This document shows, piece after piece, positions 1-64,000 of a stretch of DNA of 64,000 nt (position 1 is the stretch's first letter; each line of letters opens with the position of its first letter). Source of the DNA: Candidatus Moanabacter tarae (lineage in GTDB: Bacteria > Verrucomicrobiota > Verrucomicrobiia > Opitutales > UBA2987); NCBI GenBank assembly GCA_003226295.1, contig CP029803.1, positions 862,211 to 926,210 of the forward strand, written 5' to 3'. The position numbers and the translations under genes are program-made. The notes under the pieces were generated by a model. The model was not told the DNA's origin. It made no database searches and was given only the letters and a program-made list of their open reading frames with translations.

Positions 1-357
1 TCGGGATCTTCTTCCGAGAAGGGAACTGGACCAGGCTTGGGGTCAACAATGAATCTTCCTATGGCGGCGGGGTCTTCTATGTCTCTTTATCGCGAGGATT
101 TCGACTCTATTATTCGATCTATAGCAGAAGAATTTGGGCCTCAGCTCGTTCTCATTTCAGCGGGATTCGATGCACATCAGTCAGATCCTCTCGCCACTAT
201 GAATTTTCTAGAGGAGGATTTTGCAGAACTTACATCAAAGGTCAGGGAGCTGGCTGATTCCCACTGTCAAGGTCGCATTGTTTCAATTATGGAAGGTGGA
301 TACAATTTGAGAGCATTATCCCGGAGCGTAAAAGCTCATTTAAAGTCTTTGTTATAA
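1..357 (+). CDS. Histone deacetylase/AcuC-family zinc deacetylase, C-terminal part
   Basis: C-terminal end of a zinc-dependent deacetylase of the HDAC/AcuC/acetylpolyamine amidohydrolase superfamily, cut by the left window edge. The frame is open from base 1 to the stop at 355-357, so the in-frame ATG and TTG codons near base 40 are internal. Visible family motifs in order are a GTGPG loop, NLPM, SAGFDAH (its Asp is normally a zinc ligand), DPL and EGGYN, whose Tyr is the usual catalytic tyrosine in class-II-like bacterial members. The family removes acetyl groups from lysines or polyamines in the cytoplasm; the substrate here cannot be told. The His-rich N-terminal half lies outside the window. 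Confidence 0.88.
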   Translation, partial: SGSSSEKGTGPGLGSTMNLPMAAGSSMSLYREDFDSIIRSIAEEFGPQLVLISAGFDAHQSDPLATMNFLEEDFAELTSKVRELADSHCQGRIVSIMEGGYNLRALSRSVKAHLKSLL

Positions 358-451
358 CAAGACAATAGAAGGTACTGCGTTAAGCCTCATTATTCCGACT
401 CGACCATAAAAAGGTTCATGAGAGGTGCAACAAACCTATAACCAAGCTGAG

Positions 452-1066
452 TTATCCGCGTACCCAACGAACGAGAAGATAGACAACTGGTGTGTCCAAT
501 ACTGCGATCATAACCTTTAGAAAGTAAGCTCCTAAGATTAGCTTCGGTAAATCTGCATCAGGTACCTCACCGAGAAATGCAATTAAGTTAAAAAGGGTTG
601 TGTCGAGAAATTGTGAGACCATAGTTGAGAGATTATTGCGCAGCCAGAGGAAGCGAGGCCCCGTCATAGCTTTCCAAAAGTGAAAGGCCCAAATGTCGTG
701 AATCTGCCCGAAGAAATAGGCGATGAGAGAGGCAAGGAGGAGTCGAGGAACGAGTCCAAAGATTCGGGAAAAAGGTTCGTTCATCCCATCCCAGAATTGG
801 GCTGGAGGGTGGGACACAGCCAATGCTGTAATAATTGCAGCGAGAACGGTAGCAAGAATCCCTAGGTAGACCATTTTCTTTGCTCGCTCTTTCCCCCAGA
901 TTTCCGAAACGACATCGGTACAGGGAAAGGTCAATGCGTAGAGATAGGCTCCAAAGGGGAATACTAATGGTCCTAACTGAACTAGTTTGACGCTGACCAG
1001 GTTAATAATCGAAAGGACGGAGAGAAATACTGTTAAAATAATGAGGAATTTTGTTTCCTTTTTCAA
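452..1066 (-). CDS. yhhQ: YhhQ/VUT family queuosine precursor transporter
   Basis: A 204-residue integral membrane protein with about six hydrophobic segments that matches the YhhQ (VUT, DUF165) family. Members import 7-cyano-7-deazaguanine or 7-aminomethyl-7-deazaguanine for queuosine modification of tRNA. Recognisable family stretches are FPCTDVVSEIWG after the second helix, the FFGQIHDIWAFHFWK region in the middle and RNNLSTMVSQFLDTTLF toward the C-terminus. Length is normal for the family. No other queuosine gene is visible nearby, so the gene probably stands alone. The start is the first ATG of the frame; the 5' flank is AT-rich with no clear Shine-Dalgarno site. Confidence 0.88.
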   Translation of the reverse strand: MKKETKFLIILTVFLSVLSIINLVSVKLVQLGPLVFPFGAYLYALTFPCTDVVSEIWGKERAKKMVYLGILATVLAAIITALAVSHPPAQFWDGMNEPFSRIFGLVPRLLLASLIAYFFGQIHDIWAFHFWKAMTGPRFLWLRNNLSTMVSQFLDTTLFNLIAFLGEVPDADLPKLILGAYFLKVMIAVLDTPVVYLLVRWVRG

Positions 1067-1186
1067 AGTGTTGATTGATTTTTTAATTGAAATAAAAATC
1101 AGTATTTGTGGGTGTAAAAAGTCATCATATTAGGCGCCTTGGATAAACAAAAGAGTGTTGCATTTTGGTGTTCTAAATGGGCGAAA

Positions 1187-1624
1187 TTACTTTTTATACA
1201 TGATTTTTTTTCCGAATTCAGAAACCTTATCTTTTATTGAATCTCGTATTTTTCGCACATCTTTCATAACCTGCTCTTCGTTACCAATGAATTTTGAAGG
1301 GTCGGGGAAGTTCCAGTGGAGTTTAGTTGAGGAGCTAGGGAATACGGGACATTTTCCGGATGAACTTTCGTCGCAAACCGTTATAACGTAGTTGAAAATT
1401 GATTTGGTCATAATGACATTAACTAGAGGAGTAGGAGAACTTTTAGAGATGTCTATGTTGACCTCAGCCATTGCCCGAATTACATAAGGATTTATTGTTC
1501 CGGGTTCTAGACCAGCACTTTGAGCCTTAAGCGAAAGGGGATATAGAGCATTTGCCCACGCTTCTGCCATTTGACTCCTGGCGCTATTGTGGATACAGAT
1601 AAAGAGTATTTTTACTTTGTCCAA
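1187..1624 (-). CDS. arsC: Arsenate reductase, LMW-phosphatase type (ArsC)
   Basis: A 145-residue cytoplasmic protein of the low-molecular-weight tyrosine phosphatase fold. The P-loop CxxxxxR is present as CIHNSAR (Cys10, Arg16). Two further cysteines at 84 (in CDES) and 92 match the Cys10/Cys82/Cys89 triad of thioredoxin-coupled arsenate reductases, so arsenate reduction is more likely than protein phosphatase activity. The DPS stretch near residue 108 supplies the usual general-acid Asp (FPDPSKF). No ArsB, ArsR or Acr3 gene flanks it. It is convergent with nothing and lies between yhhQ on the same strand and the plus-strand respiratory array. Confidence 0.88.
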   Translation of the reverse strand: MDKVKILFICIHNSARSQMAEAWANALYPLSLKAQSAGLEPGTINPYVIRAMAEVNIDISKSSPTPLVNVIMTKSIFNYVITVCDESSSGKCPVFPSSSTKLHWNFPDPSKFIGNEEQVMKDVRKIRDSIKDKVSEFGKKIMYKK

Positions 1625-1762
1625 TTCCTCTATATTTAATCTATAATCAGGGCGTTTGATGCTTTTTGTCTTGCACTTATTTTTGGAAATATTTCTTTAT
1701 TAAGAACTTAAAGAAGTTCGAAAGTCCTAATCCCCTTCTGTTTTACAATACTAACGTCTAAG

Positions 1763-1981
1763 ATGAAGTTTGAAAGGAAAAGATTTTTGAGGTTTATTAC
1801 AGGAATATCTCTCGTCGGTGTCGGTTGGAATACTGTGATTGGAACTTTTGATAATAGCCGAAAACATAAAGATAGTCGTCAAGCCGTTTCACAAGTTCTG
1901 AAAAGAACTAGGAGTAATGGAGACTCTCCTTCAATAGAAGTAAGGAAGGAGAATAGATCAGTTGTTTATAGTGTTTCATAG
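1763..1981 (+). CDS. Small hypothetical protein with N-terminal hydrophobic segment
   Basis: A 72-codon frame just ahead of actA. The N-terminus is basic (RKRFLRF) followed by a hydrophobic stretch to about residue 28, a signal-anchor or weak Tat-like pattern; the rest is charged and polar. I recognise no family. It has no convincing ribosome-binding site, and the 78-nt gap to actA means it could be a spurious frame in the promoter region of the respiratory array. It is listed because no other gene explains this stretch. Confidence 0.3.
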   Translation: MKFERKRFLRFITGISLVGVGWNTVIGTFDNSRKHKDSRQAVSQVLKRTRSNGDSPSIEVRKENRSVVYSVS

Positions 1982-2059
1982 GACTGAGATCGTACAGCGA
2001 CTAAACACACGAATTCAACTAGGAATTTAGGCTATACAAACCTGGGATTAGGCTGAGTC

Positions 2060-2713
2060 ATGGCTAATATTTTCCCCAAGTGGGCCAATACGGTCCCGCT
2101 AAAGGTTCTTTTAGGTCTTCTTTTGTTGGTTGGAGTTATTTCAGGAGGAATAACTTACTACGCTACACCAAAATATACTCGCGTAGGCTATCAGCCTAAG
2201 CAACCAGTAGCGTTCGATCACAATCTTCATGTTGAGCAAGTTGGTCTGGATTGCCGCTATTGTCATACATTCGTTGATCGATCTGAACATTCGAATGTGC
2301 CAGACGCGGGTACTTGTATGAACTGCCACTCCATGATTAAACAGAATAGTCCTGCCTTAGCTCTCATTCGGGAAAGTTACAGTTCAGGCGAACCAATACC
2401 TTGGGTACGAGTGCATAAAACTCCCGACTACGTGTTCTTTAACCACTCTGTTCATGTTAATAGGGGTATTAGTTGCGTTGAGTGTCATGGGCAGGTGAAC
2501 AGGATGAAGGAAGTTTACCACGCAAAATCCTTGGGCATGGCATTTTGTCTGGATTGTCACCGTCATCCTGATAAAGCAGTGAGGCCTCTTGAAAAGGTCT
2601 ATGATTTGGATTGGAAGGCAACTAACGTTAACGCCCAAATTGAAGAAGGAAGTGAACGTGTAAAAAAATGGGAAGTAAATGCTCCCTTAAGTTGTTCGGG
2701 ATGCCATCGGTGA
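2060..2713 (+). CDS. actA: Alternative complex III subunit ActA, pentahaem cytochrome c
   Basis: Membrane-anchored multihaem cytochrome c of ACIII, the quinol:cytochrome c oxidoreductase that replaces the bc1 complex. One N-terminal hydrophobic segment (about residues 12-32) precedes five CxxCH haem motifs at residues 65-69, 86-90, 139-143, 163-167 and 212-216. Five is the number expected for ActA, and extra FNH and HNLH histidines can serve as distal ligands. The last haem site sits two residues from the C-terminus. It is the first gene of a collinear plus-strand array and its end overlaps actB, implying translational coupling. The ATG at 2060 puts the anchor at the N-terminus. Confidence 0.93.
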   Translation: MANIFPKWANTVPLKVLLGLLLLVGVISGGITYYATPKYTRVGYQPKQPVAFDHNLHVEQVGLDCRYCHTFVDRSEHSNVPDAGTCMNCHSMIKQNSPALALIRESYSSGEPIPWVRVHKTPDYVFFNHSVHVNRGISCVECHGQVNRMKEVYHAKSLGMAFCLDCHRHPDKAVRPLEKVYDLDWKATNVNAQIEEGSERVKKWEVNAPLSCSGCHR

Positions 2714-5700
2714 AGAAAAATAAACAAAGTATAAGTGAGACCCGGCAAGGAAAGCTTGGGAGACGTTATTGGAAGAGCTTAGATGAATTGGCGCAGACTC
2801 CAAATTTTCGTCAATGGGTTGAACGTGAATTTCCTCAAGGGGCTTCGGAGCTGGATGGATCGAACCGACGTCATTTCCTTAAAATCATGGCAGCATCTTT
2901 TGGTGTTGCTGGCCTCGGGCTTTCTGGGTGCCGCAGGCCAGAGCAGTATATACTTCCACATTCAAAACAGCCAGAATTGGATATACCGGGCGTACCTATA
3001 AATTACGCTACCTCTTTTCCTCGGAGCCGAGATAACATTCCCCTCGTTGTTGAAACGCATCAGCATCGGCCCACTAAAATTGAAGGAAATGGAATCTACG
3101 AACCCTATCGGGGGGCGACGGATCTTCAGGCGCAATCGAGTGTTCTCGATCTCTACGATCCCGATCGGGTGAAACAAAGTAGCCGGAGGACAACCACCTT
3201 AAGTCGAGCTCAGGTAAATGACTTTTTGAGTTCCCTTTCTAGAAAGCATGAATCAACTGGAGGCCAAGGTATCGCTTTCCTCGCTGAGGGATCGACCTCC
3301 CCCACCAGGAAACGTCTCGTATCGGCTATCAAGAAAAGGCTTCCGCGTGCCCTTTGGGCCGAATTTGATCCTATAGACCACGACCGATCCGAAATAGCAG
3401 CAGAACGTTTATTTGGAAGACGTCTGCGTCCGCTTCCAAATTTACAAAAAGCAAAGCGGATTCTCTCATTGGATTGTGACTTTTTAAATTCTGAACCGGG
3501 TCATTTAAGGAATGCGGCTGATTATGCGTCCACCCGTCGTGTTAGTTCTCCCCGTGAAGCGGAAAAAATGAGCCGGCTTTATCAGGTTGAGAGCACCTTC
3601 AGCTCAACGGGAATGATGGCGGATCATCGACTTCGGATTTCGAGTAGTCGAATTGGCAGTATTGCCGCACATTTGGTTGCTGAAGTCCTCGATCTTACCA
3701 ATCGTGAAGCTTCCCTATCTCAACTTCTAAGGAAAAAGGCAGCGGGTCTAGGAAAAGATGAGGATTGGCTGAAGAATTGTGCTAAGGACTTAGTTCATCA
3801 TAGTGGCAAAGCCTTGGTTATGGTTGGGGGACATCTACCGATTGCGGTTCATGAACTAGTTCACTTTGCTAACGAATTGCTTGAAGGGTTGGGAAAGACG
3901 GTAGAATATTTGGAAGTGCCAAGAACAGAGGCGGAATCTATCTATGATCTTGTGGATGCTATTGATAGAGGCCGGGTGGAAACACTTATTGTTTTGGGTG
4001 GGAATCCAGCTTATAATGCACCAAATGATTCCAATTGGAAAGATGCGCAGAGGAAAGTACCTGAGGTCGTTCGCTATGGATACTATTTTGATGAGACTTC
4101 GCTTCTTGCAGAATACCATATCGCAGCTACCCACTATCTCGAATCTTGGAGTGATGGGAGGACCTTCGATGGAACCTTGGTCCCAGTGCAACCTATGATT
4201 CATCCTCTCTTTGATGGCTATCAGGAGATCGAAGTCATGGCGCGTCTTGCGGGATTGAAGGAAACGGACCCGTACTTTCATGTTTCGGAGACTCTCAAAA
4301 CGGTCACGGCAAATCGGGATTCGGAAATTGGGTTCGAAAAATTTTTGAGCGATGGGTATCTCCCAAATTCCGAGTACGAGTCCGTATTACTGAACGCTAA
4401 TCTGAATCGGATTCGTAAAGTTGCGAGTAGCTTTAAACTGGATGGCACTCCTCCTTCTATAGAAGATTTAGAGGTCCGCATTGACCCCGACAGCAGGGTC
4501 TCTGATGGCCGCTTTAACAACAACGGGTGGTTGCAAGAGTGTCCTGATCCTCTAACTAAGATCACCTGGGATAACGCTATATTAGTAAGCCCTAAATTGG
4601 CCCTGGAACTTGGTTATGACCCGGGTACAGACCGGTCTCCAGTAACCAAAATTTTTGACAGTTTCATCGCATCCTCGAGACGATACAATCAATTTGAACA
4701 GGGTCGCGAAGTAGCGCCGATGGTGGCTCTGACTATTGACAATACAACGGTGGAAGGTCCAATTCATATTCATCCAGGAATGGCTGACTATACGGTGGCA
4801 GTAAGCCTTGGTTATGGAAGAGAAAAAGTTGGTAGAGTTGGCAATGGAACTGGGTTTAATTTCTATCCCTTTTTCGGAGGTAAAACACCTGGCATTGCCA
4901 GAGGAGCAAAAATTGACCTAACTGGTCATAGCTACCTCCTGGCTAATACTCAAGAGCATTGGTCGATGGAGGGCCGGGCTATCATTCGCGAGGGCAACCT
5001 TAAAGAGTTTGAGGAGAATCACGATTTTGTTGAGACTATTGGGATCGAGTCTCACTCTCCACCGGTTTACGGGAAGGACAAGAATCTTTCACAACAAGCA
5101 AAAGCGCTGAATCAACCTCGTGGAGAATCCCTTTACAAAACCCCAACTTTTGGAGGCGCACAGCAATGGGGTATGAGCATCGATTTAAATACTTGTACTG
5201 GATGCAACGCGTGCGTCATTTCCTGCCAAAGTGAAAACAGTATCCCAATTGTGGGTAAAGATCAGGTAACTCGTGGTCGTGAAATGCATTGGATCCGATT
5301 AGATCGTTATTACGCAGGCGGTGATCTTAATGAGAGTAAACAAACGATACCCAACGATCCTCAGGTTACTGTCCAGCCTATGCTATGCCAGCATTGTGAA
5401 ACCGCGCCTTGTGAACAGGTTTGTCCGGTAAACGCTACCGTGCATGATGATGAAGGTCTTAATGTAATGGCCTACAATCGATGCGTTGGAACACGATATT
5501 GTTCCAATAATTGTCCATATAAGGTACGGCGTTTTAATTTTTTCGATTGGAATAAACGAGAAATTGGCGAGGCTTACAAGGGTCCAATGGGGAAGATTGC
5601 AAATTCCGATTTAGGAGAATTGCAGAAGAACCCTGATGTTACTGTAAGAATGCGAGGAGTTATGGAAAAGTGTACCTTTTGCCAGCAGCGCATTCAGGAG

Positions 5701-6075
5701 GCGAAAATCAAACAAAAGGTTAAGGCACGTGATTCTAATGACGTTAAGGTGCCTGATGGAGTTATCAAAACTGCATGTGAACAAGTTTGTCCTACCGAAT
5801 CGATTGTGTTCGGGGACGTTGCTGATCCTGAATCTAGAGTCTCAAAAAGGAAGAAATCCGAACTTAATTACTCCGTTCTCGGATATCTCAATACGCGACC
5901 GCGAACCACCTATTTGGCAAGAATAAGGAACCCCAATCCTGAAATGCCGGACTATCATGAGTATCCTCTTAGTCGAATGGAGTATGAGGAAAAATCCGGA
6001 CATGGAGTGCATGATTCGCATGAAGGACATAGTTTGGATAAATTGAGCAAGGGAAATGGGCATGGCGACCATTGA
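2701..6075 (+). CDS. actB: Alternative complex III subunit ActB, MoCo-like/4Fe-4S protein
   Basis: Large periplasmic iron-sulfur subunit of ACIII, about 1,124 residues. The N-terminus has the extended Tat signal typical of these proteins: [10 protein letters not shown], then ~35 residues, then NRRHFLK with a hydrophobic core ending in LSGC. A molybdopterin-oxidoreductase-like domain follows; ActB proteins are not known to bind molybdopterin. The C-terminal third carries four cluster-binding cysteine groups: [37 protein letters not shown] and CTFC paired with CEQVCP. The ATG at 2701 overlaps actA by 13 bases; an in-frame GTG at 2710 (GTGA overlap with the actA stop) and an ATG at 2668 are alternatives, but 2668 would overlap actA by 46 bases. 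Confidence 0.93.
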
Positions 6076-7477
6076 CGAGGCAGGATCGGGAGCGAGAGCT
6101 GTTCTCAACGAGGTCAGACCGACCTCCATGCCGCGACGGCCTCTTGTTGAGAACAACAGGGATTTCCACTGGATCACGGAAAAAATCTGTGGGATTGTTG
6201 AGGGGGAAACCCCCCGTTGGTGGTGGATATCATTCCTTGTTGCCGGATTCGTCACAACATTTCTGGGTGCTGGTGTCATTTACTTGGTGGCATCGGGAGT
6301 TGGTGTATGGGGTCTTAGGGGATCCGTTTATTGGGGATGGGCGATTGTCAATTTCGTATGGTGGATTGGCATTGGGCATGCTGGAACATTGATTTCTGCT
6401 GTTCTCTGCCTTTTGAGACAAAAGTGGAGGACATCGATTAATAGGGCGTCGGAAGCTATGACTATTTTCGCTGTAATGTGTGCTGGTCTCTTCCCCTTAT
6501 TTCACATTGGCCGGGTCTGGTTTGGCTGGTGGCTTCTTCCCATTCCTGTAGCCCATGATATCTGGCCAAATTTCCGAAGCCCCTTGGAGTGGGATGTTTT
6601 TGCTGTATCCACCTATTTTGCAGTTTCGTTCCTTTTTTGGTACATGGGAATGATCCCGGATCTTGCGACTATCCGAGACCGTGCTAAGAATATTTGGCGC
6701 AAGTATATTTACGGACTTTTAGCAATGGGCTGGAGAGGATCGAACAGACATTGGCGAAACTACGAAATGGCTTATTTGCTTCTTGCTGGGCTTAGTACTC
6801 CACTTGTTCTCTCTGTCCATTCGATAGTTTCCTTTGACTTTGCCGTCGCCAATTTGCCTGGATGGCATACAACCATATTTCCACCATATTTCGTCGCTGG
6901 GGCAATTTTTTCCGGATTCGGAATGGTCCTTACTCTGGTCCTGCCCCTTCGAGCGCTTTTGGGACTGCATGATTTAGTTACTCAATACCACATCGACTGT
7001 ATTTGTAAAATAACTCTGGCGACTGGTAGTATGGTGGGATACGGATATGCCATGGAGTTTTTTATCTCTTGGTATGGCGCTAATCCTTACGAGGGATTCG
7101 CTTTTCTTAATCGGGCATTTGGCCCATACTGGTGGGCTTATATTACTATGCTTTCATGTAATGTCATATCACCCCAGTTGTTTTGGTTTCGATGGGTTCG
7201 GGAGAGATGGTGGTTAGTGTGGCTAATTTCAATAGTGGTCAACGTTGGGATGTGGTTCGAACGTTTCGTGATTGTCGTGACAACTTTAGCCAATGAATTT
7301 ATTCCAGCTAATTGGGACTATTTTACACCCACGGTAGTAGACATATTTACTTTTATAGGGACCATGGGATTTTTTGCCTGCTGTTTCCTCCTGTTCATTC
7401 GCTTTCTGCCTTTCATGGCATTTGCTGAAATAAAAGCAGTCATTCCACAGGCTGATCCTCACAAGGGAGATCATTAA
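6056..7477 (+). CDS. actC: Alternative complex III subunit ActC, NrfD/PsrC-type membrane protein
   Basis: Polytopic quinol-interacting subunit of ACIII, 473 residues with about ten hydrophobic helices. It belongs to the NrfD/PsrC family. Characteristic features are the WWW-rich first helix region near residue 55, the [11 protein letters not shown] stretch near residue 105 and the FHIGRVW stretch near residue 145. Family knowledge places quinol oxidation and possibly proton translocation in ActC and ActF. The start overlaps actB by 20 bases; an in-frame ATG at 6062 is equally possible and would follow a GGG-rich stretch. actD begins 2 nt after its stop. Confidence 0.93.
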
Positions 7478-7479
7478 GA

Positions 7480-8013
7480 ATGGTTGAAGAAACAAAAGGA
7501 CTGGTAGCACTCTTCGATACGACTGAAGATGTTTATCATGCTGCTGAGAAAGTTCGAGATGCGAATTATAAGAAATGGGATGTTTTTACACCTTTCCCTA
7601 TCCATGGAATGGATGAGGCTATGGGTCTCAGCCGTTCAAAAGTTCCGATCTTTTCATTTGTAGGTGGTATGACTGGATTTTTAGCAGGCATGGCCTTAGC
7701 ATGGTTTACCGGTGAATTCGACTATGCCCTCATAGTGGGTGGGAAACCCTATTTTAGTCCCATATTTCCCTTTCCTGTTGCTTATGAACTTATGATTTTG
7801 TTGGCGGCCTTCGGTGCTTTTTTTGGAATGTTCATAACTAATCTTCTGCCACGACATCATCACCCGGTTATGAGTTACAAAAATTGGCATAGGATAACGG
7901 ATGATAAATTCCTCATCATGATTGAGTGCGAGGACCCGAAATTCGATCTCGAGAAAACCAGAGATTTTCTGGTGGAAATTGGTGGTACTGATATATCGTC
8001 AGTGGAAGACTAG
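7480..8013 (+). CDS. actD: Alternative complex III subunit ActD (DUF3341)
   Basis: A 177-residue ACIII subunit of the DUF3341 family. An N-terminal soluble part begins LVALFDTTEDVYHAAEKVRD. The family block with TPFPIHGMDEAMG follows at about residues 37-49, then two hydrophobic hairpin helices (about 57-77 and 102-123) and a short cytoplasmic tail with a histidine cluster (RHHHP). ActD carries no cofactor and packs against ActC. It starts 2 nt after actC and ends 5 nt before actE, so it is clearly inside the same transcript. Confidence 0.92.
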   Translation: MVEETKGLVALFDTTEDVYHAAEKVRDANYKKWDVFTPFPIHGMDEAMGLSRSKVPIFSFVGGMTGFLAGMALAWFTGEFDYALIVGGKPYFSPIFPFPVAYELMILLAAFGAFFGMFITNLLPRHHHPVMSYKNWHRITDDKFLIMIECEDPKFDLEKTRDFLVEIGGTDISSVED

Positions 8014-8018
8014 GATAC

Positions 8019-8627
8019 ATGAAGCTATTTTTATCTATAGTTGTTTTCCTCGTCGTTGTTACCGTATCTATTATGGGCGTCCGAGGCTCACGTTCAGAAA
8101 AACCTCCCCTTGAGGTCTTTCCTGATATGGATCGCCAGCCTCGACTTAAGCCGCAAGGGGGTAGTGGATTCTTTCTTGATGGAAGAGGCGATCGACCCTC
8201 CGTTTCAGGGACTGTCCCCCTCGGCTCATTCCATGAAGACGAATACTATGCGACGGGAAGGAAGGATGGAGAATATGGAAGCGGATTCCCCATCGCTGTT
8301 ACTCAGGAATTCTTGGAACTAGGTAGAGAGAAATACGCGATTTTTTGTGCTGTTTGCCACGGTGAAACTGGGGATGGAAATGGGATTACGAAGAAGCATG
8401 GTATGACATTGACTCCTTCTTATCATGATGAAGTCCGACGTAGTCTTTTGGAAGGAGATATCTACAACACTATCAACAAAGGAAAAAACAATATGGGGCC
8501 CTACGGGCATAAGCTTCGAATTGAGGAACGATGGGCAATTGTCGCTTACTTAAGGGTTCTTCAAAGGGCACGAAATGCATCGATCGAAGATGTCGCTGCC
8601 CATGCGAGGGGGGACTTAGGGTTATGA
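8019..8627 (+). CDS. actE: Alternative complex III subunit ActE, monohaem cytochrome c
   Basis: Membrane-anchored monohaem cytochrome c of ACIII, 202 residues. The N-terminal hydrophobic segment (about residues 3-20) is followed by a linker, one CAVCH haem motif at residues 110-114 and a likely axial Met159 in NNMGPYG. In known ACIII structures ActE sits next to ActA and passes electrons to the terminal acceptor. No lipobox cysteine is evident, so anchoring is probably by the uncleaved helix. The stop shares bases with the start of actF (ATGA overlap). Confidence 0.92.
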   Translation: MKLFLSIVVFLVVVTVSIMGVRGSRSEKPPLEVFPDMDRQPRLKPQGGSGFFLDGRGDRPSVSGTVPLGSFHEDEYYATGRKDGEYGSGFPIAVTQEFLELGREKYAIFCAVCHGETGDGNGITKKHGMTLTPSYHDEVRRSLLEGDIYNTINKGKNNMGPYGHKLRIEERWAIVAYLRVLQRARNASIEDVAAHARGDLGL

Positions 8628-9922
8628 GTTTCGATCGCGCTCAGCAATTTGGTAATACAGTCGAAGGACCAAATGATAAGCGGAACTATCCTCTGATCTC
8701 ATTAACTGTGGGGATAATTGGTTTGTTTGTCTCTTTTGTGGGAATCTATATAGCCTGGAATAGCGGGGACTCCCGGCCTCTTCTTGGGTGGCTTATGGGA
8801 TTTACCTACTGGTTTATGGCCTCGATCGGGATGCTTTTCCTTATAATGATATTCTACGTTTTTGATTCCGGTTGGTCCGTAGTGGTTCGTCGACAAATGG
8901 AACATGGAGTTGGAGCGATTAAGTGGTTAGGTCTAATGTTTTTACCTCTTATTCTGTTCTCCTGGTTCTATAAGGAGAATTCCGGAATTCTTTGGTCGTG
9001 GATGAATCCTGACAATCTCCTTCCCGGTGGTCATACTATTGGTGAGGATTCAATTTTTCAGGCGAAGTCGAGCTATTTGAATCTTCCTGCCTTCACGCTC
9101 CGCGCTGTGCTCTATTTTGTTGTTTTTATAGGGTTGGCTGAAATATTGAGGTTTTGTTCTTTTTCGCTTGAAAAAGATGGTGACCCAAAATGGATGCACA
9201 TAGCACATAATACTTCAGCCATTGGCATTATTCTCTGTGCTCTAGCCGCAACCTTTGCTTCAGTCGACTGGTATAAGGCACTAGAATATCACTGGTTTTC
9301 GACCATTTACGGAGTCTGGTTTTTTGCCGAAAGTATGAGAGCAGGAATCGCAGTTCTCTTGCTCGTCTGTTTTTTAAAGGTAAGTAAAGGAAGTCTTAAG
9401 GGGATTTTTAATAGGTGTCATAGTCATCATTTGGGTTGCCTGATGCTGACCTTTACAATCTTTTGGGCCTACATTAGTTTCTCCCAGTATTTCCTCGTAT
9501 ATAACGCCAACATACCTGAGGAAACTTTTTGGTACAATATTCGGGAGCTGAATCCTGATGGTACAAAAAGCAGCTGGTGGTGGGTGAGCATGACCCTCGT
9601 GTTTCTTCACTTTTTATTTCCTTTCATCTATCTACTGTTTTACAAAAATAAGTTCGGGAGACGTGTGATTTTTATTTCATTTTGGATCCTGTTTTTTCAT
9701 GCCTTTGACATCTATTGGAACATCCTACCGGAAAAATTATCCGTAGATCCGGATACTCTTGGATACATTGTCCGTCCTTTCGGTGTAAGTATCTGGGATG
9801 CGAGTACCTTTATTGGAGTCGGTGGCATCTGTATTTGGGCCTTCCTCACCAGCGCTGCTAAAGTAAAATCGATCCCTATTCGGGATCCTCGTATCGAGGA
9901 ATCTATCAATGCCCATGAGTGA
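8624..9922 (+). CDS. actF: Alternative complex III subunit ActF, NrfD-like membrane protein
   Basis: Second NrfD-like polytopic subunit of ACIII, about 432 residues with ten predicted helices. It lacks cofactor motifs, as expected. The frame is open 93 bases further upstream, but the ATG at 8624 overlaps the actE stop as ATGA, the classic coupled arrangement, and the upstream extension is Cys/Arg-rich and unlike the family. The C-terminus overlaps the next small gene by 14 bases. The six act genes are in the standard ABCDEF order. Confidence 0.92.
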   Translation: MSFDRAQQFGNTVEGPNDKRNYPLISLTVGIIGLFVSFVGIYIAWNSGDSRPLLGWLMGFTYWFMASIGMLFLIMIFYVFDSGWSVVVRRQMEHGVGAIKWLGLMFLPLILFSWFYKENSGILWSWMNPDNLLPGGHTIGEDSIFQAKSSYLNLPAFTLRAVLYFVVFIGLAEILRFCSFSLEKDGDPKWMHIAHNTSAIGIILCALAATFASVDWYKALEYHWFSTIYGVWFFAESMRAGIAVLLLVCFLKVSKGSLKGIFNRCHSHHLGCLMLTFTIFWAYISFSQYFLVYNANIPEETFWYNIRELNPDGTKSSWWWVSMTLVFLHFLFPFIYLLFYKNKFGRRVIFISFWILFFHAFDIYWNILPEKLSVDPDTLGYIVRPFGVSIWDASTFIGVGGICIWAFLTSAAKVKSIPIRDPRIEESINAHE

Positions 9923-10226
9923 TAAGTTAAATCAAAACCAAATGAATCGTATGCATTTCAGTCTTTCCGTAGCGGGAATCATTCTAGCTATTTTGATGTT
10001 CGGATTCATTATTCTTATAGCCTATTTGCCTACCCGACCGAAACCTGTCGATCAGGATCTTATTGACCAACGTCTTGCTATATTGGCTGAGGTGAATTCA
10101 AAACAACATTCTCTTGCAAACTCCTATGGCTGGGTAGATCAAACAAAGGGAGTGGTTCGTATCCCTATCGAACGTGCCATGGAGTTGACCGAGAGAGATT
10201 TAAGGGGTGAGGCTTTGAGAGAATGA
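9909..10226 (+). CDS. Small single-helix membrane protein following actF
   Basis: A 105-residue protein with one hydrophobic helix (about residues 18-41) and a soluble tail ending in a block of the form VRIPIERAMELTERDL. It overlaps actF and is therefore very likely co-translated. I recognise no named family with certainty; short one-helix proteins occur as accessory ACIII subunits and next to cytochrome oxidase genes. A role as a small structural subunit of ACIII or of the following CcoN-like complex is inference from position. Start is either the ATG at 9909 or the one at 9915. Confidence 0.75.
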   Translation: MPMSDKLNQNQMNRMHFSLSVAGIILAILMFGFIILIAYLPTRPKPVDQDLIDQRLAILAEVNSKQHSLANSYGWVDQTKGVVRIPIERAMELTERDLRGEALRE

Positions 10227-10424
10227 AATGGGAGAATATTTTGCATGCTTGGTTGAAAGCATAGGGCCATTTTACGCGGTTATTAAACTTACTTTTAACA
10301 GTTTCTAGGAAGTTATTTATAAAGAGATCGAGATCGGGATTAAGACAGTTAATTTCAATGCCTGCCACTTGTATCTTAATTCCTAAAGTCCTTCAGGTTT
10401 TTGATTGTTTGACGACACAGAGAA

Positions 10425-11915
10425 ATGGCGAGTAACCCAGAATTATCGAAAGTTTCTTTAGACCAAAGGCTACGGTGGCCGACTGTCCATTTTTTTCTTG
10501 CTGCAGGGAAATGGCTAATCGTTGCCTCGTTGTTTGGATTGATATCATCTATTCAGGATATAAACCCTTCGTTTTTGGCCGGGTTTGAGTGGCTCACATA
10601 CGGAAAGACAAAGGCAGTATTCATGAATAGTTTGATCTATGGGTGGGGGTTTAATGCTGCCTTTGGAGTTGTTCTTTGGATGATGGCCCGTCTCTGCGGA
10701 TCCGTAGCATGTAAGTGTAATATTCTTTTCGTTGGAGGCGTCTTTTGGCAGCTTGGGTTGATCGTTGGGGTAGTGGGTATTCTTATCGGCGATATGACTT
10801 CAGTTCTTTGGCTAGAAATGCCCACTTATGCGGCCGGAATACTACTTGTTTCTTATACTGTTATGGGGACTTGGGGTATAATTACCTTCCTCCATCGTCT
10901 TACCAGAAACGTATATATCGCGCAGTGTTATTTTCTGGGCGCCCTTTTTTGGTTTCCATGGCTCTATACCGTCGCTCAGATGATGCTCTTCTGGTGGCCG
11001 GTTCGAGGGACATTGCAGCCGCTCCTTAATTGGTGGTACGTACAGGGTGTGATAGGGATGTGGTTTGCTCCGATCGCCGTCGGGGCAGCTTACTATTTAA
11101 TTCCAAAAATACTCGGTAAAAAGATTTTGCATTACAACTATGCGATTGCCGCATTCTGGCTTTGGGCGCTTTTTTCAAGCTGGGCGGGAATGTCTGATCT
11201 CGCGGGAAGCCCAGTTCCTGCTTGGATCGTGACATCCGGAATCATTGCCTCGGTTCTTCTGCTTGTACCAATAGTGATAATCTCCGTAAATCTGCATGGC
11301 GTCAGTATTTTCAATCTTGGGAAAATAAGGAAAAATCCAAGTTTAAGATTTATTGTATTTTCGTCTGTTTTCTTCTCGATTCTTGGACTCCTTAGCGCCC
11401 TGATATCCTTGCGTACTGTTAGTAGCGTACTTAGGTTTACTTATTTCACCGAAGGCTATTTTTATCATGCCTTATTGGGCTTCTATACAATGGCGATGTT
11501 CGGTTCGATTTACTTTGTTTTACCTCAACTACTGGATCGAAAGTGGTCATCGAATTCGTTACTTGGTTTTCACTATTGGGTAAGTGGAGGTGGAATTAGT
11601 GTTGTGCTGATTTCCCTCTACCTTGGGGGTTGGCTCCAGGGTATTCAGGTCTCGAGCCTAAACGAAGAGGGGGTTGCATCATATTCAATTTCCGAGATCT
11701 CTAGATTTGCGAGTACCTGGCTATTCCTAAAGTTAATTGGCATTGCTGCCTTTGTTTTGGGTAATTTCGTTTTCGTATTTAATCTGATGTCGATGCTTCT
11801 TTCGTATCTAGGTGATGGAGTATTGAAGCAGTTTCAATTCGAGATTGATATGGAACCCTTTAAAGAAAAAGCGGCTAGAATTCTTTATGGTACACGTTAC
11901 GACCGACAGATATGA
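10425..11915 (+). CDS. ccoN: CcoN-family (cbb3 oxidase subunit I-like) protein lacking haem and CuB ligands
   Basis: A 496-residue, roughly 12-helix protein of the haem-copper oxidase subunit I family, closest to CcoN. Family landmarks align well: WWY at 203-205, SWAG at 252-255, an FT..T.G block at 338-344 and YFVLP at 363-367. At the ligand positions, CcoN's WWYGHNAVG reads WWYVQGVIG (His to Gln); WAGPHHLHY reads WAGMSDLAG (three His lost); and the helix-10 GHVH reads GYFY. The helix-2 low-spin His is also absent (AVFMN near 64-68). Binding of haem b, b3 or CuB in the usual way is therefore unlikely. It ends in an ATGA overlap with the CcoO-type gene. A structural or regulatory role in an ACIII-linked complex is inference. 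Confidence 0.85.
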   Translation: MASNPELSKVSLDQRLRWPTVHFFLAAGKWLIVASLFGLISSIQDINPSFLAGFEWLTYGKTKAVFMNSLIYGWGFNAAFGVVLWMMARLCGSVACKCNILFVGGVFWQLGLIVGVVGILIGDMTSVLWLEMPTYAAGILLVSYTVMGTWGIITFLHRLTRNVYIAQCYFLGALFWFPWLYTVAQMMLFWWPVRGTLQPLLNWWYVQGVIGMWFAPIAVGAAYYLIPKILGKKILHYNYAIAAFWLWALFSSWAGMSDLAGSPVPAWIVTSGIIASVLLLVPIVIISVNLHGVSIFNLGKIRKNPSLRFIVFSSVFFSILGLLSALISLRTVSSVLRFTYFTEGYFYHALLGFYTMAMFGSIYFVLPQLLDRKWSSNSLLGFHYWVSGGGISVVLISLYLGGWLQGIQVSSLNEEGVASYSISEISRFASTWLFLKLIGIAAFVLGNFVFVFNLMSMLLSYLGDGVLKQFQFEIDMEPFKEKAARILYGTRYDRQI

Positions 11916-12598
11916 GGAGCTTTAATCTTATCGCTTCAGGAATCTTCGTAGCCCTTGGGATCTCCTGGTTAGGAATTGTTATCACTGGGCATATTCAATT
12001 TGGGGATCTTCGCGTGATGACGGAAAGCTATCAGTGGGATAAGGAGAACGAGGTATTCATGGTAGAAGTGCCCACAGAGGGCCAGGAACGCTATCCGGCT
12101 ATTATGGACGGAAGATCGCGGCAGGGAAAAGATGTATACATAAGCTTAGGGTGTGTGGTTTGCCATACGCAGCAAGTTAGTAGAGTGGGCCTGAATACAG
12201 ATATTGCTAGAGGGTGGGGAATACGGGAATCCCTTGCTAGAGATTACATTCGGCAGGAACGTGTCCTTATTGGTTCTCAGAGAATCGGGTCTGATCTGGC
12301 TCATGTTGGAAGCCGTCTTGCGTCCCGCGAGCAGACCCACCTCCTTATCTACAATCCAACACTATTGGATGAGCAATCGTTAATGCCTCCCTATCCATTT
12401 CTCTATGAAAAAAGAAAAATTCGCCAAGGAGTTCGATCATCTAATGCTTTGACTTTCCCGAATGGTTATGAACCTGAGGAGGGTTACGAAATTGTACCCA
12501 GTATGCGAGCTGAGGCTCTAGTTACTTATCTACATTCTCTTAAGATCGACTACCAGTTGCCTGAGATGTTTTTTAATCAACCGATTAATGAAAAGTGA
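11912..12598 (+). CDS. ccoO: CcoO-type membrane-anchored monohaem cytochrome c
   Basis: A 228-residue homologue of CcoO (FixO), the monohaem cytochrome subunit of cbb3 oxidases. An N-terminal helix (about residues 5-27) precedes GKDVYISLGCVVCHTQQV with the haem motif at Cys81-Cys84-His85. The family block GSQRIGSDLAHVGSR follows at about 121-135, then SLMPPYPFL with the axial Met158. Unlike its CcoN-like partner, all cofactor residues are present, so it should carry one c-type haem on the periplasmic side. It overlaps the CcoN-like gene by 4 bases. CcoO normally receives electrons for CcoN; here the acceptor is unclear. Confidence 0.88.
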   Translation: MRSFNLIASGIFVALGISWLGIVITGHIQFGDLRVMTESYQWDKENEVFMVEVPTEGQERYPAIMDGRSRQGKDVYISLGCVVCHTQQVSRVGLNTDIARGWGIRESLARDYIRQERVLIGSQRIGSDLAHVGSRLASREQTHLLIYNPTLLDEQSLMPPYPFLYEKRKIRQGVRSSNALTFPNGYEPEEGYEIVPSMRAEALVTYLHSLKIDYQLPEMFFNQPINEK

Positions 12599-12786
12599 AG
12601 ATAGAGGAGATCTCTCTCAAAAGTGAGTATACATTATCGTGAATCAATTTCCCACAAACTGTAGTTCTCTTATTATCCCCTAAGGCTAGGGCAGGTGCAC
12701 AACAGGATTCTTTTATATATTTATTTTTAGTCTTATAATTTCCTATTTCTAATTTGTTAAAATATTTTTGTCGCTCCGGAAGAAGA

Positions 12787-13443
12787 ATGTCTAAAAGAGA
12801 CGAAAGCGAAAAGCACAACGAAAATTGTGGCTTCGGTGATAATGAACTTCATGAGGTTCATGAAGCCAAGAGCATCAATCGGAATGGATCGGGGTTTGGT
12901 TCTTTCCCTTTTTTGATTGTTCTAATTTTTTTATTTTCAGTTCTCCTTTGCTGGGCTGGGTTCTATTTTGTCAATTATAGTGGCGGGTTCGAGGCTTTGG
13001 CGCACAACGAGGCTTTCGATCCTAGTGGGCCGCTGCCCAAGCCTCCTCCGGAGGAATCACTTTTTGAAATTGGACGGGAGGTGTATGTTAATTGTGTTGC
13101 CTGCCATCAAACAACTGGCCTCGGTATTCCCGGAGTATTTCCACCTCTTGCTGGATCTAAATGGGTTCTGGGTAGTTCGGAAAAAGTGCCGGTCATTATT
13201 TTGCATGGAATTTTTGGTCCAATAGAGGTTAAAGGCCAGGTCTTTAACTCAGCCATGCCCCCCTTAGCAGAAGTGCTTTCCAACAAGGAAATTGCTGCGG
13301 TCACGACCTTTATACGTACAAATTCAGAATGGGGGAATGAGGCAAAAGAAGTGACTGAGGAAATGGTTTCCATTCTTCGAGATCAGTACGGAGTCCGTGG
13401 TATGTGGACGGCAGAGGAGCTTTCAAAGAAATATCCCGAATAG
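12787..13443 (+). CDS. Membrane-anchored monohaem cytochrome c
   Basis: A 218-residue class I cytochrome c. A hydrophilic, acidic N-terminal tail of about 38 residues is followed by one transmembrane helix (about 39-63), a Pro-rich linker and a cytochrome domain. The domain has CVACH at residues 103-107 and a likely axial Met157 in NSAMPPL. It sits where CcoP would be, but has only one haem, so it resembles a small cytochrome or the cytochrome tail of some oxidase subunits II. The ATG at 12787 was preferred over one 33 bases upstream because GGAAGAAG lies just before it. It is the last gene of the respiratory array. Confidence 0.85.
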   Translation: MSKRDESEKHNENCGFGDNELHEVHEAKSINRNGSGFGSFPFLIVLIFLFSVLLCWAGFYFVNYSGGFEALAHNEAFDPSGPLPKPPPEESLFEIGREVYVNCVACHQTTGLGIPGVFPPLAGSKWVLGSSEKVPVIILHGIFGPIEVKGQVFNSAMPPLAEVLSNKEIAAVTTFIRTNSEWGNEAKEVTEEMVSILRDQYGVRGMWTAEELSKKYPE

Positions 13444-13585
13444 AAGGGCCGGATATTAAAGAACTTCTTCTACGTCACAGGACCCTCCCGTGTTCCAAAT
13501 ATTGAGCCTGGGCTAAGCCGATCTCTTATATCGGTACAGAGGCTGGATCGGAAGCGTTCGTTTTCAAAGAGTTCTCTCACAAGAT

Positions 13586-14581
13586 TCACTCTCCGAGTCT
13601 CTTGTCTTGTATTAAATAGTCTCTCACCGTCTCCTTTACTGCACCTCGTAAAGGAGTCACAGCAGCTTTGTAGCCAGTAGAACGTAACTTTTCAAGTTTA
13701 GCCTGCGTGTAATATTGGTAATTTTTACGCATACGCTGCGGCATCTCAACAAATTTTATATTGGGAGTAATTCCCATTTCCTCAAATATCGGATTTACTA
13801 GATCGATCCAGGAATGGGGCTCTCCGCTTCCAATATTATATATTCCATAGGCATCACTCTCAGCGAGATGCAATATCATCTTTGCTGCATCCTTTACATA
13901 GAGAAAATCCCGTTTTTGTTTGCCGTCATCATATTCTTTCCGATGGCTTTTAAAGAGCTTCATTGTACCCGTATCGGAGATCTGTTGGAACGCCTTGTGC
14001 ACGACACTTCTCATCTCCCCCTTGTGATTCTCGTTAGGCCCAAATATATTAAAAAATTTTAAGCCAGTAATCCGATTAAGCATTCTATTATTTCGAGCAT
14101 AGAGGTCGAACATTTGCTTTGAGTATGCATACATGTTGAGTGGACGTAGGTCCGGTATGGCTTCCGTCTCATCGGCCATGTTGTTCTCTTCTTTACCGTA
14201 GGTAGCTGCTGAAGAAGCGTAGAGATAGCGAGCGTCGATCTTCAATGCCCAATGGGCTAACAGTCTACTATACTCATAGTTCCTTTCAATCAGGTATGAA
14301 GCGTCGGTCTCAGCTGTGTTTGCGCATGCTTCCATATGAAAAACTGTACGTATATCACCTAGATGATGTTTGTCTCGCATAAGAAGCTGGCGAAATTGAT
14401 TGGATTCTAGATAATCACTAAATTGTAAAGGTACAAGGTTTCGCCATTTTTCATCCGTGCCTAAAAGATCCGTTACGACGATGTTTTCAAGACCCAGTTG
14501 ATTAAGTGTCCAGATAATCGTGCTTCCTATAAATCCAGCGCCTCCAGTAACAAGGATTTTGCCTTTTTCTAAATTATGCAT
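13586..14581 (-). CDS. hldD: ADP-L-glycero-D-manno-heptose-6-epimerase HldD (RfaD)
   Basis: Extended short-chain dehydrogenase of 331 residues that converts ADP-D-glycero- to ADP-L-glycero-manno-heptose for the LPS inner core. Seen: the NAD(P)-binding GGAGFIGS near the N-terminus, a serine-rich SSAATYG stretch, the YAYSK catalytic Tyr/Lys pair, FFNIFGPNE, and the HldD-type sequence HKGEMRSVVHK followed by DGKQKRDFLYVKD. These last two separate HldD from generic sugar epimerases. Its presence argues for a heptose-containing outer-membrane LPS. It is transcribed toward the cytochrome array (convergent); no other LPS gene is adjacent. Confidence 0.92.
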   Translation of the reverse strand: MHNLEKGKILVTGGAGFIGSTIIWTLNQLGLENIVVTDLLGTDEKWRNLVPLQFSDYLESNQFRQLLMRDKHHLGDIRTVFHMEACANTAETDASYLIERNYEYSRLLAHWALKIDARYLYASSAATYGKEENNMADETEAIPDLRPLNMYAYSKQMFDLYARNNRMLNRITGLKFFNIFGPNENHKGEMRSVVHKAFQQISDTGTMKLFKSHRKEYDDGKQKRDFLYVKDAAKMILHLAESDAYGIYNIGSGEPHSWIDLVNPIFEEMGITPNIKFVEMPQRMRKNYQYYTQAKLEKLRSTGYKAAVTPLRGAVKETVRDYLIQDKRLGE

Positions 14582-14785
14582 TCTTGGAGAATCTCTGACA
14601 TGATTTTAATTGCCAACTTTGCCTGAAATATTTCCTGAGAATTTCTAGAGTCCTTGGTCAGTTCTTCAATTGAATTTGGGAAATTGTTTTATATGATTTC
14701 CCAAATCTCGAATTAACCATTGTTGAATCCTACATAAACCGTGACCTGGAGATACAGAAACTTTACCTAGTCAGTTTCTGAACCC

Positions 14786-15592
14786 TCAAGCAGGTTTCGA
14801 TAACTCAATTGATCTTTTTTTTGCTGCTTGAACTGTTTTTCGCAGGACTCCTCTAAAATCGGCTTTGCTCATCTCTGCCAATCCAGCTAGAGTTGTACCG
14901 CCTGGAGAGGAAACCAAATCTCTCAAGGTTTCTGGGGTTTCTCCGCTCCGAACCAAAAGGCGACTTGATCCAAGGGTTGTTTCGATAGCTAATTTGTAGG
15001 CGACTTCTTTATTAAGCCCCGCCTCAATTCCAGCATCTCTTAGCCCAGCAACGAATTCGAAAACATAGGCTGGACCGCTTCCGCTTAATGCTGTCACAGC
15101 ATCGATCTGAGATTCTGGTAAGTGTATTACTTTCCCCATTGATCCGAGTATTCTTTCAACCGAGATTCTATCTTCATTGCTCATCTGCTTGCTCGATGTG
15201 TAGCAAGTTATCCCTGCCCCTATCTGGCCAGGAGTGTTTGGCATTGCTCGGATGATGTTTTTAGCTTCGGAAAATTTTGTCCTTAAGTTTGCGAGTTTTG
15301 TGCCAGCGAGAATCGAGATCACTAACTTTCCTGACAATGAAGTGAGTTTTGAAACTTCCAGTGTCTCTAATTGCTGAGGCTTAATAGCTAGGATTAAGAT
15401 ATCTGCGTTCTCGATAAGTTGCGAAAGGTTAGGTACAACCCCTATTCCTGTTTTTAAGGCCAGCTCCTCGGCTGTTCCGTCCGGTGCACTCATACAGCAT
15501 ATTTCAGTATTTCTACAAAATTCTGTGTCCAAAAGCCCTGAGACCATCGCCGTTGCCATCCTCCCTGCTCCAATAAATGCAACCCTAGACAT
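14786..15592 (-). CDS. proC: Pyrroline-5-carboxylate reductase ProC
   Basis: Cytoplasmic enzyme for the last step of proline synthesis, reducing 1-pyrroline-5-carboxylate with NAD(P)H. The 268-residue length is typical. Seen: the Rossmann start VAFIGAGRMATAMVSGL, AIKPQQL, RAMPNTPGQIGAG, ALSGSGPAYVFEF and, near the C-terminus, VSSPGGTTLAGL, all diagnostic of ProC. No proA or proB is adjacent. The 204-nt gap to hldD on the same strand is too long to assume an operon. Confidence 0.95.
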   Translation of the reverse strand: MSRVAFIGAGRMATAMVSGLLDTEFCRNTEICCMSAPDGTAEELALKTGIGVVPNLSQLIENADILILAIKPQQLETLEVSKLTSLSGKLVISILAGTKLANLRTKFSEAKNIIRAMPNTPGQIGAGITCYTSSKQMSNEDRISVERILGSMGKVIHLPESQIDAVTALSGSGPAYVFEFVAGLRDAGIEAGLNKEVAYKLAIETTLGSSRLLVRSGETPETLRDLVSSPGGTTLAGLAEMSKADFRGVLRKTVQAAKKRSIELSKPA

Positions 15593-15914
15593 TGAAACAA
15601 AACTAGGTTCCGACTCTGTATGCTGTCGAGGCTAATAGTGCTTGTTATAACTGGGTTTAGTTGGGTTTAGAATCCATCATATTATTTCCAATTCCCGAAT
15701 CGGTCATTTCATAAATTTAGAATGACCGTTTTTTTATTTCCGTTTTAATCAATAGGGGAGACGTTAGAAATCCTCAAATCCTGCAGTTACTGGCCTTAAA
15801 AGTAAGAAAATAATTTAACGGGATCCAAAATGTTAAAAAGTTTTCTATGGGGTCTCAAAATCAACCGGATTTTCCTATTGAAATCATTGTACTGTCCATT
15901 TGATATTAATACTT
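15593..15914. other. Intergenic region between proC and an SMP-30 gene
   Basis: AT-rich spacer between the divergent proC (minus) and SMP-30 (plus) genes. It should hold both promoters. I see no coding frame. The only strong structure is a plus-strand hairpin with T-tract, listed separately. Confidence 0.5.
15701..15735 (+). terminator. Intrinsic-terminator-like hairpin in a divergent spacer
   Basis: Perfect 8-bp stem (CGGTCATT pairing with AATGACCG) with a 12-nt loop, followed by seven T residues on the plus strand. The other strand has no T-tract, so it acts on plus-strand transcripts only. No plus-strand gene lies upstream until 13443, so it would end an unannotated transcript starting near the proC promoter or attenuate a leader of the SMP-30 gene. 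Confidence 0.6.
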
Positions 15915-16802
15915 ATGATGAAAGAGACCGTTGTTGATCCAGAGGTGGTTGTAATGAAGCGATCGCGAATTGGAGAGGGTGCGATATGGGATATAAAAAA
16001 GAGCCTTCTTTATTGGGTTGATATTCTTTCCGGGGAAGTTTGCATATTCAACCCAACTACCGGAGAGAATCGAATTATTCAAACTTGTCAGGCAGTTGGA
16101 ACGGTTGTTCCGAGGGCGAGTGGAGGGTTGCTAGTCGCTTTACATAATGGTATTGCTTCGATAAATCTCGAAACCGAAAAGTTAACTCTTTTAGCAGATC
16201 CCGAATGGGATATCCCGTCTAATCGGTTCAACGACGGGAAGTGCGATCCTGCTGGTCGTTTCTGGGCGGGGACGATGGAATTTAGCGGAGAGATTGGAAA
16301 GGGCGCATTATACTGTTTTGATACTGAGGGTGTGGTAACGAAAAAGGTTAGTCCGGTTTCTATTTCCAACGGCATTATTTGGAGTGGCGATCATAAGACT
16401 ATGTATTATATCGACACTCTTTTGGATAATGTTCGAGCTTGGGACTTTGATGTAGAGACAGGAGAAATTTCGAATGAAAGAGTTGTGATCGAAAACCAAG
16501 GTTCCGGGCACTTTGATGGAATGTCTATTGACGAGGAAGGGATGCTTTGGATTGCAATGGCTGGAGGATGGGCAGTAAGGCGCTTTGATCCAGGGAGTGG
16601 GCGTCAATTAGAAAGTCTGAAACTACCGGTCAGTATTGTTACTTCGTGTGCCTTCGGTGGCGAAAATCTGGACGAACTTTACATTACTTCTATAGGCGAC
16701 GGATTCTCAGATGAGCAATGGAAGGAAGAACCATTAGCAGGGTCTCTCTTGCGAATAAAAGCTCCAGTGCGAGGCGTGCCTAGTTTTTCCTATGAAGGGT
16801 AG
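15915..16802 (+). CDS. SMP-30/gluconolactonase family protein, cytoplasmic
   Basis: A 295-residue six-bladed beta-propeller of the SMP-30/gluconolactonase/LRE family. Members hydrolyse sugar lactones with a divalent metal. Three expected metal ligands are visible: Glu in RIGEGAIWD, Asn in SISNGIIWS and Asp in HFDGMSID. The FNDGKCDPAGRFWAGTM stretch is the family's substrate-side block. There is no signal peptide, so it acts in the cytoplasm. The frame opens with a TTG at 15900, but the tandem ATGs at 15915 and 15918 are better starts. The substrate lactone is unknown. A distant, exported member of the same superfamily follows 68 nt downstream. Confidence 0.88.
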   Translation: MMKETVVDPEVVVMKRSRIGEGAIWDIKKSLLYWVDILSGEVCIFNPTTGENRIIQTCQAVGTVVPRASGGLLVALHNGIASINLETEKLTLLADPEWDIPSNRFNDGKCDPAGRFWAGTMEFSGEIGKGALYCFDTEGVVTKKVSPVSISNGIIWSGDHKTMYYIDTLLDNVRAWDFDVETGEISNERVVIENQGSGHFDGMSIDEEGMLWIAMAGGWAVRRFDPGSGRQLESLKLPVSIVTSCAFGGENLDELYITSIGDGFSDEQWKEEPLAGSLLRIKAPVRGVPSFSYEG

Positions 16803-16870
16803 AAATCACTCTGTGATTGTATTTCAAATCGGGTGGAAAAAATAAGCTTTTTTTAAAATAGGCCAATCAG

Positions 16871-17929
16871 ATGAATTTGCGATGGATTGTTATCCTTGGA
16901 TTCTGTCTCTCCAGTTTTGGAGTGGGATCTCATGTTTTGCTGGCGTCGATTAACGAAGTTTATAGCGATGAAGGGATCGTTCCAAAGGGCGCGGAATTAG
17001 AGAATGTTTTTGGAGGGGGTTGTGTTCTTACAGAGGGCGTGGCCGTTGCACCAGATGGGATGGTTTATTTTAGCGATATCACTTTCTCAAGTGTGTGTCG
17101 GGATGAGAATGGTGCGATCGAAGCCGGACATATATGGAAGTTCAATCCATTAACCGGAAATATTTCAGTTTTCCGTTCCCCGAGTGGTATGACAAATGGA
17201 ATTAAGTTCGACGCTAGTGGAGACATGATTACAGCGGAGGGTGCGGACTTCGGAGGGAGACGCCTTGTCAGGACCGATATGGAATCAGGGAAGAGTTATA
17301 TTGTCGCTGGGTTTTATCAGGGAAGACGGTTGAATTCACCTAATGATATTGCTATCGATATTAAAGGTAGAATCTATTTTAGCGATCCCAGATATTTGGG
17401 TCACGAACCCATTGATCAGGCTGTTTTTGGGGTCTATCGTGTAGATCTAGATGGTTCGGTTCATCTCATCGTAACTGACGCCGGAAAACCAAACGGGATC
17501 GCTATCTCTCCGGATCAAAAAACTCTTTACGTAGTAAGTAACGACAATGGGACTACTGATTTTCAACGCATTACTGCAGGCACATCAGTACGTAAAGGAA
17601 GGATGGCCCTACTAGCATATGATCTTAACGAAGATGGGAATGCACTTTTTAGAAGCGTTTTGATTGATTACTATCCTCATGATGGTCCGGATGGTTTGGC
17701 TGTTGATGTTTTTGGAAATGTTTATGTCGCGGTTCGCGATTTAACAAGACCTGGAATCGGTATTTATTCTCCAAAGGGCGATGAAATCGGTTACATTAAT
17801 ACCGAGGTCCCGACTAATGTGGGATTTGGAAGGGGAGAGGACAGAGATATGCTCTACATCACTGCAGGACGGAGTCTATACCGGGTAAGGTTGAATACAC
17901 AAGGGTATCATTTGCCCACGGCTAAATAG
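16871..17929 (+). CDS. SMP-30/gluconolactonase-like protein, exported
   Basis: A 352-residue beta-propeller of the SMP-30/strictosidine-synthase-like superfamily with an N-terminal hydrophobic signal (about residues 4-25), so it is probably periplasmic. Repeated blade motifs are visible: EGVAVAPDGMVYFSD, GIKFDASGDM, NSPNDIAIDIKGRIYFSDPRY, KPNGIAISPDQKTLYVVS and GPDGLAVDVFGNVYVA. The Glu, two Asn and Asp in these blocks match the metal site of gluconolactonase-like proteins. It follows the cytoplasmic SMP-30 gene on the same strand at 68 nt and probably shares its transcript, suggesting sugar-acid or lactone metabolism in two compartments. Confidence 0.85.
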   Translation: MNLRWIVILGFCLSSFGVGSHVLLASINEVYSDEGIVPKGAELENVFGGGCVLTEGVAVAPDGMVYFSDITFSSVCRDENGAIEAGHIWKFNPLTGNISVFRSPSGMTNGIKFDASGDMITAEGADFGGRRLVRTDMESGKSYIVAGFYQGRRLNSPNDIAIDIKGRIYFSDPRYLGHEPIDQAVFGVYRVDLDGSVHLIVTDAGKPNGIAISPDQKTLYVVSNDNGTTDFQRITAGTSVRKGRMALLAYDLNEDGNALFRSVLIDYYPHDGPDGLAVDVFGNVYVAVRDLTRPGIGIYSPKGDEIGYINTEVPTNVGFGRGEDRDMLYITAGRSLYRVRLNTQGYHLPTAK

Positions 17930-18401
17930 ATCCTAAGCTAAAAATGATTGAGGAAATTCCTAACCGAAAGTAATCTAAGGAATATCAGGAATTCCTTAGA
18001 TACATCCATATTCCAGAAAAAATAGGAATGCTTCACTAACAATGGTAATCCCACAATTGTTTCCTGTTACGAAGAAGGAAACTGGTTCCTAGAGGAAGGA
18101 GCTTTACAAAGGGTGTAAAATAATAAGAGGTTAGCGTATATCTTGTTCGTGTTTCGGTGTAAGTGAATTTATAACTAGCGGTAGCTTGTAAGTTTTATTA
18201 TGATAATTGCGCCATTGCTGATACCGAGGAGTTGGCCCGATAAAGTACGCTTGTAGCATAATTTCCCGTTGTTCCTTTCTTAAAGGACTTAGCATAGACA
18301 ACAGCCCAGCCCCGAATTAATAATAGAACATTTAGGAATTACTTCCAATATAGGATTACGACTGAATTCAGTGAAACACAAACCAAGAGTGCACTGTTAA
18401 G
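17930..18401. other. Intergenic region between SMP-30 and HlyD genes
   Basis: A 472-nt spacer with no coding frame longer than a few dozen codons and no similarity I recognise. It contains one strong hairpin close to the upstream stop, listed separately, and presumably the promoter of the HlyD/ABC pair. Confidence 0.4.
17973..18001. repeat. Perfect 11-bp inverted repeat after an SMP-30 gene
   Basis: ATCTAAGGAAT and its exact reverse complement separated by 7 nt, 43 nt after the stop of the exported SMP-30 gene. There is no T-tract on either side. The position fits a transcript 3' end or RNA-stabilising stem, but an intrinsic terminator is not shown. Confidence 0.45.
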
Positions 18402-19532
18402 ATGCCAGTAGAACACGAGGATATTTTCACAAAAATTGAAGATGATTTTAAACGGCATCGATCATCGGTGCTTCGATTGCTTCTGGTCGGAGGGCTTTTG
18501 TGTATACTTGCCGGGGTCTCTTTCTTCCAGATGGAGCAAAGAGTTTATGCCACAGGTATTGTCCTTCGAGACGAGGAATTCATCATTTTCTCACAGTCAA
18601 ATGGATTGATATCCCGTATAGATATCGAAGAGGGAGATAATGTAGAAGAGGGCGATTTGCTAGCGATCTTAGATGATAGCGATATTAATCTCAAACTACT
18701 CGAGTTGCGCCATCAGCTTCAGATTCTGGTATCAGAATTGGCACAGAATAAACTTGCCATCGCGGAGTTCGATGTCCGGCCAGGAAATGGGAACCTTCTA
18801 AATGCAGGGGAAAGACTGGATCTGTTGAACGAGATGACTGAGATTCGAACGGAGTATGTCAACTCACTTAAGAAACTCCGTGATCAAAACGCGGTGCCTC
18901 AGGCGCAATATGCAGAAGAACGTGCTCAGTTGCTTCAACTTGAACTCGACCGTTCGGATGCGCAATTACAGGCCGAATGGGTTAAGGAGGGAGTGCTCGA
19001 CATCGAGAAGAAGAGTTTATTAGAAGAAGGTAATAGGCTTGCAAACCAAGCGGTCTTATTACGGAAACAAATTAGTATTTCTGAAAATCTTAAAAATCGA
19101 CTTCATATTCGCGCTCCCATCGGGGGACGCATTACGGAACTCAAGTATCCTTATGCGGGAATGACCTTGGCGAAGGGGGAACCGTTGTTGAAAATCAGCA
19201 ATTCAAATAGTAAGTATGTAGTAGAGGCAGAGGTTGGTGAACGAAATTTCGACCTTATTGAAGAAGGGACTCCGGTTCGAATGGAATCAAGAGTCTTCGA
19301 TTCCATTCTGGAAGGATTTATAATGGGCAGTGTTACCCAAGTAGATCCTCAGGGAAGGTTTGAGATGTATGTCGAGGAGGCAGGTCCTACATTTGACGTT
19401 GAAATTGAGGTTAGCTATACTCCTCATCCGCTAATTCTAGGTTCCCGTATTGATGTTTATTTTCTTATTGGGAAGCGGTCCATTATTAAAACCTTATTCG
19501 ATATACCAGAGTCGCCTAGAAGGGCTGGCTAG
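18402..19532 (+). CDS. HlyD-family membrane fusion protein
   Basis: A 376-residue periplasmic adaptor. One N-terminal helix (about residues 23-44) anchors it. A barrel-sandwich/lipoyl half follows (GLISRIDIEEGDNVEEGDLL), then a long coiled-coil hairpin rich in Leu, Glu and Gln (about 95-225), the second lipoyl half with IRAPIGGRITEL, and a beta-barrel domain. Such proteins link an inner-membrane ABC exporter to the outer membrane. The ABC exporter gene begins 53 nt downstream on the same strand, so the two form a transport pair. No TolC-like gene and no obvious cargo are in view. Confidence 0.87.
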   Translation: MPVEHEDIFTKIEDDFKRHRSSVLRLLLVGGLLCILAGVSFFQMEQRVYATGIVLRDEEFIIFSQSNGLISRIDIEEGDNVEEGDLLAILDDSDINLKLLELRHQLQILVSELAQNKLAIAEFDVRPGNGNLLNAGERLDLLNEMTEIRTEYVNSLKKLRDQNAVPQAQYAEERAQLLQLELDRSDAQLQAEWVKEGVLDIEKKSLLEEGNRLANQAVLLRKQISISENLKNRLHIRAPIGGRITELKYPYAGMTLAKGEPLLKISNSNSKYVVEAEVGERNFDLIEEGTPVRMESRVFDSILEGFIMGSVTQVDPQGRFEMYVEEAGPTFDVEIEVSYTPHPLILGSRIDVYFLIGKRSIIKTLFDIPESPRRAG

Positions 19533-19585
19533 AGGTTTGTAATTAATAAGAAATTACGAAGGCAGATAATCTGAATCAAAACACT

Positions 19586-21316
19586 ATGGATTACAAGGAA
19601 CCTACAGAAGCCCCGACTCTGTTGAAATACATCTGGTCCTATCGAAGCCAGCAAATGAAGGGGATTGGATTGACCTTATTGCGGGCGATTGTAATCGCTC
19701 CTCTTCCGTTTCTTTTCCGGATCGTCATTGATGAACACGTGAAATCCGCGAATTTAATGGGAATCCTTAGTATTGCTCTGCTTTTTTCCGGCCTTTTAGT
19801 TTTGCACTATTGTTTTGCTATTTACGCCGCTCGATATTTTGCGATCTCGGTAGGTCGCATGATGGTGGAGCTTAGAGGAAGAATCTTTCATAAATTGCAG
19901 GTTCTTAGTTTCGGGTATCTTGATGATCAACAGACCGGTAGGCTTATATCTAAATACGCGTTTGATACTCAGCGAATTGAACAGGTGACCTACCCGGTTC
20001 TTCGGCAGTTATTGCCAGAGGCTTTAGTAAGTGTGTGTATTATCACTTTGCTGACTCTATTTAATTGGCAGTTGATGATTGCGTTGGCGTTAATTATTCC
20101 AGTCTACGCGATCGCTAAAATAGTCTTTTACGGCAAGCTTATAAAAACGGAAACAGAAAACCGTGTGGCCCGAGAGGGAATGACCTCACAGGCAAGTGAG
20201 TTAATCAGTGCTATCCGGCTTATTCGTGGATTTGGACAAGAACAAACAGCTCGTGAAGCGATGAATGCTTCAAGTGAAGAGTTTGCTCGGTCGAGGGCAG
20301 AATTATCTTCTTTTAATGCTCTATTCGGTGCTTTCTCCTACGTTAGCACGCAATTGCTTTCGCTTCTCATTGTGGCGGGAGGAGCCATCTATGTTATTCA
20401 AGGAACGATTACCTTTGGAACCTTGGTAGCATTTCTTGTGGCCCTGCCAGTTGTTCTTTCGCCAATTCAACTCTTTATAAGTTTTAGTCAGCAATACTTT
20501 CAGGGTAGGGAAAGTTACAGAAGTGTAAAAGAACTTATCGATTCGCAATATGTCGAAGAGTGGCAAGGCTCTGTACAATTAAATGAACTAAAGGGCTCAA
20601 TTAAATTCGAAAACGTGACCTTTGCTTACGAAGAGGGACATTTGCCCGCGGTAAATAACATTAACTTGGAAATTGAGGCTGGTCAGCACGTTGCTTTTGT
20701 AGGTCCTTCAGGTTCTGGGAAGAGCACATTAGCGAATATGGTACTGGGGCTTTACAAACCTACAAAAGGGACGATCAAAATCGATGATGTACCTCAATCT
20801 TCTCTGGATATGCGATGGTTTAGAAGAAATTCTGCTATCGTAATGCAAGAGAGCGTCCTTCTTTCAGGTTCCCTCAAGGATAATATACGTTTTGCTCGTC
20901 CCAATGCCACGGATAAAGAAATAGATGAGGTAGCAAAGAAAGCAAACGTGGAAGAGTTTATACATAAACTTCCTGAGGGGTATATGACGAGTGCTGGTGA
21001 AGCTGGTGTGCACCTCTCTGGGGGACAGCGTCAACGTATCTCCATCGCACGAGCTATTCTTCGAAATCCTCGGGTTTTAATCCTAGACGAAGCTACTTCA
21101 GCCCTCGATTACGAGAGTGAACACCTTGTTCAGGAGGCTCTTGAGCGACTTTCCGAAGGGCGAACTGTGATTACGATCGCGCACCGACTTAGTACTGTAA
21201 AGAAGGCAGATACTATTGTTGTTCTTAAAGAGGGTAGCGTAGTCGAGACTGGGACGTTTGAAAAACTCTCTCAAGGGAATAGTTATTTCAGTGAAATGCT
21301 CGAAGCGAGTGCTTAG
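19586..21316 (+). CDS. ABC exporter, fused permease and ATPase
   Basis: A 576-residue type IV ABC half-transporter that would act as a homodimer. The N-terminal six-helix permease domain (about 1-310) is followed by a nucleotide-binding domain. The latter has Walker A GPSGSGKST, Q-loop VMQES, signature LSGGQRQR, Walker B VLILDEATSALD and the switch His in IAHRLS. It lacks the N-terminal C39 peptidase of bacteriocin exporters, so a double-Gly leader peptide is not implied. Pairing with the upstream HlyD protein suggests export across both membranes. Substrate could be lipid, drug or peptide; the sequence does not decide. Confidence 0.9.
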   Translation: MDYKEPTEAPTLLKYIWSYRSQQMKGIGLTLLRAIVIAPLPFLFRIVIDEHVKSANLMGILSIALLFSGLLVLHYCFAIYAARYFAISVGRMMVELRGRIFHKLQVLSFGYLDDQQTGRLISKYAFDTQRIEQVTYPVLRQLLPEALVSVCIITLLTLFNWQLMIALALIIPVYAIAKIVFYGKLIKTETENRVAREGMTSQASELISAIRLIRGFGQEQTAREAMNASSEEFARSRAELSSFNALFGAFSYVSTQLLSLLIVAGGAIYVIQGTITFGTLVAFLVALPVVLSPIQLFISFSQQYFQGRESYRSVKELIDSQYVEEWQGSVQLNELKGSIKFENVTFAYEEGHLPAVNNINLEIEAGQHVAFVGPSGSGKSTLANMVLGLYKPTKGTIKIDDVPQSSLDMRWFRRNSAIVMQESVLLSGSLKDNIRFARPNATDKEIDEVAKKANVEEFIHKLPEGYMTSAGEAGVHLSGGQRQRISIARAILRNPRVLILDEATSALDYESEHLVQEALERLSEGRTVITIAHRLSTVKKADTIVVLKEGSVVETGTFEKLSQGNSYFSEMLEASA

Positions 21317-21484
21317 TTTATTCAGCAATCCAAATGGGACTTTTAGAACTTAATACCGTCCAATTGAAAAGCGTAATGATTTAAGTAGGCGAAAAGAACC
21401 GGTAGCTTGAAACTAATTGTTCGAGCAAGAGAATAGCAATCGTCCACTATATTGGGATTTCTTAAGTACGTTTTTTTGACCGAT

Positions 21485-22609
21485 TTAAATTCCGGGTCCA
21501 CGAGCAGTTATTGGCCAGATGGATTCAACCTTTTCTTTTCGTATACCGATAATCCAATCATGCATATTGATGGTTGGATCACAGTGGCCCGGGATGAGTC
21601 GAATTTTCTCACCTAGCGAGAGGGTAGAATTCGAATCAAAAAGATTCACTTTCCCATGTTCATCGCCGGCAACCTCGTACTCTGCTTCTCCTCGATCAAT
21701 AACTATGGGCATACCTGAGTCTACACTTAATGCTTTCAGCCCAGCATCGACTATTCCTACCCGACGAGTTTTCATACTCATAACTGTTGAATATATGAAT
21801 AGACTATGTTCGAAATCATTCCAATTTTCACCAGCTTGATTTAGATTCCTAGCGTAGTCGGCATCCATAAAAATGTATGAACCTGCCTGGATTTCGTTAT
21901 AAACGCCACTAGCAGTTTCGAAAGGGAAAGTTCCCGAACCAGCTCCGGTTACTGTTGCGCACTCGATACCTTCCGTTCGAAGGAGATCGACACATTCCTT
22001 AACCTTACCTGTAGCCGTAGCAATTGCCTCTTTCCGTTCCTCGAAATTCCGAAGGTGCTGTGCTCCACCATGATAAGCATGGAGGCCCTTAAAACTAAGA
22101 AATGGTGAAGCAACTATTTCTTGGGCGAGCTTGGGGACCGCCGATCCTGGCTGTAATCCACAGCGATTACCACCGACGTCTACTTCAATGAGAATGGAGA
22201 GATTGACGACAGATTGACGAACAGCTGTTTCAATAGCTTTAAGATTTTCTGAATTGTCTACACATACGGAGATTGTTGATTCCCTTGCGAGATTCATTAA
22301 GCGATCGATCTTTTTAGATCCAACGACTTCATTTGAGATTAAGACATCCTTAATCCCACCCGCAACCATGGCTTCTGCTTCACTTACTTTTTGACAACAG
22401 ACACCGATTGCCCCGTGCTTGATTTGAAGACCTGCAATCTCGGGGCACTTGTGGGTTTTGGCGTGTGGACGAAGTTGTATAGAGTGTGCGTTTCCGAAAT
22501 CAGCCAAGTGGACGAGATTTCTCTCGAACGCATCTAGATCGAGTAGTAGGGCGGGAGTGTCGATTTCGTCAATCGACATCCCAACAGTGGCAATAGCATG
22601 TTTAAACAT
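21485..22609 (-). CDS. DSD1-family PLP enzyme (D-threonine aldolase/D-serine dehydratase-like)
   Basis: A 374-residue fold-type III PLP enzyme related to alanine racemase. The N-terminus has the family opening DTPALLLDLDAFERN and RPHAKTHK, in which Lys51 should bind PLP. The C-terminus has PGHCDPTINMHD, whose His and Asp form the metal site of D-threonine aldolase and D-serine dehydratase. Possible reactions are cleavage of D-threonine or D-3-hydroxyaspartate to glycine plus an aldehyde, or D-serine dehydration; the choice needs comparison with characterised members. It lies 110 nt downstream of a cystathionine gamma-synthase-type gene on the same strand. An in-frame ATG at 22579 is an alternative start. 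Confidence 0.85.
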   Translation of the reverse strand: MFKHAIATVGMSIDEIDTPALLLDLDAFERNLVHLADFGNAHSIQLRPHAKTHKCPEIAGLQIKHGAIGVCCQKVSEAEAMVAGGIKDVLISNEVVGSKKIDRLMNLARESTISVCVDNSENLKAIETAVRQSVVNLSILIEVDVGGNRCGLQPGSAVPKLAQEIVASPFLSFKGLHAYHGGAQHLRNFEERKEAIATATGKVKECVDLLRTEGIECATVTGAGSGTFPFETASGVYNEIQAGSYIFMDADYARNLNQAGENWNDFEHSLFIYSTVMSMKTRRVGIVDAGLKALSVDSGMPIVIDRGEAEYEVAGDEHGKVNLFDSNSTLSLGEKIRLIPGHCDPTINMHDWIIGIRKEKVESIWPITARGPGI

Positions 22610-22719
22610 TGAGTGTTTAAAATGGACTAATAACGAGAGATGAGATGGCGATGGGGTGGAACAATTGAATGATGTAGGTTCTCTTGGCTATCTTATCCTT
22701 TATCTTTAATCGTCATTCC

Positions 22720-23868
22720 TCAGGCCTTAACTTGAGATAAGGCCTGCTTTAAGTCTTCGATTAGGTCTTGAAGAGATTCGATTCCAACGGAGATGCGCGC
22801 TAGACCATCAGTCAGACCTCGGGCCAGGCGATCTTCCCTAGGTACACTCTTATGAGTCATCGATGCGGGATGGGTGATCATACTCTCCACAGATCCAAGA
22901 CTTTCCGCGAGGGAAATCAAACTAAGAGAGTTTAGAAACTTTACACCTGCATCGTACCCCCCCTTTAACTCTAAGGTGATCATTCCCCCATACCCGTTTT
23001 GTTGGCTCCTTGCGATATTGTGCTGTGGATGGGAAGGGAGACCTGGATAGGCAACTCTTTGAACTTTATCATGTTGCTCTAGGTACTCAGCGATTAACTG
23101 TGCATTCTCACAATGTTTTTCCATTCGGAGTGGTAAGGTTTTGATCCCGAGTAGTGTTAACCAGCAATCATGTGGGCTGGGAACCGCACCAACTGTCTTT
23201 TGAATAAAGAAGAGGTCTTCGTGAAGATCCTCCCGGTTTGTGATACAAGCACCACCTATTAATTGATTATGCCCACTTAAATATTTTGTAGTACTTTGTA
23301 TTACGATGTCGGCTCCAAATTCCAGGGGCCGAAGGAGATAAGGAGTGGCAAAAGTTGAATCAACTACATAGATTAGATTATGCTCTTGGGCGATCTGAGC
23401 TGCCTCTTCGAGATCGATAATCTTGAGGAGGGGATTACTCGGTGTTTCAATCCAAAGCATCCGGGTTTCAGGCTTAATCGCATCGCGAATATTTTGTAGG
23501 TTGCTCCCATCCACATAATCTACCGAAATTTCGCTTCGGATGACAATGTTGTCGAGAAGGCGGATTACCCCTCCGTAAATGTCATCGACAGATACTATAT
23601 GGTCATGGGCTTTGAGAAGTCGAATTACAGAATCTGCAGCAGCCATTCCCGAGGCAAATGCAGTAGCATATTTGCCTCCTTCAAGTGAGGCGAGATTCAC
23701 CTCCAGGTTCTCTCGGGTCGGGTTCGCAGATCGCGTATAGTCAAATCCTTTTAATTTGCCAACCTCTTCCAGGACGTATGTCGCAGTTTGGTAAAGAGGT
23801 GGGATTATAGAACCGGTAGTAGGGTCGGTCTTCCTTCCCGCATGGACGGCGCGTGTTTCGAAATTCAT
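22720..23868 (-). CDS. metB: Cystathionine gamma-synthase/lyase family PLP enzyme
   Basis: A 382-residue fold-type I enzyme of the Cys/Met metabolism family. Seen: TRAVHAGRKTDPTTGSIIPPLYQTATY at the N-terminus (shown here as a family landmark), YTRSANPTR, ASGMAA, the cofactor Asp in VVDSTFATP, and STTKYLSGH with PLP-binding Lys195. The last block and the SLG-VESMITHPASMTH stretch are typical of cystathionine gamma-synthase and gamma-lyase alike. It would either make cystathionine from an activated homoserine and cysteine or break it to cysteine; the assignment to metB is a best guess. Length is normal. Confidence 0.85.
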   Translation of the reverse strand: MNFETRAVHAGRKTDPTTGSIIPPLYQTATYVLEEVGKLKGFDYTRSANPTRENLEVNLASLEGGKYATAFASGMAAADSVIRLLKAHDHIVSVDDIYGGVIRLLDNIVIRSEISVDYVDGSNLQNIRDAIKPETRMLWIETPSNPLLKIIDLEEAAQIAQEHNLIYVVDSTFATPYLLRPLEFGADIVIQSTTKYLSGHNQLIGGACITNREDLHEDLFFIQKTVGAVPSPHDCWLTLLGIKTLPLRMEKHCENAQLIAEYLEQHDKVQRVAYPGLPSHPQHNIARSQQNGYGGMITLELKGGYDAGVKFLNSLSLISLAESLGSVESMITHPASMTHKSVPREDRLARGLTDGLARISVGIESLQDLIEDLKQALSQVKA

Positions 23869-24222
23869 TGCTAAGTAGGCATCCGAGAGAGAATTGAGTC
23901 TCTTAATCCATTAGACTCAAATATGATTGAGCTATTAAATTACCTCCGATAGCAACCTAATTCTTCTAGACTTTGGAAATGAATTAAAGTTCTATAAAAA
24001 ATCAAAATCCTGAATTTTCTGTCCTACTTTATTAAATGCATCGGATAATTGAAGTTAAAGTCTTAGTTTTACACGACGTTTGCCCTTTAGATAATTCTGT
24101 ATTTAAAGAATAGGGGTGTGGCATTGGAAATCGGCTGCTTTTCTGGTAGAATGAAGGAAAATCTTTAATTTTTAGACATAGATTATTGAGGGATCTAAAA
24201 CCCCACCACTATAAGGCCTAAA
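23869..24222. other. Divergent intergenic region
   Basis: AT-rich 354-nt spacer between the metB-type gene (minus) and the Nramp-like gene (plus). It must contain both promoters. I looked for a SAM riboswitch ahead of the metB-type gene and for metal-responsive leaders ahead of the transporter and found no recognisable consensus. No coding frame is evident. Confidence 0.4.
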
Positions 24223-25707
24223 ATGGATCAAAAGGAAAAAAGGTATCCACAATTAGCACCAGAACTTCGGTCGCGAAAGATCTCTCATTTCCTTACGTTT
24301 TTTGGTCCCGGCGCGATAATTGCCTCCGTTACAATTGGGAGTGGAGAGACCGTATGGGCATCGAGGAGTGGTGCTATCTTCGGGTATGCCATGTTTTGGG
24401 CATTTAGCCTCTTTTGTATCACAAAAGGAGTCCAGGTCTATTCGGCAGCACGTTATATGACTCTTACAGGAGAACATCCTATGGAGCGTTGGGCTTTTTT
24501 ACCTGGACCAAAAATGTGGTTCCCTGGGTTTATTGGGTTGGTTCTGATTATTGCATTTCCATTTTACCTATCAAGTTTACCTATTATGTTAGGAAGTATT
24601 TCATCTTGGATCCTGTTTGATGATCCAGGTAAATACGCTCATCTTATTGCATTGGCATTTATTGTTTTCCTTATCTTTCTCACTCTGCGGCAAACCTACG
24701 GCTTTCTAGAGCACGTACAGTCTCTTATTATAGGGGTAATGCTAATAGTGATGTTGATTGCAGCTATTGCAGTTAAGCCTGATTGGGTTGCTGTGTTGCT
24801 TGGGTCAGTTCTTCCTCAATTTCCTGAATATCCAGGTTGGGTTGTGAAAAATCCCTCCTTTGTTGATCGCACCCTTATTATAGAGTTGGTCGCTTACATG
24901 GGTGTTATGGGTGGTGGAGTACAGGACTATGTCGGGTATGTGGGTATGCTTCGAGAAAAGGCTTGGGGGTTGATAGGAAGAGTTAAAGAAGGACCAAGAA
25001 ATAAAAGTGAACTTAAGCCAATTCCTATCTCTGTCGATCCTGAGAATATTGCCTTAGGCAAGGGATGGTTGAAGGCACCCTTGATTGATACAGTTGTATC
25101 ATTTTCGAGTGTATTTATATTTACCGGCGCCTTTCTAATACTTGGCGCAACGCTTTTGAACCCACGGGAAATTGTTCCTTCAGGAATGAATTTGTACAAT
25201 CACCAAGTTATTTTTCTTACTGAACTTCACCCTGGAGAGACGGTCAAATTGCTTCTTGCTGGCCTCTATAAGGCAGGAGTGCTTGTAGCCATCTTCGGAA
25301 CCGTTTATGGTGCCTACGAATTGTACGTCCGTACGACCTATGAATGTGTTCGTACTCTCTCTCCAAAACTCCGTGATTTACGCTTAGATAAGGTACGTAT
25401 TTGGATCCTAACTTACACTGGAATTGCTGGCTCTCTCTTGGTTTTAGTTGCTTGGTGGACGGCAGTGAAAGATCCTGAGGGGGGAGGGTGGAATCCAATT
25501 TCCATAATGACGATTCCACTACATGTAACAGGAGTTTTACTTGCCGGTCCCTGGTGTTTCGCCATGATCTGGGCCGATCGTAAATTCCTTCCCAAACCAT
25601 TCCAAATGAATGGTTTCTTGGTTGTGATGAATATTGTTTGTGGTGTTGCTTTTGTCGTGTTCGGGGTGCTGGCAGTGTATGATGATATCCAGTCGCTTAT
25701 TGGGTAA
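24223..25707 (+). CDS. Nramp-related transporter without the canonical metal motif
   Basis: A 494-residue polytopic protein of the Nramp/APC superfamily, about 11 helices. The first helix aligns as FGPGAIIASVTIGSGETVW. The position of the metal-coordinating DPGN of classical Mn/Fe transporters reads GSGE (residues 39-42), and the helix-6 MPH position falls in GVMGGGVQDY (227-236). Loss of both motifs is known from Nramp-related magnesium transporters and other divergent clades, so the substrate should not be called manganese or iron. The frame has a clear ATG and an isolated position between divergent and unrelated genes. Confidence 0.8.
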   Translation: MDQKEKRYPQLAPELRSRKISHFLTFFGPGAIIASVTIGSGETVWASRSGAIFGYAMFWAFSLFCITKGVQVYSAARYMTLTGEHPMERWAFLPGPKMWFPGFIGLVLIIAFPFYLSSLPIMLGSISSWILFDDPGKYAHLIALAFIVFLIFLTLRQTYGFLEHVQSLIIGVMLIVMLIAAIAVKPDWVAVLLGSVLPQFPEYPGWVVKNPSFVDRTLIIELVAYMGVMGGGVQDYVGYVGMLREKAWGLIGRVKEGPRNKSELKPIPISVDPENIALGKGWLKAPLIDTVVSFSSVFIFTGAFLILGATLLNPREIVPSGMNLYNHQVIFLTELHPGETVKLLLAGLYKAGVLVAIFGTVYGAYELYVRTTYECVRTLSPKLRDLRLDKVRIWILTYTGIAGSLLVLVAWWTAVKDPEGGGWNPISIMTIPLHVTGVLLAGPWCFAMIWADRKFLPKPFQMNGFLVVMNIVCGVAFVVFGVLAVYDDIQSLIG

Positions 25708-25882
25708 CTTATAATCAGTGATAATAATTCGGAGTAGTTAAGAATGCGCTGGTGATTGGTTAGGTTCGTGGAATTTGCTAAGTCAGGGTTTCTTTTGATT
25801 AATCAGAATGTTGGAGATGTTCACAGGAATAATATTGGCCCTGTTACTGTGAGAGCAGAATCAATTGTCAGACATAAAATGC

Positions 25883-26476
25883 ATGGTACATAAATCCAAT
25901 AAATCTGCAGATGCACCATCCGGGTTAGTTGCAACGCTTGGAGGTGGCTGTTTTTGGTGCCTGGAAGCGGTATATGAATGCACCGAAGGTGTTGGGTTCG
26001 TGCAGTCAGGTTTCATGGGTGGTCATACTGCTTCTCCTACCTACGAAGAGGTTTGCGCTGGAAATAGCGGGCATGCCGAAGTAATCCAGATTTGTTTCGA
26101 TCCAGTTCTTATACCTTACGAGAAATTGCTTAAAATTTTTTGGATGTCGCACGATCCGACGACTCTAAATCAGCAGGGACCTGATATCGGGACCCAGTAC
26201 CGGTCAGTAATTTTCTATCATTCAGATGAGCAGAGAATACAGGCAAGAAGATCCAAGGATGATATGAATGTATCAGGCCGGTTCGATAACAACATAGTGA
26301 CAGAGATTACAAGGGCTTCAGAATTTCATGAAGCAAGTGGGGACCATCAAAGTTATTTCAAAAATAACCCAACCGCTCCTTATTGCCAATTCGTCATCGC
26401 ACCAAAAATGGCGAAGTTGAATCAAGAACTTGTTGGTGAAGGGCTTTCTTGGAAAGAGCCTAGGGTTGGGATTTGA
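25883..26476 (+). CDS. msrA: Peptide methionine (S)-S-oxide reductase MsrA
   Basis: Repairs oxidised methionine in proteins. The diagnostic GGGCFWCLEA block lies near the N-terminus, its first Cys being catalytic, followed by GFMGGHTASPTYEEVCAG, GHAEV, SHDPTTLNQQGPDIGTQYRS and a C-terminal EFHEASGDHQSYF stretch. About 197 residues. The frame also has an in-frame TTG 18 bases upstream at 25865; the ATG at 25883 is reported as the safer start, though neither has a clear Shine-Dalgarno site. No msrB is adjacent or fused. Confidence 0.92.
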   Translation: MVHKSNKSADAPSGLVATLGGGCFWCLEAVYECTEGVGFVQSGFMGGHTASPTYEEVCAGNSGHAEVIQICFDPVLIPYEKLLKIFWMSHDPTTLNQQGPDIGTQYRSVIFYHSDEQRIQARRSKDDMNVSGRFDNNIVTEITRASEFHEASGDHQSYFKNNPTAPYCQFVIAPKMAKLNQELVGEGLSWKEPRVGI

Positions 26477-26550
26477 AATTACGGTCTTTCTAGTCGTTTC
26501 CATTTCTCTCGATTATTGCCTATAAGAATTTATTCATTTAGGTACCGGAA

Positions 26551-27612
26551 TTACCGTCGTGGGGAGGGAATATTAGTTTTCATATGGCCTCCCAATTGTC
26601 CTCTTTTGAGGGCAATCAATTCTGCCATGATACTTACGGCAATTTCAGCTGGAGTTTGTGCTCCAATGTCAATTCCGATTGGTGCAAATATTCTGCTTAA
26701 CTGTTTTTCAGTGTAACCCTCGTCAATAAGATCGTGAAAAACTGCACGTACTCGCCGCCGACTTCCCAAAACGCCAAGGTAACCAGCGGGGGAATTAAGA
26801 AGGCTGCGCAGACAGAATTCATCATACCTATGTCCACGGGTTACCATTACGGCTGCGGTATTCCTATCTATATTAATTTTCGAGAGAGAATGTTGAAAGG
26901 AATGAGAGAGAAGGAGGTCTGCATCGGGAAACCGGTCAGAGGAGGCAAATGTTGGTCTGTCGTCTACGACAACAATACGATAATCAAGAAGCTTTCCAAG
27001 TTGGGCAAGCGGTTGAGCTATATGCCCGGCTCCACAAATTACCAGGGTGTGTTCTCCGGCTACGTATTCGAAAAAGTGGCGATGATTCTCTTTTGTTCTC
27101 CCGATCGATGAAGAATGAGACATTTTTTCCTGTAGAGCCAATTCGCAATTGTGGTCTAAATCTCGATTTCCGGTCTTTTTCTCTGGCGTAAAAACAATCA
27201 GATCAGAAGGGTCCGAACTCGAAACAGGGAGAACTCTAACAGCATTGGGAGTTGCTTCTCCAGTTAGAAGGTCGAGTCCGTCAACAGGATGCGTCCAGCA
27301 TTCCACCGCAATCTCCATTATTCCACCACAAATTCGATCACTCGATTCAAGAGCATTTTCAGTTAAATCTACTTGTAACAATTCAAATTCATCTTTCCCA
27401 CGACCGAGCATTTGTTTCGCAACCTCTATGACGTCTGCTTCACCACAGCCGCCTCCAATTGTACCCTCAATAGTTCCATCCGATCGAATTAACATTTTAG
27501 CCCCAGGCTCCCTCGGAGTAGAGCCTTTAGATCCTACAACAGTTGCGGTTACAGCATTCTCTTGTGAACTGAGGAGCTGACTCAAATGTTGGTAGCATTC
27601 CTTCGTTTTCAT
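26551..27612 (-). CDS. XdhC/CoxF-family molybdenum hydroxylase maturation protein
   Basis: A 353-residue protein with two parts. The N-terminal XdhC_CoxI domain carries TVVGSKGSTPREPGAKMLI and GTIGGGCGEADVI with the conserved Cys. The C-terminal Rossmann domain carries LVICGAGHIAQPLAQLG, VVDDRP, VMVTRGHRYDEF and GVLGSRRR. Family members bind molybdenum cofactor, help sulfurate it and insert it into xanthine-dehydrogenase or CO-dehydrogenase-type enzymes. No such hydroxylase gene is in the window, so its client is encoded elsewhere or is unknown. It faces msrA convergently. Confidence 0.88.
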   Translation of the reverse strand: MKTKECYQHLSQLLSSQENAVTATVVGSKGSTPREPGAKMLIRSDGTIEGTIGGGCGEADVIEVAKQMLGRGKDEFELLQVDLTENALESSDRICGGIMEIAVECWTHPVDGLDLLTGEATPNAVRVLPVSSSDPSDLIVFTPEKKTGNRDLDHNCELALQEKMSHSSSIGRTKENHRHFFEYVAGEHTLVICGAGHIAQPLAQLGKLLDYRIVVVDDRPTFASSDRFPDADLLLSHSFQHSLSKINIDRNTAAVMVTRGHRYDEFCLRSLLNSPAGYLGVLGSRRRVRAVFHDLIDEGYTEKQLSRIFAPIGIDIGAQTPAEIAVSIMAELIALKRGQLGGHMKTNIPSPRR

Positions 27613-27716
27613 ATAATTACTTAATAAGAATTTTTAAAATGTTTCCTATTTTAAGTGGTTTCCAGATATGTTTTATTTTAGTAAATCAGATTCGAAGAAA
27701 TGACTAAAGTATAACT

Positions 27717-28064
27717 TCAATCTAGGTCTGTGTATTTTAGATTAGAGCCCTTGCTTTTCAAGATGGGATATTTGATTGCATTTTTCTTCAACTTCGCGTG
27801 CATCGCTTCGATGATATCGATTCCAAGATTATCTGCTAATTCAAATAGATAAATGCCAACATCGGCGATTTCATCAGTAATTGAATCAGGGTCATCTTTG
27901 ATCTTTTTTTCAATCTCAACTTGAGATTTCCATAGGAATTGTTCTGCCAATTCGGATGCTTCGATCGTTATCGCAATAGCCATATCTTTGGCATTGTGGA
28001 ATTGCATCCAATCGCGTTCGTCTCGGAACTTTCGAATTTCCTCTGTAATTTTTGCAAGTGTCAT
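27717..28064 (-). CDS. MazG-like nucleotide pyrophosphohydrolase
   Basis: A short all-alpha NTP pyrophosphohydrolase of about 115 residues, close to the RS21-C6/dCTPase-like MazG group. Metal ligands are visible as IEASELAEQFLW (Glu35, Glu38) and DEIADVGIYLFELAD (Glu65, Asp68). Such enzymes clear non-canonical or excess nucleotides in the cytoplasm. The frame is open 90 bases further upstream but would then overlap ogt in another frame; the ATG at 28064 begins MTLAKITEEIRKFRDERDW, the normal family start, directly after the ogt stop. The ogt-mazG order suggests a two-gene nucleotide/DNA repair operon. Confidence 0.85.
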   Translation of the reverse strand: MTLAKITEEIRKFRDERDWMQFHNAKDMAIAITIEASELAEQFLWKSQVEIEKKIKDDPDSITDEIADVGIYLFELADNLGIDIIEAMHAKLKKNAIKYPILKSKGSNLKYTDLD

Positions 28065-28065
28065 C

Positions 28066-28590
28066 TTATCTATTAAATGATTTTTGCTGTTCTGTATGAG
28101 TCTTAGCCCCAAGATTTCCTTTTTCATGTTCCAAGAGCGCTTTCTTAATATCAAGACCAGCTGAGTAGCCTGTTAGGTTTCCATCGCTACCGATTACACG
28201 GTGACAAGGAACAATAATCAGCAGGGGATTTTCTCGATTAGCGGCACCAATGGCTCTAGCTCCACCTGGGGTACCAATTTTTTGAGCAAGTGTCTTGTAG
28301 GAGATGGTGGATCCATATGGAATTGAATTAAGGGCCTTCCAAACATTCACTTGGAAGGGAGTTCCTTTAGGATCCAGAGAAACCTTAAAAGTTCTAAGTG
28401 TGCCTGAAAAGTAGGCTGTCAGTTGATCAAAGAGATCCTCGAATTCCGGTTTGGGAGTTTGGAGTTTTATTTTAAGTGGGATTTTTCTGCAGTTCTTGAG
28501 AAGATTTAGACTGGTAAAACCCCCATTCCCCTTAACCGCCAACAAGTTCCCTATCGGACTTTTAAAAAATGCAGATATGACTCTATCCAT
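28066..28590 (-). CDS. ogt: Methylated-DNA--protein-cysteine S-methyltransferase
   Basis: Suicide DNA repair enzyme removing O6-alkyl groups from guanine. The 174-residue protein has the N-terminal Ogt-like ribonuclease-H-like domain. It is followed by the DNA-binding domain with GTPFQVNVWKAL, the arginine-finger region IGTPGGARAIGAANREN, and PCHRVIGSDGNLTGYSAGL with acceptor Cys129. No AdaA-type regulatory domain is fused. It is followed within two nucleotides by the MazG-like gene on the same strand. Confidence 0.93.
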   Translation of the reverse strand: MDRVISAFFKSPIGNLLAVKGNGGFTSLNLLKNCRKIPLKIKLQTPKPEFEDLFDQLTAYFSGTLRTFKVSLDPKGTPFQVNVWKALNSIPYGSTISYKTLAQKIGTPGGARAIGAANRENPLLIIVPCHRVIGSDGNLTGYSAGLDIKKALLEHEKGNLGAKTHTEQQKSFNR

Positions 28591-28879
28591 GGTAATCGAA
28601 ACTAAGCAGTCATCAATACCATACCAGGCTAAAACACGAGGTCGCTGCTTCCTAATAGGGTTAGGTGAAAGTTGTAATTATTTGGTATTCTGTATTTTAT
28701 GAACTAGAAGCAGAGTTTCCTGAAAGTCGGATAATTGTTGGAACTATGGCAAGGATAAATAATAATTGAAGCCTCCCCGAAAGTCTATTGGCAGGAAACT
28801 CTGGATTTTGGTTTATTTTTAAAAGGTTTGGATGATAACTATTTGATCCCTCTAAATCAATCCTGAGTAAATTCAAGTA

Positions 28880-29228
28880 ATGGAACAACTGAATAAAATG
28901 AAATGCAAGGCCTGTCGGGATGGTGTTCCAATCATAACAGAGAAGGGATCTCCGTATTAGTGTCACAGGTGCAAAGTTGGAAGATTGTTTAAAGAGAATA
29001 CATCAGGAGACTTTATCGGGAATTTACTTTTAAGAAGCTTAGCCAGGCTCTAGATTTTACAAATAGGGTAAGTAGGATTTCCGAAAAAGAAGGGCATCAC
29101 CCAGCGCTTTTGACGGAATGGGGTAAAGTTACTGTGACCTGGTGGACCCATAAAATACGTGGGCTACATCGAAATGATTTTGTAATGGGGCAAAGACAGA
29201 TAAGTTATACAATCGGGATAGGCAGTGA
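28880..29228 (+). pseudogene. phhB: Pterin-4a-carbinolamine dehydratase (phhB), frameshifted
   Basis: Broken gene for 4a-hydroxytetrahydrobiopterin dehydratase, the enzyme that regenerates pterin cofactor for aromatic amino acid hydroxylases. From ATG 28880 the frame reads MKCKACRDGVPIIT, then meets a stop at 28958-28960. The homology moves to another frame (VLVSQVQSWKIV), returns to the first (KENTSGD), then moves again to give [39 protein letters not shown] and [12 protein letters not shown]. Near 29190 it shifts once more to AKTDKLY, ending at the TGA 29226-29228. At least four frame changes and stops make it non-functional. The neighbouring genes are intact, so general sequencing error is less likely than decay. 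Confidence 0.85.
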
Positions 29229-29315
29229 ATTTTATGTTGTTTGTCTTAATTAACTCATGGCAGTTTTAAAACAGAAGTTAATTGTATTTAGATATAAGTA
29301 GAATAATATTTTGAG

Positions 29316-30110
29316 ATGGAGATACGTGGGAAAGCAGCTTTAGTAACTGGAGCAGCACGCGGAATTGGAGCCGCCACTGTTATTGAATTGGCCAAAGGAG
29401 GCTGTTCTGTAGCAGTAAATTACAGATCGTCGAAGAAGAAGGCGGAGGAAACGGTTAGCATGGCGAAGAGCCTTGGGGTTGATGCATTTTCAATTCAGGC
29501 AGATGTAGGGAAAGATTCCGATTGTCGATATTTATTAAAGGCAATCAAAGATCGGTTTGGTCGTCTGGATGTTCTTGTGAATAATGCAGGGACTACAGAA
29601 TTTATACCTCACAGCGATTTTGAGAGTGTAACTGACGCAACTTGGGATCGAATCATGGGTATAAACTTGAAAGGACCATTCATGTGTGTTCGGGCAGCTC
29701 GAGATTTGATGGAAAAATCTGGAAGCGGAGAAATAGTTAATGTAGCTAGCATTGCCGGAATAGGAGGGACGGGGAGTTCTATCCCTTACGCAGCCTCTAA
29801 GGCAGCGCTTATGACCCTAACAGTGTCGTTGGCTAGGGTTCTGGGACCTTGCATTAGGGTGAACGCAGTTGCTCCTGGATTTATTAATGGAGAGTGGGCG
29901 AAAGAAGGAATGGGTGATCGATTCGAATCTTTTATCGAGGAAAAGGCCAAGGCAGCCCCTTTACAAAAGGTATGCATTCCTGAAGAAGTGGCCGGTGTTA
30001 TTGTTAGTATTATCACAGGGCCTGAGGTGGTGACTGGGCAGACGATCATATGCGACTGTGGAGTGACGATTGGAACAGATTACTCGCATTCAGGCATCCG
30101 TAGGATTTAG
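29316..30110 (+). CDS. SDR-family oxidoreductase (FabG-like)
   Basis: Classical short-chain dehydrogenase/reductase of 264 residues. Seen: the cofactor motif TGAARGIG at about 11-18, an N-R-S at the end of beta-2 that favours NADP(H), LVNNAG, the catalytic Ser in VNVASIAG, the YAASK Tyr/Lys pair and RVNAVAPGF. It resembles 3-oxoacyl-ACP reductase and sugar or alcohol dehydrogenases equally; the substrate cannot be assigned. It starts 87 nt after the phhB pseudogene on the same strand. Confidence 0.88.
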   Translation: MEIRGKAALVTGAARGIGAATVIELAKGGCSVAVNYRSSKKKAEETVSMAKSLGVDAFSIQADVGKDSDCRYLLKAIKDRFGRLDVLVNNAGTTEFIPHSDFESVTDATWDRIMGINLKGPFMCVRAARDLMEKSGSGEIVNVASIAGIGGTGSSIPYAASKAALMTLTVSLARVLGPCIRVNAVAPGFINGEWAKEGMGDRFESFIEEKAKAAPLQKVCIPEEVAGVIVSIITGPEVVTGQTIICDCGVTIGTDYSHSGIRRI

Positions 30111-30388
30111 GAATCCGGAAGACTTTCCGATGAGATATTGCGATGGGCTGGAGTGATTGATTCAATTTCAAGCTTGCACAAGCATTAGCCAACAAATCTT
30201 TTAAATTGGGCATCTGTCTGAGAATAGCTACGAACCGGATACTGAATCTTTTTAATGGCATGCAGTGTGATTTTCGCTTTGAACCCTATTCATTCCGGGA
30301 ATTTTTGAATCATTCCGATCAGCTTGAATTTCTGAGGCGGGTTGTGTTAAATGATCTGATGGAAATAAAGTTATCATAGAGGCAAGAG

Positions 30389-31339
30389 GTGAAGGATAAG
30401 TGTCAAGCGATTGGGGACAATCGAGTAAGCCGTTCTAACCAAGTGATCGAATTGGTAGGAAACACTCCGCTCTTAGAACTGAGTCGAATAGCGGAAGAGG
30501 TTGCTCCTGTCCGTATATTTGCAAAGGCAGAGTGGTTTAATCCGGGCGGATCGGTTAAGGACCGTCCAGCTCTTAATATGATTTTAGAGGCAAAAAAAAA
30601 TGGTCAGCTAACTCCAGATAAGGTAATTCTTGATGCAACATCAGGGAATACTGGTATAGCCTATGCCATGATAGGAGCAGCCCTGGGTTTGAAAGTTACG
30701 TTAGCTGTTCCAGGTAATTTAGGTGATCTGCACCGCAAAATCTTGAAGGGTTATGGGGCTGAGTTGGCTTTTTCTTCGCCAACCGAAGGATCTGATGGAG
30801 CTATCCGTTTAGCGCGGAAAATGGCTAAAGAGAGGCCTGATCTTTATTATTATGTTGATCAGTATAACAACCCAGCAAACTGGATGGCTCACTATAATGG
30901 AACTGGTTTAGAAATCTTAGAGCAAACGGAAGGAGCGGTAACCCATTATGTAGCAGGATTGGGAACCAGTGGTTCATTTGTTGGTACAGGGAGACGACTA
31001 AAAAACGAAAAAAAGGATGTAAGGTTAATTTCCTTCCAACCGGATTCTCCTATGCATGGCCTAGAAGGTTTAAAACACTATCCGACATCTATAATACCTG
31101 GTATTTATGATGAAGAATTAGCTGATGAGGAGATTGCTGTAGAAACTGAAGTTGGACAGGAAATGGCGTTACGATTGGCTAGGGAAGAGGGAATTCTGGC
31201 TGGCACTTCGGGTGGAGCAGCAGTTGCTTGTGCATTACGGGTTGCCCGCGGTCTTTCCTCTGGTTTGGTAGTAACTCTAATCCCCGATGGGGCATCAAAA
31301 TATCTTAGACATGCGTTCTGGGAAAATCCAGAACCTTAG
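30389..31339 (+). CDS. cysM: Cysteine synthase family PLP enzyme (CysM-type)
   Basis: A 316-residue fold-type II PLP enzyme. Seen: LVGNTPLLEL at the N-terminus, FNPGGSVKDRPA with PLP-binding Lys57, ATSGNTGIAYAMIGAALG, the phosphate-binding GLGTSGSFVGTGR and GILAGTSGGAAV. It would combine an activated serine (O-acetyl- or O-phosphoserine) with sulfide or a protein thiocarboxylate to make cysteine. It lies next to a JAMM peptidase and a sulfur-carrier/MoeB/rhodanese fusion, matching the mycobacterial mec-cysO-cysM set, in which CysM uses thiocarboxylated CysO and phosphoserine; that use here is inference. GTG start at 30389 with AGAGG placed just upstream. Confidence 0.88.
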   Translation: MKDKCQAIGDNRVSRSNQVIELVGNTPLLELSRIAEEVAPVRIFAKAEWFNPGGSVKDRPALNMILEAKKNGQLTPDKVILDATSGNTGIAYAMIGAALGLKVTLAVPGNLGDLHRKILKGYGAELAFSSPTEGSDGAIRLARKMAKERPDLYYYVDQYNNPANWMAHYNGTGLEILEQTEGAVTHYVAGLGTSGSFVGTGRRLKNEKKDVRLISFQPDSPMHGLEGLKHYPTSIIPGIYDEELADEEIAVETEVGQEMALRLAREEGILAGTSGGAAVACALRVARGLSSGLVVTLIPDGASKYLRHAFWENPEP

Positions 31340-31379
31340 AAATGGTTGTTTTGCATTGATTTTTGAAATTGGAAATTAG

Positions 31380-31823
31380 ATGGCATTAGAAGTTTCAGAA
31401 GATCAGCTAGATCTGGTAAGGAAAGAGGGAGAAAAGAGCTATCCCAGGGAGTGCTGTGGTTTCCTCCTTGGAAAAATAACGGAAGGAGGGAAATGTGTTC
31501 TTAGAGTAAAACCGTCCCAAAATAGCGCTGCAAAACCCAATCAACGCAATAGATATATAATTGATCCTCTTGACTACCTAGAAATCAATAAGGATGCTAG
31601 AAGAAGAGGGGAAGAAATTCTTGGGTTCTTTCACTCTCATCCAGACGCAGAGGCAAGGCCATCAGTGTTTGATACGGAACACGCTTGGCCATGGTACTCA
31701 TACATAATTGTGTCAATTAAAAGTGGAAAGGCGGAAGCACTCACTTCATGGATTCTGAAGGATGATCGATCTGGATTCGATGAAGAAGATATTCTGCACA
31801 GTAAATTGGATAATAATGATTGA
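31380..31823 (+). CDS. JAMM/MPN+ metallopeptidase (Mec-like)
   Basis: A 147-residue zinc isopeptidase-type protein of the Mov34/MPN/PAD-1 (M67) family. The JAMM motif is complete: Glu24 in PRECCGFLLG, then FFHSHPDAEARPSVFD with His85, His87, Ser95 and Asp98. In Mycobacterium the homologue Mec releases cysteine from the CysO-Cys adduct; in other clusters JAMM proteins trim ubiquitin-like sulfur carriers to expose a Gly-Gly end. It lies 40 nt after the CysM-type gene and precedes the carrier fusion, so either role fits. The Cys-Cys after the catalytic Glu is not part of the canonical active site. Confidence 0.88.
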   Translation: MALEVSEDQLDLVRKEGEKSYPRECCGFLLGKITEGGKCVLRVKPSQNSAAKPNQRNRYIIDPLDYLEINKDARRRGEEILGFFHSHPDAEARPSVFDTEHAWPWYSYIIVSIKSGKAEALTSWILKDDRSGFDEEDILHSKLDNND

Positions 31824-31990
31824 CTCAAATTCTGACACGCATAATGCATGTGATGCAGAATGAGGACTCTTTTAGTCAGGAAGCTAATGTTCCGAGCCAG
31901 TGCATCTCGAACCTGTAGGTGTTGTTGCTTTAGTAATATAGTTGGCTGTACGTAGAGGCACTAATAACTAAAGGTTACAAAGAATTTAGG

Positions 31991-32024
31991 CCCCGGCAGT
32001 CCAAAAGGACTCCCGGGGTTTTTT
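31991..32024 (+). terminator. Strong intrinsic terminator upstream of the carrier-MoeB fusion
   Basis: CCCCGGCAGTCC and GGACTCCCGGGG form a near-perfect 12-bp GC-rich stem (one C-C mismatch) with an AAAA loop, followed by six T residues. It is the strongest terminator I see in the window. It lies 168 nt after the JAMM stop and only 35 nt before the next start codon, so it may end the cysM-JAMM transcript or act as an attenuator in a leader. Confidence 0.85.
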
Positions 32025-32059
32025 CTGTTAGATAGATCTAAATCAAACGACAAATAAAT

Positions 32060-33529
32060 ATGCCAGTTGAAGTACAAATTCCGACGGCTTTGAAGCAGTA
32101 TGCTGATAATCTAGATAAGATCGAACTGGAGGGATCCACAATAGGAGAGGTTCTTTCGAATCTAGTAGAAAGGTGTCCTGGGTTAAAGGCTCATCTTTTC
32201 AATGAACAGGGAATCCTAAGAAATTTCGTTAATGTGTACATAGATGACGAAGACATCAGGAATCTCCAAAAGCAGGATACTGAACTTCGCGGAGGTGAGG
32301 TAGTATTGATTGTTCCGGCCGTTGCTGGTGGAACCAGTTTAATAGCTCAGTCCAAAGAGGGCCCCAATGCTGATGAAGTTGAACTTACTGTAGAGGAGAT
32401 TGAACGCTATAGCAGACACCTTCTCATACCTGAGGTGGCTGTATCAGGCCAGAAACGTTTAAAAAAGGCAAAAGTCCTGTGTATTGGGACCGGGGGACTT
32501 GGTTCGCCGCTTGCAATGTATTTAGGGGCAGTGGGAATTGGTCGTATCGGACTAGTTGATTTCGATATTGTTGATAGGACAAATCTGCAACGGCAAATAA
32601 TCCATGGCACTAAGGATGTTGGACGTTCCAAGTTAGACTCAGCTAAGGAGACTATTGAGGACATCAACCCTCATGTTGAAGTTGTTCTTCACGATACGGC
32701 TCTGTCCTCGGATAATGCACTAGATATTATTAGACCCTATGATGTTGTGGTTGACGGGACGGATAACTTTCCGACTCGCTATCTAGTCAACGATGCATGC
32801 GTCTTACTTGGTAAGCCAAATGTTTATGGAAGTATTTTTCGATTTGAAGGACAAGCATCTGTATTTTGGGCAAATAAAGGACCATGCTATAGGTGCCTTT
32901 ATCCTGAGCCGCCTCCTCCGGGACTGGTTCCAAGTTGTGCCGAAGGTGGTGTTCTTGGAATACTACCTGGAATTGTTGGACTTATCCAGGCTACCGAAAC
33001 GATTAAGTTAGTCATGGGAAAAGGTGATAGTCTTATTGGTCGGGTGCTCCTCTTCAATGCCCTTTCAATGAAGTTTCAGGAAGTCAAACAACGAAAGCAA
33101 CCTGAGTGTCCGATTTGTGGAGAAAACCCTACTATAGACCACTTGATTGATTACCAACAATTTTGTGGGATTGGTGGGGATGAAGACGGCATATTCCTTG
33201 AGCCAGATGAAATCATAACCGCCCCAGATTTAAAATCAAAAATAGATCATAAAAAAGGAAATGGAACTCACATTCTCGATGTGCGTGAGCCTCATGAATT
33301 CGAGATTTGTAGGATTCCAGGATCCTCTTTGATTCCCCTTGGAAGTCTTGATTCTCACATTGCCGAACTCGATCGGGATTGGGAAATCGTTGTTCATTGT
33401 AGATCTGGAGTTCGGAGTGCTAAGGCTGTTAGATTTCTTCGAGAAGCAGGATTTGGGAATGTGAAAAATTTAGCCGGTGGAATTCTAGCCTGGGCAGATC
33501 AAGTAGATTCCTCAGTGCCTAAATATTGA
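32060..33529 (+). CDS. Fusion: MoaD/ThiS-like sulfur carrier, MoeB/ThiF adenylyltransferase, rhodanese
   Basis: One 489-residue protein with three parts. Residues 1-91 are a beta-grasp sulfur carrier ending VVLIVPAVAGG, with the Gly-Gly at 90-91 followed directly by TSL rather than a terminus. Residues ~112-350 are an E1-like adenylyltransferase: ERYSRH start, ATP loop GTGGLGSP (143-150), DNFPTRYLVND, and zinc cysteines at 276/279 and 350/353. Residues ~385-485 are a rhodanese domain with active-site Cys447 in HCRSG. MoeB-rhodanese proteins activate and thiocarboxylate such carriers; here the carrier is in the same chain. The nearby CysM and JAMM genes suggest cysteine synthesis, although Moco or thiamin sulfur transfer remains possible. 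Confidence 0.9.
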   Translation: MPVEVQIPTALKQYADNLDKIELEGSTIGEVLSNLVERCPGLKAHLFNEQGILRNFVNVYIDDEDIRNLQKQDTELRGGEVVLIVPAVAGGTSLIAQSKEGPNADEVELTVEEIERYSRHLLIPEVAVSGQKRLKKAKVLCIGTGGLGSPLAMYLGAVGIGRIGLVDFDIVDRTNLQRQIIHGTKDVGRSKLDSAKETIEDINPHVEVVLHDTALSSDNALDIIRPYDVVVDGTDNFPTRYLVNDACVLLGKPNVYGSIFRFEGQASVFWANKGPCYRCLYPEPPPPGLVPSCAEGGVLGILPGIVGLIQATETIKLVMGKGDSLIGRVLLFNALSMKFQEVKQRKQPECPICGENPTIDHLIDYQQFCGIGGDEDGIFLEPDEIITAPDLKSKIDHKKGNGTHILDVREPHEFEICRIPGSSLIPLGSLDSHIAELDRDWEIVVHCRSGVRSAKAVRFLREAGFGNVKNLAGGILAWADQVDSSVPKY

Positions 33530-33642
33530 AATAGTCTTTGCTTCGATCAGAGTTAGACACTGTGGGTCGTTCATCCTACTGGATGAGCGATTGACGGCTA
33601 ATTAGCGTGATGCACGCTTATTTTAGATTGGATTTACCATCC

Positions 33643-35355
33643 TTATATATACCCATTATCCTCGAGGTGTATAATGATCTTACTAGCCGCTTCATCTGGA
33701 GATAATTCAGTGCTATCGATGGTAAGATCTGCTTTTTCAGGGGTTTCGTAGGCATCGGATATTCCCGTGAATTCTTTAATGATACCTGCCCTGGCTTTTG
33801 CATAAAGTCCTTTACGATCTCTCTTCTCGCAGACTTTAAGGGAAGTTGAGACGTAGATTAGAATAAAACCTCCGGATGGTTCAATGAGTTCACGTATCTG
33901 TTTCCGGACAGATTCATAGGGTGCGATTGGCGCACATACAGCGACACCTCCATTCCTGGTAATTTCATTGGCTACAAACCCAATTCTTCTGATATTAATA
34001 TTTCGGTGCTCACGGGAGAATCCTAGTTCTGAAGATAAAAGCTTCCGGACAATGTCGCCATCTAGTAGAGTCACAGGCCTGTTTGCTTTTTCGAGGAATT
34101 TTGCGATGAAGGCGTTCGCAATGGTAGACTTCCCTGATCCGGATAATCCGGTGAAAAAAAGAGTGAATCCCTGTTTGTTGCGAATTGGGTATAATTGAAT
34201 CAATTCACGTTCTATCTCTGGAAACGTAAACCAATTCGGCAGTTGAGTAAAATTGGAAAGTCGTTTGCGTAACTCGTTTTCCGTGATGTTTAAAACCTGC
34301 ATTCCCTTTTTAACTTCAGTCTCTGGAATATAGCTATTCTTCTGTTTGATGTACACAAAATTAGATGAAGTTACCATTTCAACTCCAATCTCATTTTTGT
34401 ATTCATCTGCTAGTCTTTGAGCTGCGTTTGGATGATAGTATCGTTTGTCTGAATCATGGTTGCCAGGGTCTGCATGATTGGGAAGGACAATGAAGTGAGA
34501 GCATCCGTAATTTTTACGAATGATTGCATGCAAAAGAGCTTCTTTTGGTCCCGCCATACGATTGGAAAGAGGAATTAGATAAAGACGGGTACTGTTTTGA
34601 GGGTAATGAACGAAAAGAGATTTATAACATCTAATCCGAGTGTAGTGATCTACATTTCCATGACCGACAAGGGAGGCTGAGGGATGAAGCAGCAGATTTG
34701 CATCGTATTTCCGCATTGCGTCCAATGTCATTTCATATTGAGAACGATGGATGAGCTGGGAAGTATGATGGGCGACAATCCTTTCCCATCCGGATTTATT
34801 AAATTCTTTTCGAGTGTCTTTTGGATTTAATCTTAGAGGTAGAAAATCAAAATGTATAGGATGCTGTAAGCCTTCTATTTTCCCACCCAAATACCAATTT
34901 CCAGTTTCAGTCAGTAAAAACTTAACCCCTTGATGGGAAGGATCGTCAGTGCCGTAGACCGAGACAGCTTCAATTAAACGGTCGGGGCACCATTTATCTT
35001 CAACATGCATTATTGCTATCAATACTCCTTCTGAATCTCTGAGGGCAATTGACTCACCTGTATTCACTTTTGAAGCGAATTCCTCGTTAACGTCGAGGGT
35101 TATAGGTATCGGCCATAATGTACCGTCTGGAAGACGCATTCCACTGCAAACACCATTGTATTCCGTTTCAGACATGAATCCTTGGAGGGGAGAGAAGGCT
35201 CCGTTCATGAGAAGCTCAAGATCACAGATTTGTCGAGTAGTCAGGTTCCAAGAATGCCATACCGTTGATTTTTCCTTGATTGCATCCACGTGTTTATTCT
35301 CCACGATGAGACTAACAAGACTACCTCCGTGGGGACGAATAAGATGATTCTTCAT
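33643..35355 (-). CDS. sat-cysC: Sat-CysC fusion: sulfate adenylyltransferase-like domain (degenerate) plus APS kinase
   Basis: About 570 residues. The N-terminal 1-390 has the PUA-like start IRPHGGSLVSL and an ATP-sulfurylase fold, but its active-site signatures are altered. The usual QTRNPxHRAH reads HHTSQLIHRSQ (196-206), MRYAGPREA reads NRMAGPKEA (265-273), and GRDHAGVG reads LPNHADPG (291-298). The C-terminal APS kinase looks intact, with Walker A GLSGSGKS (403-410), LDGDIVRKLL, FSREHRNINIRRIGF and GLYAKARAG. It should make PAPS from APS; APS formation by its own N-terminal half is doubtful. An in-frame ATG lies 27 bases upstream; the reported start matches the family N-terminus. It is convergent with the carrier fusion gene. 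Confidence 0.88.
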   Translation of the reverse strand: MKNHLIRPHGGSLVSLIVENKHVDAIKEKSTVWHSWNLTTRQICDLELLMNGAFSPLQGFMSETEYNGVCSGMRLPDGTLWPIPITLDVNEEFASKVNTGESIALRDSEGVLIAIMHVEDKWCPDRLIEAVSVYGTDDPSHQGVKFLLTETGNWYLGGKIEGLQHPIHFDFLPLRLNPKDTRKEFNKSGWERIVAHHTSQLIHRSQYEMTLDAMRKYDANLLLHPSASLVGHGNVDHYTRIRCYKSLFVHYPQNSTRLYLIPLSNRMAGPKEALLHAIIRKNYGCSHFIVLPNHADPGNHDSDKRYYHPNAAQRLADEYKNEIGVEMVTSSNFVYIKQKNSYIPETEVKKGMQVLNITENELRKRLSNFTQLPNWFTFPEIERELIQLYPIRNKQGFTLFFTGLSGSGKSTIANAFIAKFLEKANRPVTLLDGDIVRKLLSSELGFSREHRNINIRRIGFVANEITRNGGVAVCAPIAPYESVRKQIRELIEPSGGFILIYVSTSLKVCEKRDRKGLYAKARAGIIKEFTGISDAYETPEKADLTIDSTELSPDEAASKIIIHLEDNGYI

Positions 35356-35448
35356 TGTTGCGAAGTGCAAAGGCCCAAACATCCCTAGGCAAGGACAATG
35401 TTTCCGGTCCTTGGTATATGACGCAAATCCTGTGTTAAATTTTTAGAA

Positions 35449-36210
35449 ATGTCCGAAGAAATCCTTAGTGTGCAGCAACTCCGTAAAGAATTTGGTGATA
35501 CAGTTGCAGTGGACAAATTGTCGTTCAGTCTTAATCCGGGTGAAGTAGTCGGATTACTTGGTCCCAATGGTGCTGGGAAAACGACGGCGATCCAGATGCT
35601 TCTTGGATTGATTAAACCAACCTCCGGCAGAATTAAAATCTTTGGGCAAAACTTTGAAGAGAATCGAATTGCTCTTCTTAAAAAGAGCAATTTCGCATCT
35701 GCCTATGCCAATCTTCCAAATAACATTAAGGTGGAACAAAATTTAACCGTGTTTTCTATGATTTACGGGGTTTCTAATTTCAAAAGTAAGATTAACGAGG
35801 TTCTAGATTTATTTGAAATTGGGCACCTTAAAAAGCGAGTGACAGGACATCTCTCTTCGGGAGAAACTACCCGATTGAATCTAGCAAAGGCTATGCTCAA
35901 TGACCCCGAATTGTTATACCTCGACGAACCAACTGCTAGTCTTGATCCAGATATTGCTGATAAGGTCCGATCCGTGATTAATCGGGTACGAATGGAAAGA
36001 AAGATTTCGGTCCTGTATACATCGCATAACATGCATGACATTGAATCTGTTTGCGACAGGGTGATTTTCCTTCATCTCGGCAAGAAGATCGCTGAGGGAA
36101 GTTCTTCGGAAATTAACCAACGGTTCGATCAGAAATCCCTCGAAGACACATTCATACATATTGCCCGTAGTGGTGAGCTCATTGAAACTGATGATTCTGA
36201 TCTGATTTAA
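35449..36210 (+). CDS. ABC-2 type transporter ATP-binding protein
   Basis: A 253-residue cytoplasmic ATPase of the DrrA/NatA/NodI group. Seen: Walker A GPNGAGKTT, a Q-loop region around KKSNFASAYANLPNN, signature LSSGETTRLNLAKA, Walker B LLYLDEPTASLDP and switch His in TSHNMHD. It is two nucleotides ahead of its permease partner. The signature is LSSGE rather than LSGGQ, as is common in this group. It starts about 90 bases from the divergent Sat-CysC gene, so promoters overlap in that gap. Substrate unknown. Confidence 0.9.
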   Translation: MSEEILSVQQLRKEFGDTVAVDKLSFSLNPGEVVGLLGPNGAGKTTAIQMLLGLIKPTSGRIKIFGQNFEENRIALLKKSNFASAYANLPNNIKVEQNLTVFSMIYGVSNFKSKINEVLDLFEIGHLKKRVTGHLSSGETTRLNLAKAMLNDPELLYLDEPTASLDPDIADKVRSVINRVRMERKISVLYTSHNMHDIESVCDRVIFLHLGKKIAEGSSSEINQRFDQKSLEDTFIHIARSGELIETDDSDLI

Positions 36211-36212
36211 TA

Positions 36213-37010
36213 ATGAATGGTAGAGTCATTATAGCCCTGATTCTTCGATATTCACTGCTTTACTTAAGAAGTTGGATACGGAGCATAGAGCTAATTTTTT
36301 GGCCTACATTAGAACTTCTTCTTTGGGGATTTCTTGCAGTATTCATTCATAATCAAACTGAAGGGAATTTCCCATATTTCACGAAATTTCTAATTGGTGC
36401 CGTTATTTTTTGGGATGTTCTTTTCCGTGCCCAGCAAGCGGTTGCAATCTCGTTTTTAGAGGATCTTTGGACCCGAAATTTCCTCAACCTTTTTGTTGCT
36501 CCTATCAGGCTCACAGAATATCTATCTGCAATTTGTATTGTTGGGATTATTCGAGTAACAGTTACGGTAGCCTTATTATCGGTTTTTGCCAAAGCACTCT
36601 ATAGCTTTAATCTTTTCGACTTTGAATGGCAATTGATTCCATTTTTCGGAAATCTCCTTCTCTTTGGTTGGAGCCTAGGAATGATTTCTATTGCTCTAAT
36701 TCTACGATGGGGTCTAGCCGCAGAATCTCTTGCTTGGGCGGTTCCATTCCTTGTTCAGCCGATTTCAGCTGTTTTTTATCCAGTATCAGTGCTTCCTATG
36801 CCACTTCAAACCGTGGCTTGGTTGTTACCTTCTACCTATGTTTTTGAGGGAATGCGGGAAGTAATTCGAACAGGAGAAATGCAATGGAATAACCTGTTGA
36901 TTTCTGTCTTTATGAACGTTGGATTTCTAATCTTGGCTAGTGGTTTTTTTGCATTTATGTTCAATATTGCTAGAGATAGAGGGCTTTTAGTTAAAATCGC
37001 TTCAGAATAA
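36213..37010 (+). CDS. ABC-2 type transporter permease
   Basis: A 265-residue membrane protein with about six hydrophobic helices that matches the ABC-2 permease family. The NodJ/DrrB-like C-terminal region carries PVSVLPMPLQTVAWLLPSTYVFEGMREV, a typical ABC-2 block (quoted only as a landmark to about residue 215). It is the partner of the ATPase gene ending two nucleotides earlier. Such two-gene systems export polysaccharides, lipids, drugs or haem-related compounds; no cargo gene is adjacent. No signal peptide is needed or visible. Confidence 0.88.
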   Translation: MNGRVIIALILRYSLLYLRSWIRSIELIFWPTLELLLWGFLAVFIHNQTEGNFPYFTKFLIGAVIFWDVLFRAQQAVAISFLEDLWTRNFLNLFVAPIRLTEYLSAICIVGIIRVTVTVALLSVFAKALYSFNLFDFEWQLIPFFGNLLLFGWSLGMISIALILRWGLAAESLAWAVPFLVQPISAVFYPVSVLPMPLQTVAWLLPSTYVFEGMREVIRTGEMQWNNLLISVFMNVGFLILASGFFAFMFNIARDRGLLVKIASE

Positions 37011-37107
37011 ACTTAGCGCATAAGCAAAAATTTACTCGCTGGTGTCAGAAATTTGATATCCGTTGCCACAATACAACGGATTCGAATAACGGTCTTCCAA
37101 AAATCTC

Positions 37108-38214
37108 TTAGAGATATTCCGGGTAAAGACCAAAAATTCCAGATTTTGAAGCTGAACAAACACCTCTCTCAGTTATTAAGGCGGTCACAAGTCTTGCAGG
37201 TGTAATGTCGAAAGCATAATTTGCCGCACCGCTCTTGACGGGTGTAACTCGAATAGTCTCAACGCCACGGTTTGAAGTCCCAGAGACAAAGTGGACTTCA
37301 TCTGCATCCCTTTCTTCAATTGGAATTTCATTAATCCCACTTTTTCGTTTCCAGTCGAATGTCGATGAGGGTAAAGCTACATAAAAGGGAACACCATTGT
37401 CCTGGGCTGCAAGCGCGATAAGATAGGTTCCTATCTTATTTGCCACATCACCAGTATGAGTTGTCCGGTCAGTTCCTGTTATAACTAGGTCGACCAATCC
37501 CTTTTGCATTAAATGTCCACTTGTAGTGTCTGAGATAATAGTGTGAGGAACCCCATGTTTTCCTAATTCCCAGGCTGTTAAACGTGCACCCTGTGACCTC
37601 GGGCGCGTCTCATCTACCCAGACATGAACAGGGATGCCACTATCGTGGGCGGTATATATGGGAGAAGTGGCGGATCCGTAATCTACGAAGGCGAGCCAAC
37701 CGGCATTGCAATGTGTTAAGATATTGACAGTGCCATCTTCTTTTTTTCGGTAAATGTCATTTACTAGTGGTAAGGCATGCTGCCCAATTTTCTTACACCA
37801 CTCAGCATCAAGATTAGCAATCTTCTCAGCGGTTTTCTTCGCTATACTAACCATTTCTGTTTGGCAAGTAGCCTCCTTAAGGCCATTTAGCTGAGTTTCG
37901 ACTGCCCAGCTTAAGTTTACTGCAGTTGGCCGAGTAGAACAAAGTTTTTCAGCAGATTTTTCTATAAAGTTTGAAAAACCTAAGGTTTTCTGAGCCTCAA
38001 GTGTCGCCAAATACATCCCGTATCCAGCAGTAGCACCAATACAACCAGCTCCCCTTACATGCATGTCCGAAATTGCAGTTGCCGCATCATCAACGGTTCG
38101 TAAATCTTCTACAAGAAACTTAAAAGGAAGTTGGCTTTGATCGATTATATGAACGGTCAAAGGGTCATTTGGATCCAGCCATACCGTTCGGTAGTGTTTA
38201 CCTTCTACACGCAT
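37108..38214 (-). CDS. mtnA: S-methyl-5-thioribose-1-phosphate isomerase MtnA
   Basis: Methionine-salvage enzyme isomerising 5-methylthioribose-1-phosphate to the ribulose form. Length 368 is normal. Seen: MHVRGAGCIGATAGYGM near residue 51, NILTHCNAGWLA with catalytic Cys169, VDETRPRSQGARLTAWEL at about 200-217, and VITGTDRTTHTGDVANKIGTY with the catalytic Asp249. The family usually has GADR; here it is GTDR, a mild change. Other salvage genes are not adjacent. The ATG at 38214 is 88 nt from the stop of the M16 peptidase gene on the same strand. Confidence 0.92.
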   Translation of the reverse strand: MRVEGKHYRTVWLDPNDPLTVHIIDQSQLPFKFLVEDLRTVDDAATAISDMHVRGAGCIGATAGYGMYLATLEAQKTLGFSNFIEKSAEKLCSTRPTAVNLSWAVETQLNGLKEATCQTEMVSIAKKTAEKIANLDAEWCKKIGQHALPLVNDIYRKKEDGTVNILTHCNAGWLAFVDYGSATSPIYTAHDSGIPVHVWVDETRPRSQGARLTAWELGKHGVPHTIISDTTSGHLMQKGLVDLVITGTDRTTHTGDVANKIGTYLIALAAQDNGVPFYVALPSSTFDWKRKSGINEIPIEERDADEVHFVSGTSNRGVETIRVTPVKSGAANYAFDITPARLVTALITERGVCSASKSGIFGLYPEYL

Positions 38215-38302
38215 CGTATAAGCACGCCTTTAATCCTGTGGGGCCTCTTTTCTGTAAAAGCAACGGGCTAAAATGGAAGTCACGAAATGGGAATGCAGAA
38301 GG

Positions 38303-41164
38303 CTATTGGGCTTCAATTTGGAAGATTCCAATGAATGGCTTTGGAATGATGGCTACACTTCTAGAATTTTTGGGCATAAATATCTTTCGAGCAAGGCTGT
38401 TCACCTTTTCCACCGAGACTTGGTTGAGATTTCCATTCTTTAGATCGACTAATTCGTGTATTAGGTCAGACCTTTCCTGTGCACGTTTCAAGAGATTATT
38501 TATTAGGTATTCATTGGATCGAAGTGCCTGACGCATCTTTACCTTATAGGGCCTAAGGGAACCGTTTACTTCCTCTTGACTCACACCGTAACGGAATATT
38601 TTGGTAGAAATATCTAATATCGCTTCAGCTATATCAGGTGCATCAACAGGGGAGCAATCTAGGCTGGCTTCAATTGTCGAGAAATTAGAATACTCGTCAT
38701 AGGATGAAAAGTTGGCAGTTGGGCTGTAAGAAAGACCTAAGTCTTCACGAAGGCTTTCCCACATTCGAGTTTTAATTACGCGGGCAAGAATCTCCAAGGA
38801 AATCTTTTCCATAGGGCCAATTTCTTGATCGTAATGCCAAAAGCCGATGACTCCGGCTTGATGTTTCTCGCCAACGAATTCGACTCTTCGATAACCGGAT
38901 GGGGAAACGACAGCAATCGGGTGTTTTGGTTTGGGGTGCAGTTTGCTGGAGCGACGGTTATTAAGTGTTCCTAAAGTACGGGCAACTTTTTGAGTTACTA
39001 TACTCATAGATATGTCACCAATGATACTTACCTCAATATAACCGTTTCTTAAGGGTTCTTCAATCCAATCTCTAACGTCGGATACACCAATGGAGGTGTA
39101 ATCTCTCATGTTACCCCATGAGAAACGTCCATCGTTTCCATACAGGATATTCTGAACGGCGCGATATCCGTCAGGGATTCCAACAGCAGATGTTTTTCGA
39201 TGAACAAGGTTGTTGACCATCGCATCCCAGTAGCTCGAACGATGCACCCTGGGATCTCTAAGGTAATCCGTAACAATACCAAGAAACAAATCGAGGTCTT
39301 CGTTTCCCAAAACTCCCCTAAAGGTGAAAGCATCATGGTCGTGGACATCAAAGGAAAATTCCAACATTGAAGATGAAATGAAACTTTGGACATCGCTAAG
39401 TTCGTAGCGCTGAATACCGCTTCCTAGAAATGCTTGGGGCCCAAATTCTCTGAGTCCAGGCATATTTTCGTTTTGATCAAACAGGCCACCTCCAATGCGA
39501 ACGATTGCTCTCAGTTGCCCAGGTTCATTTTGGGTTTCAATAAAATTCAGTCGTACATTATTTTGAAACCGCATTAGATGAGCTTGAAACTCTGGTATTG
39601 TTGATGATTCAACTACAGTGCCCGGATTACCCGACAGAGTGGGTTCATATTCAAAGTCGAAGAGATATTGATTTAAATAAAGGTTAGGTGCTTCTTTGCG
39701 GGATGTGGTAATAGCATTCTTTATTTCTTTTGTGCTATTCTGAATGTCAACTTCCCCTGAGACGTGAAAAGCCATCTGATCCAAGTTCCAGCATTCTCTG
39801 AAGGCACGATGAATGTTTTTCTTGTTTATTTCCTGTAAGAACTTTTCTTGCCATTCCAGCTCTTTGGGGATTCCAATGTAAACCCGATTTTTCACCACGG
39901 AATCAATGATGGAATTTGTGATCTTAGCTGGGTCTAGTTTTGAATAGGAAGCTCGAAGTTTTTGAGTCCTGGAAAGTTCTCGCTTCCTTAACCAATCGAT
40001 TTCATCTTTTAAAAATCCGTCTCTCAATGTCATTCGAATGATTCGGTCGATGGACTGTACTCCATCTTTCCAACCCGGACCTGCTACGGCAAGAGATGCA
40101 AGAGCTGTGTCATGTTCGAAAATTCTAACGTAATCGGCAAAGCCGTTTGAGGTATTTGGTAAGGCTCTCTGCATACGTTGGGCCAACAGGGCCATCGAGA
40201 ATTTACGAATAAATTCTTGGCGTCGAGTTTCCAAGCTTTCTGTTTTCTTTCGCATTGGAAGTACGGAAGCAGCTTGTATAAAAGCAGATCCCACGTCAGT
40301 AATCCGGTAAGCCCCTGCTCTAATGGAATTTGACCTCAGTATACGCCCTAAGGGTTTTTTCGGAATTGGACTAGAAGGTTTATTGATATTATCAAATCGT
40401 TCGGAAACCAAATGTTCCATCTTCGGAATTTCAAAGTCCCCCACAACTACCAGTAGCATTAAATCTGCCCTGTACCACTTGTTGTAGAATTTGAGAAACT
40501 GATTTCTTCTTAAAGATTTGATGCTTTCAGGGGAGCCAATAGGGATGCGTCCAGCAAAATTTAATCCCCGAAAGAACAGTTTGTAAGCATTCGCTTGTGC
40601 GCGGTAGTTAAAACCCTCCCTACTGCGCAGTTCGCTGAGTATAACTTTCCTTTCTTTCTCAATCTCAGCTGGTTGGAACGATATGCCATTGCATATGTCG
40701 CGGAGCAGAAGAAGACCTTTGTTTAACGATGCTAATTCGTTATCCCAGTATTCAAGACTATAAATGGTGTGGTCAAAGGATGTTGTTGCGTTGACATCGT
40801 AACCATGCTCCATTCCGAGGCTTTGAAGGAAGGAAATCATCTCATTGGATTTGAAGTTTCGAGTCCCGTTAAAAGCCATATGTTCCAGGAAGTGTGCAAT
40901 TCCAAGCTCGTGATTTTCTTCTTCCGTAGAACCAACCAGAACAAGAAGTCTCATGCATACTCGTTCAGGAATCCCCTTATGGTTGAGGAGTACATATCGA
41001 AATCCATTTTCGAGTGTTCCCCATCTGACATTGTTGTCCGGGCGCAATCTGCTGTTGATATGGGCCCACTCCCCACGTGATCCCGAATCTTGAGCAGATG
41101 CCCATGAAACAGCAAAGGATATGGCCAGGGAGAGTGTGAAGATTCTCGTTTGGTTCATCAGCAA
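38303..41164 (-). CDS. Secreted M16 (insulinase/pitrilysin) zinc peptidase
   Basis: A 953-residue two-halved M16 peptidase. A signal peptide (about residues 1-24, ending ASAQ) sends it to the periplasm or outer membrane. The inverted zinc motif HFLEH (His91, Glu94, His95) is followed by FNGTRNF and the distal Glu in EIEKERKVILSELRSREG. The second half keeps the R/Y region near the C-terminus (LREDLGLSYSPTANFSSYDE) that shapes the substrate chamber. Members degrade short peptides, including signal peptides and imported peptides. An alternative ATG two codons in (41158) is equally likely. Substrates unknown. Confidence 0.92.
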   Translation of the reverse strand: MLMNQTRIFTLSLAISFAVSWASAQDSGSRGEWAHINSRLRPDNNVRWGTLENGFRYVLLNHKGIPERVCMRLLVLVGSTEEENHELGIAHFLEHMAFNGTRNFKSNEMISFLQSLGMEHGYDVNATTSFDHTIYSLEYWDNELASLNKGLLLLRDICNGISFQPAEIEKERKVILSELRSREGFNYRAQANAYKLFFRGLNFAGRIPIGSPESIKSLRRNQFLKFYNKWYRADLMLLVVVGDFEIPKMEHLVSERFDNINKPSSPIPKKPLGRILRSNSIRAGAYRITDVGSAFIQAASVLPMRKKTESLETRRQEFIRKFSMALLAQRMQRALPNTSNGFADYVRIFEHDTALASLAVAGPGWKDGVQSIDRIIRMTLRDGFLKDEIDWLRKRELSRTQKLRASYSKLDPAKITNSIIDSVVKNRVYIGIPKELEWQEKFLQEINKKNIHRAFRECWNLDQMAFHVSGEVDIQNSTKEIKNAITTSRKEAPNLYLNQYLFDFEYEPTLSGNPGTVVESSTIPEFQAHLMRFQNNVRLNFIETQNEPGQLRAIVRIGGGLFDQNENMPGLREFGPQAFLGSGIQRYELSDVQSFISSSMLEFSFDVHDHDAFTFRGVLGNEDLDLFLGIVTDYLRDPRVHRSSYWDAMVNNLVHRKTSAVGIPDGYRAVQNILYGNDGRFSWGNMRDYTSIGVSDVRDWIEEPLRNGYIEVSIIGDISMSIVTQKVARTLGTLNNRRSSKLHPKPKHPIAVVSPSGYRRVEFVGEKHQAGVIGFWHYDQEIGPMEKISLEILARVIKTRMWESLREDLGLSYSPTANFSSYDEYSNFSTIEASLDCSPVDAPDIAEAILDISTKIFRYGVSQEEVNGSLRPYKVKMRQALRSNEYLINNLLKRAQERSDLIHELVDLKNGNLNQVSVEKVNSLARKIFMPKNSRSVAIIPKPFIGIFQIEAQ

Positions 41165-41348
41165 TCAATGCAAAGAGTTTCGGATGTTTAGTTCAATCGG
41201 TGCTTTTATTGAATCTACAGATTCTCGACATTTAAGATGGTTTTTATGAATCCTTATGAGATTAATATTTTGTTAATTTAAAGATTCATACGTCTTTGGA
41301 ACGATAATTATATTAGGATTAGAAATCTTTAGTCCTATTTTACACCAA

Positions 41349-42191
41349 GTGATCTATCTTATCTTAAATATTTTTTTTAGTTCGTCCTTTATCCTTATGT
41401 TTCGGTGGCGGCAAGAGTCACAGGATGACCTGGTTAATCTAGCTTGCATCAGTTATATTTTTAGCGCTGTACTTGCGATCCTCTCGATTCCGAAGGGAGC
41501 GCTAACGATTACGATGGGCCCTGCTTTAATTCTTGGTGGACTTAACGGTGTCTTTTTCTTCCTGGCATTCATTTTTATGATGCCCTTATTGGCCTCTAAA
41601 GGGGCTGCAATATCTTCAGCTGTTTCAAGGTTAACCATTCTCATACCTATCTTCACCAGCATCATATTATGGAATGCAAAACCTACAATTTTGCAGTATG
41701 CAGGAATTGGTTCAGCTTGCATAGCACTCGTTCTGATAGGGCAAAAAGGAGATCAGATGAGAAACGAAAAACCATGGTTTCGTGGATTTATATCTATTGC
41801 TCTTTTTTTCCTGACTGCAGGTATAACGCGACTGTGTCTGGAAGCATTTGGACAATATTGTAGAACAGAGGAAACCTTTCTTTATGTTCTATCGACCTTT
41901 GGGACATCTGGTTTTATTTCGATACTGGTACTTGCTATTCGTTATCGTCGTCCTACCACAAAGGAGCTTCTTTTTGGCTCTATCGTGGGAGTAGCAAACA
42001 ATCTTCAAGTTTATACTTTCCTATTAGCACTCGGAATATTTCCGGGATTCGTGATATTTCCTGTTACAAGCGTTGGTGGTCTTTTGTTTACTGCTAGTTT
42101 TGCTGTCCTTATTATGAAGGAGAAGTTAAACCGATTTTACTATTATGGAATTGGCTTTGCTGTGCTCTCTTTGTTGCTCCTTCAATATTAA
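41349..42191 (+). CDS. DMT-superfamily (EamA-like) transporter
   Basis: A 280-residue protein of about ten hydrophobic helices in two halves, the layout of EamA/DMT exporters and sugar or amino-acid permeases. The first half ends near GIGSACIALVLIGQKG and the second near YGIGFAVLSLLLL, repeating the family's Gly-rich end helix. The start is a GTG; the first in-frame ATG (MFRW) would remove helix 1. Substrate cannot be inferred. It is divergent from the M16 peptidase gene and precedes arfB on the same strand. Confidence 0.82.
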   Translation: MIYLILNIFFSSSFILMFRWRQESQDDLVNLACISYIFSAVLAILSIPKGALTITMGPALILGGLNGVFFFLAFIFMMPLLASKGAAISSAVSRLTILIPIFTSIILWNAKPTILQYAGIGSACIALVLIGQKGDQMRNEKPWFRGFISIALFFLTAGITRLCLEAFGQYCRTEETFLYVLSTFGTSGFISILVLAIRYRRPTTKELLFGSIVGVANNLQVYTFLLALGIFPGFVIFPVTSVGGLLFTASFAVLIMKEKLNRFYYYGIGFAVLSLLLLQY

Positions 42192-42299
42192 AAAAAGTGA
42201 CTATAGTTTTGGAAACTAACCAATAAATACAAAAAGCAAATAGTCGAAATAGATGAGATCCTTATACAGCAACTCAACAATTTTGTTAAAATAAAAGGA

Positions 42300-42716
42300 A
42301 TGCTACGTATTTTAAAAGAATTAACAATTCTCGATCGGGAAATTGAAATCAGCCGAATTCGATCACAAGGATCTGGAGGACAAAATGTTAATAAGGTTTC
42401 AACTGGCATACATTTACGGGTTAATATAAAAGCGTCCTCTTTAGCTGATAATTATAAGGCGCGTCTATTAAAATTTAAAGACGGGCGTATTACCGCAGGT
42501 GGAATCATCCTTATTAAGTCTCAGCGGTTTAGAAGTTCTGAACGTAATAGGAAGAATGCTTTGCAGAATCTTTTAATACTAATTGAGAAAGCAACTTTTT
42601 CTCCAAGTGAGCGATGTTTTACAAGACCAACACGAGAATCACAAGTTAGGCGAATTAATAGTAAAAAAATAAGGGGCCGAATTAAAGCTATGCGTGGGAG
42701 AATAATGGAACAATGA
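42300..42716 (+). CDS. arfB: Peptidyl-tRNA hydrolase ArfB (YaeJ), ribosome rescue factor
   Basis: Release-factor-like protein of 138 residues that frees stalled ribosomes lacking a stop codon. The catalytic GGQ is in RIRSQGSGGQNVNKVSTG near residues 20-36. The C-terminus is a basic tail rich in Arg and Lys (NSKKIRGRIKAMRGRI), which in ArfB enters the empty mRNA channel. No codon-recognition domain is present, which separates it from RF1 and RF2. Spacing to the following MFS gene is about 55 nt on the same strand. Confidence 0.93.
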   Translation: MLRILKELTILDREIEISRIRSQGSGGQNVNKVSTGIHLRVNIKASSLADNYKARLLKFKDGRITAGGIILIKSQRFRSSERNRKNALQNLLILIEKATFSPSERCFTRPTRESQVRRINSKKIRGRIKAMRGRIMEQ

Positions 42717-42771
42717 ACGGTTTGTCCTGGAATCAGTACTCTTCTATTGGAGCCTAAACCGATTTTTTTTG

Positions 42772-44025
42772 GTGAAGTTGGACAATTTAGGGCGAAAAAA
42801 TCTTGAAGAGGATGTTCCTCAAGAAACGGTGCCAGGAAATAGGATCGAAACACTTATTTGGTCACTCTATCTCCCAGCCCTTATACACGCTCTTAGTAGA
42901 GGTATTTTGCTTCCAGTCTTGCCCCTGTTCGCGTTGGAATTAGGAGAGTCATATGGTTCCGTTGGTTTGGTTGTAGCAGGCGAAGGGATTGGAGCATTAA
43001 TCGGTGCAATACCAGCTGGTAAAGTTTTGCAACGGTTTGGCCGCCGAGTTTCAATGTTACTTGGCTGTAGTACAATAGGATTTGCTAGTTTATTTTTAGC
43101 ATTCGCTGAATCCGTTCTTGAGGCTTTTGCTATATGTATTTTTACCGGAATAGGCTCTGGGATTTTCAACATAAGCTGCCATGGCTATTTAGCCGAAACC
43201 GTTGCAGTACACAAACGCGGTAAGGCAATCGCAACTTACGGAGGTGTGAATCGGATTGGGCTTCTTATAGGTCCGGCACTGGGAGGGTGGATTGGATCAA
43301 ACGCGGGGCTAAGGATTCCTTTCCTTTTCTGTGGGATTGCTGAGGCTGTAACCTTCATTCTGGTCCTGTTGTTCGTTGCCCGAGTAAAGGTAAATAAAGA
43401 TAGTTCTGAACCAGGTGGAAAGAAGACAGGTGATCTTCTTAAACACATTCGATTGAATTTAGGTAGCTACTTGCCGATAGCCGGTGGAGCATTTTTATTT
43501 CAAGCTATGCGCTCGGCTCGTGCTATTCTTATTCCCCTCTTTGGAGTGGACAACATTGGACTCGATATAGACGAGGTTGGTTATGTTCTAAGCATTAGTA
43601 ATGCAATGGATTCGAGCCTATTTTTGTTTGCAGGATTTTTAATGGATAGATTTGGACGTAAAGCTGCGATCCTTCCTAGTGTTTTTATTTTAGCAATGGG
43701 CATTGGATTGTTAGGTATGATGGATTGTTATTTGGGGTTTATTATTGCCTCTCTACTAATCGGTTTAGGAAATGGAATTGGGTCAGGAACTATGTTGACC
43801 TTATCAGCGGATATCGCTCCTACTGAATTCAGGGGAGAATTCTTTGGTTATTGGAGGCTCGTTAATGAAGGGGCAAGGTTAGGCAGTCATGCAACTATTG
43901 GTGGTGTGGGTTCTTGGTTTTCACTCACAGCTGCTGCGCTTTTGATCGCGACAGGTGGGTTGGTTGGTTTTATATTATTCGCTTTTTATGTTCGAGAAAC
44001 TTTGGTTAAAAATAGAAAGACTTAG
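42772..44025 (+). CDS. Major facilitator superfamily transporter
   Basis: About 417 residues with 12 predicted helices. The MFS loop 2-3 motif appears as GKVLQRFGRRVSMLLG, and its second-half copy as GFLMDRFGRKAAILPS. A TTG lies directly before the reported GTG start in the same frame; no ATG occurs before the first helix, so a non-ATG start is needed. It resembles drug or sugar efflux carriers. No regulator adjoins it, and the substrate is unknown. Confidence 0.87.
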   Translation: MKLDNLGRKNLEEDVPQETVPGNRIETLIWSLYLPALIHALSRGILLPVLPLFALELGESYGSVGLVVAGEGIGALIGAIPAGKVLQRFGRRVSMLLGCSTIGFASLFLAFAESVLEAFAICIFTGIGSGIFNISCHGYLAETVAVHKRGKAIATYGGVNRIGLLIGPALGGWIGSNAGLRIPFLFCGIAEAVTFILVLLFVARVKVNKDSSEPGGKKTGDLLKHIRLNLGSYLPIAGGAFLFQAMRSARAILIPLFGVDNIGLDIDEVGYVLSISNAMDSSLFLFAGFLMDRFGRKAAILPSVFILAMGIGLLGMMDCYLGFIIASLLIGLGNGIGSGTMLTLSADIAPTEFRGEFFGYWRLVNEGARLGSHATIGGVGSWFSLTAAALLIATGGLVGFILFAFYVRETLVKNRKT

Positions 44026-44070
44026 GGGATAAACAGAACTATCAAATATTGGCCTTGAACTTTAATTTGA

Positions 44071-44090
44071 ATTTTTCGAAGTCGAAAAAT
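44071..44090. terminator. Palindrome in a convergent spacer, possible bidirectional terminator
   Basis: ATTTTTCGA and its exact reverse complement flank two central bases, giving an AT-rich palindrome with T-runs readable on both strands. It lies 46 nt after the MFS stop and 149 nt from the galK stop, between convergent genes. A bidirectional terminator is plausible but the stem is short and weak. Confidence 0.35.
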
Positions 44091-44238
44091 CGGGTATTTT
44101 TTAAAGGTTAATTTAGTGGAGAAAACTCTTAATTCATCAATGGAATTATAATGTGAAATTTTTCCTGCAAGAGGATTGGGGATTAAGGAACTATTTTCTA
44201 ATTATTTGATAGGGCGACCCACTCGAAGCTAAGGACGA

Positions 44239-45402
44239 TTATGGAGTTGAGACCGAAGCGGCTAGTCCAGGTTTCAACTGGATAATCCTAGGAAAATAAC
44301 CAAATTTTCTAAGGTAAATTTGTTTCAACTCTTCAATGCTCATTTTAAGGTCGTTATCCGTTTTTGCCAGAGCCATCACTGCACCACCAAAACCACCGCC
44401 TGTAAGCCGAGAACCCAAGAAACATGGCATTGAAGAAAGAATTTTAATTAGTTCATCGAGTTCTGGTGTGCTATTCTCGAAAAAGATTTTGGAACTATTG
44501 TGAGAAGCATTCAGGAGCTTACCCACTGTATCAAAATCATGTTTATTAAGTGCTTCAACAGTTGCCCTAACACGAGAGTTTTCTTCTGTTACATGAAGGG
44601 CTCTCCGATAGAGTGTATCGCCTAATTTTTTCTTTGAACTTCGGATGATTTCAGGGGAGATTTGAGCGAGACAGTTATATTGAGGGTCTTCATTTTGAAG
44701 GATCCTGAACGCCTCACGGCATTCCCTATTGCGTTCAGCATATCTTGAATCGATGAGAGCATGTTTCTTCAATGAATCGAAGATCCATAATTGACAACCA
44801 ACAGGAAAGGGTATCTCGCTAATTAACTCTAGATTACAGTCGATATGTATTAGATGATTAGGACCTCCAAACGCAGATACAGTTTGATCAAGAATGCCAC
44901 ACGGCACTCCGACAAATTCGTTTTCTGCTCTCCTGCATAGGGTTACAATTTTCATTCGATCCATATCGATCGAATTTAAAGACAAAATCCCTAAAGCTGT
45001 TGAGAGTTCAAGAGCAGCGCTGCTAGACATTCCCGAACCGATGGGCAGATCACCATCAATCCACATGGAAAATCCATTTTCTATGGGAATCCCTTTTCCA
45101 ATTAAAACATTCAACACTCCCAGTGGATAATTTGCCCAAGAAGAAGATCCAGTTCCTGGGGCGATATTGTGGATAGACGTTACCACTTTTTCTTTCATAC
45201 AAGAACTCGCGAGATGAATTTCGGGGTCCTTTCTGGGGGCAATAGCAACTACTACATCCCTATCAATTGTAGAACCAATTACGCATCCTCCATTGTAATC
45301 GGTGTGATTCCCAATGAATTCGATGCGTCCGGGGGCACGGGCGATAATTTCGGGAGACTTCCCGAAGGCTGTTTGAAAGATTTGCAAATTGAAGCTAACC
45401 AT
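44239..45402 (-). CDS. galK: Galactokinase GalK
   Basis: GHMP-family kinase of 387 residues that phosphorylates galactose at C1 (Leloir pathway). Seen: the galactokinase signature PGRIEFIGNHTDYNGG near residue 24, the GHMP ATP motif PIGSGMSSSAALE near 120, the catalytic Asp in GILDQ, and a C-terminal SRLTGGGFGGAV. The usual signature GEHTDYN reads GNHTDYN, an uncommon Glu-to-Asn change, so related sugar specificity is possible. No galT or galE is adjacent. It is the first coding gene downstream of the minus-strand tRNA. Confidence 0.9.
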   Translation of the reverse strand: MVSFNLQIFQTAFGKSPEIIARAPGRIEFIGNHTDYNGGCVIGSTIDRDVVVAIAPRKDPEIHLASSCMKEKVVTSIHNIAPGTGSSSWANYPLGVLNVLIGKGIPIENGFSMWIDGDLPIGSGMSSSAALELSTALGILSLNSIDMDRMKIVTLCRRAENEFVGVPCGILDQTVSAFGGPNHLIHIDCNLELISEIPFPVGCQLWIFDSLKKHALIDSRYAERNRECREAFRILQNEDPQYNCLAQISPEIIRSSKKKLGDTLYRRALHVTEENSRVRATVEALNKHDFDTVGKLLNASHNSSKIFFENSTPELDELIKILSSMPCFLGSRLTGGGFGGAVMALAKTDNDLKMSIEELKQIYLRKFGYFPRIIQLKPGLAASVSTP

Positions 45403-45642
45403 CGAAAATTGAATAATTGATTCAGAAATCCTGGAGCTTCGGCCAAATCATAGATGAAACCGATTTTTTATTTCTTAAATTTAAATTTAAACAAAATTTA
45501 TGGTTTACCTTCTTTTTTATTTAGATCAGGGGCATATATAAACGTATTGGATTTGCTCCGGAGGGTGGAGTTTCATCTTAGAGTCAACCGCATAGATCTA
45601 AATTCCCTTTTATCGTAAGAATGTTTCGATAGTCGCTTCATG

Positions 45643-45714
<72 letters not shown>

Positions 45715-46060
45715 AAAAAATATCTTCCTATGACTTGTAAAAGCCATACCCTTTTCTTGAAAACCGATTCCGTAATCAAATACAAAAATAAGGAATATCT
45801 TTCACCTGATAATTGGAATTGGAGTTCAGGTAAATCTGCAAAATAAATACGTCATCTATTTTGACGATCGGTTTTTATTCTTTGATTATATTCTAAATTG
45901 AGAAGTAGTAAGCTAGTTATTGAAAAATTCGAGTCTGATTGGAAAACATCTAGGATATAAATACCCGTTAGGAAATTAGGTTAATAATGTTTTTATTTCT
46001 ATCCTAAGTGTCGGCCTATTTGAGGCTTAGATAATACTCTATATAGCATAATTTCATCCA
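45715..46060. other. AT-rich spacer upstream of the tRNA
   Basis: A 346-nt AT-rich stretch between the tRNA 5' side and the M50 protease 3' end. It should contain the tRNA promoter and any terminator of the protease transcript. I see no convincing coding frame, hairpin with T-tract or repeat. Confidence 0.4.
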
Positions 46061-47149
46061 TTAAATGAATCTACGACTTAGGTTTTTCCATTCAGCAATA
46101 CCTTGGATGTTAGAAGGTTCTACTATGCCAATTATGGTGTTATGTTGATAGACAGGGTAAACGCATTTAATGTTTCGAAAAATGGAGTCGACAAAGACTT
46201 CAAGTGGCCAGTCTGCTTGAAGTGCGGTTATTTTGCTATCTGTTTTAGAGATAAGGAGATCATGGGCTTTGGCTTTTTTGACAATCTTCTTCAATCTCGA
46301 TGGAGAGAGGAGTGCTGCAACCATTCCATCATCGAGAAGAATAATGCTCCTTGGGTATCCGATACTGAAGCGTGATACAGCATCTTGAACCGTAATATTT
46401 GCATCCATAACAATAAAATCTCTGCATGTAACATCGGCAATAGTTAAACCGCCTAGAGTTTCCCGCCGACGAACCATTGCGTACTCAAGTTCTCCACCAA
46501 TAAAAATAAATGCGAAAAGAATCGCAGTCAGGATGCTTTCAAGGGTGGTAAGAGCCAGGATTACACCTAAAACGGCCAGAGGTTTAGCAATCCAAAGAGC
46601 AATCTTGGTTGCTGTTAAGTAGGAGAATCTTAAGGCAAGAATAGCACGAAGAATACGGCCTCCGTCCATGGGGAAAACAGGGAAAAGATTGAAAATCCCC
46701 ATTGTAAGGTTGAAGAACAGTAAGACGACAAAAAGTCCGTTGAGGTCGTAACTGAAACTGAGAAGGAATTCTTTTTCTGGCCATCCCATACAAGCATACA
46801 CTAGACCGAAAAACCCAAAGTTTACTGCTGGACCGGCAACAGTTATGAGTAATTCCTTGATTGGATTTCGTGGTATCTCGCCAAATTGAGCCATTCCACC
46901 AATTGGTAGGAGCAGGATTCGATGAATCTTAATTCTATAATGTCTGGCTACGAGACAATGGCCCAATTCATGGAAAACTACGCATATAAAAAGTAAAATT
47001 ATAAGAGTCAGGCTCCAGGCTCCACCTAGAATACCAGCCTCAATCCACCCATCCCAGGCAACCCATGCTAAAAGGATAAGGAAAGTGAAATGTAATTCAA
47101 TCTGGATACCGTAGATTCGGAAGAGCTGGAATGACCAGGATCTCAACAT
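46061..47149 (-). CDS. M50-family site-2-type metalloprotease with CBS domains
   Basis: A 362-residue intramembrane zinc protease. The HExxH motif is HELGH (His60-His64) within a helix, and the third ligand is in NLFPVFPMDGGRILRA (Asp162). Four to six helices occupy residues ~15-225. The C-terminal ~130 residues form a CBS-domain pair (TCRDFIVMDANITVQDAVSRF; the second copy runs to GIVEPSNIQGIAEW), a layout known from SpoIVFB-like and archaeal/cyanobacterial S2P proteins, where CBS domains may sense nucleotides. Substrates, such as membrane-bound anti-sigma factors, are not in view. It follows the disulfide oxidoreductase gene on the same strand. Confidence 0.9.
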   Translation of the reverse strand: MLRSWSFQLFRIYGIQIELHFTFLILLAWVAWDGWIEAGILGGAWSLTLIILLFICVVFHELGHCLVARHYRIKIHRILLLPIGGMAQFGEIPRNPIKELLITVAGPAVNFGFFGLVYACMGWPEKEFLLSFSYDLNGLFVVLLFFNLTMGIFNLFPVFPMDGGRILRAILALRFSYLTATKIALWIAKPLAVLGVILALTTLESILTAILFAFIFIGGELEYAMVRRRETLGGLTIADVTCRDFIVMDANITVQDAVSRFSIGYPRSIILLDDGMVAALLSPSRLKKIVKKAKAHDLLISKTDSKITALQADWPLEVFVDSIFRNIKCVYPVYQHNTIIGIVEPSNIQGIAEWKNLSRRFI

Positions 47150-47216
47150 GGTCGAATACGATGTATTAGCTGTGGTATTTGTAAACGACTATATAAAGAA
47201 GATGCTCGATATGCCA

Positions 47217-48602
47217 CTATATGGATTTGATTTTACTTGCAATTTCTTCAAGAGGATAAGTCCAAATTTCGGAAAGGGTAGGATGATACCAATGGGTATT
47301 CAGTAGATCGGATACATTGGCTTTTAGTGTAACGGCAATAGCTAGAGAATGGATTAGTTCTCCGGCATCGCGTCCGACACATTCAGCACCTAAGATTTGT
47401 CCGTTTTCTAGAGCCCAGATTTTTACGTATCCGTATTTTGCTTCCATCAAAATCGATTTTCCATGGTCGTTGAATGGATACTCTGCGCAAATGTAATTGG
47501 CCGAATTTCGTTTTATCTGATCTAGAGGAATTCCAACTGTAGCAACTTGAGGGTCGGTAAAGATAACCATGGTCAGGTGGTCATAATTAACTGGCTTTGG
47601 GTTTTTACCAAGAAAATGCCTACCCGCGACTTCGCCTTGGAAAATTGCAGTATGAACTATCTCGTGGGGCCCGCAGCAATCTCCTGCAGCATAGACAATC
47701 GGATTACTAGTCTGTTGAAACGAATTTGTCGAAATATGCCCACTTTCCTGGATATTGACTCCTGCAGATTCCAGGTTGAGGTTACTAGTATTTGGTATCC
47801 GGCCAAGTGCATTAAAAAGTACAACACCTTGTTTTATAAGTTCGGATCCATTATGAAGAAACTGTACGGAAACCCCCGTCCCTTTAACCTCGATGGATCG
47901 AATTTCTGTTTCGGTAAACAGCTCGATCCCCTCATCTCGGAAGGCCTGCATGACGACATCTGATGACTCAGGAGAAGCATCTTTAAGAATTCTAGAACTT
48001 CTCTGGATCTGAGTTACGGAACTCCCCATTCTATTGAGGAATTGAGCAAGTTCAGCGGCCACTATTCCCCCACCTAGAATAATTACAGATTCTGGGATTG
48101 TATCTAAGTCAAGTATTTCGTCACTTGTCAAAAAGGGCACACAATCGAGTCCAGGAATTTGTGGTGTATTTATTTTCGAACCTGTTGCGACGATAAATCC
48201 ATCCGCGGTTAATTGTTCCCCATTATCAAGTACAATAGTATGGTCATTAAGGAACCGGCCATGGCTTCGCAGTAGTGTAAATTTGTCTGATTCCAGTTGT
48301 TGAACGCGATACTCTGCAAACTCTTTTATTAAACGTTTTTTGCGTTTGTTGATAGCCTCCATATCTGCTTCAGCATATGGTATGTTTAGACCAAACAACT
48401 CCCCGCGACGAGAGTAGTGTAGTATATCAGCTATGAAGAGGAGAGTTTTTGATGGCATGCATCCCCGTAAAATGCAGAGCCCACCCAATTCCTTAGACCC
48501 ATCGACGATTGCAACTTTTTCTCTATATTCTCGGACAGTACTAGCAGCAGCGTAACCAGCGCTACCCCCGCCAATTATAATGAAGTCATAGTGTTTCCCC
48601 AT
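47217..48602 (-). CDS. Class I pyridine nucleotide-disulfide oxidoreductase (dihydrolipoyl dehydrogenase-like)
   Basis: A 461-residue flavoprotein. Seen: FAD-binding IIIGGGSAGYAAA, redox disulfide GGLCILRGCMPSK (Cys43, Cys48), NAD-binding VIILGGGIVAAELAQF, the second FAD motif VYAAGDCCG and C-terminal HWYHPTLSEI with the catalytic His-Glu pair. Dihydrolipoyl dehydrogenase normally has CxxxxC with a C-terminal AHPTLSE; this protein matches but has ILRG between the cysteines, as in mercuric-reductase-like and soluble transhydrogenase-like relatives. No 2-oxo acid dehydrogenase genes adjoin it, so its partner is unknown. It lacks the Cys-Cys tail of mercuric reductase. Confidence 0.88.
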   Translation of the reverse strand: MGKHYDFIIIGGGSAGYAAASTVREYREKVAIVDGSKELGGLCILRGCMPSKTLLFIADILHYSRRGELFGLNIPYAEADMEAINKRKKRLIKEFAEYRVQQLESDKFTLLRSHGRFLNDHTIVLDNGEQLTADGFIVATGSKINTPQIPGLDCVPFLTSDEILDLDTIPESVIILGGGIVAAELAQFLNRMGSSVTQIQRSSRILKDASPESSDVVMQAFRDEGIELFTETEIRSIEVKGTGVSVQFLHNGSELIKQGVVLFNALGRIPNTSNLNLESAGVNIQESGHISTNSFQQTSNPIVYAAGDCCGPHEIVHTAIFQGEVAGRHFLGKNPKPVNYDHLTMVIFTDPQVATVGIPLDQIKRNSANYICAEYPFNDHGKSILMEAKYGYVKIWALENGQILGAECVGRDAGELIHSLAIAVTLKANVSDLLNTHWYHPTLSEIWTYPLEEIASKIKSI

Positions 48603-48976
48603 TATCTATAAATGAGTTCCATGAGATTTTTATACTAAAACTGTCTTCCTCAAACGCAATTTCACCTTGATGTCGAATTAGTTCTAATACTATCTCAGCA
48701 AAAGGGAATTCTCCGAAATCGAAAAGTTAATTTTAGCATTACTGATGCTAGTAACTTGAAGATTCGTGAGGTTGAAACTTAAATTTGCCTGCGAACTAAG
48801 TATAAACTAACACTTTCAATCAATGCATTCCTGACATTGTTTGATATGCTTGGTTAAATTGAGAGTGAAATAGAAGGAATTTAATTTAAATGTTTAAGCA
48901 GCAACAACAAAATAAAACCTTCTTGGGTTTTCCCAATAAACTTGGAAAGATAAACAAAGAGGAGCGATTATAAGAA
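48603..48976. other. Divergent intergenic region
   Basis: A 374-nt AT-rich spacer between the disulfide oxidoreductase (minus) and plsY (plus). It must hold both promoters. GAGGAG lies about 13-19 nt ahead of the plsY ATG, rather far for a Shine-Dalgarno site. I see no gene or strong structured element. Confidence 0.4.
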
Positions 48977-49588
48977 ATGTCAGGACTGGAATTCTTACTT
49001 GTTACATTAGTTGGGTATATCGTTGGATCTATTCCATTTGCAGTGATGATTGGCATCTTCCATGGAGTCGACATTTTGCAACAGGGGAGCGGCAATCCAG
49101 GGGCAACAAATGTCAAGAGGGTAATAGGAAAAGGCGCTGGGTATTTTTGTTTCGTTGGTGATTCAATGAAGGGATTACTCGCTGCGGGATGGCCTCAACT
49201 ACATGTCTTTGAAATGGTAAGTGATCCACTTAGACTTGCCTTTGTAGGTCTTGTCGCGGCAGTTCTTGGTCATAGTTATTCGGTTTTCATTAGATTCAAA
49301 GGAGGGAAGGGAGTAGCCACAATTATTGGAGGGCTTTTTGCAATCATGACAAACGTTTTACTCATTTCGGTTGTGGTTTGGCTAATTGTCTTTTACATAA
49401 CTAGATATGTATCTTTTGCCTCGATCTGCCTTTGTCTTAGTCTTCCATTATTGGCATTAATTTGCAGAGAGCCGATTGAAGTAATTGTTCTATGTCTGTT
49501 TTTCGCGATATTCATTACCCTCCGGCATCGGTCGAACATTAGAAGACTCATTTCGGGTACCGAAGACCGAATGCAGAAGGAAACCTAG
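48977..49588 (+). CDS. plsY: Acyl-phosphate:glycerol-3-phosphate acyltransferase PlsY
   Basis: Inner-membrane enzyme for the first acylation of phospholipid synthesis, using acyl-phosphate from PlsX. The 203-residue protein has about five helices. All three family motifs are visible: SIPFAVMIG near the N-terminus, GSGNPGATNVKRVIG, and FKGGKGVATIIGG, followed by LRHRSNIRRL at the end. It heads a plus-strand run with hom, lysC and thrC, though the 82-nt gap to hom is moderate. Confidence 0.94.
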   Translation: MSGLEFLLVTLVGYIVGSIPFAVMIGIFHGVDILQQGSGNPGATNVKRVIGKGAGYFCFVGDSMKGLLAAGWPQLHVFEMVSDPLRLAFVGLVAAVLGHSYSVFIRFKGGKGVATIIGGLFAIMTNVLLISVVVWLIVFYITRYVSFASICLCLSLPLLALICREPIEVIVLCLFFAIFITLRHRSNIRRLISGTEDRMQKET

Positions 49589-49670
49589 AATTCCTTTTTC
49601 TTGCAACTGTCCTGTATAGGACATAATCCAACTCTCCTTCAGAATTTTACTCCAAAAGTTGGATGTATAG

Positions 49671-50999
49671 ATGTCTAAAAAACCAGTAATAGCTATTGGA
49701 CTTGTTGGCCTAGGGGTTGTAGGCCAAGGAGTATGGAAGCATATTCAGAGAAACCGACAAGCTTTGGAAAGGCGATTTGGTGTAAAATTAGATCTACGGA
49801 AAGCTGCTGTCAGGGATTTGGATAAGAAACGTTCGGTTAAAGTTCATCGATCGCTCCTAACGGATGATCCATTTTCAGTCGTAAGAGATGATGAGATTGA
49901 TATCGTGTGTGAATTGCTCGGAGGTACCTCTTTGGCCAAGCAGGTTACATTAGAAGCATTGGCGAGAGGAAAAATTGTGGTTTCTGCCAACAAAGCGCTT
50001 ATCTGCGAACATGGGAATGAGCTACTTAAAGCAATGAAAGAAGGTGGAGGGCGGCTCTACTTTGAAGCTAGTGTAGCCGGAGGAATCCCCATTATAAAAG
50101 TGATTCGCGAGGGCTTGGTAGCTAACCGTTTTGCCCGGATTTACGGAATTCTGAACGGTACTTGCAACTATATCTTAACTCGGATGGAACGTGAAGGACT
50201 TACATTTAAAGATACGGTAGATGATGCTCGACGATTAGGATATGTAGAAGCGGATGATTCACTAGATTTAGATGGATGGGATACGGCTCACAAGGCTGTA
50301 ATTCTCGCTTATCTTGCTTACGGTAGATGGGTGTCGTTGAAGCAAGTTCCAGTTGAAGGGATCCGTCAAGTAACACTGGAAGATATTAAGATGGCGAAGG
50401 ATCTTGGCTATCGGATAAAATTACTTGGAATTATAACTTTCGATGTTGCTAATAAGAGAATTCTTGTGAGGGTGCATCCATCGCTGGTATCGAAGGAAAG
50501 AGTTTTGGCAAATGTGAATGAAGTTTACAACGGGATCAGCGTGACTGGAGACGTGGTCGGAACAACTTTACATATTGGTCGAGGGGCTGGGCAAGATGCT
50601 ACCGCAAGTGCAGTAATAAGTGATATAACAGATGCAGTTGCTGCACTTACAACCAGAAATGGATCACGATCGATAGTTGCCGGTCATGATTCTCTGAGCC
50701 AGGCCGAAATTGGAGTTGAATTAACTGAACTATCCGAAGTTCTGGGAGAGTATTATATTCGTTTGTTAGTTGACGATCGACCTGGAGTTTTGGCTGAAGT
50801 AGCAAATGAAATGGCGCAACATGGTGTTAGTATCAGCAGTGTTATTCAACCAAAAGGCGCGAATAATTCTGCCACGTTGATACTGACTACGCATACAAGT
50901 AATGAGTGGAGCATGCTTCAGGTTGTGAAGGACCTTGAAATGCTTAAGTGCGTTAAAAGGAAACCTTTTTTACTTCGAATTATTGACTTCGAAGATTAG
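49671..50999 (+). CDS. hom: Homoserine dehydrogenase
   Basis: Reduces aspartate-4-semialdehyde to homoserine for threonine and methionine. A 442-residue monofunctional enzyme with a C-terminal ACT domain. Seen: GLVGLGVVGQGVW (nucleotide binding), VSANKALI, FEASVAGGIPII, NGTCNYILTRM, the catalytic block around DDSLDLDGWDTAHKAVILA and, in the tail, the ACT start YYIRLLVDDRPGVLAEVA, which normally senses threonine. The next gene, lysC, begins two nucleotides after the stop, a clear operon. Confidence 0.95.
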   Translation: MSKKPVIAIGLVGLGVVGQGVWKHIQRNRQALERRFGVKLDLRKAAVRDLDKKRSVKVHRSLLTDDPFSVVRDDEIDIVCELLGGTSLAKQVTLEALARGKIVVSANKALICEHGNELLKAMKEGGGRLYFEASVAGGIPIIKVIREGLVANRFARIYGILNGTCNYILTRMEREGLTFKDTVDDARRLGYVEADDSLDLDGWDTAHKAVILAYLAYGRWVSLKQVPVEGIRQVTLEDIKMAKDLGYRIKLLGIITFDVANKRILVRVHPSLVSKERVLANVNEVYNGISVTGDVVGTTLHIGRGAGQDATASAVISDITDAVAALTTRNGSRSIVAGHDSLSQAEIGVELTELSEVLGEYYIRLLVDDRPGVLAEVANEMAQHGVSISSVIQPKGANNSATLILTTHTSNEWSMLQVVKDLEMLKCVKRKPFLLRIIDFED

Positions 51000-51001
51000 A
51001 G

Positions 51002-52216
51002 ATGCCGCTTATTGTCCAAAAATTTGGGGGTACCTCTGTTAGCGACATTGAAAGGATTCGTAATGTCGCAGAACGAGTAAAGGAAACTAGAGATAAAGGG
51101 AACCAGGTTGTCGTTGTAGTCTCTGCGCGAGCTGGGGTGACGGACAGATTAATTGCGGAGGCTAAAAGACTTTCCTCAGAACCGGATGAGAGGGAGATGG
51201 ATGTTTTGCTATCCGTTGGTGAGCAAGAATCGATCGCACTGTTGACAATTGCCTTACAGAGCATAGGCGTTCCTGCCATTTCAAGAACAGGCCGTCAGGC
51301 TGGCGTGGAGACTGACTCAAATCATACGCGAGCAAGAATCACGAGAGTTACGGGTGGTGATGTTCTCCAACAAACAAAACAAGGAAAGGTGGTTATAGTA
51401 GCAGGTTTCCAAGGCTTGGGTTGCGATGGAGAAATTACAACTTTTGGAAGAGGTGCGTCAGATCTTACAGCTATCGCAATTTCCGCTTCACTGGATGCAG
51501 AGATTTGTGAAATTTTCACAGATGTAGACGGTGTCTTTACTGCGGATCCCCGAGTAGTCCCTAAAGCACGAAAACTTTTAGAGATTAGCTATGATGAGAT
51601 GTTGGAAATGGCCAGTCTGGGTTCAAAGGTTGTCCAGGCACGTGCTGTAGAATTAGCAAAGAAATTTTCAGTCGATTTTGAGGTACGATCGACTTTCAAT
51701 AAAAACCGAGGAACAATTGTGAAAGAAGAAGTAGCCTCTATGGAGGATGTACTAGTACGTGGTGCAGCGATAGATGTAAATCAGGTTAAAATCGTGGTCA
51801 ACGAAGTTCCGGATCAACCCGGAACAGCGGCCAAGATATTTCAACAACTAGCTGATGCACAGATTGTTGTTGATATGATCGTCCAGAACATAGGTAGGGG
51901 AGGAAAAGCAAACCTAACCTTTACTGTACCGTCCGATGATGCCTATAGGGCGGAAAAATCAGTCCAAGAGTGTTTAATTGAAATGGGAGGCGGTAAAATC
52001 TCCTCTGTAAATGGAATAGCAAAACTTTCCGTGGTTGGTGTAGGAATGCGAACCCATACCGGAGTTGCAGCAAGCCTTTTTTCGGCCCTTGCGACTGCAG
52101 GAATAAACATACAGATAATCAGCACATCTGAAATAAAAATTTCAGTTGCAATAGAACCAGAACATTCCGATGAAGCGCTTAGAATTGCACATAATGCTTT
52201 TGGTCTTGGCTCATAA
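51002..52216 (+). CDS. lysC: Aspartate kinase
   Basis: Phosphorylates aspartate at the entry to the lysine/threonine/methionine pathway. The 404-residue monofunctional enzyme begins with VQKFGGTSVSD. It has VVVVSARAGVTD, GRGASDLTAIA, FTDVDGVFTADPR and a C-terminal pair of ACT domains (VNEVPDQPGTAAKIF and MRTHTGVAASLFSAL) for feedback inhibition. The layout is the usual alpha-subunit form; an internal start for a small beta subunit, as in Bacillus, cannot be decided. Tight coupling to hom places both steps under common expression. Confidence 0.95.
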   Translation: MPLIVQKFGGTSVSDIERIRNVAERVKETRDKGNQVVVVVSARAGVTDRLIAEAKRLSSEPDEREMDVLLSVGEQESIALLTIALQSIGVPAISRTGRQAGVETDSNHTRARITRVTGGDVLQQTKQGKVVIVAGFQGLGCDGEITTFGRGASDLTAIAISASLDAEICEIFTDVDGVFTADPRVVPKARKLLEISYDEMLEMASLGSKVVQARAVELAKKFSVDFEVRSTFNKNRGTIVKEEVASMEDVLVRGAAIDVNQVKIVVNEVPDQPGTAAKIFQQLADAQIVVDMIVQNIGRGGKANLTFTVPSDDAYRAEKSVQECLIEMGGGKISSVNGIAKLSVVGVGMRTHTGVAASLFSALATAGINIQIISTSEIKISVAIEPEHSDEALRIAHNAFGLGS

Positions 52217-52307
52217 ATAGGAAATCTTAGCCTCCCAATGACTACAGTTGAGACATTTAGTGCGTCTTCGTTTGTGATTTTATCGCAGTTAAAACAGCCT
52301 TATAGGT

Positions 52308-53666
52308 ATGAGGTATATAAGCACACGAGGGGACTGTGATCCTGTAACTTTCTCACAAGCTGTGGCGATTGGCTTAGCTCCAGATGGTGGACTATACCTA
52401 CCAGAAAGATTGCCTGATTTGAGTTCTCGGATGCCCAGTTGGGAGGACCTCTCGTACGAGGAACTTACTATAGCTATATTTAATGAATTTGTAGACGATA
52501 TCGAACCAAGCCGCTTGAGATCACTGGTCAGTGGTGCTTACAGTGAATTCAATAGCAAAATAATTGCTCCGGTTGTAGAATTGGAAAGAAACCTTTATCT
52601 AGTCGAACTCTTTCATGGTCCAACTTTAGCTTTCAAGGATTTCGCATTACAGCTTCTTGGAAGACTCTATGAGGATCAGATTCATAATACAGGGAAGCAC
52701 TTAAATGCACTAGGAGCTACTTCAGGAGATACAGGGGCAGCAGCGATACACGGTTTGCAGGCTAAAAGTGGAATAAAAATTTTCATTCTTTATCCTAATG
52801 GGCGTATATCACCCTTACAGGAACGGCAGATGACCTGTACTGGATCGGAGAATGTATTTCCTCTCGCAATCGAGGGCTCTTTCGATGATGCCCAAAAGGC
52901 ATTGAAAGAAACCTTTGAAGACCATGAATTCAAAAATCGGTTTAGCCTCTCCTCTGTAAATTCAATCAACCTGGCTAGGCTACTGGCGCAATGTGTTTAT
53001 TATTTCTACGCATGGTTCCAACTCCCAAAAGAAGAAAGGGATGCAGTTAATTTTGTTGTTCCAACAGGAAACTTTGGAAATGTACTAGCAGGCTGGATGG
53101 CGCAGAGGATGGGTTTGCCCATAGCAGCACTCAAAATTTCTACAAATCAGAATGATATCTTGCACCGGTTCTTCCAGTCTGGTATTTATGAATTAGGTGA
53201 AGTAGAACGGAGTAATGCACCATCTATGGACATACAGGTCGCCTCGAATTTTGAACGTTTCATTTACTACCATGAGGGTAAAAATGGTGAGAAAGTAAAA
53301 GAGTTCATAAAAAAATTTAGGGAGTCCGGTCGCTTTGTATTTCGGAATTTTGATGCTGATATTTTTTCAAGCTCAAGTGCATCAAATAGTGAGATCGAAG
53401 AGATCATTAAGGAAGTTTATAGCAAGTTCGGCTACATCTTAGATCCGCACACCGCCTGTGGATTCAAAGGCCTGGTTAAAAGCAGAACTAACTTGATATT
53501 AGCTACGGCTCATCCAGCGAAATTTCCGGAAACAATTATAGACGCTATTGGTGTACATCCTCGAAATGAAAACCTAGAAGGGCTTTGGGGGTCTCACCAA
53601 ACAAAGTATTTAGTTAGAGCGGAAAAAAAGGCCATCCAGGATTTTATCGCTAAACATGCGGACTAA
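52308..53666 (+). CDS. thrC: Threonine synthase
   Basis: PLP enzyme converting O-phosphohomoserine to threonine, 452 residues, of the longer (E. coli/yeast-like) class. Seen: YISTRGDCDPVTFSQAVAIGLAPDGGLYLP as the class-specific N-terminus (landmark), GPTLAFKDFALQ with PLP-binding Lys110, ATSGDTGAAAIHGL, and the cofactor-phosphate loop VPTGNFGNVLAG. It follows lysC by 91 nt on the same strand, completing most of the aspartate-to-threonine route; thrB (homoserine kinase) is not in view. Confidence 0.94.
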   Translation: MRYISTRGDCDPVTFSQAVAIGLAPDGGLYLPERLPDLSSRMPSWEDLSYEELTIAIFNEFVDDIEPSRLRSLVSGAYSEFNSKIIAPVVELERNLYLVELFHGPTLAFKDFALQLLGRLYEDQIHNTGKHLNALGATSGDTGAAAIHGLQAKSGIKIFILYPNGRISPLQERQMTCTGSENVFPLAIEGSFDDAQKALKETFEDHEFKNRFSLSSVNSINLARLLAQCVYYFYAWFQLPKEERDAVNFVVPTGNFGNVLAGWMAQRMGLPIAALKISTNQNDILHRFFQSGIYELGEVERSNAPSMDIQVASNFERFIYYHEGKNGEKVKEFIKKFRESGRFVFRNFDADIFSSSSASNSEIEEIIKEVYSKFGYILDPHTACGFKGLVKSRTNLILATAHPAKFPETIIDAIGVHPRNENLEGLWGSHQTKYLVRAEKKAIQDFIAKHAD

Positions 53667-53901
53667 TGATTTCCATAATGCGAAAGGACCGTAATCTTAT
53701 AATAATCTCTTGGATCTAAAGAGAGACTCGTTGCTTGATTAATTCTGTAAGGATTCTAATTTCCTAAAACTCTCAGATTTTCTATCGTAGAATTTATTTA
53801 GTTGCCTCGCGTATTAGATTTCCGAGGAAGACTAAGTTCCATAATGGCGACTGTTTTTCAATTTATCGATTATTAGCTGTACAATTTCACCTAGTTTTAT
53901 A

Positions 53902-55476
53902 ATGAATAAAAAACAGGGCATTCTACTCTATGACACCACCCTTCGTGATGGAACTCAAGGGGAGGGGATTTCATTTTCGGTTACGTCAAAGTTACGGCTA
54001 ACAGAGAAAATGGATCAATTTGGTATCGACTATATCGAAGGCGGAAATCCAGGTTCAAACCCACGTGACTTGGCTTTTTTTGAGGAAGCAAAAAACCTCA
54101 ATTTAAAACACGCAAAACTTAGTGCGTTCGGATCCACACGACGTGCAAAGGTAGGAGTTGAGGATGATCCTCAGATATGTTCACTATTGAGCGCTGGGAC
54201 TGAAGTCGTAACGATTTTTGGGAAAAGTTGGCTTTTCCACGTAACCGAAGTGTTGCGAACTACTGAAGAAGAAAATCTCCAGATGATTGAAGATACGGTT
54301 TGCTTTTTCATCCAAAATGGCAGGCAAGTAATCTATGATGCTGAGCACTTCTATGACGGCTTTTCTCACAATCCTGATTATGCATTAGCTACGCTTGATG
54401 CAGCTAGGAAAGGTGGTGCTGGTTATATCGTCCTGTGTGATACTAACGGGGGATGCTTAATGGATGACATAGGTAAAATTACTAGGAGAGTTGTTGATGA
54501 TTACATTGAAGTTCCTATCGGAATACACTGTCACAATGATTCGGGAGTTGGTGTTGCTGTTTCTATTACTGGGATCCAATCAGGAGCCACAATGGTGCAG
54601 GGAACTCTTAATGGATACGGAGAAAGAAACGGAAATGCGAATCTTACTTCAATTATTCCCAATATTGTGCTGAAACTGGGCTACTCGTTGAACTGTCATA
54701 AAAACCTTTCAAATTTACGTGAACTATCATTGATGGTGGACGATCTTGCCAACCTAAGACCAGATTCAAAAGCTCCCTTTGTAGGGGCTAGTTCTTTTGC
54801 GCACAAAGGTGGGATGCATGTGAACGCAGCTGAAAAAAATCCCAGCAGCTATGAGCACATAGATCCGTCATCAGTAGGCAATCGCCGGAGAGTATTGATA
54901 AGCGATATGTCCGGAAGGAGTAGTTTTATTTTGAAAGCAAGAGAATTGGGAGTTGATGTAAAAAGCAAGGCAACTGAGGTCCCGATTTTTCTCAAAGAAC
55001 TAAAGGATCTCGAATACAGAGGTTATGAATATGAGGCATCGGATGCATCATTCAAACTTCTCCTTTACCGATGGCTTGAGGAAAGGGAAAGCTACTTCGA
55101 TGTCTTGGAATATCGTGTTATTGTTGAATGGGACGAGAACAAGGAAGAAAGGAATTCTGAGGCAACAGTAAAGCTTCGTATTGGAGATGAAATCCACCAT
55201 GAAGTTGCAGAATCCTCGGGTCCAGTTGGTGCACTAAATAATGCGCTTCGTAAGGCACTCGAAAATGCGTATCCTGAGGTGCAGGAAGTCTCCTTGAGTG
55301 ACTTCAAAGTCCGAATCTTGGATAGCACTCAAGGTGCGGAATCAACTATTCGAGTTCAGATCGAGTCAACGGATGGCAAGGAAATCTGGGGAACAGTTGG
55401 TGCCAGTGACAATATTATCGAGGCAAGTTGGGAGGCATTAAAAGATTCGGTTGAGTACAAGCTTATGAAATCATAG
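53902..55476 (+). CDS. cimA: (R)-citramalate synthase CimA
   Basis: Condenses pyruvate and acetyl-CoA to citramalate, giving 2-oxobutyrate for isoleucine without threonine deaminase. The 524-residue protein has the HMGL-like barrel opening LYDTTLRDGTQGEG, the metal-site IHCHNDSGVGVA, the NGYGERNGNANLTSI block and a C-terminal regulatory LeuA-dimer domain from about residue 385. The FSVTSKLRLTEKMDQFGIDYIEGG stretch (landmark) and the longer spacing are typical of CimA rather than LeuA. leuB, which works in the same pathway, lies on the opposite strand about 6 kb away. Confidence 0.92.
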   Translation: MNKKQGILLYDTTLRDGTQGEGISFSVTSKLRLTEKMDQFGIDYIEGGNPGSNPRDLAFFEEAKNLNLKHAKLSAFGSTRRAKVGVEDDPQICSLLSAGTEVVTIFGKSWLFHVTEVLRTTEEENLQMIEDTVCFFIQNGRQVIYDAEHFYDGFSHNPDYALATLDAARKGGAGYIVLCDTNGGCLMDDIGKITRRVVDDYIEVPIGIHCHNDSGVGVAVSITGIQSGATMVQGTLNGYGERNGNANLTSIIPNIVLKLGYSLNCHKNLSNLRELSLMVDDLANLRPDSKAPFVGASSFAHKGGMHVNAAEKNPSSYEHIDPSSVGNRRRVLISDMSGRSSFILKARELGVDVKSKATEVPIFLKELKDLEYRGYEYEASDASFKLLLYRWLEERESYFDVLEYRVIVEWDENKEERNSEATVKLRIGDEIHHEVAESSGPVGALNNALRKALENAYPEVQEVSLSDFKVRILDSTQGAESTIRVQIESTDGKEIWGTVGASDNIIEASWEALKDSVEYKLMKS

Positions 55477-55572
55477 TAATCGTTGTTATTTTAATATTAA
55501 AATGGTTGCATCTGATATCGTGAAGTAGATGTAGTTCGTTAAATATTAAGAACTGCAAAAATAAATTTTCTA

Positions 55573-56103
55573 ATGACAAAGACGGATCTGGCTAGGCAAG
55601 TATATGATACCTGTTACATTCGGGGGTGTTTTCAGCTGAGATCAGGATCTTTTAGCAATGATTATTTCGACAAATATCTTTTTGAATCGGAGCCTTTACT
55701 GCTCAAGCAGATAGTAGAATCGATGTCCAAGTATATTCCTGAAGAAACGCAGATTTTAGGGGGACTGGAAATGGGGGGCATACCGATTGTCACTCTTCTT
55801 TCACAGGTTACTGGAATACCTTCTGTTTTTGTCAGGAAAGAGGCCAAAAGCTATGGGACATGCAAGTTTGCTGAAGGCAGAAGTGTCAAAGGTATGAATA
55901 CAGCAATTATTGAAGATGTGGTTACATCGGGGGGGCAGATTATTCTATCTGCGGCTGCTCTCCGTGAGGAGGGTGCCATTATCGACACTGTCCTTTGCGT
56001 GATTGACAGAGAATCTGGAGGTAAGGAGAAACTTCAAAAAGAAGGATTACGGATCATCCCTCTTTTTACTAGGAGCGAGCTGGATTCAATGGCTGATTTA
56101 TAA
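55573..56103 (+). CDS. pyrE: Orotate phosphoribosyltransferase PyrE
   Basis: Pyrimidine synthesis enzyme adding PRPP ribose-phosphate to orotate. The 176-residue protein has the OPRTase opening IRGCFQLRSGSFSNDYFDKY, the LGGLEMGGIPIV block, FVRKEAKSYGT with conserved lysine and the PRPP-binding loop TAIIEDVVTSGGQ. Slightly shorter than the E. coli enzyme but complete. It is the last plus-strand gene before a convergent boundary with the M20 peptidase. Confidence 0.93.
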   Translation: MTKTDLARQVYDTCYIRGCFQLRSGSFSNDYFDKYLFESEPLLLKQIVESMSKYIPEETQILGGLEMGGIPIVTLLSQVTGIPSVFVRKEAKSYGTCKFAEGRSVKGMNTAIIEDVVTSGGQIILSAAALREEGAIIDTVLCVIDRESGGKEKLQKEGLRIIPLFTRSELDSMADL

Positions 56104-56200
56104 AATTTAAGTCTGGTCTCAATTCGCTATTTTCTAGGATTCTTAGAGGCAAACTTGTTCTGTTTATAGCATGAGTTGATTTTACCTAATAAGAATACAA

Positions 56201-57445
56201 TTAGGATGCGGGAAACCCTCTGTCCATAAACTCAGCATAAACCCGGCTTGTTGTAAGAAGATCGTTGATTTCAACTTGCTCATTAACGCCATGATAATTC
56301 GAACCCCCAGTTCCATATCCCACAGTAGGGATAGAGAGCCCATTACCGAAATAGTGTGCATCTGTGAAACCAGGTGTGTGTGAGAACTTTGGAGAACAAT
56401 TCCGGATGGATGCGACGATACAAGCAAGGGCCTGGGGAAGAGGCGAACGGTGATCGAGACGATATGGATTGATAGCAAGGGTGGAGGTAATAGTAGCATC
56501 GAAGTCTTTAATATCACGGCCTACTTTGGTTACGTAATCCCTTATTTCTCCTTCCACCTGGGGAATGTCCTCTGTCGGAAGAAGGCGACGATCAAGAGTA
56601 AACCAAGCATCGCCTGGAACGATGTTTGTTTTACCTCCCTCTGCTTGGCCAAATGTACCTCCAAGGGAAAGTGTGGGATTCATTTTAACACCATCTGGGG
56701 AAGTATACCCACGGGCTGAGATTTTCCGGAGATAGTCATGTAACTGGACTCCAAGTGCTGTCAATTGATCAAATGCATTTCGGCCTCTTTGTGGCCTGCT
56801 AGCGTGAGCGGTTTTCCCCCTCAATTGGATTGTCAGCCAAAGGACCCCATTGTGGCCAACCCCAATCCGATTACCCGATGCTCCTTCACAAACAATAACA
56901 TAGTCGGCGTTAGTTAACGCCATTTCTTTAATAAATCCAGTACCAAATAGACCACCTATTTCTTCGTCGCAAACAAATGATACTTCTATATTGAAAGAAG
57001 GTTTCAGTTTTTCTGCGTTAAAGGCGCCTAGTGCATAAATGAGTGCAGATATAGATCCCTTCATGTCGGCAGCACCACGACCATAAAGTACTCCTTTTTC
57101 GACATGGCCAGAAAAGGGCGGATACATCCATGAACCGGAAACTGGAACAACGTCGTAGTGTGCATTGAAATGGATTGTTTTCTTTTTACCGAGATTCCAC
57201 TTAGCGAAAAGATTGTAACGTGAGTATTTGTCTTTAGTAGGGAGGATGTTTCTAATCTTATCATCAGGTACTTTGAAGACCTGGGTTTCAAACCCAATAG
57301 ATTCTAAACTGGTTTTTAAAAACGTAACGCACTCTTTGTAAGACCTGCCGGGAGGGTTAACAGTAGGTATTGATACCAATTGCTTTAAATGTTCTACCAA
57401 TACCTTCTGGTTGGAGGTAAGGTAATTATCAAGGATGGCATTCAA
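56201..57445 (-). CDS. M20-family metallopeptidase (ArgE/DapE-like)
   Basis: A 414-residue dinuclear zinc hydrolase. Metal and catalytic residues are visible: NAHYDVVP (His96, Asp98), GRGAADMKGS (Asp127), DEEIGG (Glu161 catalytic, Glu162), a dimerisation-domain His in GKTAHASRP, and the late ligand His in GSNYHGVNE. Members remove acyl or succinyl groups from amino acids or cleave peptides; ArgE, DapE and peptidase activities cannot be separated here. It lies 49 nt downstream of alaS on the same strand and is probably the last gene of a leuB-alaS operon. Confidence 0.88.
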   Translation of the reverse strand: MNAILDNYLTSNQKVLVEHLKQLVSIPTVNPPGRSYKECVTFLKTSLESIGFETQVFKVPDDKIRNILPTKDKYSRYNLFAKWNLGKKKTIHFNAHYDVVPVSGSWMYPPFSGHVEKGVLYGRGAADMKGSISALIYALGAFNAEKLKPSFNIEVSFVCDEEIGGLFGTGFIKEMALTNADYVIVCEGASGNRIGVGHNGVLWLTIQLRGKTAHASRPQRGRNAFDQLTALGVQLHDYLRKISARGYTSPDGVKMNPTLSLGGTFGQAEGGKTNIVPGDAWFTLDRRLLPTEDIPQVEGEIRDYVTKVGRDIKDFDATITSTLAINPYRLDHRSPLPQALACIVASIRNCSPKFSHTPGFTDAHYFGNGLSIPTVGYGTGGSNYHGVNEQVEINDLLTTSRVYAEFMDRGFPAS

Positions 57446-57494
57446 TTATTTAAGGGCATTAATTTCCTGTTTAATCTTAACCCAGAGAAATTGT

Positions 57495-60170
57495 TCAATT
57501 CAACGAATCTCGAAAGGACTCTAATACTTTTTCAAGTTTCTCGGGACAATCTCCTCCGCCCATGGCGAAGTCAGGTTTGCCACCACCTCTGCCGCCTAAT
57601 TGACCGCAGAGATTTCGTACTATCTCATGAGCGATGTGTCCCTTATCATTTGCTTCGGGAGAGGCTACGGCAAGAAGGGTTACTTTAGAATCGGAAGAGG
57701 ATCCTAAAACTATAAGACTTCGCTCAAACGTTTTCGATATGGAAAAAGCAAGGCCACGCATTTCTTCCTGAGATTTCACATCAATTTTAGCAATAATGAT
57801 ATTGATTCCTTGAATTTCAATTGAATGGTCGATCAATTCCGAAGCAACTGAGGAAGTTTCCTTTTGACGAAATTTCCGCAGATTCATTTCCAGATCATTC
57901 TTTTGTTGAAGGAGACTGGAAATCCGGTCCTCCAATTCTTGGGGACTGCACGATAACCGGTTCGAAAGAGAGGAGAGGAGGCTGAAGTTGTTTACAACGA
58001 GATTGAATGCACTATCACCAGCTTGTGCTTCAATTCTTCTTGTTCCAGCAGCAATGCCGGATTCGGAAACAATCTTTAAAAGACCAATTTCTCCAGAAGC
58101 AGTAACATGTGTTCCTCCACATAGTTCAATAGACCACCCTCCTATATCTACGACCCGGACTATGGAACCGTATTTTTCTCCAAAGAATGCAAGTATATCC
58201 TTAGGTTTTTGATCAAAGGGGATTTCATACCAACCAACCCCTGCGTTTTCCAGAATACGTCGATTCGCTATGGCCTCAATTCTGTTGAGCAAATCCTGGC
58301 TTATTTGTTCAAAATGTGAAAAATCGAAACGGAGTCTGTCATCTGCTACGAGCGATCCAGCCTGACTAACATGACTTCCTAGTACGCTACGGAGTGCCCA
58401 ATGAAGAATGTGCGTTGCGGTATGGTGCCGTTGGATGGACTTGCGCCGTTCAACATCGATATGAAGACTGGCCTCTTTGCCTTCAAGGCCTTTCAAATTA
58501 CCTGCCTCAATTTGATGTAAAGTACGACCTTGAGGGTCTCTTACGGTATCAGATATCCTGAGTTTTATTCCTTCCACTTTGAGAAATCCTGAGTCTCCAA
58601 CTTGTCCCCCTTTCTCAGGATAAAAGGGAGTCCGATCAAAGACTAAAAAATTTTCATTATTTTGATGAACTTGGGTCGTAATATTAACCTTACAGTTTTC
58701 AAAATTCACTGGATCGAAACCTATGAACTCGGTTTCTTCTATTTCAACGTTTTCTCCTTCGAAAACGCTAATTTCGATTTTTTCCTGAGCGGAACGGGCT
58801 CGTTCACGTTGTTTAAGCATCTGGGCTTCAAAACCTTTTTGATCGATACTTATCCCGCGTTCTCGAGCAATAATCTGAGTTAAATCTAGAGGGAACCCAT
58901 AGGTGTCATAGAGTGTAAACGCATCTCCCCCGCTAATTTTTGTTTTACCTCCCGATGTAATTTTCTCGAACATAGTGAGGCCACGTTCGATGGTTCTCTG
59001 AAATTTCTCTTCTTCAGAGGAAATAATTTGGGATATCAGACCTTGCCCTTTCTTAAGTTCTGGAAAAACGTCACTGAATTGGGATATCAGAGGTTCAACG
59101 AGCTTTACAAATGAACCCTTTGGTAGTTCGACCCGATCTGAGAATAGAATGGCACGCCGTAGAATCCGTCTAAGGACATAATTTCTTCCTTCGTTGCCAG
59201 GTAGAATTCCATCTGCAATTGAAAATGAAAGGGCACGAATGTGATCAGCCAGAACCCGAAAGGCACAATCCTTCGCCTCAATATTCGACATCTGATTTCG
59301 TCTTTTAGGAATAGTTCCTTGGTATCTGTGGTTCGATAATTTAGTAAGCTCTTCAAAAACCCCTGAAAAAAGATCACAATTGTAGTTGGACACGGGTTGG
59401 GAGAAATCAGAAAGACCCTTAGTGCTGGCATAAATCCCCGAGACTCTTTCGAAGCCGAGTCCGGTATCGATGTGCTTTTTTTCTAGCGGGTTGAAAGAAC
59501 CATCAGATTCGGCATTGAATTGAATAAAGACCAGATTCCAAATTTCAATGCATCTAACTGAGTCGGTATTGACGAGCATGCCTAAGGTATCGCCGTCAGG
59601 AGTCAGATCTATGTGAATTTCGCTATTGGGTCCACAGGGTCCAGTATCACCCATCATCCAAAAATTATCCTTCGAGTCGAAATGACGAATATGAATTGAT
59701 GGATCCATTTTCTCATGAATAAAGATCTCTGACCAAATATCGGATGCTTCTTGATCGAATTCTGATGGGTCACCATGACCCGGTTTGTAAATGGTGGCAT
59801 AGAGCCTTCTTTTTGGAAGTTTCCAAACTTCAGTGAGAAGTTCCCAGGACCACTCTATAGCCTCTTTTTTGAAATAATCACCGAAAGACCAGTTCCCAAG
59901 CATTTCAAAAAATGTTTGGTGGTAAGTGTCAAATCCGACATCCTCTAGGTCATTGTGTTTCCCTCCTGCTCTGATGCACTTTTGTGTGTCGGCAACCCTC
60001 GTCCAGGCTGGACTTCGCTCACCAAGGAAAAACGGAACAAATTGATTCATCCCTGCATTTGTAAAAAGCAGGTTTGGCGAATCGGGGAGAAGCGATGCTG
60101 AAGGAACTATTTCATGCTCCTTCGAGCGAAAAAAATCGAGAAACGACTTTCGGAGATCATTTGACTTCAT
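57495..60170 (-). CDS. alaS: Alanyl-tRNA synthetase
   Basis: Class II synthetase of 891 residues. Seen: SASLLPDSPNLLFTNAGMNQF and GNWSFGDYFKKEAIEW in the catalytic domain (motifs 1 and 2), GPNSEIHIDL, and the editing domain with HHTATHILHWALR (HxxxH) and CGGTHV. The final C-Ala domain ends GGGGKPDFAMGGG-like (RGGGKPDFAMGGG). The start shares bases with the leuB stop in an ATGA overlap, so the two are translationally coupled. Full-length with no obvious lesion. Confidence 0.96.
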   Translation of the reverse strand: MKSNDLRKSFLDFFRSKEHEIVPSASLLPDSPNLLFTNAGMNQFVPFFLGERSPAWTRVADTQKCIRAGGKHNDLEDVGFDTYHQTFFEMLGNWSFGDYFKKEAIEWSWELLTEVWKLPKRRLYATIYKPGHGDPSEFDQEASDIWSEIFIHEKMDPSIHIRHFDSKDNFWMMGDTGPCGPNSEIHIDLTPDGDTLGMLVNTDSVRCIEIWNLVFIQFNAESDGSFNPLEKKHIDTGLGFERVSGIYASTKGLSDFSQPVSNYNCDLFSGVFEELTKLSNHRYQGTIPKRRNQMSNIEAKDCAFRVLADHIRALSFSIADGILPGNEGRNYVLRRILRRAILFSDRVELPKGSFVKLVEPLISQFSDVFPELKKGQGLISQIISSEEEKFQRTIERGLTMFEKITSGGKTKISGGDAFTLYDTYGFPLDLTQIIARERGISIDQKGFEAQMLKQRERARSAQEKIEISVFEGENVEIEETEFIGFDPVNFENCKVNITTQVHQNNENFLVFDRTPFYPEKGGQVGDSGFLKVEGIKLRISDTVRDPQGRTLHQIEAGNLKGLEGKEASLHIDVERRKSIQRHHTATHILHWALRSVLGSHVSQAGSLVADDRLRFDFSHFEQISQDLLNRIEAIANRRILENAGVGWYEIPFDQKPKDILAFFGEKYGSIVRVVDIGGWSIELCGGTHVTASGEIGLLKIVSESGIAAGTRRIEAQAGDSAFNLVVNNFSLLSSLSNRLSCSPQELEDRISSLLQQKNDLEMNLRKFRQKETSSVASELIDHSIEIQGINIIIAKIDVKSQEEMRGLAFSISKTFERSLIVLGSSSDSKVTLLAVASPEANDKGHIAHEIVRNLCGQLGGRGGGKPDFAMGGGDCPEKLEKVLESFRDSLN

Positions 60171-61234
60171 CCTGCAACGAGGTCAGCAACGATGTCCCCA
60201 ACTTCAGTTGTTGAGAATCCCATCCTTCCAGCACCTAAATCTTTTAGCCGATTTGCTGTTACCTCGATAACAGCATTTTCGATTTCCTCTGCAGCTTTTT
60301 CTTCACCAAGGGACTGTAGCATCATGAGACCAGCACATATTGAAGCTAAAGGATTAATGACATTTTTACCAGTATACTTGGGAGCCGATCCTCCAATCGG
60401 TTCAAACATGCTAACGCCTTCTGGATTTATATTGCCACCTGCTGCTATACCCATTCCCCCTTGGGTAATAGCTCCTAAATCTGTGATGATATCGCCGAAC
60501 ATATTGCCGGTTACAATAACATCAAACCATTCTGGATTTTTCACCATCCACATGCAGGTTGCATCAACGTGATAGTATTCTCTTGTAATGTCTGGATAAT
60601 CTCTTTCACCCATTTCATTAAAAGCACGTTCCCAAAGATCGTAGATAAAGGTTAAGACGTTTGTTTTACCACAGAGAGCGAGGGTTTTCTTCTTCCCCTT
60701 ACTTCGAGTGTATTCAAACGCATAGCGAAGACATCGGTCGACTTGAAAGCGCGTGTATACTGAAGATTGAACAGCCGATTCTTGAGGTGTGCCCTTCAGG
60801 GTGAATCCCCCGGCTCCGGTGTATGCATCACCTGTGTTTTCCCTAACTACGACATAGTCAATATCATTGGGACTTTTATTCTTTAGAGGTGTCTCTACTC
60901 CAGGGTAGAGTTTGACTGGTCGAAGATTAATGTATTGATCAAGCTCAAAACGAAGGCGAAGAAGAATTCCCTTCTCTAGTATTCCAGGTTTCACGTCTGG
61001 ATGGCCTATTGCTCCAAGGAGAATAGCATCTTGTCTGCTAAGTTCTTTTACTGCTGATTCAGGAAGAGTCTCTCCAGTTTGAAGAAAACGATCCCCTCCA
61101 AAGTCATATTGTTCATAAATAAGATCGAAACCAAATCTACCAGAAGCTACGTCGAGGACTTTCTGTGCCTCACGTATGACTTCGGGGCCTGTTCCGTCTC
61201 CAGGAATAACGGCTATTTTGTAGGAATTGCTCAT
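60167..61234 (-). CDS. leuB: 3-isopropylmalate dehydrogenase LeuB
   Basis: Oxidative decarboxylation of 3-isopropylmalate in leucine synthesis; with CimA it can also serve isoleucine. The 355-residue beta-decarboxylating dehydrogenase has IPGDGTGPEVI, LGAIGHPDVKPG, LRFELDQYINLRPVKLYPG, VVRENTGDAYTGAGG and DIITDLGAITQGGMGIAAGGNINP. The C-terminal block FEPIGGSAPKYTGKNVINPLA is typical. The LRFELDQYINLRP loop favours LeuB over isocitrate dehydrogenase; tartrate dehydrogenase-like relatives are a weaker alternative. First gene of the leuB-alaS-M20 run. Confidence 0.92.
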   Translation of the reverse strand: MSNSYKIAVIPGDGTGPEVIREAQKVLDVASGRFGFDLIYEQYDFGGDRFLQTGETLPESAVKELSRQDAILLGAIGHPDVKPGILEKGILLRLRFELDQYINLRPVKLYPGVETPLKNKSPNDIDYVVVRENTGDAYTGAGGFTLKGTPQESAVQSSVYTRFQVDRCLRYAFEYTRSKGKKKTLALCGKTNVLTFIYDLWERAFNEMGERDYPDITREYYHVDATCMWMVKNPEWFDVIVTGNMFGDIITDLGAITQGGMGIAAGGNINPEGVSMFEPIGGSAPKYTGKNVINPLASICAGLMMLQSLGEEKAAEEIENAVIEVTANRLKDLGAGRMGFSTTEVGDIVADLVAG

Positions 61235-61517
61235 GGATAAAAATACTTTTCTGTGAACGGGATTACGAAGAGCAGAGGGTTAAAACTTAGAGGAATGCGG
61301 ATAGCAAGCATTTAGCCTATATATCTAGTGATTGCCAAGAAATGATTTGATCATTCGTAAGCAATAATTGTGGGTGGACGAATTTTAACAATCGATTTCA
61401 GAAATTAGAGGATTTCAGATCTAAATTAATACAAAATTGTTTTTACCTTTTCAACGAGTATTGACGTGTATATTAGTTTTTTAAAAGAGATAGAAACAGA
61501 AAATTCTGATCTGATAT

Positions 61518-61524
61518 AGGAGGT
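61518..61524 (+). promoter_or_regulatory. Strong Shine-Dalgarno site
   Basis: AGGAGGT ends 3 nt before the ATG at 61528 of the cupin gene. It is close to the ideal anti-Shine-Dalgarno match, although the spacing is short, and it contrasts with most starts in the window, which lack such a site. Confidence 0.7.
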
Positions 61525-61527
61525 AAA

Positions 61528-62325
61528 ATGAGTCAAAGGGATAGGAACGAGCATATAGCAAGGCGAAATGAGGTCGAGGTTAAGGACATGTTTCCTAATG
61601 TTACAGTACAGATGATGGCCTCGGAACATTGCGATGCAGCGGGATTATCAACTGCACTTTTGAATACTCAATCAGGCGGAGTAGTTCCGTACCACACCCA
61701 TGAATGCAGTGAATGCATTACACCTCTTAAGGGAAATACTTGTGTCGAAGTTGAAGGCCGCCGCTATTTGTTGAATCCAGGCGACAGTATTCACGTTCCG
61801 GCGGGTATTCCCCACACTGTAGACCATGCAGACAATGATAGCGAATGTTTGATGCATTGTGCATTTGGGAGCAGTGTTGTAACAAGAGAGTTTCTGGATA
61901 GGCCCGATTTTAAAAAAACCGAGGTTTTGTCAGAAGAACCGAATATTAACTTCCAAGAGCATGTAGTCAGAAGTACTAAAGGGGAGTGTGTTGAATCAAC
62001 AGCGGGAGCTGTTTCTTTAACCTTATTTGACGGATCGATGGGTGCAGAAGGGTTATGTGGTGGCTACTCGGAATTTCAACCTGGAACAGCTATTGCCTGT
62101 CATTTTCACCCCTATGATGAGTCGATTTCCATTGTTAAGGGTGAAGCAGTTTGTGAGGTAGATGGACGCTCTTATAGATTGGCAGATTGCGACACAGCTA
62201 TGATTCCTGAAGGTATCTGCCATCGCTTTCTTAATGATACGAATGAACTGATGGCGATGATATGGGTTTACGCCGGAGAACGACGGACCCGTACTGTTGT
62301 AGATGAGTGTCGGTGTAGTAAATAA
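61528..62325 (+). CDS. Tandem cupin-domain protein
   Basis: A 265-residue protein with two cupin barrels. The first has motif 1 GGVVPYHTHECSECITPLKG (HxH, Glu) and motif 2 GDSIHVPAGIPHTVDH. The second has GTAIACHFHPYDESISIVKG and MIPEGICHRFLND. Both keep metal-binding histidines, so a bicupin enzyme or sugar/aromatic-binding protein is possible, but the reaction cannot be assigned. It is cytoplasmic (no signal peptide) and Cys-rich for this window. The start is set by a strong AGGAGG site. Its immediate neighbours, leuB (divergent) and a phosphoesterase, give no functional hint. Confidence 0.82.
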   Translation: MSQRDRNEHIARRNEVEVKDMFPNVTVQMMASEHCDAAGLSTALLNTQSGGVVPYHTHECSECITPLKGNTCVEVEGRRYLLNPGDSIHVPAGIPHTVDHADNDSECLMHCAFGSSVVTREFLDRPDFKKTEVLSEEPNINFQEHVVRSTKGECVESTAGAVSLTLFDGSMGAEGLCGGYSEFQPGTAIACHFHPYDESISIVKGEAVCEVDGRSYRLADCDTAMIPEGICHRFLNDTNELMAMIWVYAGERRTRTVVDECRCSK

Positions 62326-62365
62326 GAATGTTCTTTGTGAAAATAGCTTGAAATTATCCTTAAAC

Positions 62366-62518
62366 CGGAAATTTGCCTAAAGATTAATTTCCGTATATAT
62401 TGATTTTGCGGTTTCCCTTATGCCAGATGTCTGGTTTCTTCAGTCAAAGTTAAATTGTGTAACCAGGGTTTTTACACAATTGATCTGACAGTAAGTAATT
62501 AATTGGTTGGTTACTGTC
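62366..62518. repeat. Cluster of three perfect inverted repeats
   Basis: Three separate hairpin-forming repeats lie between the cupin and phosphoesterase genes: CGGAAATT/AATTTCCG (62366-62393, 12-nt loop), AATTGTGTAA/TTACACAATT (62453-62481, 9-nt loop) and GACAGTAA/TTACTGTC (62487-62518, 16-nt spacer). None is followed by a T-tract. They could be operators, a structured leader or a factor-dependent terminator zone. Confidence 0.5.
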
Positions 62519-62549
62519 TAACTCAATAGAAAATTAAGGAATTGAGGGT

Positions 62550-64000
62550 ATGTCACATTATTACGACCGGACGCAGCTCCTTCCTGCTGAATTCGAGTTT
62601 GTGGTGTTGGCAGACACTCACTACACGCGAATTTCTCCGGATACTAGAGTCGAATTCGAGGGTCGTAGGAAGCAGTTGACGAGAATTGCTCATGTATTGA
62701 ATCTAATTAATTCTCTAAACCCTGAATTTGTCATCCATCTTGGTGATCTCACCCAGGAGGCACCCGGATCAGAGAACTTTGAAATTTCTAGGCAAGAAGC
62801 GTTAGATCAGATTGAACGCGTGGATTCTAAATGGCATCAGGTAGCAGGGAATCATGAGGTTGGAGATAAACCTGATGCAACAATGCCAACTCATCCTGTT
62901 AGCCGAAGAATTCTTGCTGCCTATCACGAGAATATGCGATCTTCGTGGTATAGCTTTAACCATGGAAAATGTAGTTTCATCATCCTGAATTCTCAGATTT
63001 TTAACACAGGGATTCCTGAGGAAAATGAACAATGTTTTTGGTTGGAGAATCTTTTAGTCCAGTTGGAAGGACAGCGATTATTTGTTTTCATGCATTTGCC
63101 TCTTTTTATATTGGAAAGAACAGAGTCGTACACAGGCCACTACGATAATATAGGGGAACCAGCTCGATCTTGGTTGATAGAACTTTTTCAAAAACACAGT
63201 GTCGAGCTTGTAATAAATGGCCACGTTCATTTTCAATTTCTTAACTACATAGGACAGATACGATTATTAACCCTCGGATCAACATCCTTTACTAGACCGG
63301 GATTTGCCCATCTTTTTACAAGTGCTTCGCCTCCAGAAAATGCTCGCGAAGATGTAGCAAAGCTTGGGTTCTATCTTTTCCGTGTACTAAGAAATAAAGT
63401 GGATGTGCACTTTTTGCGAACAGGAGGAGATTGCAAAGATCTGAAGATCCTCTGTAAAAATCAACGCCTCATCACTCTATTAGCAAACAACTTAGAAGAT
63501 TCTCCTCTTGGTTTAACATTGCGAAATCCAATAACGAACGTTTCTCAAATTCCAATCGCGTATCCATCCACAATCCGCCAAGATGTTCGAAATGACTATC
63601 CTCTTCTCAGTTGTTTTGAGATCGGGGTAAAAGCGCTACGAGTTCCATTGAAGGACATTCGTGATAATGAACAATGGACTCGGCTTTCCTTATTGCATGA
63701 TCAAGGCATAGCTATCTGTGTATTTCTTTTCGAAAGCGAAATCCATAAACTCCCTACAATTATAGAAGAATTCATGGACACTGTATCCAATTGGGAGATT
63801 CAATTGCCAGGTTCTATTTTCCCCTTAGCTGAGACCATTGAGCTTCTTAAGGATTTACAAAACAAGGTAAAAATTGAGGTATCACTCTGTCCTGTAATAC
63901 CCGATCAAGTAATTCCAGGAAAGCAGCTTCCAAGAACGCGATTTGGCTACAGATTGAAAGAATTGGAGAATATTAAATCTCAATTAGATAAGATAAATCT
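62550..64000 (+). CDS. Calcineurin-like metallophosphoesterase with extra C-terminal domain, truncated
   Basis: Open frame from the ATG at 62550 to the right window edge (about 483 codons, no stop), so the C-terminus is missing. Phosphoesterase metal motifs are complete: ADTH (Asp22, His24), HLGD, AGNHE (100-103), FMHLPL and NGHVH. The catalytic domain ends near residue 300. The remaining ~180 residues alternate predicted beta and alpha stretches (ALRVPLKDI..., AICVFLFE, WEIQLPGS, KIEVSLCPV), which looks like the start of a second, TIM-barrel-like domain that I cannot name. No signal peptide is seen, so it is cytoplasmic. GAGGG lies just before the start. Substrate unknown. Confidence 0.85.
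   Translation, partial: MSHYYDRTQLLPAEFEFVVLADTHYTRISPDTRVEFEGRRKQLTRIAHVLNLINSLNPEFVIHLGDLTQEAPGSENFEISRQEALDQIERVDSKWHQVAGNHEVGDKPDATMPTHPVSRRILAAYHENMRSSWYSFNHGKCSFIILNSQIFNTGIPEENEQCFWLENLLVQLEGQRLFVFMHLPLFILERTESYTGHYDNIGEPARSWLIELFQKHSVELVINGHVHFQFLNYIGQIRLLTLGSTSFTRPGFAHLFTSASPPENAREDVAKLGFYLFRVLRNKVDVHFLRTGGDCKDLKILCKNQRLITLLANNLEDSPLGLTLRNPITNVSQIPIAYPSTIRQDVRNDYPLLSCFEIGVKALRVPLKDIRDNEQWTRLSLLHDQGIAICVFLFESEIHKLPTIIEEFMDTVSNWEIQLPGSIFPLAETIELLKDLQNKVKIEVSLCPVIPDQVIPGKQLPRTRFGYRLKELENIKSQLDKIN

Follow-up and report, generated by a model that had tools for sequence, protein, structure and literature searches.

A CcoN homologue without haem or copper ligands in an alternative complex III operon, and recurrent ligand loss in its verrucomicrobial family

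The operon for alternative complex III (ACIII) in the 64,000-nucleotide stretch of Candidatus Moanabacter tarae analysed here (referred to as the window) contains a gene whose product is, as far as its sequence can tell, homologous to CcoN but devoid of haem and copper ligands. To our knowledge, subunit I is the catalytic core of the known haem-copper oxidases and NO reductases. In the family of ACIII-linked C-type oxidases of Verrucomicrobiota to which this protein belongs, here labelled X, that core seems to have been hollowed out many times in parallel with the shell kept, leaving a natural series from intact to stripped proteins. The repeated losses and the kept place in the operon suggest that X has been retained for a structural role, as an adaptor of the respiratory chain. 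We lean towards an adaptor that carries no cofactor itself and attaches haem-c subunits to ACIII, in many cases along with an aa3 oxidase acting as substitute.

The X gene of the window (Table 1) starts with ATG and codes for 496 aa in an uninterrupted frame; the source genome is a single contig of 2.63 Mb. Its product matched the Pfam COX1 model (E = 1.7e-41) and scored 121 bits against the NCBIfam ccoN equivalog, whose cut-off of 583 it did not reach. In phmmer comparisons with four solved CcoN (E = 1e-32 to 2e-21) all ligand blocks aligned without gaps, and a multiple alignment (P. stutzeri numbering) gave the replacements H60>F, H207>Q, Y251>S, H257>S, H258>D, E323>L, H345>Y and H347>Y. 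The protein thus retains none of the six residues that bind haem b, haem b3 and CuB (ligand string FQSDYY), and Y251, the active-site tyrosine cross-linked to a CuB histidine, is a serine. The whole protein contains six histidines (H22, H157, H236, H291, H348 and H383), among which H348 adjoins the ligand positions; these positions were mapped as sequence columns.

These results uphold an earlier note on this DNA, which had described a full-length CcoN homologue with gap-free family landmarks and every haem and copper ligand replaced, encoded together with intact cytochromes (CxxCH is kept in the downstream haem-c genes). They also support its view that the protein would be unable to reduce O2 by the known mechanism, and the actual protein is presumably free of these cofactors. 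The structure prediction proposed in the same note returned a full CcoN fold (AlphaFold2 with 48 related sequences, mean pLDDT 92.1, pTM 0.91), with cbb3 CcoN chains as the top Foldseek matches (3mk7 and 8smr, TM 0.86-0.92, rmsd 1.7-1.9 Å).

An alignment shift as the source of the apparent loss, which the note had raised against its own reading, is ruled out, as homologues ~38-45% identical to the window protein hold the six ligand histidines in identical columns. Open frames, conservation and dN/dS rule out a sequencing error or a pseudogene, and a chance oddity of one genome is ruled out by losses in 88/169 family members that focus on the catalytic columns.

The ACIII operon and three further genes occupy 2060-13443 on the + strand, in the order actABCDEFG-X-ccoO-like-cyt c (Table 1). 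Homologues of ActA to ActF are present in order, A to E being recognised by Pfam and ActF by position and homology. The stop codon of X and the ATG of the following gene overlap at 11912; together with the gene order, this suggests co-transcription. The ccoO- and ccoP-like proteins both score under their NCBIfam cut-offs. Both the sequence of the window protein and its place, after actG and before the ccoO- and ccoP-like genes, assign it to family X. We chose the start of actF at 8621, where the mechanical ORF begins at 8531; the TTG start of the ccoP-like gene is that of the mechanical ORF listing, and actG-like is our own label for 9909-10226. Within the operon no Rfam match was found, and promoter and terminator scans gave hits no more numerous than in shuffled sequence. 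In Verrucomicrobiales-like loci the slot of the actG-like protein is filled by a cytochrome c gene (e.g. L185:10932-11720).

Table 1. Genes of the ACIII-X operon in the window (positions of the whole stretch)
Gene and product	Coordinates	Strand	Support
actA, membrane-anchored cytochrome c, five CxxCH	2060..2713	+	Pfam Cytochrome_C7
actB, large subunit with 4Fe-4S domain	2668..6075	+	Pfam Fer4_7, Fer4_11; homologous actB in related operons
actC, NrfD-type quinol subunit	6056..7477	+	Pfam NrfD, E 1.3e-17
actD	7480..8013	+	Pfam ActD (alternative complex III), E 3.9e-64
actE, monohaem cytochrome c, one CxxCH, conserved M159	8019..8627	+	Pfam Cytochrome_CBB3
actF, membrane subunit	8621..9922	+	No Pfam match; position and homology across operons
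actG-like, small membrane protein	9909..10226	+	No family match; place conserved in most related operons
X, predicted ligand-free CcoN homologue	10425..11915	+	Pfam COX1, phmmer, alignment, model
ccoO-like, monohaem cytochrome c, CxxCH and Met158 kept	11912..12598	+	Pfam FixO, E 2.8e-15
ccoP-like, membrane-anchored monohaem cytochrome c, CxxCH and Met168 kept	12754..13443	+	Pfam Cytochrom_C, E 6.5e-10

Relatives were sought in a sample covering one phylum with one genome per species, genome tallies by state being compiled by hand and one contig scan covering the best 80 of 405 relatives. Homologues were found in 37 of 52 order-level genomes, and C-type matches of all sorts in 122/388 genomes of the phylum. 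Removal of true CcoN and other outgroups left 169 non-redundant X, of which 81 have all six histidines and the tyrosine and 88 are stripped, having lost two to six histidines (none left in 21, one in 49, two in 10, three in 6 and four in 2). Y251 is a tyrosine in 81/81 intact and 1/88 stripped proteins. Intact X score 229-254 bits against the ccoN model, likewise under the cut-off of 583, whereas a true CcoN of the same order passes with 631 bits, which makes family X a distinct branch of the C-type oxidases; E323 is missing from the family even in intact members. A NO reductase as ancestor is not favoured, since intact X keep the active-site tyrosine.

The columns conserved at ≥95% in intact X and <50% in stripped X include the six histidines, Y251, R57, E122, W203, Y317, H337 and R437, and several of these (R57, E122, H337 and R437) presumably hold haem propionates or calcium in CcoN. 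Elsewhere, W, G, P and Y positions are 85-100% conserved in stripped X, and D13, W30, G60, G73, W108, P133, W204, P263, P265, G390 and G402 are 92-100% conserved. Such a pattern is what one would expect if cofactor binding was lost and the shell kept.

Ligand states run from intact through partial (HHARHH, YHRHHH, HNQRYH) to fully stripped. One X (L058:4647-6149, HHARHH) has lost only H257, H258 and the tyrosine and is sister to an intact protein, apparently an early stage of loss. In four others (L121, L126, L157 and L159; HNQRYH or HNTRYH) all CuB and haem b3 ligands are lost and H60 and H347, which we take to be the pair binding low-spin haem b, are kept, so that these X may possibly act as haem-b-only electron relays. 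The same four proteins speak for the idea that stripped X still bind haem through migrated or alternative ligands and keep some redox function. At least one of the six histidines is left in 67/88 stripped X, and the window protein has tyrosines at both helix-10 ligand positions (Y345 and Y347) with His348 and Met67 nearby. We nevertheless find this most improbable: no further histidines exist in the window protein beyond the six listed above, the opposite haem-ligand position is a phenylalanine, and the presumed propionate or calcium holders are gone (R57>K, E122>L, H337>R, R437>K). Ligand strings moreover vary by clade with no conserved substitute.

The number of losses was estimated from two kinds of trees, with counts from quick searches. 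An X protein tree with the ligand columns removed, in which long branches meet, gave at least 5 state changes. For comparison we used ActA, B, C and F, operon genes outside the altered constraint: the concatenated 71-row tree gave 16 changes, at least 13 of them forced by well-supported branches, and a 46-row ACIII tree gave 13, at least 11 forced. The changes are read as losses because the outgroups have the ligands and regain of six histidines is implausible. A single ancient loss, with the Opitutales losses forming one clade, was rejected on the ACIII genes (AU test, P = 4e-44). The X tree unites most stripped Opitutales copies, which may reflect long-branch attraction, or fewer losses together with exchange of X between operons; if such exchange occurred occasionally, the true number of losses would lie between the X-tree and ACIII-tree counts. 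The ACIII of the window groups with its family relatives L055 (GHSNNQ) and L047 (YHRHHH) and also with L060 (FFNYHY), beside the intact L022, and these loci together form what looks like a local series of progressive loss. Hence the idea that the losses define one conserved clade always beside ACIII holds in its second part, nearly every stripped X with flanks covered adjoining ACIII genes, but not in its first, the losses being recurrent across the phylum.

We then considered whether stripped X are still maintained. Their frames are full-length and open across many families, and gene order is the same in intact and stripped loci. dN/dS, computed for pairs of relatives (the window gene has no close relative and lies outside this measure), was mostly 0.05-0.25 for stripped pairs and ~0.02-0.11 for intact pairs; judged by these ratios, stripped X is under purifying selection, with a constraint that is relaxed yet clearly present. 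The haem-c partners keep CxxCH in nearly all stripped loci (81/81 for the ccoO-like protein O, 72/73 for the ccoP-like protein P, 79/79 for ActE and 69/69 for ActA). The O haem appears to have a methionine as its sixth ligand; this residue is present in 75/75 intact loci and in the window, and replaced in 27/81 stripped loci, by cysteine in 18 and by another residue in 9 (e.g. the Verrucomicrobiales-like L185:13305-14039). That X could be a decaying passenger, functionless, bound to disappear, and persisting between needed genes only because ccoO is translationally coupled to it, seems unlikely. Such coupling would agree with the overlap between the stop of X and the start of the ccoO-like gene, and stripped X do evolve faster than intact X, with longer branches as well as higher dN/dS; yet dN/dS stays far below 1, structural residues and full-length frames are preserved as described, and, in a search directed at X, stripped ACIII operons without a recognisable full-length X were very few.

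The other oxidases encoded by X-bearing genomes bear on the role of the family. The window genome has one other haem-copper oxidase, of A type, with CoxA, CoxB (with its CuA motif) and CoxC at G000:C1 ~383-387 kb; in Opitutales, the window included, the aa3 genes lie away from the X operon. Next to these aa3 genes, and together with two genes for cytochromes c, the same genome codes for a 623-aa protein (L237:3176-5047) that is similar in its N-terminal part to subunit I of cytochrome bd (PF01654, E = 4.7e-25). CoxA was found in 65/65 sampled genomes with stripped X, and X is intact in all four sampled X genomes without CoxA (G012, G022, G186 and G266), an association with P = 0.007 by Fisher's test, kinship not being corrected for. 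For G038, a fragmented genome (91% complete) with a stripped X, no other oxidase was found, possibly reflecting its incompleteness. Intact X is the only haem-copper oxidase in G012 and G186, where no match to cytochrome bd was found either. With no other oxidase at hand in these two genomes, it is probable that intact X functions there as the terminal oxidase. Both genomes (loci L019, L223, L238 and L255) are small, 1.3-1.7 Mb, and 98-99% complete.

A CoxA, CoxB or CoxC homologue lies directly downstream in 27/54 testable stripped loci compared to 1/40 intact ones. These 27 loci belong mostly to Verrucomicrobiales-like families, with the Cox genes on the same strand after X-O-P, and a wider view of G289 and G111 revealed a complete X-O-P-CoxA-CoxC-CoxB order. 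Intact X with downstream Cox genes occur in L120 and in G295 (L242), the combination expected of an intermediate.

These observations are brought together by the adaptor that we favour. As part of this explanation, we believe that the ancestor of family X was probably a C-type oxygen reductase that was linked to ACIII and functional. In the lineage of the window, and repeatedly in Verrucomicrobiota, respiration would have shifted to an A-type (aa3) oxidase, and the sites for haem b, haem b3 and CuB would have disappeared from X. The protein would have been kept as a 12-helix-type membrane adaptor by which the haem-c subunits O and P stay attached to ACIII. Menaquinol would be oxidised by ACIII, and electrons would pass through the haems of ActA and ActE to the docked haem-c proteins, and from there either to a soluble cytochrome c or straight to aa3, whose genes in Verrucomicrobiales belong to this operon; they would leave via haem c, bypassing X. 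We infer the adaptor role from the retention of X, and the electron route is put forward with the same reserve: the loss of the sixth-ligand methionine in a third of stripped loci (27/81) indicates that relay through O is not universal. Counting against the adaptor, the aa3 linkage is concentrated in one part of the tree.

Retention in the ACIII operon would also suit a role in assembly, regulation, or ion or quinol transfer, X then serving cytochrome maturation, sensing, or a proton or quinol path which a full 12-helix-type membrane protein could house. We regard this as decidedly unlikely. Among what we take to be the polar residues of the C-family proton path (S240, Y317, Y251, Y223 and N289), S240 is an alanine in 57/88 stripped X and Y317 and Y251 are mostly lost, with Y223 and N289 kept, and neither a sensor domain nor a novel conserved polar cluster was seen. 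The earlier note had offered a membrane scaffold, a proton channel or a quinol-interacting part: the first is the best supported of the three, the second is disfavoured as the proton-path residues are not retained as a set, and for the third no quinol-site evidence was found.

Genomes of one family (f30, 2.2-2.5 Mb) code for pmoA. Their X has diverged strongly (ADAHQT or SESHFV), and the genes for O, P and CoxA/C come after it. By strong inference, these genomes are those of methanotrophic Verrucomicrobiota. In the f30 genomes examined, the haem-copper oxidases besides X are A-type, B-type (GFHHQYTDPG) and NorB-like (GLGHHYFW); a search for a further C-type subunit at E = 1e-30 gave none. In G117 (L216 ~6800-12500) a nosZ/nosD/nosF cluster is inserted between actF and X; a nos cluster is similarly placed in Methylacidiphilum caldifontis IT6, for which aa3-type and cbb3-type genes are described beside ACIII (PMC11102522). 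Methanotrophic Verrucomicrobiota are credited with a cbb3-type oxidase beside ACIII in PMC6688271 and PMC8498564, and the former ties this oxidase to high oxygen affinity. The published methanotroph 'cbb3' appears to be the stripped X protein. Because the pmoA genomes examined yielded no C-type subunit other than stripped X, the oxygen-affinity explanation of PMC6688271 may need revision. For annotation in general, a high-affinity oxidase may be absent from genomes that are called cbb3-positive on account of X or of the neighbouring O and P. In a broader statement of the adaptor reading, a haem-copper superfamily protein would have been converted repeatedly to a metal-free structural subunit of ACIII-based respiratory supercomplexes, a pseudo-oxidase bridging ACIII and an A-type oxidase, and the 'high-affinity cbb3' of methanotrophs would be this same dead protein, no C-type oxidase being present there; for us, the case for this statement is evenly balanced. 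With the X series one could ask whether it is for purely structural reasons that a respiratory supercomplex requires a partner shaped like complex IV.

No description of a ligand-free CcoN or of an ACIII-linked pseudo-oxidase was found in the open literature searched, and the nearest known systems each differ from X. The 'bd-like oxidases' of Nitrospinae and Nitrospira are likewise respiratory membrane subunits with replaced metal ligands, one CuB histidine being changed to glutamine and the high-spin haem histidine to phenylalanine (PMC8026999), but they belong to another protein family, have only two ligands replaced, and are described with no statement of ACIII linkage. ACIII is physically coupled to an A-type oxidase in the supercomplex of Flavobacterium johnsoniae, with contact via CoxIII (Sun et al. 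2018, from the summaries in PMC8361435 and PMC8552683). These summaries describe no C-type subunit between the complexes; in Verrucomicrobiales the corresponding gene order has the aa3 genes after ACIII-X-O-P. CcoN of cbb3 oxidases (P. stutzeri 3mk7 and P. aeruginosa 8smr) shares with the window protein its fold, gap-free ligand blocks and downstream CcoO- and CcoP-like partners, whereas the window protein lacks the six ligands, Y251 and E323 and is encoded with ACIII. The C-type oxidase that is linked to ACIII in Opitutaceae and in methanotrophs of the phylum (PMC8498564, which mentions it citing Refojo et al. 2010; PMC6688271; PMC11102522) has the same operon as the window protein and belongs to the same family. 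The parts of these three papers covered here treat X as a working cbb3 oxidase and do not mention missing ligands, whereas half of family X, the identified methanotrophs included, is without them.
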